A stretch of DNA of 64,000 nt, taken from positions 42,993-106,992 of the forward strand of contig NZ_CALUYG010000002.1 in the NCBI RefSeq assembly GCF_944324935.1. Reading direction: 5' to 3'. The notes under the pieces were generated by a model. That model saw nothing but the letters and a program-made list of their open reading frames with translations. It was not told where the DNA came from and ran no database searches. A program made the position numbers and the translations under genes. This document shows positions 1 to 64,000 of the stretch, piece after piece (positions within the stretch are counted from its first letter, which is position 1; every line of letters starts with the position of its first letter). This stretch comes from an uncultured Desulfovibrio sp. (GTDB lineage: Bacteria; Desulfobacterota; Desulfovibrionia; Desulfovibrionales; Desulfovibrionaceae).

Positions 1-1828
1 TCTGGTTGAAGTCCTCGGCCGTCACGCCCAGCGTGTCATGCAAAAAGGCGCTGAACGGCTGGACGGACTGCACCAGCGTTTCGGCCTGATGCCGGTACGG
101 CGAGCCTTCCAGAATCTCGGGATAGACGTTCTTGATGTGCGAGGCGCAGCTGGCGCAGAGGGTCACGATGGCGTCGTACTTCTTGTGGGCGAAAGCGTCC
201 ACGTTCTGCTGGGCAGCCTCGATGGCCGTGGCCCGCTGCCCCATGACGTCCAGCGGCAGACCGCAGCAGGTCTGCTCCAGCGGGAAGTCCACCTCCACAT
301 TGAACGCCGCCATGAGCTTGACGAAGGTTTCCAGCTGGTCGGGGAAGATGAAGTCTTGCGCGCAGCCGCTGAACAGTGCGATACGCATGCGCGGTTCGCG
401 CAGCACGGGCTTGATGCGGGACCAGCGGTCGCGGAAGGATTCGGCGGCAATGGCGGGCAGGGCCTTGTACTGATGCTTGCCCAGGAAGATGGCGGGCAGG
501 TGGCGCAGATAGCTCACGTTGTCCTTGCCGGTCCCCGTGAACGGGCGCTGGGCGAAGCTCGCGAACTTGATGAGGTTATGGAACATCTTGCGGTTCTTCA
601 TCACCGAGGAGAGCAGCGCCATGGGCAGTCCGGCCCCGTCCTTCTCCACAAGACGGGCACGGATTTCCCGAATGAGGCGCGGCAGGTCGATGCCGCCGGC
701 ACAGACGTTCTTGCAGGCCTCGCAGCCGATACAGTTCTGGCTGAGGATCTTCGCCTTGTCCTGCCCGTGATAAAAATAGGTGAGGATGAGCCCGATGGCG
801 CCGATGTAGACATAGCCCATGCGATGCCCGCCCACCAGACGGAAGACGGGGCAGACGTTGGCGCAGGCCCCGCAGCGCACGCAACGGAAGATCTGGGAGA
901 AGAGGGGATCCCTGGCGATCTCGGTACGCCCGTTGTCCAGGAAGACCACATGCATGATCTTCTTGCCGGTCGGGGAGGCCGCGCAGTCGCCCGCGCCGTC
1001 CATGAAGGTAACGTAGGAGGTCAGGCGCTGGGCCGTGGCGTTGCGGGGCAGCACCTGCAGGGCCGTCAGGGCCACATCCAGCGTGGGCACGAGCTTGTCC
1101 AGCCCGGCCAGCACCACGTGCACGCGCGGCAGGGTGGTGACCATTTCGGCATTGCCCTCGTTGGTGACGGTGCTCACGCTGCCGTTTTCGGCCACGGCGA
1201 AGTTACAGCCGCTCACGCCCATGTCCGCGCGCAGATACTTACGGCGCAGCTGCACGCGCGCCACCTTGACCAGCCGCTGCACATCCGTATCCTGCGGGTC
1301 GCCGGTGGCCCTGGCGAAGTCGTCGGCCACCTGCTGCCGGGAAAGGTGGATGGCGGGCATGACCATGTGCGAGGGGCCCTCATGGCGCAGCTGGATGATC
1401 CATTCGCCGAGGTCGGTCTCGTCCACCACGAGGCCGTCGGCTTCCAGGCGCTTGTTGAGGTGGATCTCCTCAGCGGTCATGGACTTGGACTTGATGACGT
1501 ATTTGACGTCGTTTTCTCTGGCGATGCGGGCAATGATCTCGTTGGCGTCGGCGGCCGTGGCCGCCCGGTGCACGATGACGCCGCGCTTTTCCGCCTCGGC
1601 CCGGAACTGCGTATAGAGTTCCTCCATGTGCCGGCAGGCGTCATCCTTGGCGTCGGCGATCTGCCGGATAAGGCCGCGTTCGTCCACTTCCTTGAAGATG
1701 GCTTCACGGTTGGCGCGATAGGCCACGGCAAAGGTATCCAGGGTCCGGCGCAGGAACGTGTCCTCCAGCGCGCTGTCGATGTCCTTGTGATAGCCGGACA
1801 CGCTGCCGAGTTTTTCGCTGTTAGACAT
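1..1828 (-). CDS. Lactate-utilisation Fe-S protein, LutB-LutA type fusion (3' end outside window)
   Basis: Likely a subunit of the membrane-associated lactate dehydrogenase complex that passes electrons from lactate oxidation through Fe-S clusters. Seen in the 609 codons present: an N-terminal LUD domain (roughly residues 60-290), two ferredoxin-like 4Fe-4S motifs (CVRCGACANVCP near residue 313 and CIGCEACKNVC near 364), then a cysteine-rich CCG domain (FSGC, TCCGLPLD, CASC, about residues 470-570). LutB and LutA are separate proteins in Bacillus; one fused chain is the known Desulfovibrio form. The ATG at 1828 follows a GGAGGATG Shine-Dalgarno and overlaps the lutC stop by 8 bp, so the two are translationally coupled. 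The gene continues past base 1; a second CCG domain is expected there but cannot be seen. Confidence 0.9.
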   Translation of the reverse strand, partial: MSNSEKLGSVSGYHKDIDSALEDTFLRRTLDTFAVAYRANREAIFKEVDERGLIRQIADAKDDACRHMEELYTQFRAEAEKRGVIVHRAATAADANEIIARIARENDVKYVIKSKSMTAEEIHLNKRLEADGLVVDETDLGEWIIQLRHEGPSHMVMPAIHLSRQQVADDFARATGDPQDTDVQRLVKVARVQLRRKYLRADMGVSGCNFAVAENGSVSTVTNEGNAEMVTTLPRVHVVLAGLDKLVPTLDVALTALQVLPRNATAQRLTSYVTFMDGAGDCAASPTGKKIMHVVFLDNGRTEIARDPLFSQIFRCVRCGACANVCPVFRLVGGHRMGYVYIGAIGLILTYFYHGQDKAKILSQNCIGCEACKNVCAGGIDLPRLIREIRARLVEKDGAGLPMALLSSVMKNRKMFHNLIKFASFAQRPFTGTGKDNVSYLRHLPAIFLGKHQYKALPAIAAESFRDRWSRIKPVLREPRMRIALFSGCAQDFIFPDQLETFVKLMAAFNVEVDFPLEQTCCGLPLDVMGQRATAIEAAQQNVDAFAHKKYDAIVTLCASCASHIKNVYPEILEGSPYRHQAETLVQSVQPFSAFLHDTLGVTAEDFNQ

Positions 1829-2459
1829 GGGCATCCTCCAGAAGAACGATATGCAGTTCCAGCGGGCCGTGCACGCCGACGGCGCTGACGCGTTCGATGT
1901 CGGCGGTGCGGCTGGGCCCGGTGATGAGCGTGGTGTAGCTGCCGGGGCACTCGGCCATGCGCTCGCGCAGAGGGGCGGCGATGGACGGCAGGTCGGGATA
2001 GATGGCGTCGGCGCGCAGGATGAGGATGTGCGTCTCGCTGATCATGCCGGCAAGACGGGTATCCTCATTATCGCCCACGGCCAGGCATGTGCCGCTGGCG
2101 GCCACGCCCAGACGGGCCGTGGTCAGGCCCACGTCGATGCCGGCCAGATGCTTCCGCAGGCCTTCCCGGAGGCAGGCGAAGCCCTGCGCGGCGCAGGCCT
2201 CGGCCAGCGCGGCAAAGTCCGCGTCCGCCAGATCGGGCGCGGCAAGGATCTTCTGCACGCGGGTGGGCACTTTATTGGGGCCGGCGGGGCCTTTTTCCAC
2301 GTCTTCATCGGCCAGCAGCTCACAGGGAGCCTTGCGGGCGCAGACATCCACGGCGTATTGCAGGGCGGCGGCCATGTTGGGCAGGCGCTGCACCTGGGCG
2401 GCGACGGATTCCGCGCGGGCAATGAAGAGATCGACAAGTTCCTGGTTCACAGGGGCCAT
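1821..2459 (-). CDS. lutC: LutC/YkgG-type LUD domain protein of lactate utilisation
   Basis: A 212-residue single LUD-domain protein, the usual length for LutC. The C-terminal family signature is visible as GPSRTADIE followed by VGVHGPLELHIVLL. LutC is needed, with LutA and LutB, for L-lactate oxidation; its exact chemistry is not settled in the literature I know. An AAGGAG Shine-Dalgarno precedes the ATG. It lies 17 bp downstream of the glcF-like gene and overlaps the following Fe-S gene by 8 bp, so all four minus-strand genes read as one operon. No cysteine cluster is present, which separates it from LutB. Confidence 0.88.
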   Translation of the reverse strand: MAPVNQELVDLFIARAESVAAQVQRLPNMAAALQYAVDVCARKAPCELLADEDVEKGPAGPNKVPTRVQKILAAPDLADADFAALAEACAAQGFACLREGLRKHLAGIDVGLTTARLGVAASGTCLAVGDNEDTRLAGMISETHILILRADAIYPDLPSIAAPLRERMAECPGSYTTLITGPSRTADIERVSAVGVHGPLELHIVLLEDAHV

Positions 2460-2476
2460 GAGTCACTCCTTTGAAA

Positions 2477-3790
2477 CTATGCCGGGGCCTTGCCGTCCAG
2501 CCCCAGATGCTGTGCGTACAGCTGGACGGGATGGCGGACGACCACGGCGTCGTGATTTTGCGAAAGGACATCTTCCAGCTGCATCATGCAGGCTGGACAG
2601 GCGGCGGCCGCCACGGCGGCGCCGGTCTCCACGATGTTGTCCCGTTTGCGCTGACCGATGCGCAGGGAGAGGTCGTAATGGGTCAGATTGAAGGAGCCGC
2701 CGCAGCCGCAGCAGCGGTCGGCCTCGTCCATCTCCACCAGACGGCAGGGGGAGGACGCCCTGATGAGCGTGCGGGGCTGGCTGCGGATCCCCAGCCCCTT
2801 GGAGAGGTGGCAGGAATCGTGGTAGGTGACGGCCAGCGTGCCCTCGTCGCTTTCCGGCAGGGCCGCCACCTTGAGCACATCCACCAGAAAGGCGGTGATG
2901 TCCAGCGTCTTTTCGGCCAGGCGGGCGGCGGCGTCGCGCTCCAGCGTGCCGAGGCGCTGGGCATAGTGCGGCCAGAGGGAATGGATGGTCTTGGTGCAGG
3001 TGGGGCAGGGCGTGACGAGGTAGTCGAAATCGCCGCGCAAAATGGGCAGATTGACGGCGATCTGGCGCAGCATGCCCGTGGCGTCGCCCGAGGCCAGCGC
3101 GGGCATGCCGCAGCAGGCCAGCCCCTCCGGCAGGAAGACGGCCACCTTGTGATGGCGCAGCACGGCAAGGCAGGCCTGCGCCATGTCCACATAGAGCTTG
3201 TCCCCCATGCAGCCGGGATAGAAGGCCACCTTGAGGCCGCCTTCCGGGCGGGGCTCGTCCAGCGGGCCCGTGAGGGAGGTCAGGGAGCGGGGAGCAAGCG
3301 GGCGGATATGCCGTTTGCCCAGCAGAAAGGAGAGCATGGGCGCGCAGGCCGTCTCCTGTGCATCGTGGTTGCGGCGCAGCATGAGGCGTTGCAGGGGAGC
3401 GCCCACGCGCACGCTCAGGTTGAACAGTTCCGGCCGGGGCAGCAGGAAACGGAAGATCATCTTTTTCAGAGGCGGCAGACCGAGATAGGTGTTGACCACC
3501 TCGCGCGCTTCAAAAAAGATCTCCGTGATCTTCACGCCCGACGGACAGGCCGCCTCGCAGGAGCCGCAGAGCAGGCAGCGGTCGAGCTTGCCCGCCACGG
3601 CCTGCGGATCGCAGATGAGCTCGTGGGCCAGGTTGCTCACCAGCGCCAGTTTGCCGCGGGCCACATCGGCTTCTTTCATGGTGGCCCCGAACATGGGGCA
3701 GACGCTCTGGCAAAGGCCGCAGCGCATACAGGCCGCCAGCCGGTCATCCAGCGCCATGAGACGCCGGGCAAGGGAATGCAGATCGCTCAT
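2477..3790 (-). CDS. glcF: GlcF-like Fe-S subunit of (D-)lactate/glycolate dehydrogenase
   Basis: Electron-transfer partner of the adjacent FAD subunit; together they oxidise a 2-hydroxy acid, here most likely lactate, and hand electrons to the membrane. The 437 residues hold two N-terminal 4Fe-4S motifs (CMRCGLCQSVCP near residue 22 and CLLCGSCEAACP near 72) and two CCG domains (YPGCMGD with CCGMPALA; DSCHLSKG with CCGCGGSF). This is the standard GlcF layout and near the usual length. It starts 10 bp after the glcD-like stop. Substrate is inferred from the lut genes and the lactate permease nearby; a glycolate role cannot be excluded from sequence. Confidence 0.9.
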   Translation of the reverse strand: MSDLHSLARRLMALDDRLAACMRCGLCQSVCPMFGATMKEADVARGKLALVSNLAHELICDPQAVAGKLDRCLLCGSCEAACPSGVKITEIFFEAREVVNTYLGLPPLKKMIFRFLLPRPELFNLSVRVGAPLQRLMLRRNHDAQETACAPMLSFLLGKRHIRPLAPRSLTSLTGPLDEPRPEGGLKVAFYPGCMGDKLYVDMAQACLAVLRHHKVAVFLPEGLACCGMPALASGDATGMLRQIAVNLPILRGDFDYLVTPCPTCTKTIHSLWPHYAQRLGTLERDAAARLAEKTLDITAFLVDVLKVAALPESDEGTLAVTYHDSCHLSKGLGIRSQPRTLIRASSPCRLVEMDEADRCCGCGGSFNLTHYDLSLRIGQRKRDNIVETGAAVAAAACPACMMQLEDVLSQNHDAVVVRHPVQLYAQHLGLDGKAPA

Positions 3791-3800
3791 CGCGGCCCCC

Positions 3801-5189
3801 CTAACGGATGCTCACCAGCTTGGTGGGATTGAGCAGCCCCTTGGGATCAAGGGCGCGCCGCAGCCGCTGCGAGAAGAGGATGGTGCCGCGGGAGGTCTCC
3901 TTTTCCATCCACCTGGCCTTGGCCGTGCCGATGCCGTGCTCGCCGGACAGCGTGCCGTGCAGGCTGATGGCCGTCTCGAACATCTCGTCGATGGCCGCCT
4001 CCACCCGGGCGAACTCGTCGGCATCGCGCTTGTCGCAAAGGAAGGTGGGATGCAGGTTGCCGTCGCCGGCGTGACCGAACGTGCCGACCTCCACACGATG
4101 TTTGGCGGCGATGTCGGTAACGGCCTTCATCATGGCCGGGATCTGCGAGCGGGGCACGGTGGCGTCTTCCAGGATGGTGGTGGGGCGGGCGCGGGCCAGC
4201 ACCGGCAGGGCCATACGCCGCGCTTCCCAGAGTTTTGTCTTTTCGGCGGCGTCGCGCGCCACATGTACGGCCGTGGCGCCGGTGGTCTTGAGCACGCGCT
4301 CCACGGCCTCGGCATCGTCGGCCACCTGGGCCGGATGCCCGTCCACCTCGATGAGCAGGATGGCGGCCGCATCACGCGGCAGGCCGGCATGAGTGAAGTC
4401 GTCCACGCGCACGATGGTGTTGTTGTCCAGGAATTCCAGCGTACAGGGGACCACATGGGCGGCGATGATGCCGGCCACGGCTTCGGCGGCCTTCTGCATG
4501 TCGTCAAAGACGGCCATGAGGGCCTTGGAGGCCTTGGGCGGCGGCACGAGCTTGAGGATGGCCTGGGAGATGACGCCAAGCGTGCCCTCGCTCTGGGTGA
4601 GCATGCCCGCCAGATTGTAGCCGGTGACGCATTTGACGGTGCGCGAACCGCTCTTGACCACTTCGCCGGTGGCGTCGAAAAACTCCACGCCCATGACGTA
4701 ATCCTTGGTGACGCCGTACTTGAGGCCGCGCAGGCCGCCCGCGTTCTCCGCGATGTTGCCGCCGATGGTGGAGACGGACTGCGAGCCCGGGTCCGGCGGA
4801 TAGAACAGCCGGCGCTTTTCCACGGCCGCGGCGAATTGCGCCGTGATGACGCCGGGTTCCACCACGGCGTAGAGGTCGTTCTCGTTGATCTCCAGGATGC
4901 GGTTGAGGCCGTTGGTCAGGATGACCACCGTATCCGGCACGTCGGGGATGACGCCGCCGGACAGGTTGGTCCCCGCGCCGCGCACGGTCATGGGGATGCC
5001 GTTGTCGTACAGTTTTTTGACGCACTGGCCAAGCTGTTCGGTGGTGGTGGGGCGCACCACCAGCGTGGGCACGACAGGCGCGAGCACCGCGGAGTCATAG
5101 GAATAGCTCTGCCGGTCGGCCTCGGAGCTGAACACGTTCTCGGGGCCGAGCAGGGCCTCGAAATCCTTGATGAGAGCATTGTTTGCCAT
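3801..5189 (-). CDS. glcD: FAD-linked D-lactate/glycolate dehydrogenase (GlcD family)
   Basis: Catalytic flavoprotein of 462 residues, typical for the GlcD/D-LDH family. The N-terminal PCMH-type FAD domain is clear (VRPTTTEQL, then RGAGTNLSGG, and PPDPGSQSVSTIGGNIAENA-type region), and the C-terminal FAD-oxidase domain carries GTFGHAGDGNLHP. It probably oxidises D-lactate to pyruvate, the entry step for growth on lactate in Desulfovibrio. I chose the ATG at 5189 because GAGGG lies 7 bp upstream; an in-frame start at 5234 has no Shine-Dalgarno. It is the first gene of the minus-strand operon glcD-glcF-lutC-lutBA, with a sigma-70-like promoter about 75 bp upstream. Confidence 0.92.
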   Translation of the reverse strand: MANNALIKDFEALLGPENVFSSEADRQSYSYDSAVLAPVVPTLVVRPTTTEQLGQCVKKLYDNGIPMTVRGAGTNLSGGVIPDVPDTVVILTNGLNRILEINENDLYAVVEPGVITAQFAAAVEKRRLFYPPDPGSQSVSTIGGNIAENAGGLRGLKYGVTKDYVMGVEFFDATGEVVKSGSRTVKCVTGYNLAGMLTQSEGTLGVISQAILKLVPPPKASKALMAVFDDMQKAAEAVAGIIAAHVVPCTLEFLDNNTIVRVDDFTHAGLPRDAAAILLIEVDGHPAQVADDAEAVERVLKTTGATAVHVARDAAEKTKLWEARRMALPVLARARPTTILEDATVPRSQIPAMMKAVTDIAAKHRVEVGTFGHAGDGNLHPTFLCDKRDADEFARVEAAIDEMFETAISLHGTLSGEHGIGTAKARWMEKETSRGTILFSQRLRRALDPKGLLNPTKLVSIR

Positions 5190-5264
5190 GAAAGAACCCT
5201 CAAGACCCGCCGTGAAGTTACACCTTGTTACCAAATGACGGCGAGCCAGTGAAAAATGATGACT

Positions 5265-5293
5265 ATCTTACGTGAGAGGCACTGCCCTGTAAA
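5265..5293 (-). promoter_or_regulatory. Sigma-70-like promoter of the glcD operon
   Basis: On the minus strand TTTACA (5293-5288) is followed after exactly 17 bp by TAAGAT (5270-5265). The match is 5/6 and 4/6 to consensus. It would give a leader of about 70 nt before the glcD start at 5189. The spacer contains an imperfect inverted repeat, AGGCA/TGCC, that could be an operator. This is prediction from sequence only. Confidence 0.5.
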
Positions 5294-5350
5294 GTCCGGG
5301 CCGAAACGAGGCCGGTATGATGTCTTGCGCAGACTGTCCCGATCCGGGGA

Positions 5351-5830
5351 TCATGCTGGCGCGCCCTCTCCCTGTCCGTCGGCCAGCGCACAGATGAAGG
5401 CAAAGGCCTCCGGGCTGACCGGCTGCACGGACAGGCGGCTGCCCCGGCGCATGAGCTCCATGCCCGCCAGTTCCGGGAAGGCGGCCAGCTCCTTGCGGCG
5501 CAGCGGATGGGGGAAGGCCCTTTCCAGCTGGACGTCCACCATTTCCCAGATGGGCTTTTCCGGCGTGGCGCGGGGGTCGAAATGGCTGTTTTCCGGGTCC
5601 TGCGCCGTATGGTCGGGGTAGGCTTCCCGCACCACGCGCACCAGGCCGACGATGGCCGGGTCCGCGCCGCTGTGGTAGAAGAAGCCGCGATCGCCCACCC
5701 GCATGGACTTCATGAAGTTACGAGCCTGATAGTTGCGTACGCCGTCCCAGGAGGTCGTCTGTTGCGGCGCGCCGGCCAGATCCTGCCACGAAAAGCACTC
5801 CGGTTCGGATTTGAACAGCCAGTGTCGCAT
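5351..5830 (-). CDS. EVE (PUA-like) domain protein, YTH/ThyN1 type
   Basis: A 159-residue protein that is almost entirely one EVE domain: it opens with HWLFKSEPECFSWQDL, followed by WDGVRNYQARNFMKSM and GDRGFFYHSGADPAIVGLVRV, all classic EVE signatures. EVE domains are PUA-fold readers that bind modified bases in DNA or RNA; the ligand here is unknown. The start at 5830 has AGGGGG 8 bp upstream; an in-frame ATG at 5854 would put that site inside the gene. It sits alone between the divergent glcD operon and lldP, with no methylase or restriction gene nearby, so no defence role is implied. Confidence 0.88.
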   Translation of the reverse strand: MRHWLFKSEPECFSWQDLAGAPQQTTSWDGVRNYQARNFMKSMRVGDRGFFYHSGADPAIVGLVRVVREAYPDHTAQDPENSHFDPRATPEKPIWEMVDVQLERAFPHPLRRKELAAFPELAGMELMRRGSRLSVQPVSPEAFAFICALADGQGEGAPA

Positions 5831-5974
5831 CAAGGCGTCCCCCTCTGTAGGCACGCCGGCAGACCGCCCGCCGGCGATGGTGGATGATGATATGAAACCA
5901 TGCGGGCAAGGCCCCCGTCATGTCAAGAAGGCAGGGCGGAAAGAAGAGGCGCTCAATCTTTTTTTCTTATCTTG

Positions 5975-6004
5975 TTGACGCATATGGGGCGGATAAGATA
6001 TTAT
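5975..6004 (+). promoter_or_regulatory. Sigma-70-like promoter of lldP
   Basis: TTGACG (5975-5980) and TATTAT (5999-6004) are separated by 18 bp and both match consensus at 5 of 6 positions. The surrounding 40 bp are AT-rich against a GC-rich background. Transcription would start near 6011, about 95 nt before the lldP ATG. Confidence 0.65.
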
Positions 6005-6023
6005 CCTGAAAATATCCTGAAAA
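5991..6023 (+). promoter_or_regulatory. Candidate operator over the lldP -10 box: inverted repeat plus two 11-bp tandem repeats
   Basis: GGATAA-GATA-TTATCC (5991-6006) is a perfect 6-4-6 inverted repeat covering the -10 box. It runs into two exact adjacent copies of TATCCTGAAAA (6002-6012 and 6013-6023). The half-site TATCC occurs in both structures. Position across the -10 box and start site suggests a repressor or activator site for lactate control. The binding protein is not in the window. Confidence 0.5.
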
Positions 6024-6104
6024 AGGACAGTCCCTTCCCTTCCTCGGCATGGCGGATGGAGGGGAGGGGGCAAGGATGAACTTCTAACGTGTCTGGAGAG
6101 GCAT

Positions 6105-7745
6105 ATGGCTTGGACTCAGGTGTACGATCCCGCCGGGGGTGCGTTGCTGTCCGCGCTGTGCGCGGCCGTTCCGCTCATTGCGCTTTTTTACATGCTGGCC
6201 GTGCGCCGCGCCAAAGGACATCATGCCGCCGGTGCGGGCGTGGTGCTTTCCTTCGCGCTGGCCGTGCTTGTCTGGGGGATGCCGGCCTCCACGGCATTCA
6301 GCTCCTTTTTGTATGGGGCGGCCTTCGGCCTGTTCCCCATCGTGTGGATCGTGGTTACGGCGGTCTGGGTCTACAACATGACCGTCGAGTCCGGCGAGTT
6401 CGAATACATCAAGCAGTCCCTGGCGCGCCTGACCGATGACCGCCGCCTCCAGGCCATCTTCATCGCCTTTGCCTTCGGCTCCTTCATCGAGGGGACGGCT
6501 GGCTTCGGCACGCCCGTGGCCATCACCGCCGCCATGCTGGTGGGGCTGGGCTTCAAGCCGCTCTACGCCGCCGGCATCTGTCTCATCGCCAATACCGCGC
6601 CCGTGGCCTTCGGGGCCATCGGCGTGCCGATCATCGTGGCCGGACAGGTCTCGGGCTTCTCCGATCTGCACATCAGCGCCATCGTGGGACGCCAGCTGCC
6701 GTTCCTGTCGGTCATCGTGCCGCTCTGGCTCTGCGTGGTCATGTGCGGCTTCAAGCGTTCGATGGAAGTGCTGCCCGCCATCATTGTTTCCGGCGTCTGC
6801 TTTGCCGGATCGCAGTTCCTGTTCTCCAACTTCCACGGCCCGACCCTGCCGGACATCATGTCCGCCATCATCGCCATCATCGGCCTCGTGCTGCTGCTGC
6901 GCGTCTGGAAGCCGGCGCGCATCTTCCGCTTTGAAGGCGAGGCCGAAGCCGTCCTCGAGGGTGAGGCTCCCCGTTTCGGCGTGGTGCTGCGCGCCTGGGG
7001 GCCCTACATCATCCTGGCCGTGATGGTCTTTTTCTGGGGCCTGCCGCAGTTCAAGAATCTTCTCAACGCCATCCCCGGTTCGGTCATCACGTTCAGCTGG
7101 CCCGGCCTTGATGGTCTGGTGATGAAGGCCGCTCCCATCCTGCCCGAAGGCAAGGACCCGGTGTATCCGGCGGTCTTCACCCTCAACTGGCTCTCCGCGG
7201 GCGGCACGGCCATCCTCATTGCCGGCTTCCTGTCGGTGCCGCTCATGCCCGGCTACAGTTTCGGCCGCGCCGTGAGCTGTTTCTTCCGTACCATCGTGCA
7301 GCTGCGCTTCCCCATCCTGACCATCGCCATGATCCTGGGGCTGGCCTACCTCATGAACTACTCCGGCATGAGCTCCACGCTGGGCATCGCCTTCACCCTG
7401 ACCGGCAGCATCTTCCCCCTCTTTGCGCCGCTGCTGGGCTGGCTCGGCGTGTTCCTGACCGGTTCGGACACCTCGTCCAACGCGCTGTTCTGCGGCATGC
7501 AGCGCTCCACCGCCGAAGTGGTGGGCATGCCGCCCGAACTGGCCGTGGCCGCCAACTCTTCCGGCGGCGTGACCGGCAAGATGATCTCGCCCCAGTCCAT
7601 CAGCGTGGCCACCGCCGCCACCAGCATGGTGGGACAGGAAGGCGACCTCTTCCGCTTCGCCCTGCCGCACAGTATCGCCATGACGGCGTGCATCTGCGTG
7701 CTGACCTGGCTGCAGGCCACCGTACTGAGCTGGATGCTGCCGTAA
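6105..7745 (+). CDS. lldP: L-lactate permease (LctP/LldP family)
   Basis: Integral membrane lactate:proton symporter of 546 residues, the family length. Family landmarks include EGTAGFGTPVAITAAMLV in the first half and GLAYLMNYSGMSSTLG followed by TGSDTSSNALFCGMQ in the second. About a dozen hydrophobic segments are visible. A GGAGAGG Shine-Dalgarno lies just upstream. It is divergent from the glcD/lut operon, so uptake and oxidation are encoded side by side but transcribed separately. It has its own promoter with operator-like repeats and a terminator about 110 bp after the stop. Confidence 0.95.
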   Translation: MAWTQVYDPAGGALLSALCAAVPLIALFYMLAVRRAKGHHAAGAGVVLSFALAVLVWGMPASTAFSSFLYGAAFGLFPIVWIVVTAVWVYNMTVESGEFEYIKQSLARLTDDRRLQAIFIAFAFGSFIEGTAGFGTPVAITAAMLVGLGFKPLYAAGICLIANTAPVAFGAIGVPIIVAGQVSGFSDLHISAIVGRQLPFLSVIVPLWLCVVMCGFKRSMEVLPAIIVSGVCFAGSQFLFSNFHGPTLPDIMSAIIAIIGLVLLLRVWKPARIFRFEGEAEAVLEGEAPRFGVVLRAWGPYIILAVMVFFWGLPQFKNLLNAIPGSVITFSWPGLDGLVMKAAPILPEGKDPVYPAVFTLNWLSAGGTAILIAGFLSVPLMPGYSFGRAVSCFFRTIVQLRFPILTIAMILGLAYLMNYSGMSSTLGIAFTLTGSIFPLFAPLLGWLGVFLTGSDTSSNALFCGMQRSTAEVVGMPPELAVAANSSGGVTGKMISPQSISVATAATSMVGQEGDLFRFALPHSIAMTACICVLTWLQATVLSWMLP

Positions 7746-7855
7746 GCTTCGCGCGAAGAGGGTTTGTCGGGACATCTGTCAAACCGATTGCGGCGTGAGC
7801 GGAGCCCCTCTTCACGCGGATGACTCGGCGAGAGATGTTCGGACTCCTTTTCTGA

Positions 7856-7892
7856 GGGGGCGGTTCGCAAGGACCGCCCCCCGCCGCTTTTT
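7856..7892 (+). terminator. Intrinsic terminator downstream of lldP
   Basis: A 9-bp perfect stem, GGGGGCGGT pairing with ACCGCCCCC around an 8-nt loop, is followed five to six bases later by TTTTT. The short gap before the T-run makes it slightly atypical. Confidence 0.6.
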
Positions 7893-7966
7893 CCCTGGTC
7901 AGCCTGCACGATCCCCCCCAGCGGCAAGCGTCCGTCCCGGCGGGGCGTCACCCCGTCGCGCAGATT

Positions 7967-8010
7967 CTTTCCTTCCAGGTCCTCCATTTTCCCCCAGCGC
8001 CCTCTTGTGA
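7967..8010 (-). repeat. Diverged partial copy of the dispersed intergenic repeat
   Basis: Read on the minus strand this segment contains GGGCGCTGGGGGAAAATGG followed by AGG, which aligns with the core of the better copies (AAAGCGCGCTGGG, then GGGATGG or GGAATGGAGG). Flanking modules are not recognisable. Similarity was judged by eye. Confidence 0.4.
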
Positions 8011-8246
8011 GGAATGAGTCAGGGACTCGAGGCAAGTCCGCCTTCGAGGTGCGCGCTGCGGCTCGACACTCCATCATCGGTCGGGATGCGTCAGACTGTG
8101 GGCATGGTCAGCAATGAGCCGTTCCCGCAAGCTCTCATCTTTTTTGCGCTCGCATGACAGATTAATAGGTTTAATCGATGAATTATTGTTGCTATTTTAT
8201 ATGGGTTGAATTTTAAAAATATATCACTCTTGAAAGCGGAATATAC

Positions 8247-8275
8247 TTGCATGAATTTTCGTTATATGTTATAAA
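8247..8275 (+). promoter_or_regulatory. Possible promoter of sdaC
   Basis: TTGCAT (8247-8252), a 17-bp spacer and TATAAA (8270-8275) lie in the AT-rich segment. The -35 box matches consensus at only 3 positions. It implies a leader of about 160 nt. Confidence 0.3.
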
Positions 8276-8442
8276 AAATGATGCTACGGCATCCGTTTGT
8301 CAGTTTTATGACGAGATTGCTGCCCGCGAGGATTTGTCTTGCCATATCGTATATTCTCATATAAGGAAGTAGCGTCATCAATATACAGCGCTCAAATTTG
8401 TTGGGATGCACTTTGTCAATCTTGTAACAGGAGGGTACTGCA

Positions 8443-9711
8443 TTGCAAAACACGACTTCACGCTGGAATTCTTTTGACACCATGTGGATGCTCAATCTGT
8501 TCGGCACCGCCGTGGGCGCGGGGATTCTTTTCCTCCCCATCAAGGCGGGCGCATCCGGCGTCTGGCCGCTGATAGCGATCACGCTGCTTACCGGCCCCAT
8601 GGTCTATCTTTCCCACCGCGCTCTGGCGCGGTTCGTGCTCTCGTCCGCAAAACCCGGCAGCGACATCACGGAGGTCGTGGAAGAGCATTTCGGCTCCTCG
8701 GCCGGAAAGCTGATCACCGTCCTGTATTTTTTCGCCATCTACCCAATTTTGCTGATCTATGGCGTAGGCATCACCAATACCGTGGGCTCCTTTCTCGTCA
8801 ATCAGCTTGGCATGGCCTCGCTGGCCACCGTGCTCGAGCCCTACACGCTGAGCCGCTTCATACTTTCCGGCGTGCTGGTGGGCGCCATGATCCTCGTCAT
8901 CGTGGTGGGCGAAAGCTTCGTGCTCAAGTTCAATGAAAAACTTGTCTATCCGCTCTGCGCCACCCTTCTTGGCCTGTCGATCTATCTGATCCCGCACTGG
9001 AACATGAGCATGTTCTCCGAGATGCCCGGCGTTGGCGACTTCGCCACGACCATCTGGCTGACCCTGCCCGTGCTGGTCTTTGCCTTCAACCACTCGCCCG
9101 CGATCTCGTCCTTTGCCGTTGCAGAGCAGAACGAATACGGGATCGCGGCCGAAGAGAAGGCGCGCGTCACCCTGCGGAATACGACGGGCATCCTGGTGGT
9201 TTTTGTCATGTTTTTCGTGTTCAGCTGCGTGTTCAGCCTGACCCCACAGGACCTTGCCGAAGCGCAGCGCGAGAACATCCCCATCCTCTCCTACCTGGCA
9301 AACCGCTTTGACAATCCCGTCATTTCCTATTTCGGACCGCTGATCGCTTTCCTTGCCATCGCCACATCCTACTTTGGACATTACCTCGGCGCTCGTGAAG
9401 GACTGCACGGCATTTTGCACAAATATCTGCGCGACAGCGGCAAAAGTTACGACGCCGCCAGGCTCAACCGGGGATTGACCCTCTTTTTCTTCATCTCCGG
9501 CTGGATTGTCGCCACCATCAACCCAAGCATCCTCGGCATGATCGAGACCCTTGGCGGTCCGATCATCGCCATGATCCTCTTCATCATGCCCATGTATGCC
9601 ATCCGCCGCATACCGGCCATGCACAAGTTCCAGGGGCAGTTCTCCAACGTCTTCGTGACGGTGATGGGCCTCATCACCATTGCCTCTCTGCTTGGGGCGA
9701 TACTGTTCTGA
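8443..9711 (+). CDS. sdaC: Amino acid transporter of the HAAAP family, probably serine transporter SdaC
   Basis: Membrane permease of 422 residues (E. coli SdaC is 429). The start [16 protein letters not shown] after a short cytoplasmic N-terminus is the HAAAP signature, followed by about eleven hydrophobic segments. The start codon is TTG: AGGAGGG sits 7 bp before it and no ATG in frame is nearby. Serine as substrate is inferred from family and from the serine dehydratase gene that follows 79 bp later. An intrinsic terminator lies between the two genes, so sdaA probably receives read-through transcripts. The upstream DNA is unusually AT-rich, although the gene itself has ordinary composition. 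Confidence 0.85.
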
Positions 9712-9720
9712 TGTTCGATC

Positions 9721-9752
9721 GCGCCGTGCGGCCACCCGCGCGGCGCATTTTT
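9721..9752 (+). terminator. Strong intrinsic terminator between sdaC and sdaA
   Basis: An 11-bp stem (one G-T pair), GCGCCGTGCGG pairing with CCGCGCGGCGC around a CCAC loop, is followed by ATTTTT. It begins 10 bp after the sdaC stop and ends 38 bp before the sdaA ATG, leaving little room for a separate promoter. Confidence 0.8.
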
Positions 9753-9790
9753 CATACGCTTGCCCAACGCGGCGGAAACGGAGTTTTCCC

Positions 9791-11194
9791 ATGTCACACC
9801 CCTCTTTACGTCCGGTCACGACTGCCCGCCCCCCCATCACTACCACGCTCTTCGACTTCTTCAAGGTAGGGCCCGGTCCTTCCAGCTCCCACACCATCGG
9901 CCCCATGAAAGCGGCCTGTGATTTTCTTGAACTCTGCCGCGCCCTGCCGTCGGATACTCTGGCGCGGGCGGAGGCCCTGCGAGTGGAGTTGCTCGGCTCC
10001 CTCAGCGCCACCGGGATAGGGCACGGAACGAATGTGGCGGTTCTTGCCGGCCTGCTGGGCTCCCAGCCGGAAACCTGCCCGGGCGATGTTCTGACCTCGC
10101 TTGGCCGCGATCCCGATGCCCGCCATGATGTCAGCATTGGCGGCAAAACGCTGAGCGTGGGACTCGCCGATGTGGTATTTGGACCAGTGGCCCACGACGC
10201 TCCCTTCAGCAATACGCTGCGGGCTTTCCTGCTTGACGCCGGAGGGAGATCGCTTTTCGAGAGGGAATACTATTCCGTCGGCGGCGGGTTCATCCAGTGG
10301 CAGGGCTGGACTCCCCCGGAAAGAGGGAAGCCGCGTTACCCCTACGGCACCATGCAGGAATTGCGCGGCCATCTCGCGAAAACAGGACTCACCCTGCACG
10401 AGCTCATGCTTGAAAACGAGACCGCCATTACCGGGATGAGCCGTCCCGCGATCTATGAACGGCTTGATGAGATCATGGAAGCCATGTACGACAGCGTGCG
10501 CCGCGGGCTTGCGGCCACAGGCAAGCTTCCGGGGACGCTCGGCGTCTGGCGGAAGGCCGCAAGCCTGCTCGACCATGCGAAGCAAATGCCCATTGCCGTT
10601 GACCGCTTTCTGGCCAAGCTCAGCGCTTATGCCTTTGCGGTCGCCGAGGAGAACGCCAGCGGCGGTGTCATCGTCACCGCGCCGACCTGCGGCGCGGCGG
10701 GCGTCATGCCAGCTCTGCTGTATTCCATGCGCAACGATATGAACATAGGTGAACGCGCTCTGCGCGAGGGTGTGCTGGCTTCGGCAGCCGTGGGTTTCCT
10801 CGCCAAGCACAATGCGGGCATCGCTGGCGCGGAAGTGGGTTGTCAGGGTGAAGTGGGTGTGGCGGCCAGCATGAGTGCGGCCATGCTGGCCCATGCGCGT
10901 GGCTGCGCCATTGCTGATGTGGAAAATGCCGCGGAGATCGCGCTGGAGCATCACCTGGGGCTGACGTGCGACCCCGTGGGGGGATATGTGCAGATACCCT
11001 GCATAGAGCGCAACTCCGTGGGGGCGATCAAGGCCTATAGCGCCATGCTGATCGCCACATGCGAAGAAAGCTTCCAGCACAAGGTCACGCTGGATGCCGT
11101 CATCAGCGCCATGGGGGAGACCGGCAGGGAGATGAGCAACAAATTCAAGGAAACAAGCGAAGGCGGACTTGCCGTCAGCATCGTCGAATGCTGA
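9791..11194 (+). CDS. sdaA: L-serine ammonia-lyase, iron-sulfur dependent, single chain
   Basis: Converts L-serine to pyruvate and ammonia using an oxygen-sensitive 4Fe-4S cluster. The 467 residues hold the N-terminal beta domain (VGPGPSSSHTIGPMKAAC) and the C-terminal catalytic alpha domain with the expected cluster cysteines in TAPTCGAAGVMP, GCQGEVG and CDPVGGYVQIPC. This is the E. coli SdaA one-chain type. The start at 9791 has CGGAG 7 bp upstream; an in-frame start at 9680 lies inside sdaC and has no Shine-Dalgarno. With SdaC it forms a serine uptake and degradation pair feeding pyruvate, the same product as lactate oxidation. Confidence 0.94.
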   Translation: MSHPSLRPVTTARPPITTTLFDFFKVGPGPSSSHTIGPMKAACDFLELCRALPSDTLARAEALRVELLGSLSATGIGHGTNVAVLAGLLGSQPETCPGDVLTSLGRDPDARHDVSIGGKTLSVGLADVVFGPVAHDAPFSNTLRAFLLDAGGRSLFEREYYSVGGGFIQWQGWTPPERGKPRYPYGTMQELRGHLAKTGLTLHELMLENETAITGMSRPAIYERLDEIMEAMYDSVRRGLAATGKLPGTLGVWRKAASLLDHAKQMPIAVDRFLAKLSAYAFAVAEENASGGVIVTAPTCGAAGVMPALLYSMRNDMNIGERALREGVLASAAVGFLAKHNAGIAGAEVGCQGEVGVAASMSAAMLAHARGCAIADVENAAEIALEHHLGLTCDPVGGYVQIPCIERNSVGAIKAYSAMLIATCEESFQHKVTLDAVISAMGETGREMSNKFKETSEGGLAVSIVEC

Positions 11195-11221
11195 GGCGGC
11201 ATAGGCGCATCGTGCGAGTCT

Positions 11222-11271
11222 GGCCCACGCCGCATCTTTCGCGTTGGAACGGCGTGGGCCGTCTTTTTTTT
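11222..11271 (+). terminator. Intrinsic terminator of sdaA
   Basis: GGCCCACGCCG (11222-11232) pairs perfectly with CGGCGTGGGCC (11250-11260), followed by GTC and a run of eight T. Very strong. Confidence 0.88.
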
Positions 11272-11385
11272 CATGCCAGACGCCGGTCGCGATGCGGACT
11301 TTCCCAAGCGGGACGGCCGCCCCGGATCGCTTGGCGGCTGAAGATTCCGTCCTCTCAGCCCTTCCGGCTGGCGCTTTTCAGGGCC

Positions 11386-11645
11386 TGTTAACACAAATTT
11401 TGCAAATAATTTCAATAAATAAGATAGACAGGTTACGTGCACTCCGCTTGCTCCTGGAGGCGGGGTCGCCTTGCGTCCCCGATGCTTCCCCGGTAAAAGC
11501 GCGCTGGGAAAGGGATGGGGGCTTGGGGGAAGGGGCCCCCTCCAGCGCCGGCAGCGACCCGACGGGCGGTCGTAGGCCGTGCCCGCTAGGCGAGGAAGGA
11601 GCCTTGCAGGCATCGACAGCAGCGCGAGGGATCCACCGTCCCCCC
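11386..11645 (+). repeat. Dispersed intergenic repeat, longest copy
   Basis: Composite element filling most of the gap after sdaA. It has an AT-rich head starting TGTTAA, then CACTCCGCTTG, a core TAAAAGCGCGCTGGGAAAGG (11494-11513), a G-rich stretch, and a tail starting GCGCCGGCAGCGACCCGACG (from 11545) and ending near CATCGACAGCAGCGCGAGGG. The head and core recur on the minus strand at 33088-33306, the core at 24472-24602 and 7967-8010, and the tail at 39905-40020. No protein is encoded. Confidence 0.7.
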
Positions 11646-11674
11646 AAGCTGTCAACGAATGGTGTTGGCAGGCC

Positions 11675-12208
11675 CTAACTGCCGGCGCGGCGCGGTTGCA
11701 GGTAGTCGGTATCCAGATTCAGGCGGTGAGGGTGACTGGCGTTGCGCTGGGCGGGCAGGCTGACGCTCCCTTCCACGGAGAGCGGCTTGCGGGAAAGCCC
11801 GAAGGGCTCCAGCTCGCTCATGGGGAAGGCCGTACGGGTGACGCCGTCGCCGATGATGTAGAAAACCATGATGCGGCGGTCGTCATGGCCGGCCAGCAGC
11901 ACCGTGGTCGCCGGGTGGCCGCTGGACACCTTGCCCGTGGCGTTGTTGAGCAGGGAGGGCATGCGGACGTCGCTGCGGTGGAGGATCTCCAGAAAGTCGT
12001 TGCCGGTGCGCCCCACGAAGCTTACCAAGGAGCTGCCGTCCGGGCTGACCAGCAGGCTCACCGGCACGGTGCCGCCGTGGATGCCGATATAGGTGGGCCG
12101 GGCTCCTTCGGGCATGACCTGCCAGCCGTCCGCGGCAGCCGCGGCGGCGAGCCGAAGGGGCGGCAGCAGGAGCAGGGCCGCCCAGAGAAGGGACAGGAAA
12201 CGCGGCAT
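11675..12208 (-). CDS. Secreted protein of unknown function
   Basis: A 177-residue protein not assigned to a family. It opens with a clear signal peptide (MPRFLSLLWAALLLLPPLRL, then an alanine-rich cleavage region ending before DGWQ), so it is exported, probably to the periplasm. The mature part alternates short beta-like hydrophobic strands (GIHGGTVPVSLLVSPDG, TTVLLAGHD, RIMVFYIIGDG) and has no cysteine. I favour the ATG at 12208 because AAGGA is 6 bp upstream; an adjacent ATG at 12211 is possible. It is downstream of the hydrolase-like gene on the same strand, about 147 bp away, and may be co-transcribed. Confidence 0.7.
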   Translation of the reverse strand: MPRFLSLLWAALLLLPPLRLAAAAAADGWQVMPEGARPTYIGIHGGTVPVSLLVSPDGSSLVSFVGRTGNDFLEILHRSDVRMPSLLNNATGKVSSGHPATTVLLAGHDDRRIMVFYIIGDGVTRTAFPMSELEPFGLSRKPLSVEGSVSLPAQRNASHPHRLNLDTDYLQPRRAGS

Positions 12209-12354
12209 CATGTGTCCTTGGCGGAGAGCGTCTGTAGAGCGTCGTTCATCTGCGAAACAGCGGGAGGATGCGGGCAAAAGGTCTGCCCTGTCAAGGGGCT
12301 GTAGCCGTTCGCCCCTGCCTTGTCAAGAGCGGGCGGGGCCGCTGCCGCGGGTGC

Positions 12355-13530
12355 TCAGCGTCGTTTGCGCCGTTCCGTGCCGGCGGGTTTTTCCGGCACG
12401 GGGGCGGGCGGGGCCGGCGGAGGCGTCAGGTCCGGGGGCGCGGGGATGACCGGGATATTTTCGCTGCTGCCGAGCCAGTGCAGGAAGAAGGAGAGCAGTT
12501 CCTGGCGCAGCAGTCCCTGTTGACGCTGGCGCTCCTGGGGAGTGATGCTCAGGCAGAGTTCGGGCAGTTCCTCGGCCAGCGAGGGAGGACATGGCGCGGG
12601 CAGAGCCCACGCGTCCGCGTCCGGCAGACGCAGGAAGCGGGCCCGCCGGCCAAGGCGACGGGCCAGTTCCTCGGTCAGCCGGCTGTCGCTGTCGTCGTCC
12701 TGCGCGGCGCTGACCAGCAGCAGGCGCGGATAACACCAGCGCAGGCCTTTGTCGAACAGCATGAGGTGGGTGGGATTGACGGCGGCCACCACCTTGATGC
12801 GCGTATCCGCCGGGCTGACGGTGAGCGGCAGTTTGTTGCAGAGCTTGTCCATCTGCCGGCGTGCCCAGACATTGCAATAGGGATCCTGCGGCGTGGCGGC
12901 GGCACAGTAGACGTCCAGGCGTTCGCAGTCGGGCAGCGCGCCGCCCAGCAGCAGTCCTGTTGTCCCGCCAGAGCCGAAGCCCAGGACGCCGATACGCTGC
13001 GGGTCGATGCTCTTGCCGAGTTTTTCATGGCGCAGCAGCAGGTCGATAAGGGTGCGGATCTCCTTCAGGCGGCCCGCGAACTGCTGCCAGGTGTGCAGCG
13101 CATCCATATTGCGCATGCAGTCCTGGGCATGGGTGGGCGCGGCCACCACGAAGCCGTGCTCGGCCAGCCAGGCGGCGGTATCATGGTAGGAGAAGCGGGT
13201 CCCGGCCGAGGGGTGGGAAAGCACGATGAGCGGGAAGCGTCCGGCCACGGCCTCGCCGTTGAGGGCGGCTTCCACCCGCCAGGGCGGGAAGCGCAGCTCC
13301 CGCGGGGTCCAGTTCGTGGGATACCAGACGTTCACGTCCAGGCGCACGCCGTCATCCGGCAGCCAGAAGCCCAGGGTGCGCAGCCCCACGCGGTAGGTCT
13401 CCTCCGCGCGGGCCGTGACGGGCGGCAGGGCGGCGAGCAGCGTCCAGCAGAGCAGCACGGCGGGCAGGATGACGCGGAGAAGGAATGCGCCGGTGGGGCG
13501 GCGAAGGAAAAACGACGGGCGATGCTGCAT
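12355..13530 (-). CDS. Secreted alpha/beta-hydrolase-like protein (COG4188, PAF-acetylhydrolase/dienelactone hydrolase type), catalytic His missing
   Basis: A 391-residue exported protein with an N-terminal hydrophobic segment (residues about 15-35) and a serine-hydrolase fold: VNVWYPTNW, PLIVLSHPSAGTRFSYHDTA, the nucleophile elbow IGVLGFGSGGTTGL, and an acid-loop region LLLVSAAQDDDSD. In members I recall, the C-terminal motif reads like GAGHFAFLPPC; here the aligned stretch is DADAWALPAPC, with Ala where the catalytic His should be. It may be inactive or use another base. It ends in a proline-rich tail (ten or more Pro after residue 365) and RRKRR. The ATG at 13530 has GAGG upstream at a long spacing. 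Confidence 0.75.
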   Translation of the reverse strand: MQHRPSFFLRRPTGAFLLRVILPAVLLCWTLLAALPPVTARAEETYRVGLRTLGFWLPDDGVRLDVNVWYPTNWTPRELRFPPWRVEAALNGEAVAGRFPLIVLSHPSAGTRFSYHDTAAWLAEHGFVVAAPTHAQDCMRNMDALHTWQQFAGRLKEIRTLIDLLLRHEKLGKSIDPQRIGVLGFGSGGTTGLLLGGALPDCERLDVYCAAATPQDPYCNVWARRQMDKLCNKLPLTVSPADTRIKVVAAVNPTHLMLFDKGLRWCYPRLLLVSAAQDDDSDSRLTEELARRLGRRARFLRLPDADAWALPAPCPPSLAEELPELCLSITPQERQRQQGLLRQELLSFFLHWLGSSENIPVIPAPPDLTPPPAPPAPVPEKPAGTERRKRR

Positions 13531-13638
13531 GGATGGAGGACCTCGACGGCGGAATGTCCCCTGTTGTGCCACAAGCGGCCTTGGGGTACAAGAGCATGAC
13601 GGGCGGCAGCGCCCGTGATGTTCTTGCGCGAGGTCATA

Positions 13639-14331
13639 ATGGAACTGTTCTCCTTCCTGGTGGATTTCATCCTGCATATCGACGACCATCTTTTTGAACT
13701 GGTGGCCGACTACGGTCTGTGGATCTACGTCATCCTTTTTCTCATCGTCTTCTGCGAGACCGGTCTTGTGGTGACGCCCTTTCTGCCGGGCGACTCTCTG
13801 CTGTTCGCCTCCGGCGTGGTGGCCGGCACGGGACATATGGGCTATCTGGAGGTGCTGGGCGTGCTGCTGGTCGCAGGCGTTTGCGGCGATGCCGTGAACT
13901 ATGCCATCGGGCGGCATGTGGGCCCGGCTATCTTTTCGCGGGATTCCCGCTTCATCAAGAAAGAGCACCTGCTCACGGCCCATGCCTTTTACGAGCGGCA
14001 CGGCGGCAAGGCCATCGTGCTGGCGCGGTTCGTGCCCATCGTGCGCACCTTCGCGCCCTTTGTGGCGGGCATCGCCCTCATGTGTCCGCGGCAGTTCTTT
14101 TCCTTCAATGTCCTCGGCTGCTGCCTCTGGGTGGGGAGCCTCGTCTCGGCAGGCTATTTCCTGGGCAATCTGCCCTGGGTGCGGGAGAATTTCGGCATCA
14201 TCGTCTACGCCATCGTCGTTATTTCCGTGCTGCCGGTGATCATCGAGCTGCTGCGGGCCCGCTTCGGCAAGCGGCAGGCCGCGCCGCGAGAGCTGTCCAA
14301 TCCCTACGAGCGGACGCCGGAGGACAAGTAG
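13639..14331 (+). CDS. DedA family membrane protein
   Basis: A 230-residue polytopic inner-membrane protein of the DedA/VTT family, now regarded as lipid-carrier scramblase or flippase relatives. Visible signatures are FCETGLVVTPFLPGDSLLF, then GGKAIVLARFVPIVRTFAPF and GIALMCPRQFFSFN, including the conserved R-x-x-P-x-x-R motif. I placed the start at ATG 13639 with GAGG five bases upstream; an earlier in-frame ATG at 13615 lacks a Shine-Dalgarno. It converges with the ModF-like gene, with only 23 bp between their stops. Confidence 0.9.
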   Translation: MELFSFLVDFILHIDDHLFELVADYGLWIYVILFLIVFCETGLVVTPFLPGDSLLFASGVVAGTGHMGYLEVLGVLLVAGVCGDAVNYAIGRHVGPAIFSRDSRFIKKEHLLTAHAFYERHGGKAIVLARFVPIVRTFAPFVAGIALMCPRQFFSFNVLGCCLWVGSLVSAGYFLGNLPWVRENFGIIVYAIVVISVLPVIIELLRARFGKRQAAPRELSNPYERTPEDK

Positions 14332-14354
14332 GGGCATGCCCCGGCGGGGCGGCC

Positions 14355-15812
14355 TCAGGCCGTGAGGCCGTCGTCGATCACCCGCAGGCGGCCGTCCTCC
14401 ATGAGAGCGGTGCGGTTGAGGCAGGAGGGGCCGTCCGCGGGCAGATGGGAGACGAAGACCAGATGCAGTCCCTCGGCCGCCAGCTTGTCCAGCAGGGCAA
14501 GGTACTGGCGGCGGCTGCCCTCGTCGAGCCCGGAGCAGGGTTCGTCCAGCAGGAGGATGTCGGGGCCGCCCAGCAGGGAGCGGGCAAGGAAAAGGCGGCG
14601 GAGCTGGCCGGTGGAGAGGCTGCGGATGGATTTTTCCGCCAGGGTGATGCAGTCCAGGCGGGCCATGACGGCGCGGGCCTGCGCCATCTCCTCCTCGCTG
14701 TATTCGCGGTAGTTGCCCACGGTATTGTCCCAGCCGGAACAGACCAGCTCCAGCGCGGTCAGACTGTAGCCGTACTGCGCCTGCGAAAGATCGCTGACCA
14801 GCCGTACGCCCTTGCGGATTTCCTGCAGAATGGCCGTGCTGCCGCCCTGTCCGGGAAGGTGGCGTCGCAGGCTGCCGCCGTCGGCCACGAATTCATCCCC
14901 GGCCAGCATGCGCAGGAAGGTGGATTTCCCCGAGCCGTTGGCCCCCACGATGCGCCAGTGTTCGCCCTGCCGCAATTGCCAGGTGATGGCGTGCAGCACT
15001 TCCTTCCGGTCGATGAAGACCGTGGCGTTGCGGACATCCAGCAGCGGCATGCCGCTCCCGGCCGCCCGGGGCCGCGGGCTTGCGGCGGCCGGTTGCGGCC
15101 GTTCGCTTTCCGCCGGCGGCGTCTGCCCTTCGGGCAGGAGACGCCCGGCCGCGACCCAGCGTACATGACGACACCAGACGGGGAGCTGTTCGGGCCGGTG
15201 CGTGCTCATAATGATGGTGCTGTGCTCCCGGGCCCTGTCCAGTTCGGCAAAGAACAGTTCCCTGTGGCGGTCGTCGAGGCCGTCCGCGCATTCGTCCAGC
15301 AGCAGGAGGGCGGGGCGGCGCACCAGCGCCCGGGCCAGCAGCAGCAGGCGCAACTGTCCCTGTGACATCTCCGGCACAGAGCTGTCCAGCAGGGGGAGGG
15401 CGTCCAGGCGGCGGGCCAGCGCCTCGGCGTCCCGCTGTCGTTCGTCGGCGGTGGTGCTGTAGAGGAGGGGGGTATCGTCAAAGCCGGTGAGCAGCAGCTC
15501 GCGGCCGCTGATGTACCAGCCCTGGCGCTGATAATTCTCCTGCTGGGCCGGGGAGACCAGCGCGCTGATGGCCCGCCCGGCAAGCGGGGCGTCCTCCGGG
15601 CCGTCCGGGCCATTCCAGAGCACGCGCCCCTCCGTTGGCCAGCACTGGCCGTGCAGCAGGCGGAGCAGCGTGGACTTGCCGGCGCCGTTGTCGCCCATGA
15701 GGGCGCAGTGCGCCCCCCGCTCGATGGACCAGACGATATGCCGCAGGGCCCATGCTCCCGGCTCGCCGGGGAGGGGCAGACTGACATTTTCCACGCGTAC
15801 AAGTTCGTTCAT
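14355..15812 (-). CDS. Duplicated ABC ATPase, ModF-like (two nucleotide-binding domains, no membrane domain)
   Basis: A 485-residue protein made of two ABC ATPase domains. Domain 1 has Walker A GDNGAGKST, signature MSQGQLR and Walker B LLLLDECADGLDD; domain 2 has GANGSGKST, LSTGQLRR and ILLLDEPCSGLDE. This layout matches ModF/PhrA, a molybdate-associated ATPase of unclear role, rather than ABC-F proteins, whose interdomain linker is absent here. Domain 1 signature Gln-for-Gly changes are usual in ModF. No permease or binding protein lies beside it, so molybdate involvement is only family-based. Start supported by GAGGAG upstream of the ATG. Confidence 0.82.
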   Translation of the reverse strand: MNELVRVENVSLPLPGEPGAWALRHIVWSIERGAHCALMGDNGAGKSTLLRLLHGQCWPTEGRVLWNGPDGPEDAPLAGRAISALVSPAQQENYQRQGWYISGRELLLTGFDDTPLLYSTTADERQRDAEALARRLDALPLLDSSVPEMSQGQLRLLLLARALVRRPALLLLDECADGLDDRHRELFFAELDRAREHSTIIMSTHRPEQLPVWCRHVRWVAAGRLLPEGQTPPAESERPQPAAASPRPRAAGSGMPLLDVRNATVFIDRKEVLHAITWQLRQGEHWRIVGANGSGKSTFLRMLAGDEFVADGGSLRRHLPGQGGSTAILQEIRKGVRLVSDLSQAQYGYSLTALELVCSGWDNTVGNYREYSEEEMAQARAVMARLDCITLAEKSIRSLSTGQLRRLFLARSLLGGPDILLLDEPCSGLDEGSRRQYLALLDKLAAEGLHLVFVSHLPADGPSCLNRTALMEDGRLRVIDDGLTA

Positions 15813-15925
15813 CAGGACTCCTCGGCAGCAGGAAGGGGAGAAGCAGCCGGCAGCCGGCTGTCCGGCGGGAGTCTAGCCCAAGGCGTGGAGAAAGGCCAGC
15901 GGCGGCAGTCGCCGCGGTGCGGGCC

Positions 15926-15957
15926 GAAAAAAAGGGCCGCCCCGCTCAGGGGCAGCC
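15926..15957 (-). terminator. Intrinsic terminator of rlpA
   Basis: On the minus strand GGGCTGCCCC pairs with GGGGCGGCCC (one G-T pair) around a four-base loop, followed by seven T. It begins 22 bp after the rlpA stop. Confidence 0.85.
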
Positions 15958-15979
15958 CGGATAGCCCGTATGCGCCGTC

Positions 15980-16654
15980 TTATTCGGCTTTTTCCAGGAT
16001 CACTTCCGCATCGGGATGTGCCTGCCGCATGGCTTCATGCATGGCGGCGGCATCGGCAAAGGCCCGGAAGGGGCCCACGGTCTCCGCCTTGTCCAGGCTG
16101 CGGAACCGTACATAATAGGCTTCATCCGTGGAGAGGGGGGTGCCGTCGGCATCGCTCACGACCTCAAGCCGTACATTGCCGACGCCGCGGCGGCGCATGT
16201 CGATCTTGTCGGCCGCCGCGTAGGACAGGTCGATGATGCGTCCGCGCGTGAAGGGGCCGCGGTCGGTCACGCATACCATGACGCTCTTGCCCGATTGCTC
16301 GTCGGTGACGCGCACCACGGTACCGATGGGCAGGGTACGATGTGCCGCCGTGAAGGTGTACATATCGTAGCCGATGCCGCTGGCCGTCTTCTTGTTGTGA
16401 AATTTGGAGCTGTAGTAGGAAGCCTTGCCAAGCAGGAAGTCGGATTTGCGGGCACGCTCCAGCCAGACGTCGCGGTTGGCATCGGCGTGTTGGGCTTTTT
16501 TCTCGGCGGCGGGGGATTTTTTCCGTTTTGCCTTGCGGGATTCGGCCTTGCTCCTGGCGGGGGCCGTCTCTTTCGCATGAACGGCCAGCGGTGCGACGAG
16601 GCCGAGACAGGCCACGGCAGCCGCACAGATGGCAAGCCTGCGCATCAATTTCAT
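15980..16654 (-). CDS. rlpA: RlpA-like septal ring lytic transglycosylase family protein
   Basis: A 224-residue exported protein with a double-psi beta-barrel RlpA domain: GKASYYSSKFHNKKTASGI, AAHRTLPIGTVVRVTDEQSG and VCVTDRGPFTRGRIIDLSYA are diagnostic. RlpA cleaves denuded peptidoglycan glycans at division sites or is a structural relative. The N-terminus is a type I signal peptide ending near AVHA; there is no lipobox, unlike E. coli RlpA, so it is likely soluble in the periplasm. A Lys/Ala-rich linker follows (residues 30-60). The last 45 residues (YYVRFRSLDKAETVGPF) resemble half a SPOR domain. Start chosen at 16654 with AAGGAG five bases upstream. The leader is about 130 nt and structured. 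Confidence 0.88.
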   Translation of the reverse strand: MKLMRRLAICAAAVACLGLVAPLAVHAKETAPARSKAESRKAKRKKSPAAEKKAQHADANRDVWLERARKSDFLLGKASYYSSKFHNKKTASGIGYDMYTFTAAHRTLPIGTVVRVTDEQSGKSVMVCVTDRGPFTRGRIIDLSYAAADKIDMRRRGVGNVRLEVVSDADGTPLSTDEAYYVRFRSLDKAETVGPFRAFADAAAMHEAMRQAHPDAEVILEKAE

Positions 16655-16681
16655 GGGGTCTCCTTTGCTGAAGTACAGGTG

Positions 16682-16752
16682 CACCGCCCTGACGGGGTGG
16701 CGCAGGCCGCATGTACGCGGCCCACTCGGTCTGCGGTCGGGGACCGGCAGAC
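16682..16752 (-). promoter_or_regulatory. Structured 5' leader of rlpA with two to three hairpins
   Basis: Between the predicted promoter and the rlpA start are GTCTG/CAGAC plus CGGTC/GACCG forming one long stem around a 3-base loop (16729-16752), and GGCCGC/GCGGCC around a 6-base loop (16705-16722). A weaker CACC/GGTG pair lies at 16682-16699. No known riboswitch class was recognised. Confidence 0.45.
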
Positions 16753-16794
16753 GGGGTTTGCCTTTACGGGTATCACTCCTCCTACGTGGCGGGC

Positions 16795-16823
16795 AGTATG
16801 CCTCAGATGATCGCGTCTGTCAA
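16795..16823 (-). promoter_or_regulatory. Sigma-70-like promoter of rlpA
   Basis: On the minus strand a perfect TTGACA (16823-16818) is followed after 17 bp by CATACT (16800-16795), 4 of 6 to consensus. The rest of the gap 16824-17040 is GC-rich with nothing recognised. Confidence 0.5.
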
Positions 16824-17040
16824 GCGTTGCTTCCCTTTTATTTCAAGTAGTTATCGCTATCGCTCTCTGTGGGGGAGGCCTCCCGGGGCCGCACGGGCCG
16901 TTGCGCGCCGTCCGGGGCGGCCGGGGGGCGCAAGGCTGGCCTTTGCGCCGGTCATGGCGTAGCATCCTTCCCGGCAGGCGCAACGCGCCGGAGCCTCCGG
17001 CATGCCTGCCGTCCGCAAACGCATTTTCGAGGATATGTCC

Positions 17041-18120
17041 ATGACACATGACGTCTTTGCCGGCCGGCGGGAGCGCCTGCGGGCGTTGTTGCGGCAACGG
17101 GGGCTGGATGCCCTGCTGGTGAGCCGGGCCCCCAACCGCTATTATCTTTCCGGCTTCGAGCTCCACGATCCCCAGTGCGACGAAAGCGCCGGGCGTCTCA
17201 TCATCTGCGCCGACGGCCGCGACTGGCTGGCCACCGATGCCCGTTACAAGGACGCCGCCGCCCGGCTGTGGGACGCGGAGCGCATCCTCATCTACGGCCA
17301 TGACTCGGCGGGCGAGCTGGCCGGCCTGCTGCGGCGCTGCGGCGGGCGGGTCGGGCTGGAGGCCCGCGCGGTGAGCCTTGACTTTGCCCGTGCGCTGAGG
17401 CGGCGGGCAGGCGGCGCGTTCACCCTGGAAGGGGCGGACGGGCTGGTGGAGGAACTGCGCCTCATCAAGGACGGCGCCGAGATCGCGGCCCTTGAGCGCT
17501 CCTTTGCCCTGAACCATAGATTGTTGCGCTGGCTTGAGGAAGAATTGCGGCCCGGGCGCAGCGAACGGGAGCTGGCCTGGCTCGTGGAGCGCTTTTTTCG
17601 GGAAAACGGCGCGTCGGAACAGGCCTTTGCCGGTATCGTGGCCGTGGGGCCCAATGCCGCTCTGCCGCACGCCATCCCCGGCGAGACCCGCGTGACGGAA
17701 AACTGCCCCGTCCTCGTGGATGTGGGCTGCCGGGTGGACGATTACTGCTCCGATCAGACGCGGACCTTCTGGGTGGGCGACAAGCCGCACGCGGACTTCA
17801 CGCGGACGCTGGAGCTCGTGCAGGCGGCGCAACAGGCCGCGCTGGACATGATGCGTCCCGGCGTACGCATGTGCGACGTCTACGCCGCGGCCCGCGCGAT
17901 CTTTGAGAAGGCGGGGACGGCGGAGGCCTTCACCCACGGGCTCGGACACGGGGTGGGGCTGGAGACGCACGAGGCCCCCTCCCTCTCGCCGCAGCGGGAG
18001 GAGCCCCTCAAGCCCGGCATGGTGGTGACGGTGGAGCCGGGCCTCTACTACCCGCAATGGGGCGGCGTGCGCTGGGAGTATACCGTCCTCGTGGAAGAGG
18101 ACGGCGTGCGCCTGCTGTAG
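17041..18120 (+). CDS. M24 family metallopeptidase (Xaa-Pro aminopeptidase/dipeptidase, PepP/PepQ type)
   Basis: A 359-residue cytosolic peptidase that removes residues before proline using two metal ions. It has an N-terminal creatinase-like domain (residues 1-125) and a pita-bread catalytic domain. Metal ligands visible are the two Asp of VDVGCRVDDYCSDQTRTF, His in THGLGHGVGLETHE, Glu in VVTVEPGLYY, and Glu in VRWEYTVLV. Length fits the short bacterial PepQ-like group. The ATG at 17041 has GAGG eight bases upstream; ATG 17035 is too close to it. The gene is followed by the ribosomal protein operon, separated by a promoter. Confidence 0.9.
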   Translation: MTHDVFAGRRERLRALLRQRGLDALLVSRAPNRYYLSGFELHDPQCDESAGRLIICADGRDWLATDARYKDAAARLWDAERILIYGHDSAGELAGLLRRCGGRVGLEARAVSLDFARALRRRAGGAFTLEGADGLVEELRLIKDGAEIAALERSFALNHRLLRWLEEELRPGRSERELAWLVERFFRENGASEQAFAGIVAVGPNAALPHAIPGETRVTENCPVLVDVGCRVDDYCSDQTRTFWVGDKPHADFTRTLELVQAAQQAALDMMRPGVRMCDVYAAARAIFEKAGTAEAFTHGLGHGVGLETHEAPSLSPQREEPLKPGMVVTVEPGLYYPQWGGVRWEYTVLVEEDGVRLL

Positions 18121-18168
18121 GGGCTGCCCGGAGCGCGACGCATCCCCCCGCCCGCCGGCGAAAACAGC

Positions 18169-18197
18169 TTGACAGAAGACGGGGATCAAGGTAATCA
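18169..18197 (+). promoter_or_regulatory. Possible promoter of the rpsF operon
   Basis: A perfect TTGACA (18169-18174) is followed after 17 bp by TAATCA (18192-18197), a weak -10. Position 60 bp upstream of rpsF makes it the best candidate in the gap. Confidence 0.5.
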
Positions 18198-18212
18198 TTC
18201 CCGTTCCTTGCT

Positions 18213-18229
18213 CGTGCCGGAAGGGCACG
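18213..18229 (+). promoter_or_regulatory. Leader hairpin of rpsF, possible S6:S18 feedback site
   Basis: CGTGCC pairs with GGCACG around GGAAG, 27 nt before the rpsF start. Many bacteria have an rpsF leader motif bound by the S6:S18 dimer with a required CCG; here CCG spans the stem-loop junction. The similarity is suggestive only. Confidence 0.35.
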
Positions 18230-18256
18230 GGCTGATCAGTCCAAAAGGAGATAATC

Positions 18257-18559
18257 ATGCGGAAATTTGAAACCCTGCTCCTCCTTTCGCCGGAGCTTTC
18301 CGCCGAGAACCGCGAGGGCATCCTTGCCGCCCTTACTGGTGTGGTGGAACGTGAAAAAGGCGTCATGGAAGAAGTGGATCACTGGGGCATGCGCGATCTG
18401 GCCTATCCGGTGCGCAAGCAGATGCGCGGCTACTATGTGCGTCTTGTGTACAATGCCCCGGCCCAGCTCGTCGCGGAACTTGAGCGCAACATTCGCATTA
18501 CCGACGGCATCTTCAAGTTCGTGACCGTCAAGCTGGCTGACGAAGTGGAGGTCGCGTAA
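18257..18559 (+). CDS. rpsF: 30S ribosomal protein S6
   Basis: A 100-residue S6, full length for the short bacterial type. [14 protein letters not shown] and [20 protein letters not shown] are typical. S6 pairs with S18 on the platform of the small subunit. AAGGAG lies upstream of the ATG. The stop overlaps the rpsR ATG by one base (TAATG), coupling the two partners, and ssb is not inserted between them as it is in Bacillus and many other bacteria. Confidence 0.97.
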
Positions 18560-18822
18560 TGGCTTTCAAGAAAAAATTCGCCCCGCGTCGCAAGTTCTGC
18601 CGCTTCTGCGCGGACAAGGAACTGCCCCTGAACTACAAGCGCCCCGACGTGCTGCGTGATTTCATCACCGAGCGCGGCAAGATCATCGCCCGCCGCATCA
18701 CCGGCACCTGCGCGCATCATCAGCGTCTGCTGACCACCGAAATCAAGCGCGCCCGCCAGATGGCCCTGCTCATCTACACGGCCACCCATGATTCCGGCGT
18801 CAAGAAAAAGAGCATGATCTAA
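18559..18822 (+). CDS. rpsR: 30S ribosomal protein S18
   Basis: An 87-residue S18 with the characteristic [20 protein letters not shown] and [20 protein letters not shown]. It retains a CxxC pair plus a later Cys, the zinc-type (C+) S18 form. It binds S6 and 16S rRNA. Second gene of rpsF-rpsR-rplI-dnaB; its start overlaps the rpsF stop and rplI follows after 10 bp. Confidence 0.97.
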
Positions 18823-18832
18823 GGAGGCGCAC

Positions 18833-19342
18833 ATGAAACTGATCCTTCGCGCCGATGTGGAAAATCTCGGCAATCTTGGCGACGTGGTGAACGTGCGCCC
18901 CGGCTACGGTCGTAACTTCCTGCTGCCGCAGGGACTTGCCATGGTGGCCTCCGAAGCCAACCTCAAGGTGTTCGAGCTGGAACGCAAGAAGCTCCAGGAA
19001 CGCATGGACGCCCTGCGCGCCGACGCGCAGTCCATCTGCGAACGCCTCGAAGCCCTGGACGTGGTCATCCCCATGCATGTGGGCGAGAACGACAAGCTGT
19101 ACGGCTCCGTCACCTCCACCATCATCGGCGATGCGCTCGCCGCCCTGGGGGTGGAAGTGGACCGTCGCCGTATCCTGCTGGACGCCCCCATCCGCAGCCT
19201 TGGCGAGCATCCGGTGCGCGTGCGTCTGCATGCCAGCATCATCGCCACCGTGCCGGTGAAGGTCATCTCCGACAGGCCGGAAGAGCCCGCCGAAGCGGAA
19301 GCCGCGCCGGCTGAGGAAAGCGCTGAAGCCGCCGCCGAATAA
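18833..19342 (+). CDS. rplI: 50S ribosomal protein L9
   Basis: A 169-residue L9 with the N-terminal rRNA-binding domain (MKLILRADVENLGNLGDVVNVRPGYGRNFLLPQGLA, shown in part as VRPGYGRNFLLPQGLA), a connecting helix and the C-terminal domain. It ends in an acidic Ala/Glu tail of about 20 residues, longer than in E. coli (149 residues). GGAGG precedes the ATG. Six bases separate it from dnaB. Confidence 0.96.
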   Translation: MKLILRADVENLGNLGDVVNVRPGYGRNFLLPQGLAMVASEANLKVFELERKKLQERMDALRADAQSICERLEALDVVIPMHVGENDKLYGSVTSTIIGDALAALGVEVDRRRILLDAPIRSLGEHPVRVRLHASIIATVPVKVISDRPEEPAEAEAAPAEESAEAAAE

Positions 19343-19348
19343 GGGCAT

Positions 19349-20815
19349 ATGGCCACATCATCCGACATGAGCGCCGCCTCCGGCTCCCGAGCCGGGGGCG
19401 GCGGTTCCTTTTCCGGCAGAGGGAGCGGCGGCCGCAACGCCGAAGCGGACCTGCTGCGCCGCGTGCCGCCGCACAGCGCCGAGGCGGAACAGGCCGTGCT
19501 CAGCGGCGTGCTCATGCGGCCCGACGCCCTGCATATCATCGTGGACATCCTCTCCGCCGAGGATTTCTACCTTCCCGCGCATGCGGCCATCTTTGCCGCC
19601 ATCCTTGATCTCTACCGCAAAAATGCTCCCATCGACCTCGTGACCCTGGCCGAGCAGCTTCGCTCTCGCGGGACGCTGGAAGAGGCGGGCGGGGCCGTCT
19701 ACCTCGGCGAGCTGGCCCAGGCCGTGGTATCGGGGGCCAATGCCGAATACTATGCCGGCATCGTGCGGGACAAGGCCCTGCAGCGCAATCTGATCACGGC
19801 CTGTTCCGGCATCATCGGCAATTGCTACGACGCCTCGCGGGATGTGAGCAGCCTGCTGGACGAATCGGAGCAGGCGGTCTTCGCCATCTCCCAGCGCACC
19901 ACGGGCCGGGATTTTTCGGACGCGGCCGAACTGGTGGCCCGGGTGTTCGACGATCTGTCCCGCATGGCCGGCACACAGGATCTCATCACCGGCGTCACCA
20001 CCGGCTATACGCGTCTGGACAAGCTGACGGCGGGGCTGCAAAAGTCCGACCTCATCATCGTGGCGGCCCGGCCCAGCATGGGCAAGACGGCCTTTGCCAT
20101 GTGCATGGCCCTGCATGCCGCCATCCGCCAGAACATCCCCGTGGCCGTCTTTTCGCTGGAGATGAGCAAGGAACAGCTCGTGCAGCGCATGCTTGCCGTG
20201 CAGGGCAAGGTGGACGTGTCCAAGATGCGGCGTCCGGCGCTGCTGACCGATGCCGAGTGGGCCCACCTGTCCCAGGCGGCGGACACCATCTCCGCGGCCC
20301 CCATCTACATCGACGACACGCCCGCCCTCTCCACGCTGGAGCTGCGCTCCCGCGCGCGCCGGCTGAAGAGCGAGAAGGGGCTCGGCCTGGTGGTGGTGGA
20401 TTACCTGCAGCTCATGCGGGCCGGCCGGCGGGTGGACTCGCGCGAGCTGGAGATCTCGGAAATCTCGCGCTCCCTCAAGGGCCTGGCCAAGGAGATGGAC
20501 GTGCCCGTGGTGGCTCTCTCCCAGCTCAACCGCAAGGTGGAAGAGCGCAGCGACAAGCGGCCCATGCTCTCGGATCTGCGTGAATCGGGCGCCATCGAGC
20601 AGGATGCCGACGTCATCCTGTTCGTCTACCGGGATGACGTGTACCGCTATGCCAAACCGGCCGAGCGCCCGCCCAGGGGCGTGGCGGAGATCATCATCGG
20701 CAAACAGCGCAACGGGCCGGTGGGCGTTGCCGAGCTCATGTACGTCTCCCCCTACACGGCCTTTGAGGATCTGGCGCCGGACTGGGTCCCCGCACCGTCG
20801 GAGGCTGGCGGCTAG
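19349..20815 (+). CDS. dnaB: Replicative DNA helicase DnaB
   Basis: The 488-residue hexameric 5'-3' helicase of the replication fork. The N-terminal primase-interacting domain (VPPHSAEAEQAVLSGVLMRP) is followed by a RecA-like domain with Walker A ARPSMGKTAFA, Walker B LVVVDYLQLMR and DLRESGAIEQDADVILFVYR. The first 35 residues are Gly/Ser-rich and precede the conserved start. No intein is present. The gene ends the ribosomal operon; no clear terminator was seen after it. Confidence 0.96.
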   Translation: MATSSDMSAASGSRAGGGGSFSGRGSGGRNAEADLLRRVPPHSAEAEQAVLSGVLMRPDALHIIVDILSAEDFYLPAHAAIFAAILDLYRKNAPIDLVTLAEQLRSRGTLEEAGGAVYLGELAQAVVSGANAEYYAGIVRDKALQRNLITACSGIIGNCYDASRDVSSLLDESEQAVFAISQRTTGRDFSDAAELVARVFDDLSRMAGTQDLITGVTTGYTRLDKLTAGLQKSDLIIVAARPSMGKTAFAMCMALHAAIRQNIPVAVFSLEMSKEQLVQRMLAVQGKVDVSKMRRPALLTDAEWAHLSQAADTISAAPIYIDDTPALSTLELRSRARRLKSEKGLGLVVVDYLQLMRAGRRVDSRELEISEISRSLKGLAKEMDVPVVALSQLNRKVEERSDKRPMLSDLRESGAIEQDADVILFVYRDDVYRYAKPAERPPRGVAEIIIGKQRNGPVGVAELMYVSPYTAFEDLAPDWVPAPSEAGG

Positions 20816-21308
20816 GACCGCCTCCGCCGCGCCGCCCCTGGCCCGGCGTCCCGCGCCGCTATGGGCGCGCCATATCCTTGCGATCGCCGGGCTGGCCGTC
20901 GCCCCCCTGATCCGTCCCTGTCTTTTTTGCTGCCGTCTCTGCCTCAAGGGCGGCGGGGTTCCTGTGTCCCACGCCGAAAAAATATTCTTGCTGCGGTGTC
21001 CGACCCGCTCCGCGGGAGCGCCCGCGGCCGCTTCCTTCCGTCTGTACCGCTTGAGCACTCAATCATTTTTTTGCCTCATCCAGCCGGAAAATCGACATTT
21101 CACAAAGTAACAAGCCGGCATCCTTTTTGCTATTTTTCAAGAATGCTGCCGAAATTTTTCCGCAAGCACCTTTGCGCGCAGCGTTTTTCGTCTTGTGCGT
21201 TGACAAGGCACAGAAAGCATGCTTTTGTCATATCAACGGCCGCGTACCGATAATGGGTATTATGGGAGAGAGCGCGGCAAGACTGTTTTTTTGAGAGGGT
21301 GTTTTTTC
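20816..21308. other. Gene-free gap between dnaB and the RRM gene
   Basis: No gene was found in these 493 bp. The first 250 bp are GC-rich; the second half becomes more AT-rich with several T-tracts. A TTGACA (21200-21205) and a TATTAT (21258-21263) occur but not at promoter spacing. A small GC hairpin CGCTCC/GGAGCG lies near 21007-21021 without a T-run. Long leaders are usual for RRM genes, so part may be transcribed. Confidence 0.4.
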
Positions 21309-21575
21309 ATGTCCAAGTCCATCTATGTGGGGAATCTTCCCTGGTCGTCCACCGAAGAACAGGTGCGTGACCTCTTTGCCGAATACGGCGACGTGCATTC
21401 CGTGAAGCTTGTCAACGACCGCGAAACCGGCCGCGCCCGCGGCTTCGGCTTTGTGGAAATGGATGACGCCGCCGCTGAGGCCGCCATCGAAGCGCTGGAT
21501 AACCAGAACTTCGGCGGTCGTACGCTTCGCGTCAACGAAGCCAAACCCCGCGCTCCCCGTCCGCCCCGCTACTAA
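21309..21575 (+). CDS. RNA-binding protein with a single RRM domain
   Basis: An 88-residue protein that is one RNA recognition motif: RNP2 is IYVGNL (residues 5-10) and RNP1 is RGFGFVEM (about 44-51). It belongs to the small bacterial RRM proteins found in cyanobacteria, delta-proteobacteria and others, usually thought to act on mRNA folding or decay, often in cold or stress. The tail is short and basic (KPRAPRPPRY) rather than glycine-rich. The ATG at 21309 is the conserved family start; a longer in-frame reading begins at 21219. It is a single-gene unit closed by a strong terminator. Confidence 0.92.
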   Translation: MSKSIYVGNLPWSSTEEQVRDLFAEYGDVHSVKLVNDRETGRARGFGFVEMDDAAAEAAIEALDNQNFGGRTLRVNEAKPRAPRPPRY

Positions 21576-21588
21576 GGCGTAAGGACCG

Positions 21589-21614
21589 CCCCGAAGCCTG
21601 GCTTCGGGGTTTTT
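21589..21614 (+). terminator. Intrinsic terminator of the RRM gene
   Basis: CCCCGAAGC pairs perfectly with GCTTCGGGG around a CTG loop, followed directly by TTTTT, 13 bp after the stop codon. Confidence 0.9.
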
Positions 21615-21641
21615 CAATCATTCTAAACAGAGTGATATACT

Positions 21642-21896
21642 ATGAAATTGACTGCACGTTTTCCGCTTGCCTGTGCCGCCGGCGCGGCGGAATCCGTCAC
21701 CGACTTCGGCACGCCCGGCTACGGCGGCGTCTGCCCCTCGCCCGGTGACAAGGCGCACCGCTATATCGTGACGATCCATGCCCTGGAGACGGCCGACATC
21801 GGCGTGACGCCGCAGACCCTGCCCGCCATGGCCGGATTCTCCCGCTGCGGCACGGTGCTCGGCAGCGCCAGCCTGACCGTGACCTACGGCCGCTGA
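21642..21896 (+). pseudogene. Truncated YbhB/YbcL (PEBP, Raf-kinase-inhibitor-like) relic
   Basis: An 84-codon reading frame whose last 66 codons match the C-terminal half of PEBP proteins: TDFGTPGYGGVCPSPGDKAH, RYIVTIHALE, and a final SASLTVTYGR. A full member has about 150-180 residues; the N-terminal half with the DGEDISP-type ligand motif is missing. The first 18 residues (MKLTARFPLACAAGAAES) look like a start plus signal-like segment joined directly to the C-terminal part, consistent with an in-frame internal deletion. There is no good Shine-Dalgarno. Probably nonfunctional, but a small expressed protein cannot be excluded. Confidence 0.75.
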
Positions 21897-22003
21897 GCGC
21901 GGAGGCCGGGGCGCGCGGCGACGATGCCTTGCCGTCAGGGCGCTTTTCTGCCATGATGGGGAGACATCATCGCCCGCAAGGGATTCTAACAGCAGGAGGC
22001 AAT

Positions 22004-22558
22004 ATGCTCGATCCCAAACAATGTGTGCTGTACAGCGGCGGCGCTGCCGGAACCGAGCAGTTTTTCGGGGCGCTGGCCGAAAGCTGGGGTATCGAAGAAG
22101 TCAACTACAGCTTTGAAGGCCATCAGATGGAACGCAAGCGCGGCGTGCGCGTGCTGACCAGCGAGGAGCTGGCCCTCAAGGATGTGAGCCTGACCTATGT
22201 TTCCAAGCTGATGAACCGTGAATATACCCGCGCGCCCCTGTTCCGCAAAGTCTTGCAGTCCATCTGCTGGCAGGTGAGCAGCGGCAGCCAGATCATCGTG
22301 GTGGGCGCCATCCAGCCGGACGACACCGTCAAGGGCGGTACCGGCTGGGGAGCGGAATTCGCCAAGATCTGCAACAAGCCGCTGCTGGTGTTCGACCAGC
22401 CCAGGGATGCGTGGTTCGTCTGGGAAAAGGACGCCTGGGCGCAGGTGACCGATCCCGTCGTGAGCCACGCGCATTTTGCCGCCACCGGCACGCGCTTCCT
22501 GGAGGCCAACGGACGGCAGGCCATCCAGGATCTCTTTACCCGCTCCTTCAGCCGCTAG
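22004..22558 (+). CDS. Conserved protein of unknown function, SLOG/Rossmann-like
   Basis: A 184-residue cytosolic protein. It begins CVLYSGGAAGTEQFFGALAE, which resembles the nucleotide-binding glycine motif of SLOG-fold proteins (molybdenum carrier and lysine-decarboxylase-like groups), and has a second hydrophobic strand plus acidic/Gly motif, IIVVGAIQPDDTVKGGTGWG. A strand PLLVFDQPRDAWFVW follows. No membrane segment or signal. The start is fixed by AGGAGG seven bases before ATG 22004. Function is not known; binding of a nucleotide or cofactor is inferred from the motif only. It precedes the heme genes but a hairpin separates them. Confidence 0.65.
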   Translation: MLDPKQCVLYSGGAAGTEQFFGALAESWGIEEVNYSFEGHQMERKRGVRVLTSEELALKDVSLTYVSKLMNREYTRAPLFRKVLQSICWQVSSGSQIIVVGAIQPDDTVKGGTGWGAEFAKICNKPLLVFDQPRDAWFVWEKDAWAQVTDPVVSHAHFAATGTRFLEANGRQAIQDLFTRSFSR

Positions 22559-22586
22559 TCCGGCGGGAGAGGACGAACTCTTGACG

Positions 22587-22620
22587 GCCGCGCCGGAGCA
22601 TGACGACCGGCGCGGCGTTT
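22587..22620 (+). terminator. Possible terminator after the SLOG-like gene
   Basis: GCCGCGCCGG and CCGGCGCGGC form a perfect 10-bp stem around a 10-base loop, 28 bp after the stop, followed only by GTTT. The T-run is weak. Confidence 0.45.
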
Positions 22621-22632
22621 CGCGTCTGGAGA

Positions 22633-22669
22633 GGGGGAGCCGCAGGCTCCCCCCTCACGGGCGACGCCC
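22633..22669 (+). promoter_or_regulatory. Two hairpins just upstream of ahbA
   Basis: GGGGGAGCC/GGCTCCCCC with a GCA loop (22633-22653) is followed by GGGC/GCCC with a GAC loop (22659-22669). The second stem ends only a few bases before the GGGAGG ribosome binding site, so folding could affect translation or mRNA stability. Confidence 0.4.
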
Positions 22670-22684
22670 ATGAGGGAGGCAAGC

Positions 22685-23161
22685 ATGAGCCGCAGCTTCA
22701 GCGACACCGAACGCGCCATCCTGCGCATCGCGCAGGCCGATCTTCCCGACAGCCTCACCCCCTATGCCGATATGGCCGCCCAGACCGGCAGCAGCGAGGA
22801 AGAGGTTCTTGCCCTGCTGCGGGAACTGCGGGAGTCCGGGGCCATCCGCCGGTTCGGCGCGAGCATCAAGCACCAGAAGACCGGCTGGACCCATAATGCC
22901 ATGGTGGCCTGGCAGGTGGATGCCGACAAGGTGGACACCTGCGGCAAACTGGCCGCCCAGAACCCGCACATCTCCCACTCCTACTACCGGCCCAGCCCGG
23001 CGCAGGACTGGCCCTACACCTTCTACACCATGATCCACGGCCGCAGCGAGGAGGAATGCCTCGCCGTGGTACGGGAACTGGCCGCCGCAGCTCCCCTCGG
23101 CCCGTATGCCGTGTTGCGGAGCCTCAAGGAATTGAAAAAAATCTCCATGACCTATTTTTAA
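22685..23161 (+). CDS. ahbA: Siroheme decarboxylase subunit (AhbA type, Lrp/AsnC-like fold)
   Basis: A 158-residue protein of the NirD/AhbA/AhbB family: a winged-helix half ([22 protein letters not shown], shown only in part) and a ferredoxin-like half with [20 protein letters not shown]. In sulfate reducers AhbA and AhbB together decarboxylate siroheme to didecarboxysiroheme on the alternative heme pathway. I prefer AhbA because of the RP-x(5)[11 protein letters not shown] motif and because it stands beside hemL, but AhbB is not excluded. Older annotation would call it an AsnC-type regulator. GGAGG precedes ATG 22685; hemL starts 10 bp after the stop. Confidence 0.75.
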
Positions 23162-23170
23162 GGAGCCACA

Positions 23171-24460
23171 ATGGACAACAGCACCTCCAGCCAGCTTTTC
23201 GAACGGGCCTGCGCCGTCATCCCCGGCGGGGTCAACAGCCCGGTGCGCGCCTGCCACAACGTGGACAGCCTGCCGCTCTTCATCGCCGAGGCCCACGGCT
23301 GCCATATCCGCGATGTGGACGGCAACGAGTATGTGGACTTCGTGCTCTCGTGGGGGCCCATGATCCTCGGGCATGATCATCCCGCCGTGACCGCCGCCGT
23401 GCGCGAAGCCGCGGGACGCGGCACGAGCTACGGCGCGCCCTGCCCGGACGAAGTCATCCTGGCTGAGGAGGTGGTGGCCGACATGCCCTCACTGGAGATG
23501 GTGCGCATGGTCAACTCCGGCACCGAGGCCACCATGAGCGCCCTGCGGCTGGCGCGCGGCGTGACCGGACGGGACAAGGTGGTCAAGTTCATCGGCTGCT
23601 ACCACGGGCATGCCGATCCCTTCCTGGCCGCGGCAGGCTCCGGCGTGGCGACCTTCTCCATCCCCGGTACGCCCGGCGTGCCCGCCGCCGTGGTGGGCGA
23701 CACTCTGCTGGCCCCCTACAATGATCTGGCGGCCGTCCGCGAGCTGTTCGCCGCGCACGGCAAGGACATCGCGGCGGTCATCGTGGAGCCGGTGGCGGCC
23801 AACATGGGCCTCGTGCTGCCGCTGCCGGGCTTTCTGGAAGGCCTGCGCGAGCTGACCAGCGCCCACGGCAGTCTGCTCATCTTCGACGAGGTCATCACCG
23901 GGTTCCGTCTGGCCTTCGGCGGCGCGCAGGCCCGTTTTGGCATCGAGGCGGATCTGACCACCTTCGGCAAGATCATCGGCGGCGGCCTGCCGGTGGGGGC
24001 CTTCGGCGGACGCCGGACCATTATGGAACATGTGGCGCCGCGCGGCGAGGTCTACCAGGCCGGGACCCTTTCCGGCAATCCGCTGGCCATGGCCGCGGGC
24101 ATGGCCACCCTGCGCGAACTGCGCCGGCAGGACTATGCCGCGCTGGAGGCCCGCACCGCGGCCTTCGCCGGGGAGCTGGCCGCCATCCTGGCCGCCAAGG
24201 GCGTACCCATCCAGATGCCGACCATCGCCTCCATGTTCTGCCCGTATTTCAGCGAAACGCCGGTACGCAACTTTGCGGACGCGCAGAGATGCGATCAGAA
24301 GCTCTTCACCGCCTTCTACAAGCAGATGCGGGCGCAGGGCATCTCTCTGGCGCCTTCGGGCTTTGAGACCGGCATGGTCTCCTTCGCCCATACCGAGGAC
24401 GATTTCGGCAAGACGCTGGACGCCGCGCGCAAGGTGAACTTCCAGGGACTCTTGCAATAA
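23171..24460 (+). CDS. hemL: Glutamate-1-semialdehyde 2,1-aminomutase
   Basis: PLP enzyme making 5-aminolevulinate, the first dedicated tetrapyrrole precursor, by the C5 route. The 429 residues are the family length; the N-terminus [15 protein letters not shown] and the PLP-lysine region [18 protein letters not shown] are diagnostic, with [11 protein letters not shown] and [13 protein letters not shown] also present. AAGGAG precedes the ATG. It follows ahbA by 10 bp, so one transcript would make both an entry enzyme and a late siroheme-route enzyme of heme synthesis. Confidence 0.97.
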
Positions 24461-24471
24461 ACAAGCCATAC

Positions 24472-24602
24472 GCGCTCCGTGTGCCTCTTGGGCGGGCTTG
24501 CCTCGCAGCCCTGACGCCCGCCTGATAAAAGCGCGCCGGGCATGGGACTGGAGGGCGTGGGGGACGGGAAACCCGCTCCCGCGCCGGCGGGGGCCCTTCC
24601 CA
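24472..24602 (+). repeat. Dispersed intergenic repeat, core copy
   Basis: Downstream of hemL. It contains GCGCTCCGTGTGCC, a core ATAAAAGCGCGCCGGGCATGG (24534-24554, shown in part), CTGGAGGGCGTGGGGGACGGG and CTCCCGCGCCGGCGGGG, aligning in order with the copies at 11386 and 33088. The AT-rich head and the long tail module are absent. The rest of the gap to 24793 is GC-rich with no recognised gene. Confidence 0.6.
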
Positions 24603-24793
24603 CCAGACAAACGGCAAATGGTGGTGACAGGTACTGGGTGAGCCTCTGGGAGATCCGGGAGCGGACGCCGCAAGCAGATCCACCGGACGCCGGCCCGGGA
24701 CGACCGGGCCAGGCATCCGCACGCTGGGGGCGAAAGCCCCCTTTGTTGTGTACGCGTCGCAAGTCTAAGTCGATTTATTCAGCGTTTGAGAGC

Positions 24794-24820
24794 TAATGAC
24801 TCTCGCAGGCCGTACGATAA
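24794..24820 (+). promoter_or_regulatory. Sigma-28 (FliA)-type promoter of the soluble chemoreceptor
   Basis: TAAT (24794-24797), a 15-bp spacer and TACGATAA (24813-24820) match the TAAA-N15-GCCGATAA consensus at 3/4 and 6/8 with exact spacing. Placement upstream of a chemoreceptor supports it. Confidence 0.55.
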
Positions 24821-24928
24821 ACAGAATGACCGGCAGCCAGGAAGGCTGCCGTCCGGCGGTCGGTCCTCCGCCGTGTCCGCCGTTCTCCGGTCTGCCGGAA
24901 AGCGCGACCATGTTTTTTGAGAGACAGG

Positions 24929-26611
24929 ATGGCTCACATGAATTTCTTGCAAAAGATGCGGCATAACGCCCGGCTGGTGAACCTGTGGAGTTCATCGGCG
25001 GGCGTCGGGCTCTGGGATGTGGAACTGTGCAACGGCGATCCTCTGTCGCCCCGGAGCCGCTGGACCTGGTCGGCGGAGTTCCGTCGCCTGCTTGGCTTTG
25101 GCAGTGCCGCGGAATTCCCCGATGTGGTCGGCTCCTGGAGCGACCGTCTGCACCCTGACGACAAGGCCCGAACCTTTGCGGTCTTCGGGGATGCGCTGGC
25201 CGGCAAGACCGACCGTTACGACGTCGTGTACCGCCTGCGTCTGCGCGATGGTTCCTACCGCTGGTTCCGGGCCACGGGCGGCGTGCAGCGGGACACTGCC
25301 GGGAAGGCCGTGCGGGCCTGCGGCTCGCTGGTGGACATCCATGAGAGCCACCAGCGCGAAGAGATCCTGAACCTCTGGAGCACGGCGGCCGGCGTGGGCC
25401 TCTGGGATGTGGTGCTGGCGGAAGACGGCGACCCCCTGTCGCCCCGGAGCCGCTGGACCTGGTCGGCGGAATTCCGTCGTCTGCTGGGCTTCGGCAGCGT
25501 GGAGGAATTCCCCGATGTGGTCAGCTCCTGGACCGACCGGCTGCATCCCGACGACAAGGCCAATACCTTTGCCGTCTTTGGCGCGGCCCTGGAAGGGAAG
25601 ACCGATCGCTACGACGTCGCCTACCGTCTGCGTATGCGTGATGGCGACTATCACTGGTTTCGGGCCACGGGGGGCGTGACGCGGAACAGCGTCGGCAAGG
25701 CCGTACGGGCCTGCGGCTCGCTGGTGGACATCCAGGACGTGGAGGAACAGAAAGCCCGCATCTTTGCCACGGCCGATCAGCTTGAGGGCATGGCCAGGAC
25801 GCTTTCCGATGCGGTCAGGCAGCTGTCGGCGTATGTCGCGCAATCCGAGCAGGGGGCCGCGCAGCAGGCGACCCGGGCGACCGAGACCGCCACGGCCATG
25901 GAGGAGATGAATTCCACGGTGCTCGAAGTGGCCAGGAATGCCGGTCAGGCTTCGGAGGCCTCCTCCGCGACACGCAACAAGGCCGAGGACGGCGAGAATA
26001 TTGTGCAAAAGGCCATCGACGGCATCGAGCTCGTCCGGCAGCAGGCGCTGACGCTCAAGACGGACATGGGGCTGCTGGACAAGAGCGCCCAGGCCATCAC
26101 CCAGATAATGAGCGTCATCTCCGACATTGCGGATCAGACCAATCTGCTGGCGCTCAATGCGGCCATCGAGGCCGCCCGCGCCGGAGAGGCCGGACGCGGT
26201 TTTGCCGTGGTGGCGGACGAAGTGCGCAAGCTGGCCGAAAAGACGATGGCCTCCACGGCCGAAGTGGACAAAGCCATCGTGGACATCCAGACCAGCACGG
26301 AAAAAAGCATCGCGCAGGTGGACATTGCCGCCAAGGCCATCGACGAGGCCACGTTGCTGGTCAATCAGTCGGGCGACGCCCTCAAGGAGATCGTACGGAT
26401 GGCGGACGCCACCGCGGATCAGGTGCGCGCCATCGCCACCGCCGCCGAAGAACAGTCGTCCACCAGCGAGGAGATCAACCGCTCCATCGCGGAAGTGAAC
26501 GGCATCGCCGGCAGCACGGCAACGGCCATGCAGGAATCGGCCCGGGCGGTCGAGGCGCTGGCCAGCCAGTCCGCCGCCCTGGAAAAGCTGGTGGGAGAGA
26601 TCAAGCGCTAG
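24929..26611 (+). CDS. Cytoplasmic methyl-accepting chemotaxis protein with two near-identical PAS domains
   Basis: A 560-residue chemoreceptor with no transmembrane segment. Two PAS domains of the PAS_3 type (about residues 15-140 and 145-265) repeat almost word for word: each has [24 protein letters not shown], a DRLHPDDKA motif, and WFRATGGV ending in [10 protein letters not shown]. The C-terminal signalling domain has the hairpin tip [20 protein letters not shown] followed by [18 protein letters not shown]. It should sense an internal ligand or redox state and signal to CheA. The start may be 24929 (GAGAG upstream) or 24938. Sigma-28-like promoter upstream, terminator downstream. Confidence 0.9.
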
Positions 26612-26669
26612 CGCCAGCCCGCGCCGGGCACGCGGCCCGGCAAGCGGGGCGGATGCTGTGCCGGGAAAC

Positions 26670-26700
26670 AAAAAGCGTCCGCGAGAGCGGACGCTTTTTT
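26670..26700. terminator. Bidirectional terminator between chemoreceptor and bactofilin-like gene
   Basis: AAAGCGTCCGC and GCGGACGCTTT form an 11-bp stem with a GAGA loop, flanked by A5 on the left and T6 on the right, serving both converging genes. Confidence 0.88.
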
Positions 26701-26733
26701 GCGTGCCGCCTTCAGGCCGGCGGCGCGGCGGGA

Positions 26734-27045
26734 CTATCCCTCGTCCGGCTGGGACGGCGTGCCTGAGGAAACGATGTTCATCATCTCGCCGTCCAGCACG
26801 CCGGCAATCTCCACATCGCCCTTGTTGTAGATGGTCCCCTTGACGGTCCCGGCCACGAACATGCGGGACGTGGCATCCACATGCACATTGCCGACCACCA
26901 TGCCGCGCACGATGAAGGTGGAGTCGTTTTTCAGGTACACGTCACCGTGGATCATGCCCGCGAGGTCGAAGTAGTCGTTATCCACCACGACAGTGCCTTC
27001 ATGCAGGCCGTTGGAATTGACGAAAATGGTTTGCGGCGAAATCAT
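26734..27045 (-). CDS. Small bactofilin-like repeat protein
   Basis: A 103-residue protein dominated by a regular hydrophobic/Gly/Asn alternation, GTVVVDNDYFDLAGMIHGDV, KNDSTFIVRGMVVGNVHVDA, SRMFVAGTVKGTIYNKGDVE, typical of a short right-handed beta-helix as in bactofilins (polymer-forming cytoskeletal proteins). It is shorter than most bactofilins and lacks a membrane segment, so assignment is by pattern only. ATG 27045 has AAGGAGG four bases upstream. It stands alone, converging with the chemoreceptor gene. Confidence 0.65.
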   Translation of the reverse strand: MISPQTIFVNSNGLHEGTVVVDNDYFDLAGMIHGDVYLKNDSTFIVRGMVVGNVHVDATSRMFVAGTVKGTIYNKGDVEIAGVLDGEMMNIVSSGTPSQPDEG

Positions 27046-27258
27046 GACCCCTCCTTGTACGTCCCGTGCATGTGGGCGGAATATAGCGTCCGGCGGCAAG
27101 GCGCGTCAAGGCGCGTCCGGCTGGGCTGGACGGCGCACCAGGGCGCACCAGGACGGGACGGCCCGGGAGGGGCGCGGGACGGCGGAGGCGCGGAAGCGGC
27201 GGGGGGGCTTGTGTCGTTCGCCCCAAGCCGCTACAAGCAGGAAAAAAGCGAGGATGCC

Positions 27259-28239
27259 GTGCCGTCAGCCGAGAGTGCCGCCCGCGTGGATGTGGCCGTC
27301 AACATTTTTGCCAAGCCCTACCAGACCGCCCTTTCCCTGTTGTCCCTGCTGCGGGCCAGCGGGCCGCATGTGGGCGTCGTGTACTTGCAGTTCGAGCCCT
27401 ACGGCTCGGAGCATGACGCGGTCAGCCCCTATCTGGTGGCCGCCTGGCTGACCGAACAGCTGGGACCGGAGCGCTGCCGCGTCTTCCAGCCGGACTACTG
27501 GCTCGACCTCAACGCCGCCGATGTCCGGCGTCTGCATGATCCCGCCTATCGCTACGGCATCCGCTATCAGTACGCCTTCGAGCACAGCGAAGCGCGTCTG
27601 CTCTTCCTCATGCACAACGACGTTTTCGTACAGCGCGACATCTTGGGGGCCATGCTGGCCGCGCGCGGCGAGGCCTTTGCCATCGGGCATCTGGGCCAGT
27701 GCTGGAATTGCCCGGCCTCACGCCCCGAACTCATGCGGGATCTGTTCGATCTGCCGCCCTGCGGCCCGGGCCGGCAGGAGGACTTCCGCCCGGATTACGC
27801 GCAGTTGTGCGCGCTCTACGCGCTGGCCGGGGAGCGGGGCGTCTTCGTGCGGCCGTACCCCGAAGGCTTTGCGGGCATTTTTGACCGGCAGCCCTGGCCC
27901 CTGCCGGAGTGCCGCATCAACGAGTGGGCCTGCCTGCTGGATCTGGAGCGCACCCGGCCCCTGACCCTGCCGCTGGGTCCGGCCCTGCCGCCCGGGGCCT
28001 ACCGGCAGTGCGGGCCCGTCTGTCTGGATATCGGGGTGGAGTGGTTCCGCGCCATGTACGCCCACGGGCTGCACGCCCGGCATTTCCCGGTGGCGGACTA
28101 CCTGAAGCACTGGGTGGGCACGGGCAAGGTGACGCGCCGGCGCTATCTGCTGGCCGAGGACAATGCCCTGGCCCTGCTCAAGCGGCATTTCCCCGCCTAT
28201 GTGGACTGGCTGCGCCGCAAAAGCGGCAAGGATGTCTGA
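27259..28239 (+). CDS. Glycosyltransferase-like protein of unknown function
   Basis: A 326-residue cytosolic protein not placed in a family with confidence. It begins VDVAVNIFAKPYQTALSLLS, reminiscent of the nucleotide-sugar region of GT-A enzymes, and has RLLFLMHNDVFVQRDILGAM, where HNDV could play the part of a DxD-type metal motif. Several Cys occur (QCWNCP, PPCGPG, QCGPVC). I propose a GTG start at 27259 with GAGG five bases upstream; the coding signal begins about here while upstream codons look non-coding. It lies between a bactofilin-like gene (divergent) and the mutT gene (convergent). Confidence 0.6.
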   Translation: MPSAESAARVDVAVNIFAKPYQTALSLLSLLRASGPHVGVVYLQFEPYGSEHDAVSPYLVAAWLTEQLGPERCRVFQPDYWLDLNAADVRRLHDPAYRYGIRYQYAFEHSEARLLFLMHNDVFVQRDILGAMLAARGEAFAIGHLGQCWNCPASRPELMRDLFDLPPCGPGRQEDFRPDYAQLCALYALAGERGVFVRPYPEGFAGIFDRQPWPLPECRINEWACLLDLERTRPLTLPLGPALPPGAYRQCGPVCLDIGVEWFRAMYAHGLHARHFPVADYLKHWVGTGKVTRRRYLLAEDNALALLKRHFPAYVDWLRRKSGKDV

Positions 28240-28391
28240 ACGGCCGGGAAAGATCGGGACAGGGGCAGCGGCCCGCCGTTCGCCCTGCGGGTCCCGGCGG
28301 GCCCCGGCGCATTGCCGGGGGACGCCATGCCGGAGGAGGGCGATCCCGGCCGCCTGTCTGACGGGAAGCCGGGCTGGCTGGGCGACAGGGG

Positions 28392-28436
28392 CAGATTGTC
28401 AAACGAAAGTTGACACAAAGAAGACCCCGTCTTCCC
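28392..28436 (-). repeat. 45-bp duplicated element, copy 1
   Basis: Identical to 43981-44025 except one base. It contains the inverted repeat TGTCAA-N7-TTGACA and the hairpin GAAGAC-GGG-GTCTTC (minus strand) followed by TTTGTGT. It lies 14 bp after the mutT stop, so it could act as a weak terminator for that operon. Confidence 0.75.
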
Positions 28437-28449
28437 GCTTCCGGCGACA

Positions 28450-28866
28450 TCATCCCCTCCCGCCGTCCCCGTCGGCCAGCGCGGCGACGATGGCCGCATC
28501 GGCGGGCAGGAAGGGCAGGGAGGCGGCCTCTTCCGGGAGGACCCAGCACAGGGCCTGTCCCTCCCGGCTGGAAGGTCGGCCGTCAAAGGCGGTCACATGG
28601 AAGAAGTGCAAGCGCACATGGAGGCCGCGTTCGGGGTAATCGTGTTCGGCGCAGCGCCAGAAGGAGGCCGTGCGTACGCGGATGTCCAGCTCCTCGGCCA
28701 GTTCGCGGGCCAGGGCCCGCGCGGCATCCTCGCCGGGCTCCAGCTTGCCGCCGGGGAATTCCCAGAAACCGGCATGGGGCTTGTCCGGCGGGCGCTGGGC
28801 GGCAAGGAAGCGTCCGTCCTGCCAGATGACGCCCGCCGCCACATCGATGCCGCGCAGGGCGCTCAT
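28450..28866 (-). CDS. mutT: NUDIX hydrolase, MutT/8-oxo-dGTP diphosphatase type
   Basis: A 138-residue NUDIX protein with a complete box: GGKLEPGEDAARALARELAEELDI holds G-x5-E-x7-RELxEELxI. The N-terminus VAAGVIWQDGRFLAAQRP and FWEFPGGKLEPGE match the MutT group that hydrolyses oxidised dGTP; other NUDIX substrates are possible. The ATG overlaps the stop of the ABC-F gene (ATGA), so it is the last of four coupled genes. Confidence 0.88.
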   Translation of the reverse strand: MSALRGIDVAAGVIWQDGRFLAAQRPPDKPHAGFWEFPGGKLEPGEDAARALARELAEELDIRVRTASFWRCAEHDYPERGLHVRLHFFHVTAFDGRPSSREGQALCWVLPEEAASLPFLPADAAIVAALADGDGGRG

Positions 28867-30869
28867 GCGTCCTCGCCCCTGTGGGCGGCCTCGATCTCCG
28901 CGATCTGCTCTTCCACGGCGGCCATCTCGTCCATGAGGCGGTCCACCGTGTCCTTGAGGTCGTTGAAGCGCTTGAGCAGCTCGGTGGAGCGGGCGGCATC
29001 GGCGTAGACCTCGGGATCGGCAAGGAGCTGCTCCACTTCGGCCTGTTCGTCCATGCGGGCGGCAAGCTCGTTTTCAAGAACGGCGTAGCGCTGCTGCAAG
29101 GGCTTGAGCTTCTTGTGGAGGGCGTTGCGGCGTTCGGCCTCCTCGCGCTTGAGCCTCTTCAGCTCGTCACGGGAAAGGCCGGCACGGGCCGTATCGGTCG
29201 TCGGGGCGGCGGCCGTGCCGGAGGCCGTGGCGGCGGGCGCGGCCTTGCCCGCGGGCCGGGCCGCCTCGAGAGCGGCACGACGCGCCGCGTCATAGGCGGC
29301 AAAGTCGGGGTAAACGGTGATCCCCTTGTCGTCCAGCGCCCAGGCCTCGGCCCCCACTTCCGAGAGCAGCCAGCGGTCATGGGCCACCATGAGCAGCGTG
29401 CCGTCGAAGCGTTGCAGGGCGTCGGCCAGCGCTTCGCGGCTCTCCAGATCGAGGTGGTTGGTGGGCTCGTCCAGCAGCAGGAAATTGCAGCGCTTGAGGA
29501 AGAGGCTGGCCAGCACGAGGCGGCTTTTTTCGCCGCCGGAAAGGGCGCTGACCTGTAGGTCGAAATACTCCTGCCCCAGCAGGAAGAGGCCCAGCACGCT
29601 CATCAGCTCCTCTTCCGTGGTGCGCGGGTCGGAAAGACGGCGGATCTCGCCCAGTACGGTGGTGTCCGGGCGCAGGGTGTCCATCTGGTGCTGGGTGTAA
29701 TAGCCCAGACGCACCTGAGTCCCGGTGACGATGTTGCCGCCGCAGCGCTCCAGCGTGCCGGCGAGCAGCTTGAGCAGGGTGGACTTGCCGCAGCCGTTGT
29801 GCCCCACCAGCGCCACGCGCTGTCCCCGGTAGAGGGTGAAGGTCAGGGGCGGCCACATCTGCTTGCCGTCGCTGAAATGGAAGGCCAGATCGGCCGTGGC
29901 AAGGACGACCTTTTCCGAGTGCGGGGCCTCGGGCCAGCTGAAATGGAGCTCCTTGCGCCTGGGCTCCGGCCGGTAGTCCTCCAGTTCCTTTTCCAGCTTC
30001 TTGGCCATCTTCTGGCGGGAACCGGCCTGCCGGGCCTTGGTGGCCTTGGCCCGGAAGCGCTCCACAAAGGCCATCTTGCGGTTCAGCTCGTCCTGCAGGG
30101 CCCTGGCCTCGCGTTCGCGCTGGGCGTTGTATTCCTCCTGCAGGGAAAGGAACTGCGTATAGGTGGCCTTGCGGAAGACCGGGCGGGACAGGCCAAGATA
30201 GAGCACATGGGTCCCCACCTTGTCCATGAACACGCGGTCGTGCGCCACGAAGACCAGCGCGCCCTGGAAGGAGAGGAGGAAGTCCTCCAGCCATTCCACG
30301 GCTTCCACGTCGAGGTGGTTGGTGGGTTCGTCCAGCAGGAGCACGTCGGCCCCGGCGGTGAGCACGCGGGCCAGCTTGGCGCGTTCGCGCCAGCCGCCGG
30401 AAAGTTCGCGCAAGGTACGATGCCACTTGCGTTCGGCGAAGCCCAGGCCGGAGAGTACGGTCTTGGCGCGCTGTTCGGGGTTGTAACCGTGGATGGCCTC
30501 GAGCTCGGCCTGTCGCTGCATGAGCTCGTTGAGACGGGCCTCGTCGCCCGCGGCGGCGGCATCCTCCCACTGGCCCCAGAAGTCGCTCCAGTCGTGCAGC
30601 ACGTCCAGCACATAGGTCAGCAGGGGGGTGTCCAGCGCCTGCTCGGAAAGTTCCTGCTCCACATAGCCCAGACGGCAGCCGCGCGGCAGGATGACGCGCC
30701 CGCCGTCGGCAGGCTCCACCCCGGCAAGCAACTTGAGGAGGGTGGATTTGCCGGTGCCGTTGGGCCCGCAGACGCACAGCCGCACGCCGGAATCCACTTC
30801 CAGCGAGAAGTTGGTGAAGATGTCCCGTCCGCCAAAGGATTTGGACAGATCCTGGATGGTGATTTTCAC
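28863..30869 (-). CDS. ABC-F family ATPase (ribosome-associated translation factor, Uup/EttA group)
   Basis: A 668-residue soluble protein with two ABC domains: Walker A GPNGTGKST and GHNGCGKST, signatures LSGGW and LSGGE, and Walker B LLLDEPTNHLD twice. The interdomain linker is rich in Lys/Arg/Glu (QDELNRKMAFVERFRAKATK), as in ABC-F proteins that work at the ribosomal E site. The C-terminal 110 residues after an Ala-rich stretch form a coiled coil (LKRLKREEAERRNALHKKLK), as in Uup. The start is GTG 30869 with GAGGG upstream; it overlaps the epimerase stop as GTGA. The downstream gene overlaps as ATGA. Confidence 0.92.
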   Translation of the reverse strand: MKITIQDLSKSFGGRDIFTNFSLEVDSGVRLCVCGPNGTGKSTLLKLLAGVEPADGGRVILPRGCRLGYVEQELSEQALDTPLLTYVLDVLHDWSDFWGQWEDAAAAGDEARLNELMQRQAELEAIHGYNPEQRAKTVLSGLGFAERKWHRTLRELSGGWRERAKLARVLTAGADVLLLDEPTNHLDVEAVEWLEDFLLSFQGALVFVAHDRVFMDKVGTHVLYLGLSRPVFRKATYTQFLSLQEEYNAQREREARALQDELNRKMAFVERFRAKATKARQAGSRQKMAKKLEKELEDYRPEPRRKELHFSWPEAPHSEKVVLATADLAFHFSDGKQMWPPLTFTLYRGQRVALVGHNGCGKSTLLKLLAGTLERCGGNIVTGTQVRLGYYTQHQMDTLRPDTTVLGEIRRLSDPRTTEEELMSVLGLFLLGQEYFDLQVSALSGGEKSRLVLASLFLKRCNFLLLDEPTNHLDLESREALADALQRFDGTLLMVAHDRWLLSEVGAEAWALDDKGITVYPDFAAYDAARRAALEAARPAGKAAPAATASGTAAAPTTDTARAGLSRDELKRLKREEAERRNALHKKLKPLQQRYAVLENELAARMDEQAEVEQLLADPEVYADAARSTELLKRFNDLKDTVDRLMDEMAAVEEQIAEIEAAHRGEDA

Positions 30870-31921
30870 AGAAGTCCCTCGGCCCGATACCCGGCCACGG
30901 CCTCGGCCAGTCCTTCCGCCAGACCGACGGCGGGGACGTAGCCCAGTTCCTGTTGTATGCGAGTGCCATCGCAAAGCCAGCCCTCGTGGCGGGCTTCGCG
31001 GAATTTGTCCAGATTCCAGTTGGGGGCCCGGCCGCCGGGTCGCACGAGGCGGCAGGCCATGCCCCAGAGGCCGGCCGCGCAGGCGGTGAGGCCGAGTACG
31101 GGCACAGGCACGGGGATGAGATGTGCCCGACGGCCCAGCGCGCGGGCCATGCCCTCGTAAAACGAGCGCATGCTGTGGACGCCGCCGTCGTTGACGTGGT
31201 AGACGCCGCGGGCGTCCTCCCGGCAGAGCAGGAGCAGGGCCTGTGCGGCATCACGGGCATGAACGACGGAGACCGGGAATTCCCGCTTCCAGCCGGGCAG
31301 GGCGGCCAGGCCGCGCGTGAGCCCCCGGAAGACCGGCAAAAGGCCGCGATCCCCGGAGCCGTAGATGATGGGTGGGCGCAGAGTGACGAGCCTGTCGCCC
31401 ACGGCCCGGCCGAGGATCTGCTCCACCAGCAGTTTTGACCAGCCGTAGGCGGAGACGGGCGCGCCGGGGCTGTCGTCGCCGCGCCCCGGGGCCACGGCGC
31501 AGGGGCCGCTTGCCGCCAGGCTGGACACCAGCACCACGCGCGGCAGGGGCTGGCCCTCCCCCCGCAGGCGCGCGAGCGCGTCGGCAAGCTGCCGGGCGGC
31601 GGTGCTGTTGGCGCGAAGATAGTCCTGCCAGCCCAGGCCGAAGAGCAGGGCCGCCATATGTATAAGAATGTCCTGCCCTCTCAGGGCCGCCACAAGGCCG
31701 TCCCCGCGCGAAAGGTCGACCTGCGCCGTCCGTACGCCGTCCGGCAGGCCGTCCCGGCGGGAGGTGGCCCGTACAAGGCAGGTGATGTCGGCCCCGGCCG
31801 CCGTGAGCGACGGCAGCAGATGCCGGCCCAGAAAACCCGTGCCGCCGGTCACGGCGACACGCTTGCCGCGCAGATGCCCCAGGGCCTGCATGTCCGGCAG
31901 AGGGGGCGTTTCAGATGTCAT
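30866..31921 (-). CDS. NAD(P)-dependent epimerase/dehydratase family protein (extended SDR)
   Basis: A 351-residue extended short-chain dehydrogenase: Rossmann motif VTGGTGFLGRHLL, catalytic YGWSK (Tyr-x3-Lys) preceded by VSSLAASG, and LRPPIIYGSGDRG. The substrate is probably a nucleotide sugar, sterol-like or isoprenoid alcohol; family does not decide. A hydrophobic stretch near residues 260-285 (LIPVPVPVLGLTACAAGLWG) may associate with the membrane. Starts by ATGA overlap with the GNAT gene and ends by GTGA overlap with the ABC-F gene. Confidence 0.87.
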   Translation of the reverse strand: MTSETPPLPDMQALGHLRGKRVAVTGGTGFLGRHLLPSLTAAGADITCLVRATSRRDGLPDGVRTAQVDLSRGDGLVAALRGQDILIHMAALLFGLGWQDYLRANSTAARQLADALARLRGEGQPLPRVVLVSSLAASGPCAVAPGRGDDSPGAPVSAYGWSKLLVEQILGRAVGDRLVTLRPPIIYGSGDRGLLPVFRGLTRGLAALPGWKREFPVSVVHARDAAQALLLLCREDARGVYHVNDGGVHSMRSFYEGMARALGRRAHLIPVPVPVLGLTACAAGLWGMACRLVRPGGRAPNWNLDKFREARHEGWLCDGTRIQQELGYVPAVGLAEGLAEAVAGYRAEGLL

Positions 31922-33051
31922 GCGTCGATCTCCCGTCGGTAGAGGCGGTAGCGCTTGGTGATGCGCCCGGAAAAATCCTCGATGAGGTCATTGATGGCCG
32001 TATTGTCCTCCAGCACCCACGACCCCTCGAGGCGGCGGAACTCGGGATGGCGGCGGGCCTTTTCCAGCAGGCAGTCCAGCAGGAGCAGGGGCAGGCCCAG
32101 CAGGCGGTAGGCCGGACGGATGCCGAAGAGCATGAGCCGGTAGCTGCCGCGGATCTCGCCCCGGCTGAGCCACCAGTGCCAGAGGGCGGACAGCCCCAGC
32201 CGTCCGCGCAGACGCCGCAACAGCGGCGCGAGGTCGGGCAGGGCCACCATGCCGGCCACGGGCTGTTCCTCATGGAAGAAAAGGACGAAATATTCCGGGT
32301 CGAGGATGCGCTTCAGCTCCTTCACGAGCTCTTCGGCCTCGGCCGGGGAAAGCGGCGTGAAGGCGAAATTCTCGGCCCAGGACTCGCGGTAGATGTCCAG
32401 CATGGCGCGGATGTCCGCGGCAAGGGTGGCGCGGCGCGCCGTGCGCCAGGTGAAGCGCTTCCCGGCCTTGAGGCGGTCGAGCTCCGTCGAGAGCCAGTCC
32501 GGCAGGCGCAGCGTCTCGCGCTCGATGAGATAGGCAAAGAGATCCTGCTCTTTCCGCAGATGCCAGCTTTCCAGCAGTTCGGCATAATACGGCGGGTTCC
32601 AGGGCATCATAAGCGCGGGCGGCTGGTCGAAGCCGTCCACCAGCAGGCCGCAGGTGTAGTTGGTGGAAGGATTGAGCGGCCCGCGCATATGGCTCATGCC
32701 CTGTCGGGCCAGCCAGTCGCGGGCCGCGGCCAGCAGGGCGTGGGCGGCCTCGGGGTCGTCACGGCACTCAAAAAAGCCGAAGGCCCCGCAGCGCGTCTGC
32801 GCGTAGGCATTGTATTTCTCGTCCACGATGGCCGCAATGCGCCCCACATCTTCCCCGTCCCGCCGCACAAGGAAGAGCTCGCGCCGGGCGTCGTCCCAGA
32901 AAGGATGCGCGCCGGGGGTGAGCAGCTTCATGTCGTCACGAAAAAGCCCGGGCGACCAGAGCGAATCCTCCGGGTACAGCCTTGCCGGAAGCTCGACAAA
33001 ACGCCGCAAAGCGGCTTCATCGGTCACACGTTCAATGACGGGAACGGCCAT
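31918..33051 (-). CDS. GNAT-like N-acetyltransferase family protein (YghO-like)
   Basis: A 377-residue protein of the two-part GNAT group seen beside lipid and polyketide genes: an N-terminal part with MRGPLNPSTNYTCGLLVDGF and PWNPPYYAELLESW, and a C-terminal acyl-CoA-binding part with EEQPVAGMVALPDL and WVLEDNTAIN. Donor and acceptor are unknown. The ATG at 33051 has AGGAGG eight bases upstream; the 200 bp before it are a repeat copy, not coding. First gene of a tightly overlapped four-gene operon (GNAT, epimerase, ABC-F, MutT). Confidence 0.8.
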   Translation of the reverse strand: MAVPVIERVTDEAALRRFVELPARLYPEDSLWSPGLFRDDMKLLTPGAHPFWDDARRELFLVRRDGEDVGRIAAIVDEKYNAYAQTRCGAFGFFECRDDPEAAHALLAAARDWLARQGMSHMRGPLNPSTNYTCGLLVDGFDQPPALMMPWNPPYYAELLESWHLRKEQDLFAYLIERETLRLPDWLSTELDRLKAGKRFTWRTARRATLAADIRAMLDIYRESWAENFAFTPLSPAEAEELVKELKRILDPEYFVLFFHEEQPVAGMVALPDLAPLLRRLRGRLGLSALWHWWLSRGEIRGSYRLMLFGIRPAYRLLGLPLLLLDCLLEKARRHPEFRRLEGSWVLEDNTAINDLIEDFSGRITKRYRLYRREIDA

Positions 33052-33087
33052 GCCGGATTCCTCCTGGAGCTGGTTGCCTGTGTATTG

Positions 33088-33306
33088 GGGGGGAGGGGAC
33101 CCCCTCCGCCGGCGCGGGAGAACCCAGCCTTTTCGCAGCAAAGCGGGAAAAGGCGTTCTCGTCATCCTCCCCCTCAAGCCTCCATTCCTTCCCCAGCGCG
33201 CTTTTATTGGGGGAAGCGTCTGGAACGCGAAGCGCCCCCGCCCCAAAGGCAAGCGGAGTGTATATTATCTTTTTAATATTTAAATTATTATAAATTTTTC
33301 TTAACA
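33088..33306 (-). repeat. Dispersed intergenic repeat, reverse copy
   Basis: Read on the minus strand: TGTTAAGAAAAATTTATAAT begins the AT-rich head, then ACACTCCGCTTGCC, the core ATAAAAGCGCGCTGGGGAAG (33207-33188), GGAATGGAGGCTTGAGGGGG, and later CTCCCGCGCCGGCGGAGGGG. Head and core follow the order of the copy at 11386. It fills the gap between pyrD and the GNAT gene and supplies the DNA immediately upstream of that operon. Nothing else was recognised in the gap. Confidence 0.7.
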
Positions 33307-33363
33307 CACCTGGCGGAGGGCTTCCCCATCCCTTCAATAAGCTGCGAATGGCGGTTACGGGCC

Positions 33364-34290
33364 CTAGCCCGTGACCAGCGCGCCGCGCAGCCCGTCCAGA
33401 CTGTCGACGTTCAGGCGGCGGCAGGCTTCCGGCAGGTCGTCCGCCAGCGCAAAGGCCGCGTCGGGCCGCATGAAGCTGGCCGTGCCGATCTGCACGGCGG
33501 AGGCGCCCACGAGGATGAATTCCAGAATGTCCTCGGCCGTGGTGATGCCGCCGATGCCGATGACCGGAATGTCCACGGCCTGCGCCACCTGCCAGACGCA
33601 GCGCAGGGCCACGGGCTTGATGGCCGGGCCGGAGAGGCCGCCGATGACGTTGGCCAGACGTGGCGCACGGCGGGCCACATCCACGGCCATGCCGGACAGG
33701 GTGTTGATGCAGGAGAGCATATCCGCCCCGGCATCGGCCACGGCGCGGGCCATGCCCGCGATGTCGGTCACGTTGGGCGAGAGCTTGACGATGACCGGCT
33801 TGTGCGGCGCGGCGTCCACCACGGCGCGGGTGACGGCCGCGGCCTGCGCCGGGTCCTGCCCGAAGAGGATGCCGCCCTGTTTCACGTTGGGGCAGGAAAT
33901 GTTGACTTCCAGAGCGGCCACGCCCTCGGCCGCGTCAAGGCGGGCGGCCAGCTCCGCGAATTCGGCGGCGGAGGTGGCGTAGAGGTTGGCCACCACGGGC
34001 GTCTCCTCCCAGGGCAGGCGCGGCAGCTTGTCGCGCAAAAAGCTGTCCACGCCGTCGTTTTGCAGGCCCACGGCATTGAGCATGCCGGCCGTGGTCTCCA
34101 CGATGCGCGGGCAGGGATTGCCGTCGCGCGGCTGCAGGGAAAGCCCCTTGACCACCATGCCGCCCAGCCGGGACAGATCGCCGTAAGGCGCGAACTCCGT
34201 ACCGTAGCCGAAGGTCCCGGAGGCGGTCATAACGGGATTTTTCAGGCGCAGCTCATGCCTGCGCCCACGAAGCGTAACGGAAAGATCCAT
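33364..34290 (-). CDS. pyrD: Dihydroorotate dehydrogenase B, catalytic subunit
   Basis: FMN enzyme of pyrimidine synthesis, 308 residues, class 1B. Seen: NPVMTASGTFGYG, the FMN/substrate motif NAVGLQNDGVDSF, active-site Cys in EVNISCPNVKQGG, and GIGGITTAEDILEFILVGAS. Class 1B enzymes work as a heterotetramer with PyrK and use NAD. PyrK is encoded immediately upstream with a 39-bp gap. The start has a G-rich ribosome binding site. Confidence 0.95.
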   Translation of the reverse strand: MDLSVTLRGRRHELRLKNPVMTASGTFGYGTEFAPYGDLSRLGGMVVKGLSLQPRDGNPCPRIVETTAGMLNAVGLQNDGVDSFLRDKLPRLPWEETPVVANLYATSAAEFAELAARLDAAEGVAALEVNISCPNVKQGGILFGQDPAQAAAVTRAVVDAAPHKPVIVKLSPNVTDIAGMARAVADAGADMLSCINTLSGMAVDVARRAPRLANVIGGLSGPAIKPVALRCVWQVAQAVDIPVIGIGGITTAEDILEFILVGASAVQIGTASFMRPDAAFALADDLPEACRRLNVDSLDGLRGALVTG

Positions 34291-34329
34291 GCGGCCCCCC
34301 AGTGGAAGATGGACGCCGGCGGCCGGCGT

Positions 34330-35139
34330 CTAGAGTTCGATCTGATCGGCCCAGAACACGGGGCCGTGATTGCAGGTCTGCACAAGGCCGCCGCGTTTGG
34401 CGGGCACGGGCCAGGTCTCCGTGGTGCGGGTCACGCAGCCAAGGCAGGCCCCCACGCCGCAGGCCATGCGATTCTCCAGCGAGAGCTGGCAGCGCGCGCC
34501 GTATTCCAGCGCGAAGCGCCGCACGGTCTTCAGGAAGGGCAGGGGCCCGCAGGCCAGCACCAGGCCCTTTTGTTCGGCATTGTCCCGGATGCGCTCCTGA
34601 AGGGTGAAAATGAGGTTGTCCAGATCGCCGGGCTCGGTCTCGCGCAGGCTGTCCAGGGGCACATGCTCGTTGATGCTGTCCACGGGGTAGCAGCTCAGCG
34701 GTTCGCGGTGGCCGAAGAGCATGGTCACGTTCCAGGGTTTGGGATGCTGGTTGACGTAGCCCACGAAGGGCGCGATGCCCATGCCGCCGGCCAGCAGCAG
34801 GGTGGGCGTCTCGGGCTCCACGGCGAAACCATTGCCCAGCGGCCCCCAGACGCGCACCGTGTCCCCTTCGCGCAGGGCGGCCATGCGCTGCGTGCCTCTG
34901 CCCTGCACCTGAAAGAAGCAGATGAGGTGACGCGTCGTCATGTGACAGATGCCGAAGGGGCGCGCCCACGGGATCTCCAGGCCGAAGGATGTCGGGCGCA
35001 CCATGACGAACTGTCCCGGACGCCAGCCGTCCCAGTCTGGGCGGGTGAGGCGCAGGGCAAAAAAACGGCTGTCCTGACCCGTCTGCCCGAAAGGCACAAG
35101 GTCAAGCACCGTCAGAAGGCAGGAACTTTGCTGTGACAT
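34330..35139 (-). CDS. pyrK: Dihydroorotate dehydrogenase B, electron-transfer subunit
   Basis: A 269-residue FAD/2Fe-2S protein linking PyrD to NAD. Seen: FAD site RPFGICHM, pyridine-nucleotide region LLLAGGMGIAPFVGYV, and the 2Fe-2S motif CGVGACLGCVTRT followed by a later Cys in QTCNHG. The start could be ATG 35139 or an upstream GTG at 35148; neither has a good Shine-Dalgarno. It is divergent from asd. Confidence 0.94.
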   Translation of the reverse strand: MSQQSSCLLTVLDLVPFGQTGQDSRFFALRLTRPDWDGWRPGQFVMVRPTSFGLEIPWARPFGICHMTTRHLICFFQVQGRGTQRMAALREGDTVRVWGPLGNGFAVEPETPTLLLAGGMGIAPFVGYVNQHPKPWNVTMLFGHREPLSCYPVDSINEHVPLDSLRETEPGDLDNLIFTLQERIRDNAEQKGLVLACGPLPFLKTVRRFALEYGARCQLSLENRMACGVGACLGCVTRTTETWPVPAKRGGLVQTCNHGPVFWADQIEL

Positions 35140-35366
35140 GGGAAGCACTATAAAAAAGATGGCGGCTCCCGGTCAACCGTCCTGACGCGGGCCGCGCCGT
35201 ACGGCCGTCCGCATGAGGCGCCTGCGCGGGCGTGGCGCGGCAGGCGGCCGGGGCGGCCGGAGGGGGGGACAGCCCCTTCCCTTTTGCAGCATTGCCGGAT
35301 ATGATGGTACGTTCCGGCAGGCGCGCTGTGCGCCGCCCTTATATCCGCTCGGTGAGGAGAGACATC

Positions 35367-36413
35367 ATGAGCAAAAAGTTGACCGTGGCTGTTGTGGGCG
35401 CTACCGGCGCCGTGGGTCGTGAAATGCTGAAGACCCTGCATGACCGTCAGTTCCCGGCCACGGCAGTACGCGCGTTCGCGTCGGCGCGCTCGGCGGGCAG
35501 CAAGGTCCCCTTCGGCGAAACGGAACTGACCGTGCAGGAGCTGAGGGAGGATGTGTTCGAAGGGATCGACATCGCCATCTTTTCCGCCGGCGGCGGCACG
35601 TCCGAGACTTTTGCCCCCCATGCGGCCCACGCGGGCTGCGTGGTGGTGGACAACTCCTCGCAATGGCGCATGGACGACCGCTGTCCGCTGGTCGTACCCG
35701 AGGTGAATCCCGATGCGCTGGCGGGGCATAACGGCATCATCGCCAATCCCAACTGTTCCACCATCCAGATGCTGGTGGCCCTCAAGCCCATTTATGACGC
35801 CGTGGGCATCCGGCGCGTGGTGGTCTCCACCTATCAGGCCGTGTCCGGCACCGGGCAGAAGGGCCTTGAGGAGCTGGAGCGCCAGACCCGCGACCTCTTC
35901 AATCTGCGCGAGCCCGAATGCAAGGTCTATCCCTACCGCATCGCCTTCAACGTGCTGCCGCATATCGATGTCTTCCTTGACAACGACTACACCAAGGAAG
36001 AAATGAAGATGACCAACGAGACCGTGAAGATCTTCAACGATCCCTCGGTCAAGGTGACGGCGACCTGCGTGCGCGTGCCGGTGTTCTTCGGCCATGCGGA
36101 ATCCGTCAACGTGGAGACCGTGAAAAAGATGACCGCCAAGGAATGCCGCATCCTGCTTTCCCAGGCGCCGGGGGTCAAGGTGTTCGACAATCCGCGCGAG
36201 AAGCTCTACCCCATGCCCGCGTACATCGCCGGCGACGACGAGACCTATGTGGGCCGTATCCGCGAGGACGAGAGCATCGAGAACGGCCTCAACATGTGGG
36301 TCGTGGCCGACAACGTGCGCAAGGGCGCGGCGCTCAACGCCGTGCAGATCGCCGAAGAACTGCTGCGGCGCGACCTCGTGCGCGTGAAGGACCGCAACGT
36401 CTTCATGGCCTAG
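35367..36413 (+). CDS. asd: Aspartate-semialdehyde dehydrogenase
   Basis: NADPH enzyme at the branch to lysine, threonine, methionine and diaminopimelate. The 348 residues begin with VAVVGATGAVGREML and contain the active-site Cys in ANPNCSTIQM and the QAVSGTGQKGLEEL segment. GAGGAGA lies upstream of ATG 35367. It is followed by a hairpin and then the aminotransferase operon. Confidence 0.96.
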   Translation: MSKKLTVAVVGATGAVGREMLKTLHDRQFPATAVRAFASARSAGSKVPFGETELTVQELREDVFEGIDIAIFSAGGGTSETFAPHAAHAGCVVVDNSSQWRMDDRCPLVVPEVNPDALAGHNGIIANPNCSTIQMLVALKPIYDAVGIRRVVVSTYQAVSGTGQKGLEELERQTRDLFNLREPECKVYPYRIAFNVLPHIDVFLDNDYTKEEMKMTNETVKIFNDPSVKVTATCVRVPVFFGHAESVNVETVKKMTAKECRILLSQAPGVKVFDNPREKLYPMPAYIAGDDETYVGRIREDESIENGLNMWVVADNVRKGAALNAVQIAEELLRRDLVRVKDRNVFMA

Positions 36414-36470
36414 GCGGGACGCGGAACGACGCCCGCGGCAGGGGCGTCGGGACCGCCATCGAACAGCAAC

Positions 36471-36506
36471 GGGCCGCCGCTTTCCACGAGGGAACGGCGG
36501 CCCTTT
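36471..36506 (+). terminator. Hairpin after asd, weak terminator or attenuator
   Basis: GGGCCGCCG (36471-36479) pairs perfectly with CGGCGGCCC (36495-36503), followed by TTT. It ends 5-6 bp before the G-rich ribosome binding site of the next gene, so it could also affect that gene. Confidence 0.45.
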
Positions 36507-36520
36507 CCAAGGGGGCAATC

Positions 36521-37471
36521 ATGGAAGCTGTAGGTTACGACGTTTATTTGCGCGCCCTGCTGGACGCGCCCCATCCCGGCGTGGACAAGGTGCTGGCCTT
36601 CTATGATCACCGCGTGGGCCATATCTGTACGGATGCCCGGCTGATGCTGCTGCCGCTGGACGACCACCTGTGTCACCGCGGCGACGGGCTTTTTGAGAGC
36701 ATCAATTACCGCGACGGCAGGATATTCGCCCTTGACGACCACCTTGCCCGCCTGCGGAACGGGACGGAGGCCATCCGCCTTGCGCCGCCCTGCCCGTGGG
36801 AGGAACTGCGCCAGCGCATCCTGGACGTGGCGCGCGCCTCCGGCGAATCCCACGGCGACATCCGCCTGCTGCTGGGGCGCGGGCCCGGCGGCTTCGGCAT
36901 CTCGCCGGACGAGTGTCCACAGTCCACGCTCTACATCGTGGCCATCCGTTCCCGCCTGCCCGAGGCGGACGTCTATGAAAAGGGGCTGACGGCCTTCACC
37001 AGCGACATTCCCCCCAAACAGCAGTATCTGGCCAAGATCAAGAGCACCAACTATCTGCCCAATGTCTTCATGGCCCGCGAAGCCAGCGAAAAGGGCATGG
37101 ACGTGGCCGTGACCTTTGACGAGCACGGCTGCATGTGCGAAGCCGCCATCGCCAATATCGGCATTGTGGACAAGGACGGTGTGCTCACCACGCCGGACAT
37201 GCGGCACATCCTGGCCGGGACGTCCATGCAGGCCGCCTTCCGCGTGGCGCCGCAGCGCCTGCCCGTGGCCCAGCGCGACATCCGGCATGAGGACATCGCC
37301 GCGGCCCGCGAGATGCTGCTCTTCACCAGCGCCACCCTCTGCGTGGCCGTGACGCATTTTGACGGCAGGCCCATCGGACAGGGCGAGCAGGCGGGCAGGC
37401 CCGGGCCTGTGGCGCGCTGGCTCAAGGACGCCCTGCTCGAGCACATGCTCGCCACGGGTACGCCCTTCTGA
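36521..37471 (+). CDS. Class IV PLP aminotransferase (BCAT/aminodeoxychorismate-lyase family)
   Basis: A 316-residue fold-type IV PLP enzyme. Seen: GDGLFESINYRDGRIFALDDH near residues 55-75 (shown in part), the PLP-lysine region LAKIKSTNYLPNVFMA, and AAIANIGIVDKDGVLTTP. Branched-chain aminotransferase, D-amino acid aminotransferase and 4-amino-4-deoxychorismate lyase share this fold; the window has a separate, clear ilvE at 56035, so this one probably has another role, possibly PabC-like. ATG overlaps nothing upstream; its stop overlaps the next start by one base (TGATG). Confidence 0.85.
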   Translation: MEAVGYDVYLRALLDAPHPGVDKVLAFYDHRVGHICTDARLMLLPLDDHLCHRGDGLFESINYRDGRIFALDDHLARLRNGTEAIRLAPPCPWEELRQRILDVARASGESHGDIRLLLGRGPGGFGISPDECPQSTLYIVAIRSRLPEADVYEKGLTAFTSDIPPKQQYLAKIKSTNYLPNVFMAREASEKGMDVAVTFDEHGCMCEAAIANIGIVDKDGVLTTPDMRHILAGTSMQAAFRVAPQRLPVAQRDIRHEDIAAAREMLLFTSATLCVAVTHFDGRPIGQGEQAGRPGPVARWLKDALLEHMLATGTPF

Positions 37472-38970
37472 TGCGCGTTCTCCTCGTGGCCCTCCAGTCC
37501 CCGGAGGCCAGCCTTGCGGGGGACGGGCCCTCTTCGCCGGCCGGGCCGCCATCGGGAGAACTGCCCGGTGAGGCGCGGGCGGAGCAGGAACAGGCGCTCG
37601 CTCTGGCGCGCGGCATGCGCGATGCCGGGCGCTGGGCCCCGCTCATCGTCTGCCGCCGGGGGAGCTGGCTTGCCGGGCGCGCCGGAGAACTGGGTCTGCC
37701 CTGCGTCACGCTGGGGCAGGGCGCGGCGGCGCGGACGGCGGGCTGTCTGCGCCTCTGGTGGCGCTTCCGGCGACAGGGACACCTGCTCATCCAGACGCTG
37801 GGCACGGAGTCCGTGAGCTGGGGCGCACGGCTTGCCGCCTGGCGGCGTCCGTTCGGCGCGCGCGCCACGCTGCTCGTGCATGCCTTTCCGGTGCGGCCGC
37901 CGTCGGCCGCATCCCTTCGTTCCCGCCACGGCCGCGACGTCATGGCCGCCCAAAAAATCCTTTGCGGCAGCGAGCATGTGCGCGAACGCCTGCACGACGC
38001 GCACTGCAATGGCGATTCCTCCTCCGCCGGCCTGCCCGGCGAGCGGCTGGAGCGCTTCCTCCCCTGCGTGGACGTCGACCGTCTGCGCGTGACGCCGACG
38101 CCCCGGCGCGAGGGAACGAACTTCGTTTTTGCCATGACCGAAAGCTTCCTGCCCCAGTCCGGCGCGCTCCCCGTGCTCCAGGCCATGTTGCTGCTCAAGC
38201 AGCGGAGCGACCTGCCCCCGTGGGAGGTGCGCCTCTACGGTAACGGCCCCCGCTGCGGCGAGATATGGGAGGAGGCGCGGGCCCTCGGCGTGGAGTCCCG
38301 CCTGTGCCTGCTGGGGCCGCAACCTCTCGCCGAGGCCCTGCGCCGCTGCGACGTATGGCTCGCCCCGGGACAGGCCGACGCGGAAGTGCCCTCCACCTTC
38401 TGGGCGGGCTTTGTGGCCGGGGTCCCCGTCATCTACAGTCTGAGCCATCTGCACCGCGAATTCCTGGGCCATGCGCGGCCCTGCCTGCCCCTGTCCGCCG
38501 TCTCGCCGGAAAAGATCGCGGAGGCCATGCGCCTCACGCTGCTCGACGCGCCTGCTCGCGTCCGCCTTGCGGAACAGGCCGGACAGGCGGCCGCCGCCGT
38601 CGATGGCGCGACGCTGGCCGAACATCTCCGCGAGACCTACACCCAGTGGGCCGGGGCCTGGGGCTGGCTTGACGCCGCCGACCATGAAGCGCTTGCCGCC
38701 GCGCAGGAGGCCTCCCCGGCCGCGCCGGCAGACAGCTCCCCAGTGCGGGAGGATGCCCCGCCCGCGCCGCACAGGGACGCCGCGCCCGATCTTCCTCCGC
38801 CTGTACCGGAGGCCGCCGGCGGAGCTCCCGTCGCTCCCCCGCAGCCTGACGAGCGGGAGCCCGCAAGCGGAGACGCTTCTGGAACGCCGCCCCCGGCGGC
38901 AGCTTCGGCCCCTGTCCGGGCCCGCACCGCAAAACCACGGACGAAAAAGCGTCCGCGCGAGACCCCATGA
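37471..38970 (+). CDS. Glycosyltransferase (GT4-like) with a long Pro/Ala-rich tail
   Basis: A 499-residue protein. The first 385 residues look like a GT-B glycosyltransferase: N-terminal MRVLLVALQSPEAS, ETFHAFPVRP-like middle, and a C-terminal donor-binding half with VRLYGNGPRCGEIWEEA, LGPQPLAEALRRCDVWLAP and FWAGFVAGVPVIYSLS. The usual E-x7-E is only loosely kept, so donor is unknown. Residues about 395-499 are low-complexity Ala/Pro with acidic patches, ending in RTAKPRTKKRPRETP. It overlaps the aminotransferase by one base and the tRNA thiolase by four (ATGA). Confidence 0.72.
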   Translation: MRVLLVALQSPEASLAGDGPSSPAGPPSGELPGEARAEQEQALALARGMRDAGRWAPLIVCRRGSWLAGRAGELGLPCVTLGQGAAARTAGCLRLWWRFRRQGHLLIQTLGTESVSWGARLAAWRRPFGARATLLVHAFPVRPPSAASLRSRHGRDVMAAQKILCGSEHVRERLHDAHCNGDSSSAGLPGERLERFLPCVDVDRLRVTPTPRREGTNFVFAMTESFLPQSGALPVLQAMLLLKQRSDLPPWEVRLYGNGPRCGEIWEEARALGVESRLCLLGPQPLAEALRRCDVWLAPGQADAEVPSTFWAGFVAGVPVIYSLSHLHREFLGHARPCLPLSAVSPEKIAEAMRLTLLDAPARVRLAEQAGQAAAAVDGATLAEHLRETYTQWAGAWGWLDAADHEALAAAQEASPAAPADSSPVREDAPPAPHRDAAPDLPPPVPEAAGGAPVAPPQPDEREPASGDASGTPPPAAASAPVRARTAKPRTKKRPRETP

Positions 38971-39878
38971 AATGCAAGATCTGCAAGGCGCAGGCCGTAG
39001 TTGCCCTGCGCAGTCATAATGCCGCCTTCTGCCCCGACTGTTATCTGGATTTCTTTTCCCGTCAGGTGGCCAGAGGCATCGAAGGCCAGAAGCTCTTCAC
39101 CCGGGAGGAACGCATCCTCGTGGCCCTTTCCGGCGGCAAGGATTCGCTGGCCCTCATGCTCGAACTTTCCCGGCAGGGCTACGACGTGACCGGCCTGCAC
39201 ATCGACCTCGGCATCCCCGGCTCCTCGCAGGCCGCGCGCGCCGTGGTGGAACGCTTCTGCGAGCGGCACGGCCTGCGGCTCATGGTCAAGGACATGACCG
39301 CCGAAGGCCTGCCCATTCCGCTGGTCAAGGAACGCCTCAACCGCCCGGTCTGCTCGGCCTGCGGCAAGATAAAGCGCCACTTCTTCAACAAGGCCGCGCT
39401 GGACGGCGGCTTTGACGCCCTCGCCACCGGCCACAACCTCGATGACGAGGTGGCGCGTCTGTTCAGTAACACCCTGCGCTGGGATACGGCCTACCTCTCC
39501 GATCAGGGTCCGCGCCTCGACGGCGAGGACGGCTTTGCCCGCAAGGTCAAACCCCTCTGGCGGCTCACCGAATTCGAGACCGCCAATTACGCCTTCCTCA
39601 TGGGCATCGAACACCACGTCGCCGCCTGCCCCTACAGCCCCGGCGCCAGCTTCTCCGTGCTCAAGGGCATCATGCAGCGCCTCGAAGCCGCCATGCCCGG
39701 CCGCAAGCTGGACTTTTACCAGGGCTTCCTCCAGCGCGGACGCCCCGTCTTCGCCCGCCGCGAAGCCGAACAGGGCGATACCCTCGCCCCCTGCACCCGC
39801 TGCGGCTACCCCACCTCCTCCGGCGATACCTGCGGCGTCTGCCGCATCCGCGCCGCCCTGGCCGGGGAGCAGGCGTAG
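38967..39878 (+). CDS. TtuA/TtcA-type tRNA 2-thiolation ATP pyrophosphatase
   Basis: A 303-residue PP-loop enzyme that adenylates and thiolates a tRNA base. Seen: N-terminal zinc finger CKICKAQAV with CPDC, PP-loop VALSGGKDSLAL, central cysteines in VCSACGKIKR, and a C-terminal finger CTRCGYPTSSGDTCGVC. Both fingers point to the TtuA/Ncs6 (TIGR00269) group rather than TtcA; the likely site is uridine 54 or 34. A 4-bp overlap with the glycosyltransferase makes it the third gene of the set. Confidence 0.88.
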   Translation: MKCKICKAQAVVALRSHNAAFCPDCYLDFFSRQVARGIEGQKLFTREERILVALSGGKDSLALMLELSRQGYDVTGLHIDLGIPGSSQAARAVVERFCERHGLRLMVKDMTAEGLPIPLVKERLNRPVCSACGKIKRHFFNKAALDGGFDALATGHNLDDEVARLFSNTLRWDTAYLSDQGPRLDGEDGFARKVKPLWRLTEFETANYAFLMGIEHHVAACPYSPGASFSVLKGIMQRLEAAMPGRKLDFYQGFLQRGRPVFARREAEQGDTLAPCTRCGYPTSSGDTCGVCRIRAALAGEQA

Positions 39879-39904
39879 GGCCTGTCTGTCGTGATGCAGC
39901 TGAA

Positions 39905-40020
39905 TTGGGGAAGGGGAACCCCTCCCGCGCCGGCAGCGACCCGACGGGCGGCCCGTAGGGCCGTGCCCGTGAGGCGACGCAGAAGCCTTATGGGCATCGA
40001 CAGCAGAGCAAGGGGGTCCC
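39905..40020 (+). repeat. Dispersed intergenic repeat, tail module copy
   Basis: Between the convergent thiolase and helicase genes. CCCGCGCCGGCAGCGACCCG, GACGGGCGG, GCCGTGCCCG and GCATCGACAGCAGAGCAAGG line up with the tail of the copy at 11386 (11545-11630). The head and core are missing. Confidence 0.65.
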
Positions 40021-40078
40021 TTTCCCCAAACACACAGCAAAACAGGAACGACACGTCCTCACAGGCGTCGCCCGCGCC

Positions 40079-43000
40079 TCAGCGCCGGAGATCCACCGGC
40101 ACGCGCACGCGCTGCCCGGCCTTGTTGCGGAAGAGAAGGTAACCGTTTTTCCATCCGAAAAGATAGACCCGGCGGGTAACGTCCACATCCTTGCGGCAGT
40201 AGGCGGCGATCTCCTCCACGCGGCCCTCCTTCCACCAGCGCAGGGCCTGCAGGCCGTCGGCGCTCTTGCCCTCGTCAAGAGTGGCCTGCGCCACATTGTC
40301 GAGCGACACCCGGTAATGCAGACGCTCCTGAAGGCATTGCAGCAGATCGAGACCGGGCAGATCCTTCAGCGAAAAGCCCGCGAAAGGCTGGAGCACGGCA
40401 TAATCGAAGCGGAAGGAATTGAAGCCCACCACCAGCGGCGCGTCCCGCAGACGTTCAAAGCAGGCCGCCAGCTCTTCCTGACGGTAGGTATGGAACCGTC
40501 CGTCCCGGCTGTCGTAGAGCACGGCCACGCTTACGCCCATGTCCCCGGCCCGGTGCCAGCCGCCCACCTCGGCGGCGCTGCGGCGCGTCTCCACGTCCAG
40601 CACCACGAAGGGTGGCACGCCCTCCTCGGAGAGGTCCGCCGCAGCGTCCGGGCCGGTCGCCCTTTCCGCCGCATCCGCAAGCTCCACCATATCCGGCCGG
40701 TCCGTCTGCCCGTCCGCCGGTCCGCTGCCTCCGCGCTCCATCGGCCGCATGCCGCCCGTACCGGCCTCCCCGGCCGCGCCTGCCGGCCCGCGCGCCGGCG
40801 CGGGAGAACAGCGCCATTCCCGCACCAGCGCCTCGCCTTCGGCCTCGCCGCCCGGGGCCAGCACGTCATCCACCAGCGCCACGGCCCCGGCCTTGCTGAT
40901 GGGCCGGTTGCCCGAACCGCACTTGGGCGAATGCACGCAGGAGGGACAGCCGTCCTCGCAGGGGCAGGAAGCGATAGCCTCCCGGCTCAGGCGCAGCAGC
41001 TCCCCGGCCTGCGGGAAAGCCTGCCGCGTCAGGCCGGCGCCCCCGGGCAGACCGTCATAAATGAACACGCCCGGCAGTCCTGTCTGAGGATGGAGCGGGA
41101 TGGAGATGCCGCCAAAATCGTTGCGGTCCGCCATGACCAGCAGGGGCAGCAGGCCGATGGCCGCGTGTTCCAGCGCATGGATGGCTCCCATGAAATGCAC
41201 GAACGCCTCCTCCAGCCGCAGGCGCGTACTGTCGGGAAAGACGTACCACAGCCCTTCGGTCTCAAAGACATGCGGCGGCGCGTCCAGCGGGACGATGGTC
41301 AGCAGGCGGTTGCCGGACGTGCTGCGCTTCTCGTAGCCCGTGACCTGATCCATGATCCGCAGGCGGCCCCGGCAGACCATGCCCCGGCCCAGCGGACGGC
41401 GTTCCGTCTCTTCCAGGATGTCCGTGCTCTTCCGCCCCCGCACCCGCGTGAACCAGCCCACCTTTTCCGGCCGCGCCAGCACCCGGCCGCGCTCCGTGTC
41501 CAGCTCCTGCACCACATAGCTTTTGCCCTGATGCAGATAGACCGCGCCGGGATGCGTCTCCCGCCAGACGCGCCAGCCGTCCACCGTGCCGATGGGCCGC
41601 CCCTCCGTGTCCTCGATGACGCAGGACTGCCCCGCACCGCGCAGGTCAACCAGCCGTTGCGGCCGCTTGCGGGCCGCCAGCCACTGATCCCCCTCAGCGC
41701 TGCGCAAGAGCTCGCCCGTCCGCTCAAGCTGCCGCACGGCCTCCCGTGCCGCCGGCTGCCGCAGCCAGGCTTCGCCCTCCCGCACCGGCATCTCCGCCGC
41801 CGCGCATTCCAGATGCCGGGCCAGGATCACCTCGTTATCAGGATTGACCACCGCCTTTTCCGGCGGCCGGCTGAAAAAATCGTCGGGATGACGCATGAAG
41901 TACTGATCCAGCGCGTCCTCCCCGGCCACCAGCAGCACCGCGGATTCCTGTTGAGCCCGCCCCACGCGCCCGCCGCGCTGCAACGTCGCCATGACCGTAC
42001 CCGGATAGCCCACCAGGATGCAGACATCCAGCCCGCCGATGTCGATGCCCAGCTCCAGCGCGCTGGTGCTCACCACGGCCAGCAGCTCGCCCGAGGCCAT
42101 GCGCGCCTCGATGTCCCGCCGCTCTTCCGGCAGATAGCCCGCCCGATACGCCGCGATCTTCCCGGCATACGCCCCGTGCAGGCTTCCCGCCCAAAGGCTG
42201 ATGAGTTCGGTCATGCGTCGGGAGCGACAGTAGACGATGGTACGCAGCTCGCGCGCCAGCGCGGCCTTGAGCAGGTCGATGGCCGCCGTGGAAGGGCTTT
42301 GTTCAGGATCGATGAAGACCACATGGCGCGGTCCCTGCGGCGCGCCGGTTCCGTCCACCACCACCGGCGCGGACAGGCCGGACGCCTCGTCCGCACCGCA
42401 GAGCGCCGCCGCCAGTTCGCCGGGATTGCCCACCGTGGCCGTGCAGAAGATATAGGTCGGCCGCGCGCCGTAGCGTCCGGCAAGCCGGTTGAGCCGCCGG
42501 AACACCTGCGCCATGTGCGCCCCGAACACCCCGCGGTAGGTGTGCGCCTCGTCCACCACCACATGGGAAAGCCCCGCCAGAAAGGCCGCCCATTGCTCAT
42601 GGTGCGGCAAAACGGCCAGATGCAGCATCTCGGGATTGCTGATGAGCACTTGCGGCGGATCCCGCCGGATCTTGCGCCGGAAGTGCTCCGAAGTGTCTCC
42701 GTCGTACAGGGCCGCCCGAGGACGACTGATCTCCGGCCAGAGAGCGCACAGGCTGTTGAAGCTCGAAAGCTGGTCCTGCGCCAGCGCCTTGAGCGGAAAA
42801 AGATACAGGGCCCGCGCCTCCGGGTCCTGGAGAGAGCGCTCCAGCACGGGCAGATGATAGACGAGGCTCTTGCCGCTGGCCGTGGGCGTGGCCACCACCA
42901 CCGATCGCCCGGAGCGCACATAGTCCGTGGCCAGCGCCTGATGCGCGTACAGCCGCGCCATCCCCCGCGCTTCCAGCAGCCGCCGCACCGCCGCGGGCCA

Positions 43001-43117
43001 CGGCAGGCGCGGGTCCGCAAACCGCGCTTCCCGCCCCGGCAACAGGCGGTGCGTCCGTATCTGGCCGGCAAAGCGCGGCGATGCCAGCAGCTTCTCGATA
43101 TACTCGCCCACGGACAC
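40079..43117 (-). CDS. Fusion of MrfA/Hrq1-type superfamily 2 helicase with MrfB/YprB-type RNase H-like exonuclease
   Basis: A 1012-residue protein. N-terminal helicase: Walker A ATPTASGKS (76-84), DEAH box VVVDEAH (187-192), and LQRGGRVGRA. A DUF1998/MZB zinc site, CPCEDGCPSCVHSPKCGSGN, lies near 718-737. A Gly/Ala-rich linker (about 765-830) leads to a C-terminal exonuclease domain of the PF13482 type with DEDDy residues: VVLDVETRR (Asp, Glu), GFNSFRFDYAVL (Asp), YCRKDVDVTRR (Tyr-x3-Asp). In Bacillus, MrfA and MrfB are separate proteins that repair mitomycin C damage together. GTG start at 43117 with GGAGG seven bases upstream; 3 bp after the acetyltransferase stop. Confidence 0.88.
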   Translation of the reverse strand: MSVGEYIEKLLASPRFAGQIRTHRLLPGREARFADPRLPWPAAVRRLLEARGMARLYAHQALATDYVRSGRSVVVATPTASGKSLVYHLPVLERSLQDPEARALYLFPLKALAQDQLSSFNSLCALWPEISRPRAALYDGDTSEHFRRKIRRDPPQVLISNPEMLHLAVLPHHEQWAAFLAGLSHVVVDEAHTYRGVFGAHMAQVFRRLNRLAGRYGARPTYIFCTATVGNPGELAAALCGADEASGLSAPVVVDGTGAPQGPRHVVFIDPEQSPSTAAIDLLKAALARELRTIVYCRSRRMTELISLWAGSLHGAYAGKIAAYRAGYLPEERRDIEARMASGELLAVVSTSALELGIDIGGLDVCILVGYPGTVMATLQRGGRVGRAQQESAVLLVAGEDALDQYFMRHPDDFFSRPPEKAVVNPDNEVILARHLECAAAEMPVREGEAWLRQPAAREAVRQLERTGELLRSAEGDQWLAARKRPQRLVDLRGAGQSCVIEDTEGRPIGTVDGWRVWRETHPGAVYLHQGKSYVVQELDTERGRVLARPEKVGWFTRVRGRKSTDILEETERRPLGRGMVCRGRLRIMDQVTGYEKRSTSGNRLLTIVPLDAPPHVFETEGLWYVFPDSTRLRLEEAFVHFMGAIHALEHAAIGLLPLLVMADRNDFGGISIPLHPQTGLPGVFIYDGLPGGAGLTRQAFPQAGELLRLSREAIASCPCEDGCPSCVHSPKCGSGNRPISKAGAVALVDDVLAPGGEAEGEALVREWRCSPAPARGPAGAAGEAGTGGMRPMERGGSGPADGQTDRPDMVELADAAERATGPDAAADLSEEGVPPFVVLDVETRRSAAEVGGWHRAGDMGVSVAVLYDSRDGRFHTYRQEELAACFERLRDAPLVVGFNSFRFDYAVLQPFAGFSLKDLPGLDLLQCLQERLHYRVSLDNVAQATLDEGKSADGLQALRWWKEGRVEEIAAYCRKDVDVTRRVYLFGWKNGYLLFRNKAGQRVRVPVDLRR

Positions 43118-43120
43118 GGG

Positions 43121-43915
43121 CTATCCTCCGGCCGGTCCACCCGTTTCGCCCGTCTCCGGTGTCGCGCCGTCACCGCGCAGACTGTTGGCCGCATGCCCCA
43201 CATCCACGGATTCGCTCAACCCCTCTTCCGGCGGCACGCACAGCCCCGCCGCCTCGCAGGGCGTCAAACGGCGCACCACCCGCGCGGGCGCGCCCGCCGC
43301 CACGCACAGGGGCGGCACGTCCCGCGTCACCACGCTGCCAGCGCCGATGATGGCCCCGTGCCCGATGGTGACGCCCTTCAGCACCATGCAGCCCATGCCC
43401 AGCCAGGCGTGATCGCCTATCTCCACCGGCGCGTCATGTTCCAGCCCCGGATCGACGCAACGCCGCTCCGGCGGCCACGGCGCATGGAAATCCGAATCCA
43501 CCACGATGCAGTTGGGCGCAAGCATGACCTGCCGCCCCAGCCTGATGCAGGTGGACCGCGCCGTCAGCGCCGCGCCGGTGAGCTGGCAGCCCTCCCCCAG
43601 CACGATCCGCGCGCCGGGCCCGAACGTCCGCAGACGGCACGGCGCCAGCACCGTAGCCGCCGTGGCCCGCCGCCACGAGGAAATGAAGCTGCACCCCGCG
43701 CCGATCTCGATGCTGCTGCCCGGCCAGCGCATGAGCCCCACCGGACCGTGCGCGCTCACGCCCGCCCCCGTGCGGACCCCGAGACAACGCGCCTTGCAGC
43801 GCAGCCGCAGCGTCCCCAGCAACCGGCCGCCATCCTGCATGATCCGCAGGCTCGCGTAACTGATGATATTGGCGGGCGTCAGCCCCCGCTCCCGGATCTT
43901 GCGCCAAAGGCTCAT
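43121..43915 (-). CDS. Left-handed beta-helix acyl/acetyltransferase (WcaF/LacA-like)
   Basis: A 264-residue hexapeptide-repeat transferase. The C-terminal active region is clear: VVDSDFHAPWPPERR, DHAWLGMGCMVLKGVTIG, GAIIGAGSVVTRDVPP and AAGAPARVVRRL. Such enzymes acetylate sugars or related polar groups using acetyl-CoA. The N-terminal 60 residues are basic and may face the membrane. AGAGGAG precedes the ATG. It is 3 bp ahead of the helicase-exonuclease gene and likely in the same transcript, but no functional link is apparent. Confidence 0.87.
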   Translation of the reverse strand: MSLWRKIRERGLTPANIISYASLRIMQDGGRLLGTLRLRCKARCLGVRTGAGVSAHGPVGLMRWPGSSIEIGAGCSFISSWRRATAATVLAPCRLRTFGPGARIVLGEGCQLTGAALTARSTCIRLGRQVMLAPNCIVVDSDFHAPWPPERRCVDPGLEHDAPVEIGDHAWLGMGCMVLKGVTIGHGAIIGAGSVVTRDVPPLCVAAGAPARVVRRLTPCEAAGLCVPPEEGLSESVDVGHAANSLRGDGATPETGETGGPAGG

Positions 43916-43980
43916 TCGGGCTCCTCTTTTGCTTGGGGGGAGGGGATGTTGGGCGAGGGGGAGAGGGGCCCCTTTTGAGA

Positions 43981-44025
43981 CAGATTGTCAAACGAAAGTT
44001 GACACAAAGAAAACCCCGTCTTCCC
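43981..44025 (-). repeat. 45-bp duplicated element, copy 2
   Basis: Matches 28392-28436 at 44 of 45 bases. The single change turns the minus-strand stem GAAGAC/GTCTTC into GAAGAC/GTTTTC, which still pairs through G-U, while the plus-strand stem would be broken by an A-C mismatch. It lies about 145 bp after the gatA stop on the same strand, a second case downstream of a minus-strand operon. Confidence 0.75.
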
Positions 44026-44064
44026 CCATTTTTTCCACAGTTGTCCTGTAACCGAACTTCTTGC

Positions 44065-44096
44065 GCGGGCGGTGGTCTATGAAGGCCACCGCCCGC
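44065..44096. other. Long perfect hairpin after gatA
   Basis: GCGGGCGGTGG and CCACCGCCCGC form an 11-bp stem around a 10-base loop, 74 bp downstream of the gatA stop. There is no T-run on either strand, so it is more likely an mRNA 3'-end stabiliser or extragenic palindrome than a terminator. Confidence 0.5.
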
Positions 44097-44169
44097 ACTT
44101 GCCGTACCAAAATGGCGGTCTATCCGCTTGTAATTGAAAAATTCCTTATAAACGATGGATCGCCTGCGC

Positions 44170-45645
44170 CTACAATCCGGCGGGGCTGCCTATGGCGGGG
44201 AGCACGGCTTCGAGGGCGGCGCCGATGCGAAGCAGGGCGGCTTCGGAGAAGGGCAGGCCCATAAGCTGCATGCCGACGGGCAGACCGGAGTCCGCGCCGA
44301 GACCCACGGGCAGGGAGAGGCCCGGCAGGCCGGCGAGGTTGAGGGACAGGGTATAGGCGTCCATGAGATACATTTGCAGCGGGTCGTCGTTCTTGTGTCC
44401 GATCTTCCAGGCGGTCACCGGGGAGACGGGGCAGAAGAGGGCGTCGCACTGGCCGAGGGCGGCGTGGTATTCGTCGCGGATGAGGCGGCGGACCTGCGCG
44501 GCCTTGCGGTAGTAGGCGTCATAGTAGCCGGAGGAGAGCACATAGGTGCCCAGCATGATACGGCGTTTGACTTCCTGCCCGAAGCCTTCGCTGCGGGAGC
44601 GGAAGTAGAGTTCTTCCAGGTTCTCCACGTTTTCGGCACGGCGACCGTAGCGCACGCCGTCGAAGCGGGCGAGGTTGGACGAGGCCTCGGCCATGGCGAT
44701 GATGTAGTAAGTGGCGATGGCCGCGTGGGTATGGGGCAGACTCACGTCCACGATGTCGGCCCCGGCGGCGCGGGCGGCCTCAATGGCCTTGTTGCAGGCC
44801 GTGCGGACTTCGGGGGCAAGGCCGTCGCCGTAGAATTCGCGGGGCAGGCCGAGGCGCACGCCGTCGAGGCTGGCGGCGCGCCGTCCGGTGCGGGCGGCAT
44901 CCAGATAGTCGTCGAGAGGCGCGGGGGCGCAGGTGGTGTCGCGTTCATCGTAGCCGGCGATGACGGAGAGGACGCGGGCGCAGTCCTCCACGCTGCGGGC
45001 CAGGGGGCCGACCTGATCCAGAGAGGATCCGTAGGCGATGAGACCGTAGCGGGAGACGCGGCCGTAGGTGGGCTTGAGGCCCACGCAGCCGCAGAGGGCG
45101 GCGGGCTGGCGGATGGAACCGCCGGTATCCGAGCCGAGGGAGGCAAAGCACTGGCCGGCGGCCACGGAAGCGGCGGAGCCGCCGCTGGAGCCGCCGGGCA
45201 CGCACTGGGGATCCCAGGGATTGCGGCTGGGCTTGCAGGCCGAGTTTTCCGTGCCGGAGCCCATAGCGAATTCATCCAGGTTGTTCTTGCCGAGGATGAC
45301 GGCCCCGGCCTGCTTGAGGCGTTCCACCACAAAGGCGTCGTAGATGGGCATGAAGCCCTCGAGGATGCGGGAACCGGCGGTGGTGGGCATGCCCTTGGTG
45401 GAAAGGGCGTCCTTGACGGTGACGGGGATGCCCCAGAGGGGCTTGGACGTATCCGGCCCCTGAGCGTCCAGGGCGCGGGCGCTGGCCAGGGCGTTTTCGG
45501 CATCGACATGGAGCAGGGCGTCCACCACGGGTTCCGTGGCGGCGATGCGGTCAAGGCAGGCCTGGGTAGCCTGCTCGGCGGTCATGCGGCGGGTATGCAG
45601 GGCGTCCAGGGCGTCGCCCAGGCTGAGGGAGCAGAAATCGGTCAT
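44170..45645 (-). CDS. gatA: Asp-tRNA(Asn)/Glu-tRNA(Gln) amidotransferase subunit A
   Basis: The amidase subunit, 491 residues, that makes ammonia from glutamine for charging Gln- or Asn-tRNA. The Ser-Ser-Lys triad is visible: Lys in [12 protein letters not shown], cis-Ser in [15 protein letters not shown], nucleophile Ser in [18 protein letters not shown] precedes the ATG; gatC ends 12 bp upstream. gatB is not in the window. Confidence 0.96.
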
Positions 45646-45657
45646 GGGGCTTCTCCG

Positions 45658-45951
45658 TTAGACGATGCGCGGCACCACAAAGTATTCCCCGTCGCCATGC
45701 GGGGCGTTGGCCAGGACGGCCTCCCGGCTGCGGACGTGCCGGGCCTCGTCTTCGCGGGGGATGCCCTCATGCTGCACAGGGCTGTACAGCGGCTCGACGC
45801 CGGTGGTGTCCACTTCGGCGAGCACATCCATGTAGGCCAGGATATCGCCGAACTGACGGGCGAAAAGGGCCTGCTCATCGGGGGAGACATACAGGCGCGA
45901 CAGCGTGGCCATGTGGGCCACGTCAGCCTGCGAGATGGTTTTTTCGGACAT
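45658..45951 (-). CDS. gatC: Asp-tRNA(Asn)/Glu-tRNA(Gln) amidotransferase subunit C
   Basis: A 97-residue GatC with the expected start VAHMATLSRLYVSPDEQALF and the later TTGVEPLYSPVQ. It wraps around GatA and GatB and helps fold the complex. AAGGAAA precedes the ATG, and gatA follows after 12 bp. A hairpin between it and the LppC-like gene suggests that gatCA has its own transcription start or regulated read-through. Confidence 0.95.
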   Translation of the reverse strand: MSEKTISQADVAHMATLSRLYVSPDEQALFARQFGDILAYMDVLAEVDTTGVEPLYSPVQHEGIPREDEARHVRSREAVLANAPHGDGEYFVVPRIV

Positions 45952-45969
45952 GTGGTTTCCTTTGGGCTT

Positions 45970-46001
45970 GAAACGGTCGGACGCGGCGGGGCCGCGTCCG
46001 A
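45970..46001 (-). terminator. Hairpin between the LppC-like gene and gatC, possible terminator
   Basis: On the minus strand TCGGACGCGGC pairs perfectly over 11 bp with GCCGCGTCCGA around CCC, followed by CCGTTTC. The T-run is short. It lies 15 bp after the LppC-like stop. Confidence 0.5.
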
Positions 46002-46016
46002 TGGAGGGGACTGATG

Positions 46017-47405
46017 TTACCTGGCCGATCCGGGCAGCCGTAATTTGTAGGAGGGCCGCGGCGTGGTGCCGATGGGCTGCTGTGCCGGCTGGATGATGGA
46101 CTGGCCGCTGGCGTCCACCTGGACAGGCTGACCGGCCTGCGCGCCGGGCTGAACACCGGGCGCAAGGGGATTGCCCTGGGCGTCCACGCCGGGCAGTCCC
46201 TGCATGCGCAGGGCGGCGCGTTCAAGGACAGCCTGCCGGGTGGCCTTGTAGTCATCCAGCGAAAGCGGCTTCATGCCGTTGGCGGCGGGCTGGAAAAGAT
46301 AGAGCTGCTGATGGGCTATGCCGTTGCCGTCCCATTTGATGGGGGCCATGCCCCAGACCATGCGCAGCCGGGCGCAGGCGGCGGTGACGTCCGGGCTTGG
46401 GGGGCGCTTGGCAAAGCCGAGCTGAACGGAAAAGCGGGCGAAGTCATAGCCCAGCGCGGTCCAGAAATCATGCCCGGCCCCTTGCAGGGCCTTGGGGGCG
46501 CGAGCCTGGTTCCAGGCGCCGGGGAAGACGGCAAGGGCGAAACGTTCCGTATCGACGATGCTCTTGCCGGAGAGGCCCTGTTCCCAGAGGGTGGTCCCCA
46601 TGAGGACGAGCCTGTCCTCGCCATTATAGGCGAGGGCGGTGGTCAGCATGGGCATATTGCGCCAGGAATCCGGCAGGAAAAGGGCTTCGAAGGCGGTTTG
46701 CGGAATGGGGGTGGCGTTGCTGCCCGTCTGCTCCTGAGTCGGATTGATGAGCGGCGTGACGGCGTTGACCCAGGAATTGGGATTGCCGGCATCGTAGGAG
46801 GCCTTCTGGAGGCTGAGGCCGCGCTTGGCGAGCGTCCGCTCCATGAGGCCGGTCATGCGCAGGGCGAAGGCGTCGCTGGGATGGAAGGCCCCGAAGGTGG
46901 AGATGCCCATGCCGTCGATGGCAAAGGTCAGCAGGGCATCGATCTGGTCCTGAGGGCTGGGGAAGAATCGCCAGGCCTGGACGCCTTCCTCCCCGTCATC
47001 CAGCGAGGGCATGAAGGTGAAGAAGGCCCGTTTTTGCAGCGCGCCCGCCTGTCTGGCGTTGGCATAGACGGGGGCTTGCAGGGGGCCGCCCACCACGGCG
47101 CAGCTTTCGGGCAAAGCATCCAGCTTGACCAGCCAGTCGGCGGCGCTGGTATTGAGCTGCTCCAGGCGGGCATCGATGCCGTTGGTCTTCATCTCCTGCA
47201 CCGCAACGGTCGCGCCGCGGCGGATCTTGTTGGCTATGCCCGCATAGGGGCCGCTCGACGGCAGGGCCAGGACGATGCAGGGGCCCTGCTTGACGGCGGG
47301 TTTGGGTTCTTCCCTGCCGCTCATGGAGGGAAATTTGCAGCCGCTCAGGGCAAGGCAGAGGAGGATGAGAAGTCCGGCGGAAAAAAGAGGACGCGGCAAA
47401 GTCAT
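46017..47405 (-). CDS. LppC/LpoA-like lipoprotein (penicillin-binding protein activator type)
   Basis: A 462-residue lipoprotein with lipobox ALSGC (residues about 20-24). The body looks like a type I periplasmic binding fold: IVLALPSSGPYAGIANKIRR, CAVVGGPLQAPVYANARQAG, FFTFMPSLDDGEEGV and FDFWTALGYDFARF-like segment near the C-terminus. This matches the LppC/LpoA C-terminal domain, which activates peptidoglycan synthases in other bacteria; here the TPR-like N-terminal domain is absent. The tail is Gln/Pro-rich. The ATG at 47405 lacks a strong Shine-Dalgarno. Confidence 0.75.
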   Translation of the reverse strand: MTLPRPLFSAGLLILLCLALSGCKFPSMSGREEPKPAVKQGPCIVLALPSSGPYAGIANKIRRGATVAVQEMKTNGIDARLEQLNTSAADWLVKLDALPESCAVVGGPLQAPVYANARQAGALQKRAFFTFMPSLDDGEEGVQAWRFFPSPQDQIDALLTFAIDGMGISTFGAFHPSDAFALRMTGLMERTLAKRGLSLQKASYDAGNPNSWVNAVTPLINPTQEQTGSNATPIPQTAFEALFLPDSWRNMPMLTTALAYNGEDRLVLMGTTLWEQGLSGKSIVDTERFALAVFPGAWNQARAPKALQGAGHDFWTALGYDFARFSVQLGFAKRPPSPDVTAACARLRMVWGMAPIKWDGNGIAHQQLYLFQPAANGMKPLSLDDYKATRQAVLERAALRMQGLPGVDAQGNPLAPGVQPGAQAGQPVQVDASGQSIIQPAQQPIGTTPRPSYKLRLPGSAR

Positions 47406-47525
47406 GGGTAGTTTCCCGGCGTTAGAAAAAGGAACGAAGCATGTCGCCCAGCGGGCATGCCCGCATGAGGCCAAGAGGGGCGGAATCCGTGGAGGATGCC
47501 GCCCTGTTTGTGTCAGCCAGATGCG

Positions 47526-47750
47526 CTATGGCCGATGGACCGGCCTGTCGGGACGCGAATCAGGACGTGCCGCCGGCGGCGGGCCGGGTTTGTGATCCGG
47601 CCGGAATGCGGGCCTGTTGTCCGGCGGCGGACGGTGCCCGGGCGGCGGGCGGTGCCGCGAATCATAGTCGTCATGGTAAGAGCCGTTGACGCAGGCTCCG
47701 GTCAGCAGAAACACCGACGCGAGCAGCGAGAAAAGCAGCAGTTTTTTCAT
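47526..47750 (-). CDS. Small proline/arginine/histidine-rich lipoprotein of unknown function
   Basis: A 74-residue product. MKKLLLFSLLASVFLLTGAC is a lipoprotein signal with lipobox LTGAC; the mature part is unstructured and repetitive, with three RPPP or RPDxRP-like units (RHRPPPGHRPPPDNRP). GGGAGGG three bases before the ATG supports expression. No family recognised. A metal-binding or envelope-spacer role is possible from the His and Pro content, but that is speculation. Confidence 0.7.
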   Translation of the reverse strand: MKKLLLFSLLASVFLLTGACVNGSYHDDYDSRHRPPPGHRPPPDNRPAFRPDHKPGPPPAARPDSRPDRPVHRP

Positions 47751-47883
47751 GTTCCCTCCCGAGGGATAGCTGTTCCCGCCCAGAATAATACAGGCCGCGG
47801 CATGAGGCAAGCCTTGCCGCGCGGGCGGGCGGCGCGGGAGGGGAGAGAAAAGCTGGAGGCATGTGCGGAAAGCGCGGGAACCC

Positions 47884-47909
47884 AAAAAGGCGGGCCGAAG
47901 CCCGCCTTT
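47884..47909 (-). terminator. Intrinsic terminator of dnaK
   Basis: On the minus strand AAAGGCGGGC pairs with GCCCGCCTTT around TTCG, ending in a run of T. It lies about 35 bp after the dnaK stop. Confidence 0.88.
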
Positions 47910-47942
47910 GGCACAGACGCTGACGCTCGTGCGTCGGGAGGA

Positions 47943-49865
<1,923 letters not shown>

Positions 49866-50099
49866 ATCTGAATCCTCCCAGCGGAAAAAACTCGTAGCAT
49901 GACCGGGGGCGAGGCCTCATCCGGGCGTGAGGCAAAGGTAAGTCCTTCCCGGCAATCGTCCAGAGGGAGGAGGAAAATTTTTTTTGAAAATTCCGTTCGT
50001 CCGTTGACCTTGCCGGAGGATGGGCGTAGTGAAATATTGAACAAAAACTCCGCGGCGTGCGGGGATGTTGCGTACCTGTTTTTATCCAAGGGAGGAGCT

Positions 50100-50927
50100 A
50101 TGGATTTCAGCAGAAGGCAACTTATGATGGGGCTTGGCGGCCTGGCGGCCGGAACGGCGCTTTCGGGCATGGCGGCAACGGCCGTGGCGGCGTCGGAAAA
50201 GATGAAGCGCTTCGCGCAGACCGGCGGCGATTTCAGCTGGACGCCGCACAAGCTGGACCCCAGGGAATGTTCCGCCGTGGCCTATGAAGGTTACTGGTAC
50301 AAGGGCTATGCCTGTGGTTACGGCTCCTTTTACAGCATCGTGGGCCTGCTGGCCGAAAAATACGGCGCGCCGTACAGCCAGTTCCCCTTCTCCATGCTGG
50401 AAGCCAACAAGGGCGGCATTTCCGACTGGGGCACCATCTGCGGCGCGCTCTATGGCGCCGCGGCGGCCTTTGCCCTGTTCTGGGGACGTGACGAGCGCAC
50501 GCCCATGGTGAATGAGCTCTACCGCTGGTATGAGACCACCAAGCTGCCCATCTACCAGCCCGGCGACGCGGCCAAGGGAGTGAAGGGCGAGCTGCCGCAA
50601 AGCGCGTCACAGTCCGTGCTCTGCCACATCTCCGTGTCCAAGTGGTGTTATGCCAACAAGATCGAGGCCACCAGCAAGAAGCGCAACGAGCGTTGCGGGC
50701 GTCTCACGGCCGACGTGGCCGGCAAGGCCGCCGAGATCTTCAATGCCAAGATCGATCAGGGCAAGAATTTCAAGGGCGCTCTTGCCAAGCAGGAAGCCGT
50801 GGAAACCTGCGGGGCCTGTCACCAGACCAAGGGCAACGAGGCCAACTGGGCCAAGGGCGTTATGGACTGCACCCCCTGCCACAACGGCAGCGAGGCGCTG
50901 GCCAACAAGTTCAAGGATCATCCCTGA
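50100..50927 (+). CDS. Split-Soret cytochrome c (diheme), Tat-exported
   Basis: A 275-residue periplasmic c-type cytochrome known chiefly from Desulfovibrio. A Tat signal is present (DFSRRQLMMGLGGLAAGTAL). Two heme motifs sit near the C-terminus, CGACH (about residue 237) and CTPCH (about 257). The rest includes YWYKGYACGYGSFYSIVGLL and an extra CHISVSKWC. Family members dimerise with hemes close together, and the role is still unsettled, with nitrate growth and oxidative stress both proposed. Start at 50100 with GGGAGGAG upstream; a longer reading from 49899 would disrupt the signal. Confidence 0.92.
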   Translation: MDFSRRQLMMGLGGLAAGTALSGMAATAVAASEKMKRFAQTGGDFSWTPHKLDPRECSAVAYEGYWYKGYACGYGSFYSIVGLLAEKYGAPYSQFPFSMLEANKGGISDWGTICGALYGAAAAFALFWGRDERTPMVNELYRWYETTKLPIYQPGDAAKGVKGELPQSASQSVLCHISVSKWCYANKIEATSKKRNERCGRLTADVAGKAAEIFNAKIDQGKNFKGALAKQEAVETCGACHQTKGNEANWAKGVMDCTPCHNGSEALANKFKDHP

Positions 50928-51272
50928 GCAGGCGGGACGGGCGTCGAACGCCCGCCAGCAGCATCTGTTACGGCGGCATCCGGGCAACCGGGGCCGCCGT
51001 GTTTTTTCCCGTCAGGTCCGCAGCGCATGCGGAGGCGGCCGGCTGGCGGATCCTCCCCGTACATGCCGGGCCGGGATGGAGCGGGGATACGCTCTGCCCG
51101 CCTTCGCGGGTCAGCGGTCCGCCCCTTTTGCCTGCTGCGTACGGGAGGGGCGGCGCACGACGGCGTTGTCGGGCGGCATGCCATGTATTTCGGCCCGGGG
51201 GAGGCGTCGCGGGGCGATCCTGGCCCCGTCGGCATCCTTGGGCCGGTTCCGGGCGTTGTCCGCCGCGCAATG

Positions 51273-51297
51273 AAAAACCGCCCCGAAGGGCGGTTTT
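51273..51297 (-). terminator. Intrinsic terminator of the membrane chemoreceptor
   Basis: On the minus strand AAAACCGCCC pairs with GGGCGGTTTT around TTCG and ends in five T, 25 bp after the stop. The A-run on the other side means it can also work on the plus strand. Confidence 0.85.
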
Positions 51298-51322
51298 ACG
51301 GCGAAAAGGGCCGGATGCGGCG

Positions 51323-52885
51323 TCAGCGACGCAGGCTGGTGATCTCGGAGGCGGCTTCCTCGGCTTCCTTGCCCACCTGGGCACGGATGCCCTCCAGCAC
51401 TCTCTGGATGGCGTGGGCCTGTTCGGCCAGCATGTTCACCGTGCCGCTGGCCGTCACCATGCTTTGCGAGATGGTCCCGCCAAGGACGTTGACTTCGGAG
51501 ATGGCGCGGGCGATCTCTTCCGAGGCGGCGGACTGCTGGGTGGCCGCCGCGGCAATGGCCTGTACCTGCCGGCTGGAGTCTCCCGCCAGCGACTGGATCT
51601 GTTCCAGGGCCTGGCCGGAGGACTGGGCCATCTCCGCCACCTTTTCGATATCGCCCACCGCGGCTTCCACGGTGTCGGTGTTGCGGCGGGTCCCGGCCTG
51701 GACGGCGCTGATGGAGTCTTCCACTTCCTTGGTGGCGCTCATGGTCTTTTCCGCCAGCTTGCGCACTTCATCGGCCACCACGGCGAAGCCGCGCCCGGCT
51801 TCCCCGGCACGGGCGGCTTCGATGGCGGCATTGAGCGCCAGCAGGTTCGTCTGATCGGCGATGTCGCGGATGATGGTCAGCACGGCGCCGATGGCCCGGG
51901 CCTGTTCGTCCAGGTGCTCCATATCTTCCTTGATGCTCATGGAGCGCTGCTGCACGTTCTTCATGCCGCTGACGGTATTGCTCATAATGTCCATGCCGGT
52001 GTTGGCCTGCTTCTGCACGGAATCCGAGGCCTGGGCCGCGTCTTCGGCGTTCTTGGCCACTTCCAGTACGGTGGAATTCATTTCTTCCATGGCGGCGGAC
52101 GTTTCCGCCAGACGCGCGGAGGCGTGCTCCGCATCCTGGCGCACCTTGCCGACCTCTTCGGAAAGCGAATCCGTCATGGCGTTAAGCTTTTCCACCACAT
52201 CCTTGAGCTGCTCGACGGTATCCATGCGCGCCTTGCGGGAGGAGATGCCCGCCTCACGCTTGAGGCGCAGCTCTTCGGTCACGTCCTGGCTCAGCTCCAC
52301 ATGGCCGATGGTCTTTCCGGCGCGGTCCTTGAGGAATTCAAGACGAACGCGCATGGCATGGCCGTTGCTCAGAACATTGAGCAGCTCATGTTCGCCCTGG
52401 CGCAGGCGTTCGATGCCGCAATTGGGCGTATTGCAGGTGGAGCCGTTCTTGGCGGAACAATGCTGCCCCAGCACCTGCCGCATGTCCGTTTTCTGCATGG
52501 AGCGCAGGGCGGCCGTGTTGCAGAAGGTCCAGCGCATGTCCGTATCCGTGACGGAAATGCCGTAGGGGACGGTGTTGAGGATGCTTTCGTACCAGAAGGC
52601 CCGGTCTTCGCGGACCCTGATGTAATCGCGTATGTCGGCGATCAGCGGGTCTTCCGTACGGGGGGTCACATCCACCTCCCCGGGAGCTTCGGCAGCCTGA
52701 CGGAGAAGCGCATGGGCCGCGGCAAGCGGGGCCAGCATCCTGTGGATGAGGAAGCAGCCTGCAAGGAACAGGACAAGGGCCGTGGCGATGCCCGCCAGGG
52801 GGGCGGCAACGGCCAGCGATATGCCCGCCGTCAGGGCAAGGGCAACAAAAAGCAGGACGATCAGCTTGATACTCAGGGCTTGCAT
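51323..52885 (-). CDS. Membrane methyl-accepting chemotaxis protein with a cysteine-containing PAS domain
   Basis: A 520-residue receptor. Two hydrophobic segments near the N-terminus (about residues 8-27 and 31-49) leave almost no periplasmic part, so sensing is probably cytoplasmic. A PAS domain (about 95-215) contains [19 protein letters not shown], three Cys in a short loop, which could bind a metal or heme or respond to redox. The signalling tip [20 protein letters not shown] is followed by [23 protein letters not shown] precedes the ATG and a perfect sigma-28 promoter lies 43 bp upstream. Confidence 0.92.
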
Positions 52886-52927
52886 GCTACGCCTCCGAAA
52901 GCCAGAGGTGAAAAAGGTCGATAAGTT

Positions 52928-52954
52928 TTATCGGCAGAAAACGCGGGCTATTTA
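52928..52954 (-). promoter_or_regulatory. Sigma-28 (FliA) promoter of the membrane chemoreceptor
   Basis: On the minus strand TAAA (52954-52951), exactly 15 bp, then GCCGATAA (52935-52928): every conserved position of the E. coli FliA consensus is matched. The leader would be about 35 nt. Confidence 0.88.
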
Positions 52955-52978
52955 GAGCGGAACGGCAACCATGTGATC

Positions 52979-52996
52979 TTTTTTGTAAACAAAAAA
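52979..52996. promoter_or_regulatory. 18-bp AT-rich palindrome upstream of the chemoreceptor promoter
   Basis: TTTTTTGT-AA-ACAAAAAA is a perfect inverted repeat 25 bp upstream of the -35 box, in GC-rich DNA. It could be a regulator site. The rest of the gap to 53191 is GC-rich and holds a hairpin with CCGGAGGAA/TTCCTCCGG (53152-53179) just after the recR stop, without a T-run. Confidence 0.45.
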
Positions 52997-53191
52997 CGCT
53001 TCTTATTATGAATAACGGCATACAAACGAAACCGGTACGGGGGACGCTCGCTGAGCCGCCGGAAAACCGGGACGCCAGCCTGTTGTCCACCCCTCGTGGC
53101 GAAGAGCCCCGGCAGGGGCAGCCGGCGTGCGGTCGGGCGCGGGCCAGCCCGCCGGAGGAAATCTCGGCGCTTCCTCCGGCGGACGGGCGGG

Positions 53192-53800
53192 TCAGAGATC
53201 CTGGCGATATTGCAGGGATTGCCGGAGCGTTTCCCTGTCCATGTACTTGACTTCCGCCCCCAGCGGTATGCCCTGGGCCAGGCGGGACACTTTGACGCCG
53301 GGAAAGCGCTGCCGCACCAGCGACTTGATGAAGGAGGCCGTGTTCTCGGCTTCCAGCGTCGCCCCCAGCGCCAGGATGAGCTCGGTGATCTCCCCTTCTT
53401 CCAGACGGCGGACGAGCCGCTCGAGATCGAGGCTTTCCGAGTCCACCTTTTCCAGCGGGGCCAGCAGGCCGCCGAGGATCATGTACTGCCCGTGGTAGAA
53501 GCCGCCTTCGTCAAGCGTCAGCATGCTGTCCCATTCGGTCACGAGGCAGAGCGTGTCCCGCTGGCGGGTGGCATCGTCGCAGACGGCACAGGGATCTGTG
53601 GCGGAGAGTCCGCCGCAGCGGGAGCAGAGGTGCAGCTTGTCGCGCAGGTCATGCACATTGCGCCCGAGGCGGCGGGTCTCGGCTTCCGGCCACTTGAGCA
53701 GCGTCATGGCCACCCGCATGGCGGATTTGGGACCAAGGCCGGGCAGGCGCGCGAGCTGTTCCACCAGTTCCCGCAGCGGTTCCGGTATGCGTGAGGACAT
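53192..53800 (-). CDS. recR: Recombination protein RecR
   Basis: The 202-residue RecR of the RecFOR pathway that loads RecA on gapped DNA. Seen: helix-hairpin-helix LARLPGLGPKSAMRVA, zinc finger CSRCGGLSATDPCAVC, and a Toprim domain (LCLVTEWDSMLTLDE, then ILALGATLEAENTA). It starts 3 bp after ybaB and belongs to the common dnaX-ybaB-recR set. Confidence 0.96.
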   Translation of the reverse strand: MSSRIPEPLRELVEQLARLPGLGPKSAMRVAMTLLKWPEAETRRLGRNVHDLRDKLHLCSRCGGLSATDPCAVCDDATRQRDTLCLVTEWDSMLTLDEGGFYHGQYMILGGLLAPLEKVDSESLDLERLVRRLEEGEITELILALGATLEAENTASFIKSLVRQRFPGVKVSRLAQGIPLGAEVKYMDRETLRQSLQYRQDL

Positions 53801-53803
53801 GGG

Positions 53804-54115
53804 CTAGAAAACGCCAGGCAGCTTGATGCCGCCGGAGATGGCGCTCATTTCGCGTTCCAGCGTTTCCCGGGCGATGCGTCCGGCTTCGTTGACCGCGGCC
53901 AGGATGAGATCCTGGAGCATCTCCACGTCGCCGCCTTCCAGCGCCTTGGGATCGATGGCGATGCTGCGCAGTTCCTGCTTGCCGCTGACGACGGCCTTGA
54001 CCATGCCGCCGCCGCTGCTGGCTTCATAGCTGCGCTCGGCCGCCTCCTGCTGGAGTTTGGCAAGTTTGTGCTGCATGACCTGCGCCTGGCGCAGGATGTC
54101 GTTCATGTTGCGCAT
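53804..54115 (-). CDS. ybaB: YbaB/EbfC family nucleoid-associated protein
   Basis: A 103-residue DNA-binding dimer. MNDILRQAQVMQHKLAKLQQ and SGGGMVKAVVSGKQELRSIA are typical. AAGGAG overlaps the dnaX stop codon region, 10 bp upstream of the ATG, so translation follows on from dnaX. Confidence 0.94.
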   Translation of the reverse strand: MRNMNDILRQAQVMQHKLAKLQQEAAERSYEASSGGGMVKAVVSGKQELRSIAIDPKALEGGDVEMLQDLILAAVNEAGRIARETLEREMSAISGGIKLPGVF

Positions 54116-54125
54116 GGGGTTCTCC

Positions 54126-55985
54126 TTATGCTTTGGTGCAATGTTGTATGGTTGCGTTGAGCAGCGAGAGGCAGTCCTGCATCTCCGGCCGCTGACGAAA
54201 TTCCTCGATGAGTTCGGCCTCGCTGCGGGGCGGGCGGGGCGGGATCAGTTCCAGGGCGGGGCTGCCCGCGCCGTAGCTGGACAAGGCCGCCAGGATCTCC
54301 GCACGGTGTTTTTCCGCCTGGGTGAATATCTGCCCCGCGTCCGGGTAGAGGCGCAGACGCTCGGGCGTCCAGTCGGCCCGCATCTGGCGCAGCAGATGAG
54401 GCGGCGGGGACGGCCTGCCCGCGGTCTGTTCCGTACGGCAGTATTCGCAGAAGGCCGCCCAGTCGAGCGGGACCGTGGGGGCGGCGGTCGGCGCATCCGC
54501 CGTGCCCGTGCCGGCGGGAGAGGGCGGCGGGGCATCCTGCCGCTGCTGCGTCGTCGCGGGGACGGGCGGCGTCTCGTCGGCCGGGGGATGGGCGGAGCCT
54601 TCCGCCGGCATGGCCGCTGTTCCCGACCCGACCGAAGACGGGGCAGGGGCGGGGTCATCGCTTTCCGTGTCCTCATCGGCAGCGGGGGCGGCGTGCTCCG
54701 TCCGGGCGGCCCGGGCCGCGTTCATGCCCGTGCGGCGGGCGGGGGCGCTGTCGTCGGCATGCACGGCCGCCGCGGCCTGTGCCGCCGGCGTGGCCGCGAC
54801 GGGAAGGGGCGGCATGCCCGCGGCGGCATTCATGGCGGCATCCGTGGCGGACGGGGCCGCAGACGTCCCCGGCAGATGGTCGAGCGGCAGCAGCTGGGGC
54901 AGCAGGGCCAGATTGAGCAGCAGCAGTTCCAGCGCCGCGGCCGGTTCGGGATTCTGCACGATGCCGCGCTGGGCGTCCAGCGTCATTTGCCAGGCGGCGT
55001 GGAGATGGGTTGGCGTGAAGCGGGGGGCGAGCGCCTGCCAGCAGGCGGCCTCGTCCCGGCTGAGCCCCAGATGGGGCAGCATGGCCGCTCCCGCCTGCCG
55101 CAGCAGGAAGAGCGTGCGCAGATGGCCGGACAGCTCCCGCACAAAGAAGCCGATGTCCACGCCCTGGGCGGCGATGCGGCGGGAGAGCTCGGCCACGGTC
55201 ACGCAGTCCCGGCCGGCGAGCCCCTCGAACAGGCGGACGAAGAGCTCCTGCCCGGCCAGGCCCAGCACGTCGCGGGCCATGTCGGCCGTGAGTTTGTCGC
55301 CGCCAAGGGCCAGCGTCTGATCGAGCAGGGACATGCTGTCGCGCACGCTGCCCGCCGCCCGGCGGGCGATGAGACGCACGGCGGCCTCCTCGTAGGCAAG
55401 GCCTTCCTTGTCCAGCACGGCGCACAGATGGGCATGCAGCGCATCTTCGCTCAGGTGCCGGAAGACGAAGTGCTGGCAGCGGCTGACGATGGTTATGGGG
55501 AATTTGTGGACTTCCGTCGTCGCGAAAATGAAGACCACCCGGCTCGGCGGCTCCTCCAGCGTCTTGAGCAGCGCATTGAAGGCGTTGCGCGAGAGCATGT
55601 GGGCCTCATCGATGATGAAGACCTTGTAGCGGCCTTCCATAGGGGCATAGCCGATGGTCTCGCGCAGGGCGCGGGCGTCGTCCACGCTGTTGTTGGACGC
55701 GCCGTCGATCTCGGCCACGTCCACATGGCTGCCCTGGGTGATCTTGCGGCACTGGGGGCACTGGTTGCAGGGCTCGGGGCCGGGGGCGTGCTCGCAGTTG
55801 AGGGCCTTGGCGAAGATGCGGGCGATGGTCGTCTTGCCCACGCCGCGGGTGCCGCTGAGCAGATAGGCGGCCGCCACCTTGTCCTCGGCGGCGGCGCGGG
55901 ACAGAACGGCCTTGACCGTATCCTGTCCGGCGACCTCGGCGAAGGTCTGGGGGCGGTAGCGTGCGGCGAGAGAGAGGTGCTTCAT
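54126..55985 (-). CDS. dnaX: DNA polymerase III subunit gamma/tau
   Basis: The 619-residue clamp-loader ATPase. Seen: ARYRPQTFAEVAGQDTVK, Walker A LLSGTRGVGKTTIAR, zinc cysteines in CNQCPQCRK, DEAHMLSRNAFNALLKTLEE (shown complete at 20) and the SRC-equivalent VSRCQHF. Residues about 375-540 are a long Ala/Pro/Gly-rich spacer before a C-terminal tau-like region. No A-run slippery site for gamma frameshifting was seen. The ATG lacks a Shine-Dalgarno and is preceded by a 24-bp palindrome. It lies 49 bp after ilvE. Confidence 0.94.
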   Translation of the reverse strand: MKHLSLAARYRPQTFAEVAGQDTVKAVLSRAAAEDKVAAAYLLSGTRGVGKTTIARIFAKALNCEHAPGPEPCNQCPQCRKITQGSHVDVAEIDGASNNSVDDARALRETIGYAPMEGRYKVFIIDEAHMLSRNAFNALLKTLEEPPSRVVFIFATTEVHKFPITIVSRCQHFVFRHLSEDALHAHLCAVLDKEGLAYEEAAVRLIARRAAGSVRDSMSLLDQTLALGGDKLTADMARDVLGLAGQELFVRLFEGLAGRDCVTVAELSRRIAAQGVDIGFFVRELSGHLRTLFLLRQAGAAMLPHLGLSRDEAACWQALAPRFTPTHLHAAWQMTLDAQRGIVQNPEPAAALELLLLNLALLPQLLPLDHLPGTSAAPSATDAAMNAAAGMPPLPVAATPAAQAAAAVHADDSAPARRTGMNAARAARTEHAAPAADEDTESDDPAPAPSSVGSGTAAMPAEGSAHPPADETPPVPATTQQRQDAPPPSPAGTGTADAPTAAPTVPLDWAAFCEYCRTEQTAGRPSPPPHLLRQMRADWTPERLRLYPDAGQIFTQAEKHRAEILAALSSYGAGSPALELIPPRPPRSEAELIEEFRQRPEMQDCLSLLNATIQHCTKA

Positions 55986-55997
55986 GCGGCAGGGAGA

Positions 55998-56021
55998 GGG
56001 CGCGTCCCGCGGGACGCGCCC
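55998..56021. promoter_or_regulatory. 24-bp perfect GC palindrome directly upstream of dnaX
   Basis: GGGCGCGTCCCG followed by its exact complement CGGGACGCGCCC, 12 bp before the dnaX start and 13 bp after the ilvE stop. There is no T-run. In RNA it would fold just where a ribosome binding site is expected, and none is visible. Confidence 0.5.
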
Positions 56022-56034
56022 GGACGAACAGGAT

Positions 56035-56955
56035 CTAGATGGTGTAGCGGGTGCTCCAGCCGGAGTACTTGGGGTTCTCGCCCTTGACGATGGCAAAGAA
56101 TTCCTTCTGCAGATGCTTGGTCACCGGGCCGGCCTTGCCCGCGCCGATGGTGCGGTGGTCCACCTCGCGGATGGGGGTCAGTTCGGCGGCCGTGCCGGTG
56201 AAGAAGGCCTCGTCGGCGATGTAGAGCTCGTCGCGGGTGAACTGCTGCTCTTCCACGCGGTAGCCGAGATCGCGGGCCAGCGTCATTACGGCGTCGCGGG
56301 TGATGCCGCCGAGGATGGACGTCCACGGGGTCGTCTTGATGATGCCGTCACGCACGATGAAGATGTTTTCCCCGCTGGCTTCGGAGACAAAGCCGTTGGT
56401 GTCCAGCATGACGGCTTCGTCATAGCCTTCTTCCTTGGCTTCCACCTTGGCCAGGATGGAGTTCACATAGTTGCCCGCGGCCTTGGCCTTGCTCATAAGG
56501 GTGTTGACGTGCATGCGGGCGAAGGAGCTCGTCTTGGCGCGGATGCCCATTTCCAGCGCTTCGGGACCGAGGTAGGCGCCCCAGGACCAGACGGCGATGA
56601 TGGTGTGCACGGGATTGCTGCCGGGATAGACGCCCATGTCCCCTTCGCCCACGAAGGAGAGGGGGCGGATGTAGCCCTCGCGCAGCTTGTTGGCCTTGAG
56701 GGTCTCGACCACGCCTTCGGAGATCTGCTTGGCCGTATAGGGCAGTTCCAGACGAAGGATCTTGGCGGAGTTGACAAGACGGGTGCTGTGCTCGGCCAGA
56801 CGGAAGACCGAGGAGGAACCGTCCGCACAGGCATAGGCGCGGATACCTTCAAAGACGGCGCTGCCGTAATGCAGCGCGTGGGTCAGCACATGCACCTGGG
56901 CCTGTTCCCACGGGACCATCTTGCCGTCAAACCAGATAAATTTCGTTTTCTCCAT
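56035..56955 (-). CDS. ilvE: Branched-chain amino acid aminotransferase
   Basis: Final step of valine, leucine and isoleucine synthesis; 306 residues, class IV PLP fold. Seen: WFDGKMVPWEQAQVHVLTHA, LHYGSAVFEGIRAY, and the PLP-lysine region NYVNSILAKVEAKEEGYDEA, with SEASGENIFIV. AAGGA precedes ATG 56955. It heads a minus-strand group with dnaX, ybaB and recR, although a palindrome separates it from dnaX. Confidence 0.96.
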   Translation of the reverse strand: MEKTKFIWFDGKMVPWEQAQVHVLTHALHYGSAVFEGIRAYACADGSSSVFRLAEHSTRLVNSAKILRLELPYTAKQISEGVVETLKANKLREGYIRPLSFVGEGDMGVYPGSNPVHTIIAVWSWGAYLGPEALEMGIRAKTSSFARMHVNTLMSKAKAAGNYVNSILAKVEAKEEGYDEAVMLDTNGFVSEASGENIFIVRDGIIKTTPWTSILGGITRDAVMTLARDLGYRVEEQQFTRDELYIADEAFFTGTAAELTPIREVDHRTIGAGKAGPVTKHLQKEFFAIVKGENPKYSGWSTRYTI

Positions 56956-57131
56956 GATAGTATCCTTCTGTGCGGATGCGAGTTGTCGCGGTCTGGCCGC
57001 GCAAGGAAAAAAATTACTGAAAAGCGCCGCATATGGCAAGGGCTCCGCCCGGGGCCGCTTGCCAGCGCCGCCGCCGGACGCTACAAAAAGGAGGCGCGGC
57101 CGCGTGGCCGCGGCTGAAAGGGGGAGCTGGC

Positions 57132-58874
57132 ATGACCGAATATGTACTGGGCATCGATGCCGGGGGAACGCATACCGACGCGGTCCTCTGCGGGCCGGAA
57201 GGCCTTGTGGCGTCGGCAAAGACCGTCACCCGCCATGACGACTTGCCGGCATCCGTGGCCGACGTGCTGCGGCGGCTGCGGGAACATCCGTCGGTGCGGG
57301 CCGGCATGTTCGAACGCATCGGCCGGGTGACCCTGGGGGCCACCCTGGCCGTCAACGCCATCGTGCAGGACAAGGCCGACAGGGTGGGGCTCGCCCTTTC
57401 CGCCGGGCCGGGGCTTGCGCCGGAACGCTTCGCGCTGGGCGGCCATGTCTGCGTGGTCCCCGGCGGGCTGGACCACCGGGGAACGGAGGTGACGCCCCTT
57501 GCGCCGGAGGCCCTTGTCCGTGCCGCCGCCCGCTGGAAGGAGGATGGCGTGCGGGCCGTGGCCTGCGTGGGCAAATTCTCGCCCCGCAACCCCGCGCACG
57601 AGAACGCCATGCGGGAGGTGGCCGCCCGTACCTGCGGCCTGCCCGTGACCTGCGGGCATGCTCTCTCCGGGCAGCTCAATTTTCCCCGCCGCATCGCCAC
57701 CGCCTATTACAATGCGGCCGTGGCCCGTCTGCATGCCGCCTTTCTGGATGCCGTGGAGGGCGAGCTGGCCCGTGAGGGCATCAGCGCCCCCGTGCGCCTG
57801 CTCAAGGCCGACGGCGGGGCCGTCCCGGCGGCGCTTTCGCGCCGGGAGCCTGTGCAGTCCATCCTTTCCGGCCCGGCGGCCAGCGTTATGGGCGTCATGG
57901 CCCTTGCGCCCGTGGAGGAGGACGACTGCTCCCTGCTCATGGACATGGGCGGCACCACTACCGATCTGGCCGTCTTCGTGGACGGTTCGCCGGTGGTGGA
58001 CAGGGACGGCATGCTGCTGGGCGGGCGGCGTACGCTGGTGCGGGCGCTGGCTTCGCTGTCCATCGGCGTGGGCGGGGATTCGCTCCTTAACCCCATGGAG
58101 GACGGCGTACGGGTGGGCCCGCTGCGCGAGGGGCCTGCCTGCGCCTTCGGCGGCACGCGGCCGACCCTGCTGGACGCGCTCAATGTGCTCGATGCCGAAA
58201 CGCCGGACCTTCCGCTTTCCGGCGACGCGGCGGCCTCGCGCCGGGCGCTGGAAGCGCTGGCGGCGGCAAGCGCTCGTTCCTGCGCGACGCTCGCGCAACA
58301 GGCCGTGGCCGATGCCCTGCGGCGGATCGGCGAGGCGGCGGCAGCCCTGCTGCGCGCCTGCAATGAGCGGCCGGTCTATACGCTGGCGGCGCTCAAGGGC
58401 ATGCGGACCCTGCGGCCACGGCGCGTCTGGCTGGTGGGCGGTCCGGCGGACCGTCTGCGGCAGCGGCTGGCGCGCTTCCTGGAGCTGCCGGTGGATTGCC
58501 CGCCCCATGCGGATGTGGCCAATGCCGTGGGGGCGGCGCTGACCCTGCCCACGGCGGCGCTGGAGATTTATGCCGATACCGGACGCGGTCTGCTGCGGGC
58601 CCCGGCGCTGGACCATGAGGAACGGCTGGCCGCCTCGGCCCGTCTGCCGCAGGTGGAGGCGCGGGCGCTGGAGCTTTTGCGCGGCCATCTGGCGGAAAAC
58701 GGCGCGGCGGAGGCCGCGGACGGGACGGCCCGTCTGGAGGTGCTGGAGGCCGACTCCTTCGCCACGCTGGATGACGGCGGCTACGGCGCGCGGGACATGC
58801 GGGTGAGCTGTCAGGTCGTGCCGGGCATTGCCGGCCGGCTGAGGGGCACGGCGGGAGAGCGCGCGTGGAACTAG
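57132..58874 (+). CDS. Hydantoinase/oxoprolinase family protein (HyuA-like)
   Basis: A 580-residue ATP-grasp-unrelated actin-fold enzyme of the HyuA/acetone-carboxylase beta family, which couples ATP to ring opening or carboxylation. Seen: LGIDAGGTHTDAVLCGPEG, TLAVNAIVQDKADRVGLALS, SILSGPAASVMGVMALA and the second phosphate motif LMDMGGTTTDLAVF. The HyuB partner is not adjacent, so substrate is unknown. The frame runs 10 bp into trmL. GGGAG precedes the ATG. Confidence 0.86.
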   Translation: MTEYVLGIDAGGTHTDAVLCGPEGLVASAKTVTRHDDLPASVADVLRRLREHPSVRAGMFERIGRVTLGATLAVNAIVQDKADRVGLALSAGPGLAPERFALGGHVCVVPGGLDHRGTEVTPLAPEALVRAAARWKEDGVRAVACVGKFSPRNPAHENAMREVAARTCGLPVTCGHALSGQLNFPRRIATAYYNAAVARLHAAFLDAVEGELAREGISAPVRLLKADGGAVPAALSRREPVQSILSGPAASVMGVMALAPVEEDDCSLLMDMGGTTTDLAVFVDGSPVVDRDGMLLGGRRTLVRALASLSIGVGGDSLLNPMEDGVRVGPLREGPACAFGGTRPTLLDALNVLDAETPDLPLSGDAAASRRALEALAAASARSCATLAQQAVADALRRIGEAAAALLRACNERPVYTLAALKGMRTLRPRRVWLVGGPADRLRQRLARFLELPVDCPPHADVANAVGAALTLPTAALEIYADTGRGLLRAPALDHEERLAASARLPQVEARALELLRGHLAENGAAEAADGTARLEVLEADSFATLDDGGYGARDMRVSCQVVPGIAGRLRGTAGERAWN

Positions 58875-59347
58875 TGCTCTACGAGCCGGAGATACCCCCC
58901 AACACCGGCAATGTGGCCCGTCTGTGCGCGGCGACGGACACCCCGCTGCATCTCATCGAGCCGCTGGGCTTTCGTCTGGAGGACCGCTACCTGCGCCGGG
59001 CCGGGCTGGATTACTGGCCCAATGTGCGCCTTGCGGTCTGGCCGGACTGGGAGAGCTGGCTGGCGGCGGCGCGCGAGGTCCGCGGGGGGCGCGCCCCCCG
59101 CTGCGTCATGACCTCGGCCCGGGGCGGGACCCCGTTGCACCGCTTTGCCTTTGCGCCGGACGACTGTCTGGTCATGGGGCCGGAGACGCGCGGCCTGCCC
59201 GCCCATCTGCTGGCGCGGGGGGAGGCGGTGCGCATCCCCATGAGGCCCGGCGGCGTGCGCAGCCTCAATATGTCCACGGCGGCGGGCATCGTGCTTTATG
59301 CCGCGCTGGCCTCCTGCGGCGAGCTGGATGCGCCGGGCTGGTGCTAG
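58865..59347 (+). CDS. trmL: tRNA (cytidine(34)-2'-O)-methyltransferase TrmL
   Basis: A 160-residue SPOUT methyltransferase that 2'-O-methylates the wobble base of tRNA-Leu. Seen: LYEPEIPPNTGNVARLCAAT, CLVMGPETRGLP and the knot region RIPMRPGGVRSLNMSTAAGI. GTG start with GGGAG upstream, overlapping the hydantoinase-like gene by 10 bp. Confidence 0.93.
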   Translation: MELVLYEPEIPPNTGNVARLCAATDTPLHLIEPLGFRLEDRYLRRAGLDYWPNVRLAVWPDWESWLAAAREVRGGRAPRCVMTSARGGTPLHRFAFAPDDCLVMGPETRGLPAHLLARGEAVRIPMRPGGVRSLNMSTAAGIVLYAALASCGELDAPGWC

Positions 59348-59405
59348 CGCCGGCACGTTGCGGCGAGGTCCGGGAAGACGTTTTCACGACGCAGGGGGGG
59401 CGGCG

Positions 59406-60143
59406 ATGCTGGCGATCATGGCGGTCTGTTTTCTGGTGGGGTTTCTGGGTGCCGTTACCGGCGTGGGCGGCGTGCTCATCCCGCCTGTGCTCATGTTCGC
59501 GGGCGGGATGGAGACCCATGTGGCCATGGGCACGGCGCTGGCATCCTTCCTTCCCCTGAGCCTGTTCTCGGCCTTCATCTATGCGCGCATGGGCTGGTAC
59601 AGGCCCGGCAAGGCGCTGATCTTCCTGCTGGGGGGCATCGTCGGAGGGATAGCCGGGGGCAGGCTGAATGCCTATGTGCCCGGGCCGCCGCTGGTCTGTC
59701 TGCTGGCCTGCATCATCATCTTTGCGGGAGGGGCGGCCCTGCGGCCGAGCCGGCAGGGACAGGGAAGCGCGTTCTGGCTGTCGGGCCGGGGGCTGTTCTG
59801 CATCGGGGTGGCGACCGGGCTCACGGCCGGCCTGACCGGGGCGGGCGGACCGGTACTCTCCATCCCCTGGATGGTGGCCGTGGGCTATACGCCCTTCTTT
59901 GCCGTGGGCGCGTCCATGTTCATGCAGCTGGGCACCATCCTTTCCGGCAGCTGGGGCAATGCCTGCTCCGGCTTCATCGACTGGCATATCCTGCCGTGGA
60001 TCATGCTCATGGAGATGGCCGGCTGTCTTGTGGGCCTTCAGGTGGCCAGACGCATCTCTTCCGAGCTGGCCAAAAAGGCCATCGGTGTGCTTTGCACGGG
60101 GCTGGGCGCGTTCCTCCTCGTGCGTCAGATACTGGAGCTTTAG
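59406..60143 (+). CDS. TauE/SafE family sulfite exporter-like permease
   Basis: A 245-residue membrane protein with seven or eight hydrophobic segments. The two repeated family motifs are visible: VGFLGAVTGVGGVLIPPVLM in the first half and GLTAGLTGAGGPVLSIPWMV in the second. The family exports sulfite, sulfoacetate or other sulfur-containing and organic anions; substrate here is unknown, though a sulfur anion is plausible in a sulfate reducer. G-rich ribosome binding site before ATG 59406. The stop TAG abuts the RND ATG directly. Confidence 0.88.
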   Translation: MLAIMAVCFLVGFLGAVTGVGGVLIPPVLMFAGGMETHVAMGTALASFLPLSLFSAFIYARMGWYRPGKALIFLLGGIVGGIAGGRLNAYVPGPPLVCLLACIIIFAGGAALRPSRQGQGSAFWLSGRGLFCIGVATGLTAGLTGAGGPVLSIPWMVAVGYTPFFAVGASMFMQLGTILSGSWGNACSGFIDWHILPWIMLMEMAGCLVGLQVARRISSELAKKAIGVLCTGLGAFLLVRQILEL

Positions 60144-63100
60144 ATGAACATCGCCTCCCTCTTCATCCGTCGTCCGGTGGCCACGGTGCTCGTCATGCTG
60201 GGCCTGCTCTTTTTCGGCGCGGCGGGCTATGTCAACCTGCCGGTGAACCAGCTGCCCAACGTGGACTTCCCCACCATCCAGGTATCCGCCGATCTCTCCG
60301 GCGCGGACCCGGAGACCATGGCCGCCTCGGTGGCTACGCCGCTGGAGAAGGAGTTCTTCACCATTGCGGGCATCGACTCCATCACCTCGGTCAATGCCAC
60401 GGGCCGCACGCGCATCACCATCCAGTTCGCGCTGGACAGGGACATCGACGCCGCGGCCCTGGACGTGCAGGCGGCCATAGGCCTTGCCCGGCGCAGGCTG
60501 CCTACCAACATGACCAATGACCCCAGCTTCCGCAAGGTCAATCCCGCCGACCTGCCCATCCTGTATCTGCGCGTCAGCTCGCCGACCCTGCCGCTCTATC
60601 AGCTCAACGAGTACGCCGATACGCTCATCGCCCAGCGGCTTTCCATGGTCAAGGGCGTAGCGCAGGTGGTCATTTACGGACAGAAGAAATACGCCGTGCG
60701 CGTGCAGCTCGACCCGGACGCCCTGGCCACGCGCGGTCTGGGCATCGACGAGGTGTCCGAGGCCATCATGGCCGCCAACAGCAAACTGCCCACAGGCTCG
60801 CTGGACGGCGCGCGGCGTTCGCAGTCCATCAAGGCCTCCGGTCAGCTGGAAGATGCGCGGGCCTTCCGGGACGTCATCGTGGCCTACCGGGACGGCGCGC
60901 CCGTGCGCCTGCGCGACATCGGCCGGGTCATCGACAGTGTGGAGCAGGACAAGCAGCTCGCCTGGAGCAATGACGGCGCGCCCTGCATCACCCTGGCCGT
61001 GGAGCGGCAGCCCGGGGCCAACACCGTGGAAGTGGTGGACGCCATCCGCGCGCTTTTGCCCGAACTGCAGCGGCAGGTCCCCCCCTCGGTGGGGGTGAAC
61101 ATCTTTTATGACCGCTCCGAGACCATCCGCGAATCCGTGGCCGAGGTGAAGTTCACCCTCGTGCTGACGGTCTTCCTCGTGGTGCTGGTCATCTTCCTTT
61201 TCCTGCGCAACCTGCCGGCCACCATCATCCCCAGTCTGGCCCTGCCCATGTCCGTGGTGTCCACCTTTGCGGTCATGTACGGCATGGACTTCAGTCTGGA
61301 CAATCTCTCGCTCATGGCGCTCACCCTGGCCGTGGGCTTCGTGGTGGACGACGCCATCGTCATGCTGGAAAACATCGTCCGTCATCAGGAGATGGGCAAG
61401 GATCCCCTCACCGCGGCCCATGACGGCTCGCGCGAGATCGGCTTCACCATCATGTCCATGACCATCTCGCTGGCCGCCGTCTTCATCCCCGTGCTCTTCA
61501 TGGGCGGCGTGGTGGGGCGGCTCTTCTACGAGTTCGCGGTGGTCATCATCACGGCCATCCTCTTTTCCGGCGTCATCTCGCTGTCCCTCACGCCCATGCT
61601 CTGCGCCTACTTCCTGCGCGCGCAACCGCAGCACCGCGCCGGCTACGAAGGCATGTACGGCAGGATGGAACGGGCCTTCGACTGGCTGGCGAACAAGTAC
61701 GCCGCCTCGCTGGACGTGGTGCTGCGCCATCGGCGGCTGACCCTGCTTGCCTCCGTGCTGCTCCTGCTGGCCACGGCCTGGCTGGGCATGGTGATCCCCA
61801 AGGGCTTCCTGCCCACCGAGGACATGGGCTTTATGAGCGCCACCACCGAGGCCGAACAGGGCATCTCCTTCCAGGGCATGGTGGAAGCACAGCATTCGCT
61901 CGACGATCTGTTGCGTAACGACCCGGAGGTCGAGAGCTTCAACTCCGTGGTGGGCATCGTGGGCAGCAGCCAGAGCATGAGCAACGGCAATCTTATGATC
62001 CGCCTCAAGCCCTACAACGAGCGCGAAGGCATCAACGAGGTGGCCGAGCGCCTGCGCCGCAAGCTCAATACATCGCCCGCCCTGCGGGTCTTCCTGCGGG
62101 TGCCGCCGTCCATCAACATCGGCGGCCGTTCGTCCAAGTCGCTGTACCAGTACACCCTCTCCGGCCCCAACATGGACGAACTCTTCGACTGCGCGCAAAA
62201 GGTGGAACAGGCCCTGCGCCTCGTGCCGGAGATACAGGACGTGAACAGCGACCTGCAACTGCGCAATCCCGAGCTGCGGGTGCAGATCGACCGCAACCGG
62301 GCCGCCGCGCTGGGCGTGAGCGCCAGTCAGATCGAACTGGCCCTGCAATCAGCCTTCGGCTCGCGGGAGATCTCCACCATCTACGCGCCAAGCAACGACT
62401 ACACGGTCTTTGTGGAGCTGCTCAAGTCCTTTCAGCAGTCATCGGAAGCGCTTTCGCGCCTCTATGTGCGCTCCAGCCAGGGAGACCTCGTGCCACTTTC
62501 CACCGTGGCGAGCATGAAGCCCGGGGTCGGGCCCATCTCCGTCAGTCATTCCGGGCAGTTTCCGGCCGTGACCATCTCCTACAACCTGCGGCCGGGCGTG
62601 GCCCTCAGCGAAGGCGTGGCCGCCGTGGAGCGCGCCGCCCTGCCGCTGCTGCCGGACTCGGTCAGCGCTGAATCGCAGGGCACGGCCCAGGCCTTCCAGG
62701 ATTCGCTCTCCGGCATGGGCTGGCTGCTCCTGCTGGCCATCGTGGTCATCTACCTTGTGCTGGGCATCCTCTATGAAAGCTTCATCCATCCGCTGACCAT
62801 CCTCTCCGGTCTGCCCTCGGCGGGCTTCGGCGCGCTGCTCACCCTCTGGATATTCGGGCAGCCTCTGGACCTCTACGGCTTCGTGGGCGTCATCATGCTG
62901 CTGGGCATCGTCAAGAAAAACGCCATTATGATGCTGGATTTCGCGCTGGAGGCCCAGCGTCACGATCCGAACTGCACCCCGCTTCAGGCCATCACCCAGG
63001 GCTGCCATGTGCGCTTCCGGCCTATTATGATGACGACAATGGCCGCCCTCATGGGCGCTGTGCCGCTGGCCATCGGCATGGGCATGGGCGCCGACGCCCG

Positions 63101-63266
63101 CCGCCCCCTCGGTCTCGCCGTGGTGGGCGGGCTCTGCTTCTCCCAGCTCGTGACGCTCTACATCACTCCCGTGTACTACTATTACATGGAAAAGTTCTCG
63201 CAATGGCTGGGACGCCGCTACGGCGGCCGCTTCCACCAGCAGCCGCAGGAGGCCCCCCATGCCTGA
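60144..63266 (+). CDS. RND efflux transporter permease (AcrB/MdtBC type)
   Basis: A 1040-residue inner-membrane proton-driven pump. Seen: N-terminal NIASLFIRRPVATVLVMLGL, the TM4 relay GFVVDDAIVMLENIVRH with both Asp, TM10 Lys in LGIVKKNAIMMLDFA, and FQGMVEAQHSLDDLLR in the porter region. It is full length and of the drug/multisubstrate HAE1 class. Its Shine-Dalgarno (GGAG) lies inside the end of the TauE gene. No membrane-fusion or outer-membrane partner is next to it in the window; its 3' end overlaps the cysteine-cluster gene by 8 bp. Confidence 0.95.
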   Translation: MNIASLFIRRPVATVLVMLGLLFFGAAGYVNLPVNQLPNVDFPTIQVSADLSGADPETMAASVATPLEKEFFTIAGIDSITSVNATGRTRITIQFALDRDIDAAALDVQAAIGLARRRLPTNMTNDPSFRKVNPADLPILYLRVSSPTLPLYQLNEYADTLIAQRLSMVKGVAQVVIYGQKKYAVRVQLDPDALATRGLGIDEVSEAIMAANSKLPTGSLDGARRSQSIKASGQLEDARAFRDVIVAYRDGAPVRLRDIGRVIDSVEQDKQLAWSNDGAPCITLAVERQPGANTVEVVDAIRALLPELQRQVPPSVGVNIFYDRSETIRESVAEVKFTLVLTVFLVVLVIFLFLRNLPATIIPSLALPMSVVSTFAVMYGMDFSLDNLSLMALTLAVGFVVDDAIVMLENIVRHQEMGKDPLTAAHDGSREIGFTIMSMTISLAAVFIPVLFMGGVVGRLFYEFAVVIITAILFSGVISLSLTPMLCAYFLRAQPQHRAGYEGMYGRMERAFDWLANKYAASLDVVLRHRRLTLLASVLLLLATAWLGMVIPKGFLPTEDMGFMSATTEAEQGISFQGMVEAQHSLDDLLRNDPEVESFNSVVGIVGSSQSMSNGNLMIRLKPYNEREGINEVAERLRRKLNTSPALRVFLRVPPSINIGGRSSKSLYQYTLSGPNMDELFDCAQKVEQALRLVPEIQDVNSDLQLRNPELRVQIDRNRAAALGVSASQIELALQSAFGSREISTIYAPSNDYTVFVELLKSFQQSSEALSRLYVRSSQGDLVPLSTVASMKPGVGPISVSHSGQFPAVTISYNLRPGVALSEGVAAVERAALPLLPDSVSAESQGTAQAFQDSLSGMGWLLLLAIVVIYLVLGILYESFIHPLTILSGLPSAGFGALLTLWIFGQPLDLYGFVGVIMLLGIVKKNAIMMLDFALEAQRHDPNCTPLQAITQGCHVRFRPIMMTTMAALMGAVPLAIGMGMGADARRPLGLAVVGGLCFSQLVTLYITPVYYYYMEKFSQWLGRRYGGRFHQQPQEAPHA

Positions 63267-63936
63267 GTGCCGCCGCTGCGGGCAGTGCTGCCGCCTTGGC
63301 GGCCCCACCCTCATGCGCGGCGATGCGGACAGGCTGCTGGACGGGAGCCTGCCCCTGTCCGCCCTTGTCTGCCTGCGGCGTGGCGAATGGGCCCGGCATG
63401 ACGGCAGCCGGGGCACGACCGCCGACGCTGCGCCGTGCGACGGCAACCTGGCGCCGCTGGCCCGCGAGCTGCTCAAGATCGCCGGTGCGGGCGTCGGCCC
63501 CCATCCCTGGCAATGCCCCTACCTGCGGGAGACCGCGGGACAGGCCGCCTGCGCCATCCACGAGAGCCGTCCCCTGCAATGCCGCGCGCTCTTCTGCGAG
63601 GCCCCGCAGGCCGTGGAGGAACTGCTGGCGACAGGCGAGCTCCTTTCACGGGCGGAACTCCTTGCCCGACTGGCTCCCGTCGAACCCCGCGCCCCCCTCT
63701 GGCAGGAGCTGGCCGAAGCCCACGAGGAAGCCTGCCCGGCAGGCGGCTATTTCCGCCTCTGGCAGGACCTGGCGACAACGCCGGACGTGGCGGCCGTCCG
63801 CCGGGAACTTGCCGAGCTGGAACGCTACGACACCGCCTTCCGCCAGCTCTGCGTGGAACGCGGCGCCCTGGAGCCGGCCCTGTTGCCGCTGGTGCTGGGT
63901 CGCCCCCTGCGCGACCTGTCTCGTCCCGGCGTATGA
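63259..63936 (+). CDS. YkgJ family cysteine-cluster protein
   Basis: A 225-residue protein with the family Cys pattern: CRRCGQCCRLGGPTL at residues 4-18, then CPYL, CAIHESRPLQCR and LFC near residues 90-115. YkgJ proteins (CxxCxxCC family) are thought to bind zinc or an Fe-S cluster; function is unknown. The start lies 8 bp inside the RND gene. The C-terminal half is helical and acidic. Confidence 0.88.
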   Translation: MPECRRCGQCCRLGGPTLMRGDADRLLDGSLPLSALVCLRRGEWARHDGSRGTTADAAPCDGNLAPLARELLKIAGAGVGPHPWQCPYLRETAGQAACAIHESRPLQCRALFCEAPQAVEELLATGELLSRAELLARLAPVEPRAPLWQELAEAHEEACPAGGYFRLWQDLATTPDVAAVRRELAELERYDTAFRQLCVERGALEPALLPLVLGRPLRDLSRPGV

Positions 63937-63940
63937 CGGG

Positions 63941-64000
63941 GAGATTTTGAGGCGGGGGGGGAGGAGGGCGCCGCAGGGGGGGGGGAAGGATAAGCAGACA
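63941..64000. other. Low-complexity G-rich end of the window
   Basis: After the last stop the sequence has G-runs of eight and about ten separated by short spacers (for example from 63953 and near 63977). It could form a G-quadruplex and is also the type of sequence where assembly errors occur. No gene seen. Confidence 0.4.

Follow-up and report, generated by a model that had tools for sequence, protein, structure and literature searches.

The window analyzed here, a stretch of DNA 64,000 nt in length, contains on its minus strand a predicted gene for a 1012-aa protein in which a YprA-type SF2 helicase is followed by a DEDDy 3′-5′ exonuclease-like domain. The ORF is a single, unbroken frame that starts with a GTG at position 43117, has a GGAGG sequence upstream, and ends with a stop codon at position 40079. 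The stop codon of the adjoining upstream gene lies three bases ahead of this start, and homologs of that gene, whose product is presumably acyltransferase-like by its sequence pattern, were found in 41 of the loci compared. The features of the locus are as follows.

40079..43117, minus strand: whole gene, YprA-type SF2 helicase plus DEDDy 3′-5′ exonuclease-like domain, 1012 aa
40844..43117, minus strand: helicase part, residues 1-758, with DEAD, Helicase_C, WHD_HRQ1 and MZB domains (Pfam, alignment, Foldseek)
40934..41173, minus strand: MZB (DUF1998) zinc-binding domain, residues 649-728 (Pfam, alignment)
40613..40843, minus strand: linker, residues 759-835, low-complexity and fast-evolving (pLDDT, length comparison, dN/dS)
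40082..40612, minus strand: DEDDy exonuclease-like domain, residues 836-1012 (Pfam, alignment, model, Foldseek)
43121..43915, minus strand: adjoining upstream gene, presumably acyltransferase-like

The original prediction held that helicase and nuclease form one chain, unless a sequencing error had joined two adjacent genes. The fusion was confirmed, and it is not an assembly or sequencing join. In a sample of 297 genomes of the phylum, the exonuclease domain was present in 86, and in 83 of these the search rows placed helicase and exonuclease in the same frame; the three other cases were a solo gene (G286) and two domains at contig edges (G178, G349). The protein was matched at E 1e-30 in 50 of 61 near genomes (its own included), and the fusion is spread through the Desulfovibrionales and beyond. 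The near relatives L051, L052, L053 and L055 have the same frame (in L054 the contig ends too soon), and Nitratidesulfovibrio also carries the fusion (L087, L088). When dN/dS was calculated against L051, L053, L055 and L002, values of 0.08-0.17 were obtained for the helicase, 0.05-0.25 for the exonuclease and 0.31-0.75 for the linker; both domains are thus under purifying selection, which is weaker on the linker. Taken as a whole, the 83 one-frame genomes, the frame shared with relatives and the selection on both parts rule out an artifact. The fusion is dispensable, since 9 of 37 genomes of the genus (a set that includes its own) gave no match at E 1e-30.

Pfam analysis of the helicase part identified DEAD (residues 58-230, 99.5 bits), Helicase_C (283-388), WHD_HRQ1 (424-495) and MZB (649-728, 76.9 bits), all above the Pfam cut-offs. 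The four cysteines of the zinc site (CxCxxxCxxC; C718, C720, C724, C727) were invariant in 22 of 22 sequences of alignment A2, the window included, in agreement with the SF2 helicase and DUF1998 four-cysteine site that had been predicted. The closest solved structure was that of MrfA (6znp, E 2e-144), and the top four Foldseek matches of the full-protein model were MrfA chains (6znp, 6znq, 6zns). The N-terminal part is therefore a helicase of the YprA/MrfA superfamily. The SftH-like model TIGR03817 covered residues 37-753 at 744.4 bits, below its equivalog cut-off of 874.1, which was exceeded in none of the 297 phylum genomes. MrfA-clade helicases scored lower than the fusion, at 562-664 bits except for G281 and G081 (707-708 bits).

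The C-terminal domain has the DxE, FD and YxxxD motifs of a DEDDy exonuclease in a DnaQ-like fold. The set D841, E843, D905, Y973 and D977 was invariant in all 22 fusions of alignment A2 (window included), and the motifs were intact in 128 of 129 distinct full-length domains pooled from the fetched loci, two solo domains among them; only L183 had altered acidic residues. The predicted DEDDy nuclease with its full acidic set was therefore borne out. The expected match to PF13482 was obtained above the cut-off of 22 bits, although weakly (27.3 bits for the domain alone, 22.7 in the full protein), and a genome-level PF13482 search returned nothing at E 0.001. PF10108 scored 29.2 bits for the domain alone and, marginally below its cut-off of 24, 23.1 bits in the full protein. 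It was rejected as the true family, with matches in 10 of 99 genomes and only two above 80 bits; in the tree those two came out as long branches among the fused domains, and they decide nothing. Among mobile elements, weak matches only were found, in 2 of 72,556 plasmid and 3 of 50,697 phage records.

The exonuclease was modeled with a pLDDT of 95.6, and its best Foldseek matches were DNA polymerases, those of family B and of T7, in which the proofreading domain is presumably the part that matches. MrfB (8un9) was absent from the best 50 of 493 matches. Because MrfB's own closest likeness is to archaeal family B polymerase exonucleases (PMC11194089, in part), the structural matches alone do not separate the two. 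Between the modules, the linker is of low complexity, with a predicted pLDDT below 50 over residues 777-825, and its length varied from 25 to 304 aa among 29 sequences (window included), consistent with the flexible connection first envisaged.

The two halves had been equated with MrfA and MrfB, and this stood only as far as the helicase superfamily and the PF13482 match. The MrfB of B. subtilis is of the DEDDh type and has a C-terminal TPR domain (PMC11194089, in part), whereas Y973 replaces the His in 22 of 22 fusions; in MrfB homologs of the phylum, His-Asn was invariant in 18 of 18 aligned sequences. No TPR match was detected in the fusion at E 10, and its chain ends with the exonuclease fold, but Pfam is a weak test here, as only L155 among the scanned MrfB homologs gave (weak) TPR matches. 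PF13482 scored 26-40 bits in four fused-type or solo domains versus 115-139 bits in three separate MrfB proteins of the phylum, and the MrfB core profile matched no fused domain at E 1. In searches of PDB sequences, the phylum-MrfB profile found 8un9 at 8e-48; with the fused-domain profile 8un9 was absent at E 10. Nor did the helicase fall in the clade that unites B. subtilis MrfA and the helicases paired with MrfB. A literal MrfA-MrfB fusion was judged unlikely, with Tyr in place of His, no TPR match, a weak PF13482 score and a helicase outside the MrfA clade.

Fused domains and strong MrfB also excluded one another. Strong MrfB was defined by a threshold of 120 bits, chosen after a gap from 121 to 48 bits had been seen, and a strong separate gene was found in 41 of 297 genomes. 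The fused domain was present in 86 genomes and no genome had both (Fisher p 2e-7, uncorrected for kinship). Among the 130 helicase-bearing genomes, 84 had a fused-type domain, 37 a strong MrfB, none both and nine neither. A YprA-type helicase (E 1e-60) accompanied strong MrfB in 37 of 41 genomes and was missing from four. Weak MrfB-profile matches (29-43 bits) in nine fused-domain genomes are, we take it, other DnaQ-type exonucleases. Shared descent may underlie this exclusion no less than function does.

In the unrooted helicase tree, fused helicases formed a clade with stand-alone helicases (100/100), apart from an MrfA clade with equal support (100/100) that contained no fused sequence. Of 37 helicases from strong-MrfB genomes, 30 were placed in the quick tree described below: 28 in the MrfA clade, two outside both clades and none with the fusions. 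Seven stand-alone proteins of the phylum sample stood closest to the fused helicases in the trees. A single origin of the fusion is compatible with the tree at a support of only 59/28, and the fused-plus-stand-alone clade may be sister to the MrfA clade; without a root, either MrfA or the actinobacterial helicases may lie nearer to the fused clade.

These trees bear on the possibility that an ancestral mrfAB operon became one gene when its intergenic stop disappeared, with His later changed to Tyr, the TPR domain lost and the nuclease shed altogether by the stand-alone sisters. The helicase-then-nuclease order is that of MrfAB pairs, PF13482 was matched at E ≤1e-3 by 22 of 23 fused domains, and profile comparison aligned the DxET, FNxxxFD and last Asp motifs (probability 49%). 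An AU test left a clade of fused domains and MrfB unrejected (p 0.34), and the quick tree, with long archaeal and Thermomicrobium rows in it, joined the fused-plus-stand-alone group to the MrfA clade (87, not starred). However, a grouping of fused and MrfA-clade helicases that excluded the stand-alone, upstream-nuclease and actinobacterial rows was rejected (AU p 0.0023; this group was defined with the quick tree already in view). No MrfB-like gene lay near any of the seven stand-alone helicases, and their genomes had no strong MrfB, with weak profile matches (30-35 bits) in three of them. Given also the PF13482 and core-profile results above, we regard this origin as unlikely.

Descent from an old pairing of helicase and PF13482-type nuclease that predated MrfAB, with loss of the nuclease in the stand-alone sisters, is quite unlikely. 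Two haloarchaeal plasmid helicases adjoin a PF13482 gene with a YCxxDV (i.e., DEDDy) motif, and the L139 and L140 helicases, outside both clades, have an MrfB-like gene directly upstream, which in L139 bears the His-Asn of a DEDDh enzyme. The archaeal helicase rows, however, are long branches without a placement in the tree, and the archaeal nucleases grouped with MrfB and apart from the fused nucleases (98/94, with an unsettled bootstrap).

An anti-phage enzyme akin to the defense helicases of DISARM, Druantia and ARMADA appears very improbable. Defense helicases of the superfamily often bear C-terminal nucleases (PMC12458937, in part), and PADLOC models matched the helicase core (BrxHI, 167.6 bits), but in the best 25 of 51 such matches the best stretches lay within residues 36-440, no model was matched by the isolated nuclease domain in the three proteins scanned, the upstream gene is common to many relatives, and 83 of 86 genomes had a single domain match. 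That the nuclease targets RNA or R-loops is scarcely credible: DEDDy exonucleases include the RNases NrnC and RNase D (PMC11194089, in part) and the fused-domain profile weakly matched nanoRNase C (E 0.46), but its best, also weak, PDB match was T7 DNA polymerase (E 0.08), Foldseek ranked DNA polymerases first, and MrfA and SftH work on DNA (PMC12458937, PMC11194089, both in part).

The protein is probably a single-chain DNA-repair enzyme in which a YprA-superfamily helicase, from a lineage outside the MrfA clade, carries a tethered DEDDy 3′-5′ exonuclease. The helicase would load on ssDNA at a nick, gap or flap, from where it would track 3′ to 5′, driven by ATP, while the exonuclease, held close by the flexible, variable-length linker, would trim the 3′ end of the strand under unwinding, and damaged DNA would thereby be removed for resynthesis. 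One chain would then do the work of MrfA and MrfB in genomes without strong MrfB. The polarity and exonuclease activity are predicted from the MrfA/SftH and MrfB/DnaQ-type relatives, and the role in repair is likewise putative: MrfA and SftH are 3′-5′ helicases and MrfB is a 3′-5′ exonuclease (PMC12458937, PMC11194089, both in part), and a docking model places a free 3′ end near the MrfB site (PMC11194089, in part). In an AlphaFold model from the same source, an N-terminal segment of MrfB docks on the MrfA winged helix; the linker occupies its place in the fusion. The self-contained crosslink or adduct repair suggested at the outset is a hypothetical role; the fusion's own genome also encodes UvrA, and nothing a priori calls for a repair route of its own.

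We propose, tentatively, that this could be a second, separately built helicase-exonuclease machine, in which a non-MrfB DEDDy nuclease joined a non-MrfA YprA branch, became its partner in much of one phylum and replaced MrfAB there. If so, the pair was built repeatedly (MrfAB, the fusion, S. aureus DinG), and a 3′-5′ exonuclease at a helicase would be the working unit of the repair route. Nature has here put both activities in one chain, which fixes their ratio at 1:1, and Nitratidesulfovibrio has this form too. The protein is thus a tractable object for structural work, and with it one could ask if the nuclease has to work at the helicase, and if enzymes of the DEDDh and DEDDy types can replace each other there.

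Among known systems, stand-alone YprA-type helicases differ in having no nuclease domain; SftH was compared through TIGR03817, below whose cut-off of 874 the fusion falls. WRN likewise combines a helicase and a DEDDy exonuclease in one chain, but its exonuclease is N-terminal, its helicase is of the RecQ family and it has no MZB domain. Staphylococcus aureus DinG, for which mitomycin C and formaldehyde phenotypes are reported, also unites a helicase and a 3′-5′ exonuclease, yet its helicase is of the DinG type with 5′-3′ polarity and its exonuclease is N-terminal and DEDDh-type (PMC12345164, in part). Our literature search found no paper on the fusion protein itself. A 2025 preprint on the YprA family mentions YprA helicases fused to MrfB/YprB homologs, which we think include proteins of the present kind; the parts of it consulted make no mention of organisms of this phylum, of a distinction between DEDDy and DEDDh or of an exclusion (PMC12458937). 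With B. subtilis MrfA/MrfB (YprA/YprB), for whose contact the evidence consists of two-hybrid results and a model (PMC11194089, in part), the fusion shares the helicase domain order, the MZB zinc site, a PF13482-matching DEDD exonuclease partner and the functional logic. It differs in its single chain, its helicase clade, its DEDDy rather than DEDDh site, the lack of a TPR match and its low PF13482 score; a helicase with a PF13482-like domain does not, then, equal MrfA plus MrfB.

The fusion gene reads through 1012 codons in one uninterrupted frame. Its start codon is GTG, preceded by a GGAGG motif that sits within the end of an upstream gene whose product we take to be acyltransferase-like and whose stop lies 3 bases before the fusion start. 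Homologs of this upstream gene were seen in 41 of 214 loci, some genomes being counted twice.

window 40079-43117, minus strand: fusion gene (YprA-type SF2 helicase, linker, exonuclease-like domain)
window 43121-43915, minus strand: presumed acyltransferase-like gene

DEAD, Helicase_C, HRQ1-type winged helix and MrfA zinc-binding (MZB) domains were all found above the Pfam cut-off, and the nearest solved protein by sequence was B. subtilis MrfA/YprA (6znp; residues 29-730, E 2e-144), in agreement with the original prediction of an SF2 helicase with a DUF1998 four-cysteine site. The full-chain AlphaFold model had a mean pLDDT of 85.8, falling below 50 at residues 777-825, and its top four Foldseek matches were MrfA chains. 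The C-terminal domain was modeled with a pLDDT of 95.6 and best matched family B and T7 DNA polymerases, presumably in their proofreading domains. As predicted, it carries a DEDDy site with all of its acidic residues (D841-x-E843, D905, Y973 and D977).

The fusion was matched at E 1e-30 in 50 of 61 near genomes, its own included. In a sample of 297 genomes of the phylum, taken from its named members to be Desulfobacterota, the helicase occurred in 130, the exonuclease domain in 86 and both in 84; when the rows were read by eye, 83 of these 84 had both in one frame, although in three of them (G109, G263 and G309) the helicase was interrupted at contig ends or by a frame break. In the 84th (G349), the two parts lay at contig edges. 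The single frame in 83 genomes and low dN/dS in both the helicase and exonuclease parts indicate that the fusion is real rather than a sequencing-error join. At least 534 encoding stretches were found in species genomes; judged by record title, the best 80 belonged to Desulfovibrio and its kin, Mailhella, Bilophila, Desulfobacteraceae, Desulfobulbaceae and Deltaproteobacteria, and the nearest species-named relatives among those 80 were Candidatus Desulfovibrio gallistercoris and Candidatus Desulfovibrio intestinavium. Linkers ranged from 25 to 304 aa in 29 sequences, window included, and had little sequence in common except, within the genus, a brief SPAP-like motif close to their start. Linker dN/dS was 2.5- to 15-fold above that of the helicase or exonuclease in comparisons with three relatives (L051, L053 and L055). 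Against L002, a comparison in which linker dS was near saturation, it exceeded that of the exonuclease just 1.2-fold.

The motifs DxET, GFNxxxFD and YxxxD were kept in 128 of 129 distinct full-length exonuclease domains from fetched loci, two solo domains included. The sole failure (L183, genome G133, 3561-4088) has changed acidic residues in two motifs and may be catalytically dead while attached to a working helicase. A solo domain (188 aa; L158, G162, 4367-4930) occurs in a genome that also carries the fusion, beside ORFs that we assume to be RmuC-like and NERD-helicase-like. Another (L198, G286, 3146-3670) lies in a 219-aa frame of a genome that gave no helicase match, and no helicase remnant was found within the 8.3 kb examined. 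In draft D. piger ATCC 29098 (L059, 1717-5546), helicase and exonuclease are in different frames, unlike the single 1122-aa frame of D. piger PG-251 (L063); the draft sequence may be wrong here, or the linker may be genuinely split. Inserts near residues 243-253 of the helicase motor measured ~105 aa in L083, ~88 aa in L088 and 30-47 aa in G013, G017 and G021.

A careful, unrooted helicase tree of 54 rows contained an MrfA clade (100/100) of 21 rows, namely 16 beside an MrfB gene, four with MrfB elsewhere and B. subtilis MrfA; a second clade (100/100) of 23 fused and six stand-alone helicases; and a third group (92/82) of two upstream-nuclease and two actinobacterial rows. Because the tree is unrooted, the nearest pair among the three is not fixed; an earlier quick tree, which included long archaeal and Thermomicrobium rows, placed the fused-plus-stand-alone group next to MrfA (87). 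Fused rows formed a single group with weak support (59/28). A constraint that joined the fused rows to MrfA and left out every other row, stand-alone helicases included, was rejected (AU p 0.0023; group named after the first tree was seen), which does not support the original proposal that the helicase half is MrfA. Two helicases outside both clades (L139 and L140) have an MrfB-like nuclease gene directly upstream, not downstream. On haloarchaeal plasmids (L211 and L213), YprA-like helicases adjoin genes that combine a helix-hairpin-helix part with a PF13482 nuclease, and these nucleases carry a DEDDy-type YCxxDV motif.

MrfB-like genes occur separately elsewhere in the phylum sample. Forty-six genomes have the helicase but lack a fused domain; in the neighborhoods of the 39 examined, such a gene was downstream in 22, upstream in two, absent in seven, not nearby in six and cut off by contig ends in two. 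Genome-wide searches with an MrfB alignment located MrfB elsewhere in those six and in one contig-cut case (G301); the seven yielded weak matches only (30-35 bits) in three and none in four. His-Asn ahead of the last Asp was invariant in 18 aligned MrfB proteins of the phylum. The proposed PF13482 match of the C-terminal domain was obtained, but at 26-40 bits for four fused or solo domains, the window's among them, vs. 115-139 bits for three of the aligned MrfB. An MrfB core profile did not match fused domains at E 1, and profile-profile comparison gave a probability of 49% with the motifs aligned; the fused nuclease and MrfB are therefore related, though not closely, through the DnaQ superfamily. 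A nuclease tree split fused domains and two PF10108 proteins from MrfB and two archaeal proteins (98/94, with long branches and an unsettled bootstrap). A constraint uniting fused domains with MrfB was likewise compatible with the data (AU p 0.34), so the nuclease may or may not derive from MrfB.

Counted per genome, uncorrected for kinship, the fused-type domain (86/297) and strong MrfB (41/297) never co-occurred (0/297), strong being ≥120 bits, a line we placed in the gap from 121 to 48 bits. Among the 130 helicase genomes, 84 had the fused-type domain, 37 strong MrfB, none both and nine neither; four genomes (G119, G183, G210 and G321) had strong MrfB without a helicase at E 1e-60. Left out of the strong set were 35 genomes with 29-48 bits to the MrfB profile, matches taken as other DnaQ-type exonucleases; nine of these also hold the fused domain (G071, G080, G140, G145, G153, G163, G204, G257 and G312). 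Genome-level searches of the fusion's own genome gave no PF13482 match at E 0.001 and no MrfB-profile match.

By analogy with its relatives, the fusion would be a 3'-5' helicase that carries a tethered 3'-5' exonuclease. The MrfAB docking model (PMC11194089) has a free 3' end near the MrfB site, making it plausible that the tethered nuclease acts at the same end. Since UvrA is present in the same genome, the fusion would be an additional repair route beside it. Fusion of YprA helicases to MrfB homologs is already in print in a YprA-family preprint (PMC12458937); the DEDDy nature of the fused nuclease, a helicase from outside the MrfA clade and fusion/MrfB exclusion in one phylum did not appear in the portions of the literature searched. 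B. subtilis MrfB is described in PMC11194089 as being of the DEDDh type, having a TPR domain at its C terminus and acting 3'-5' on DNA, whereas the fused nuclease is of the DEDDy type.
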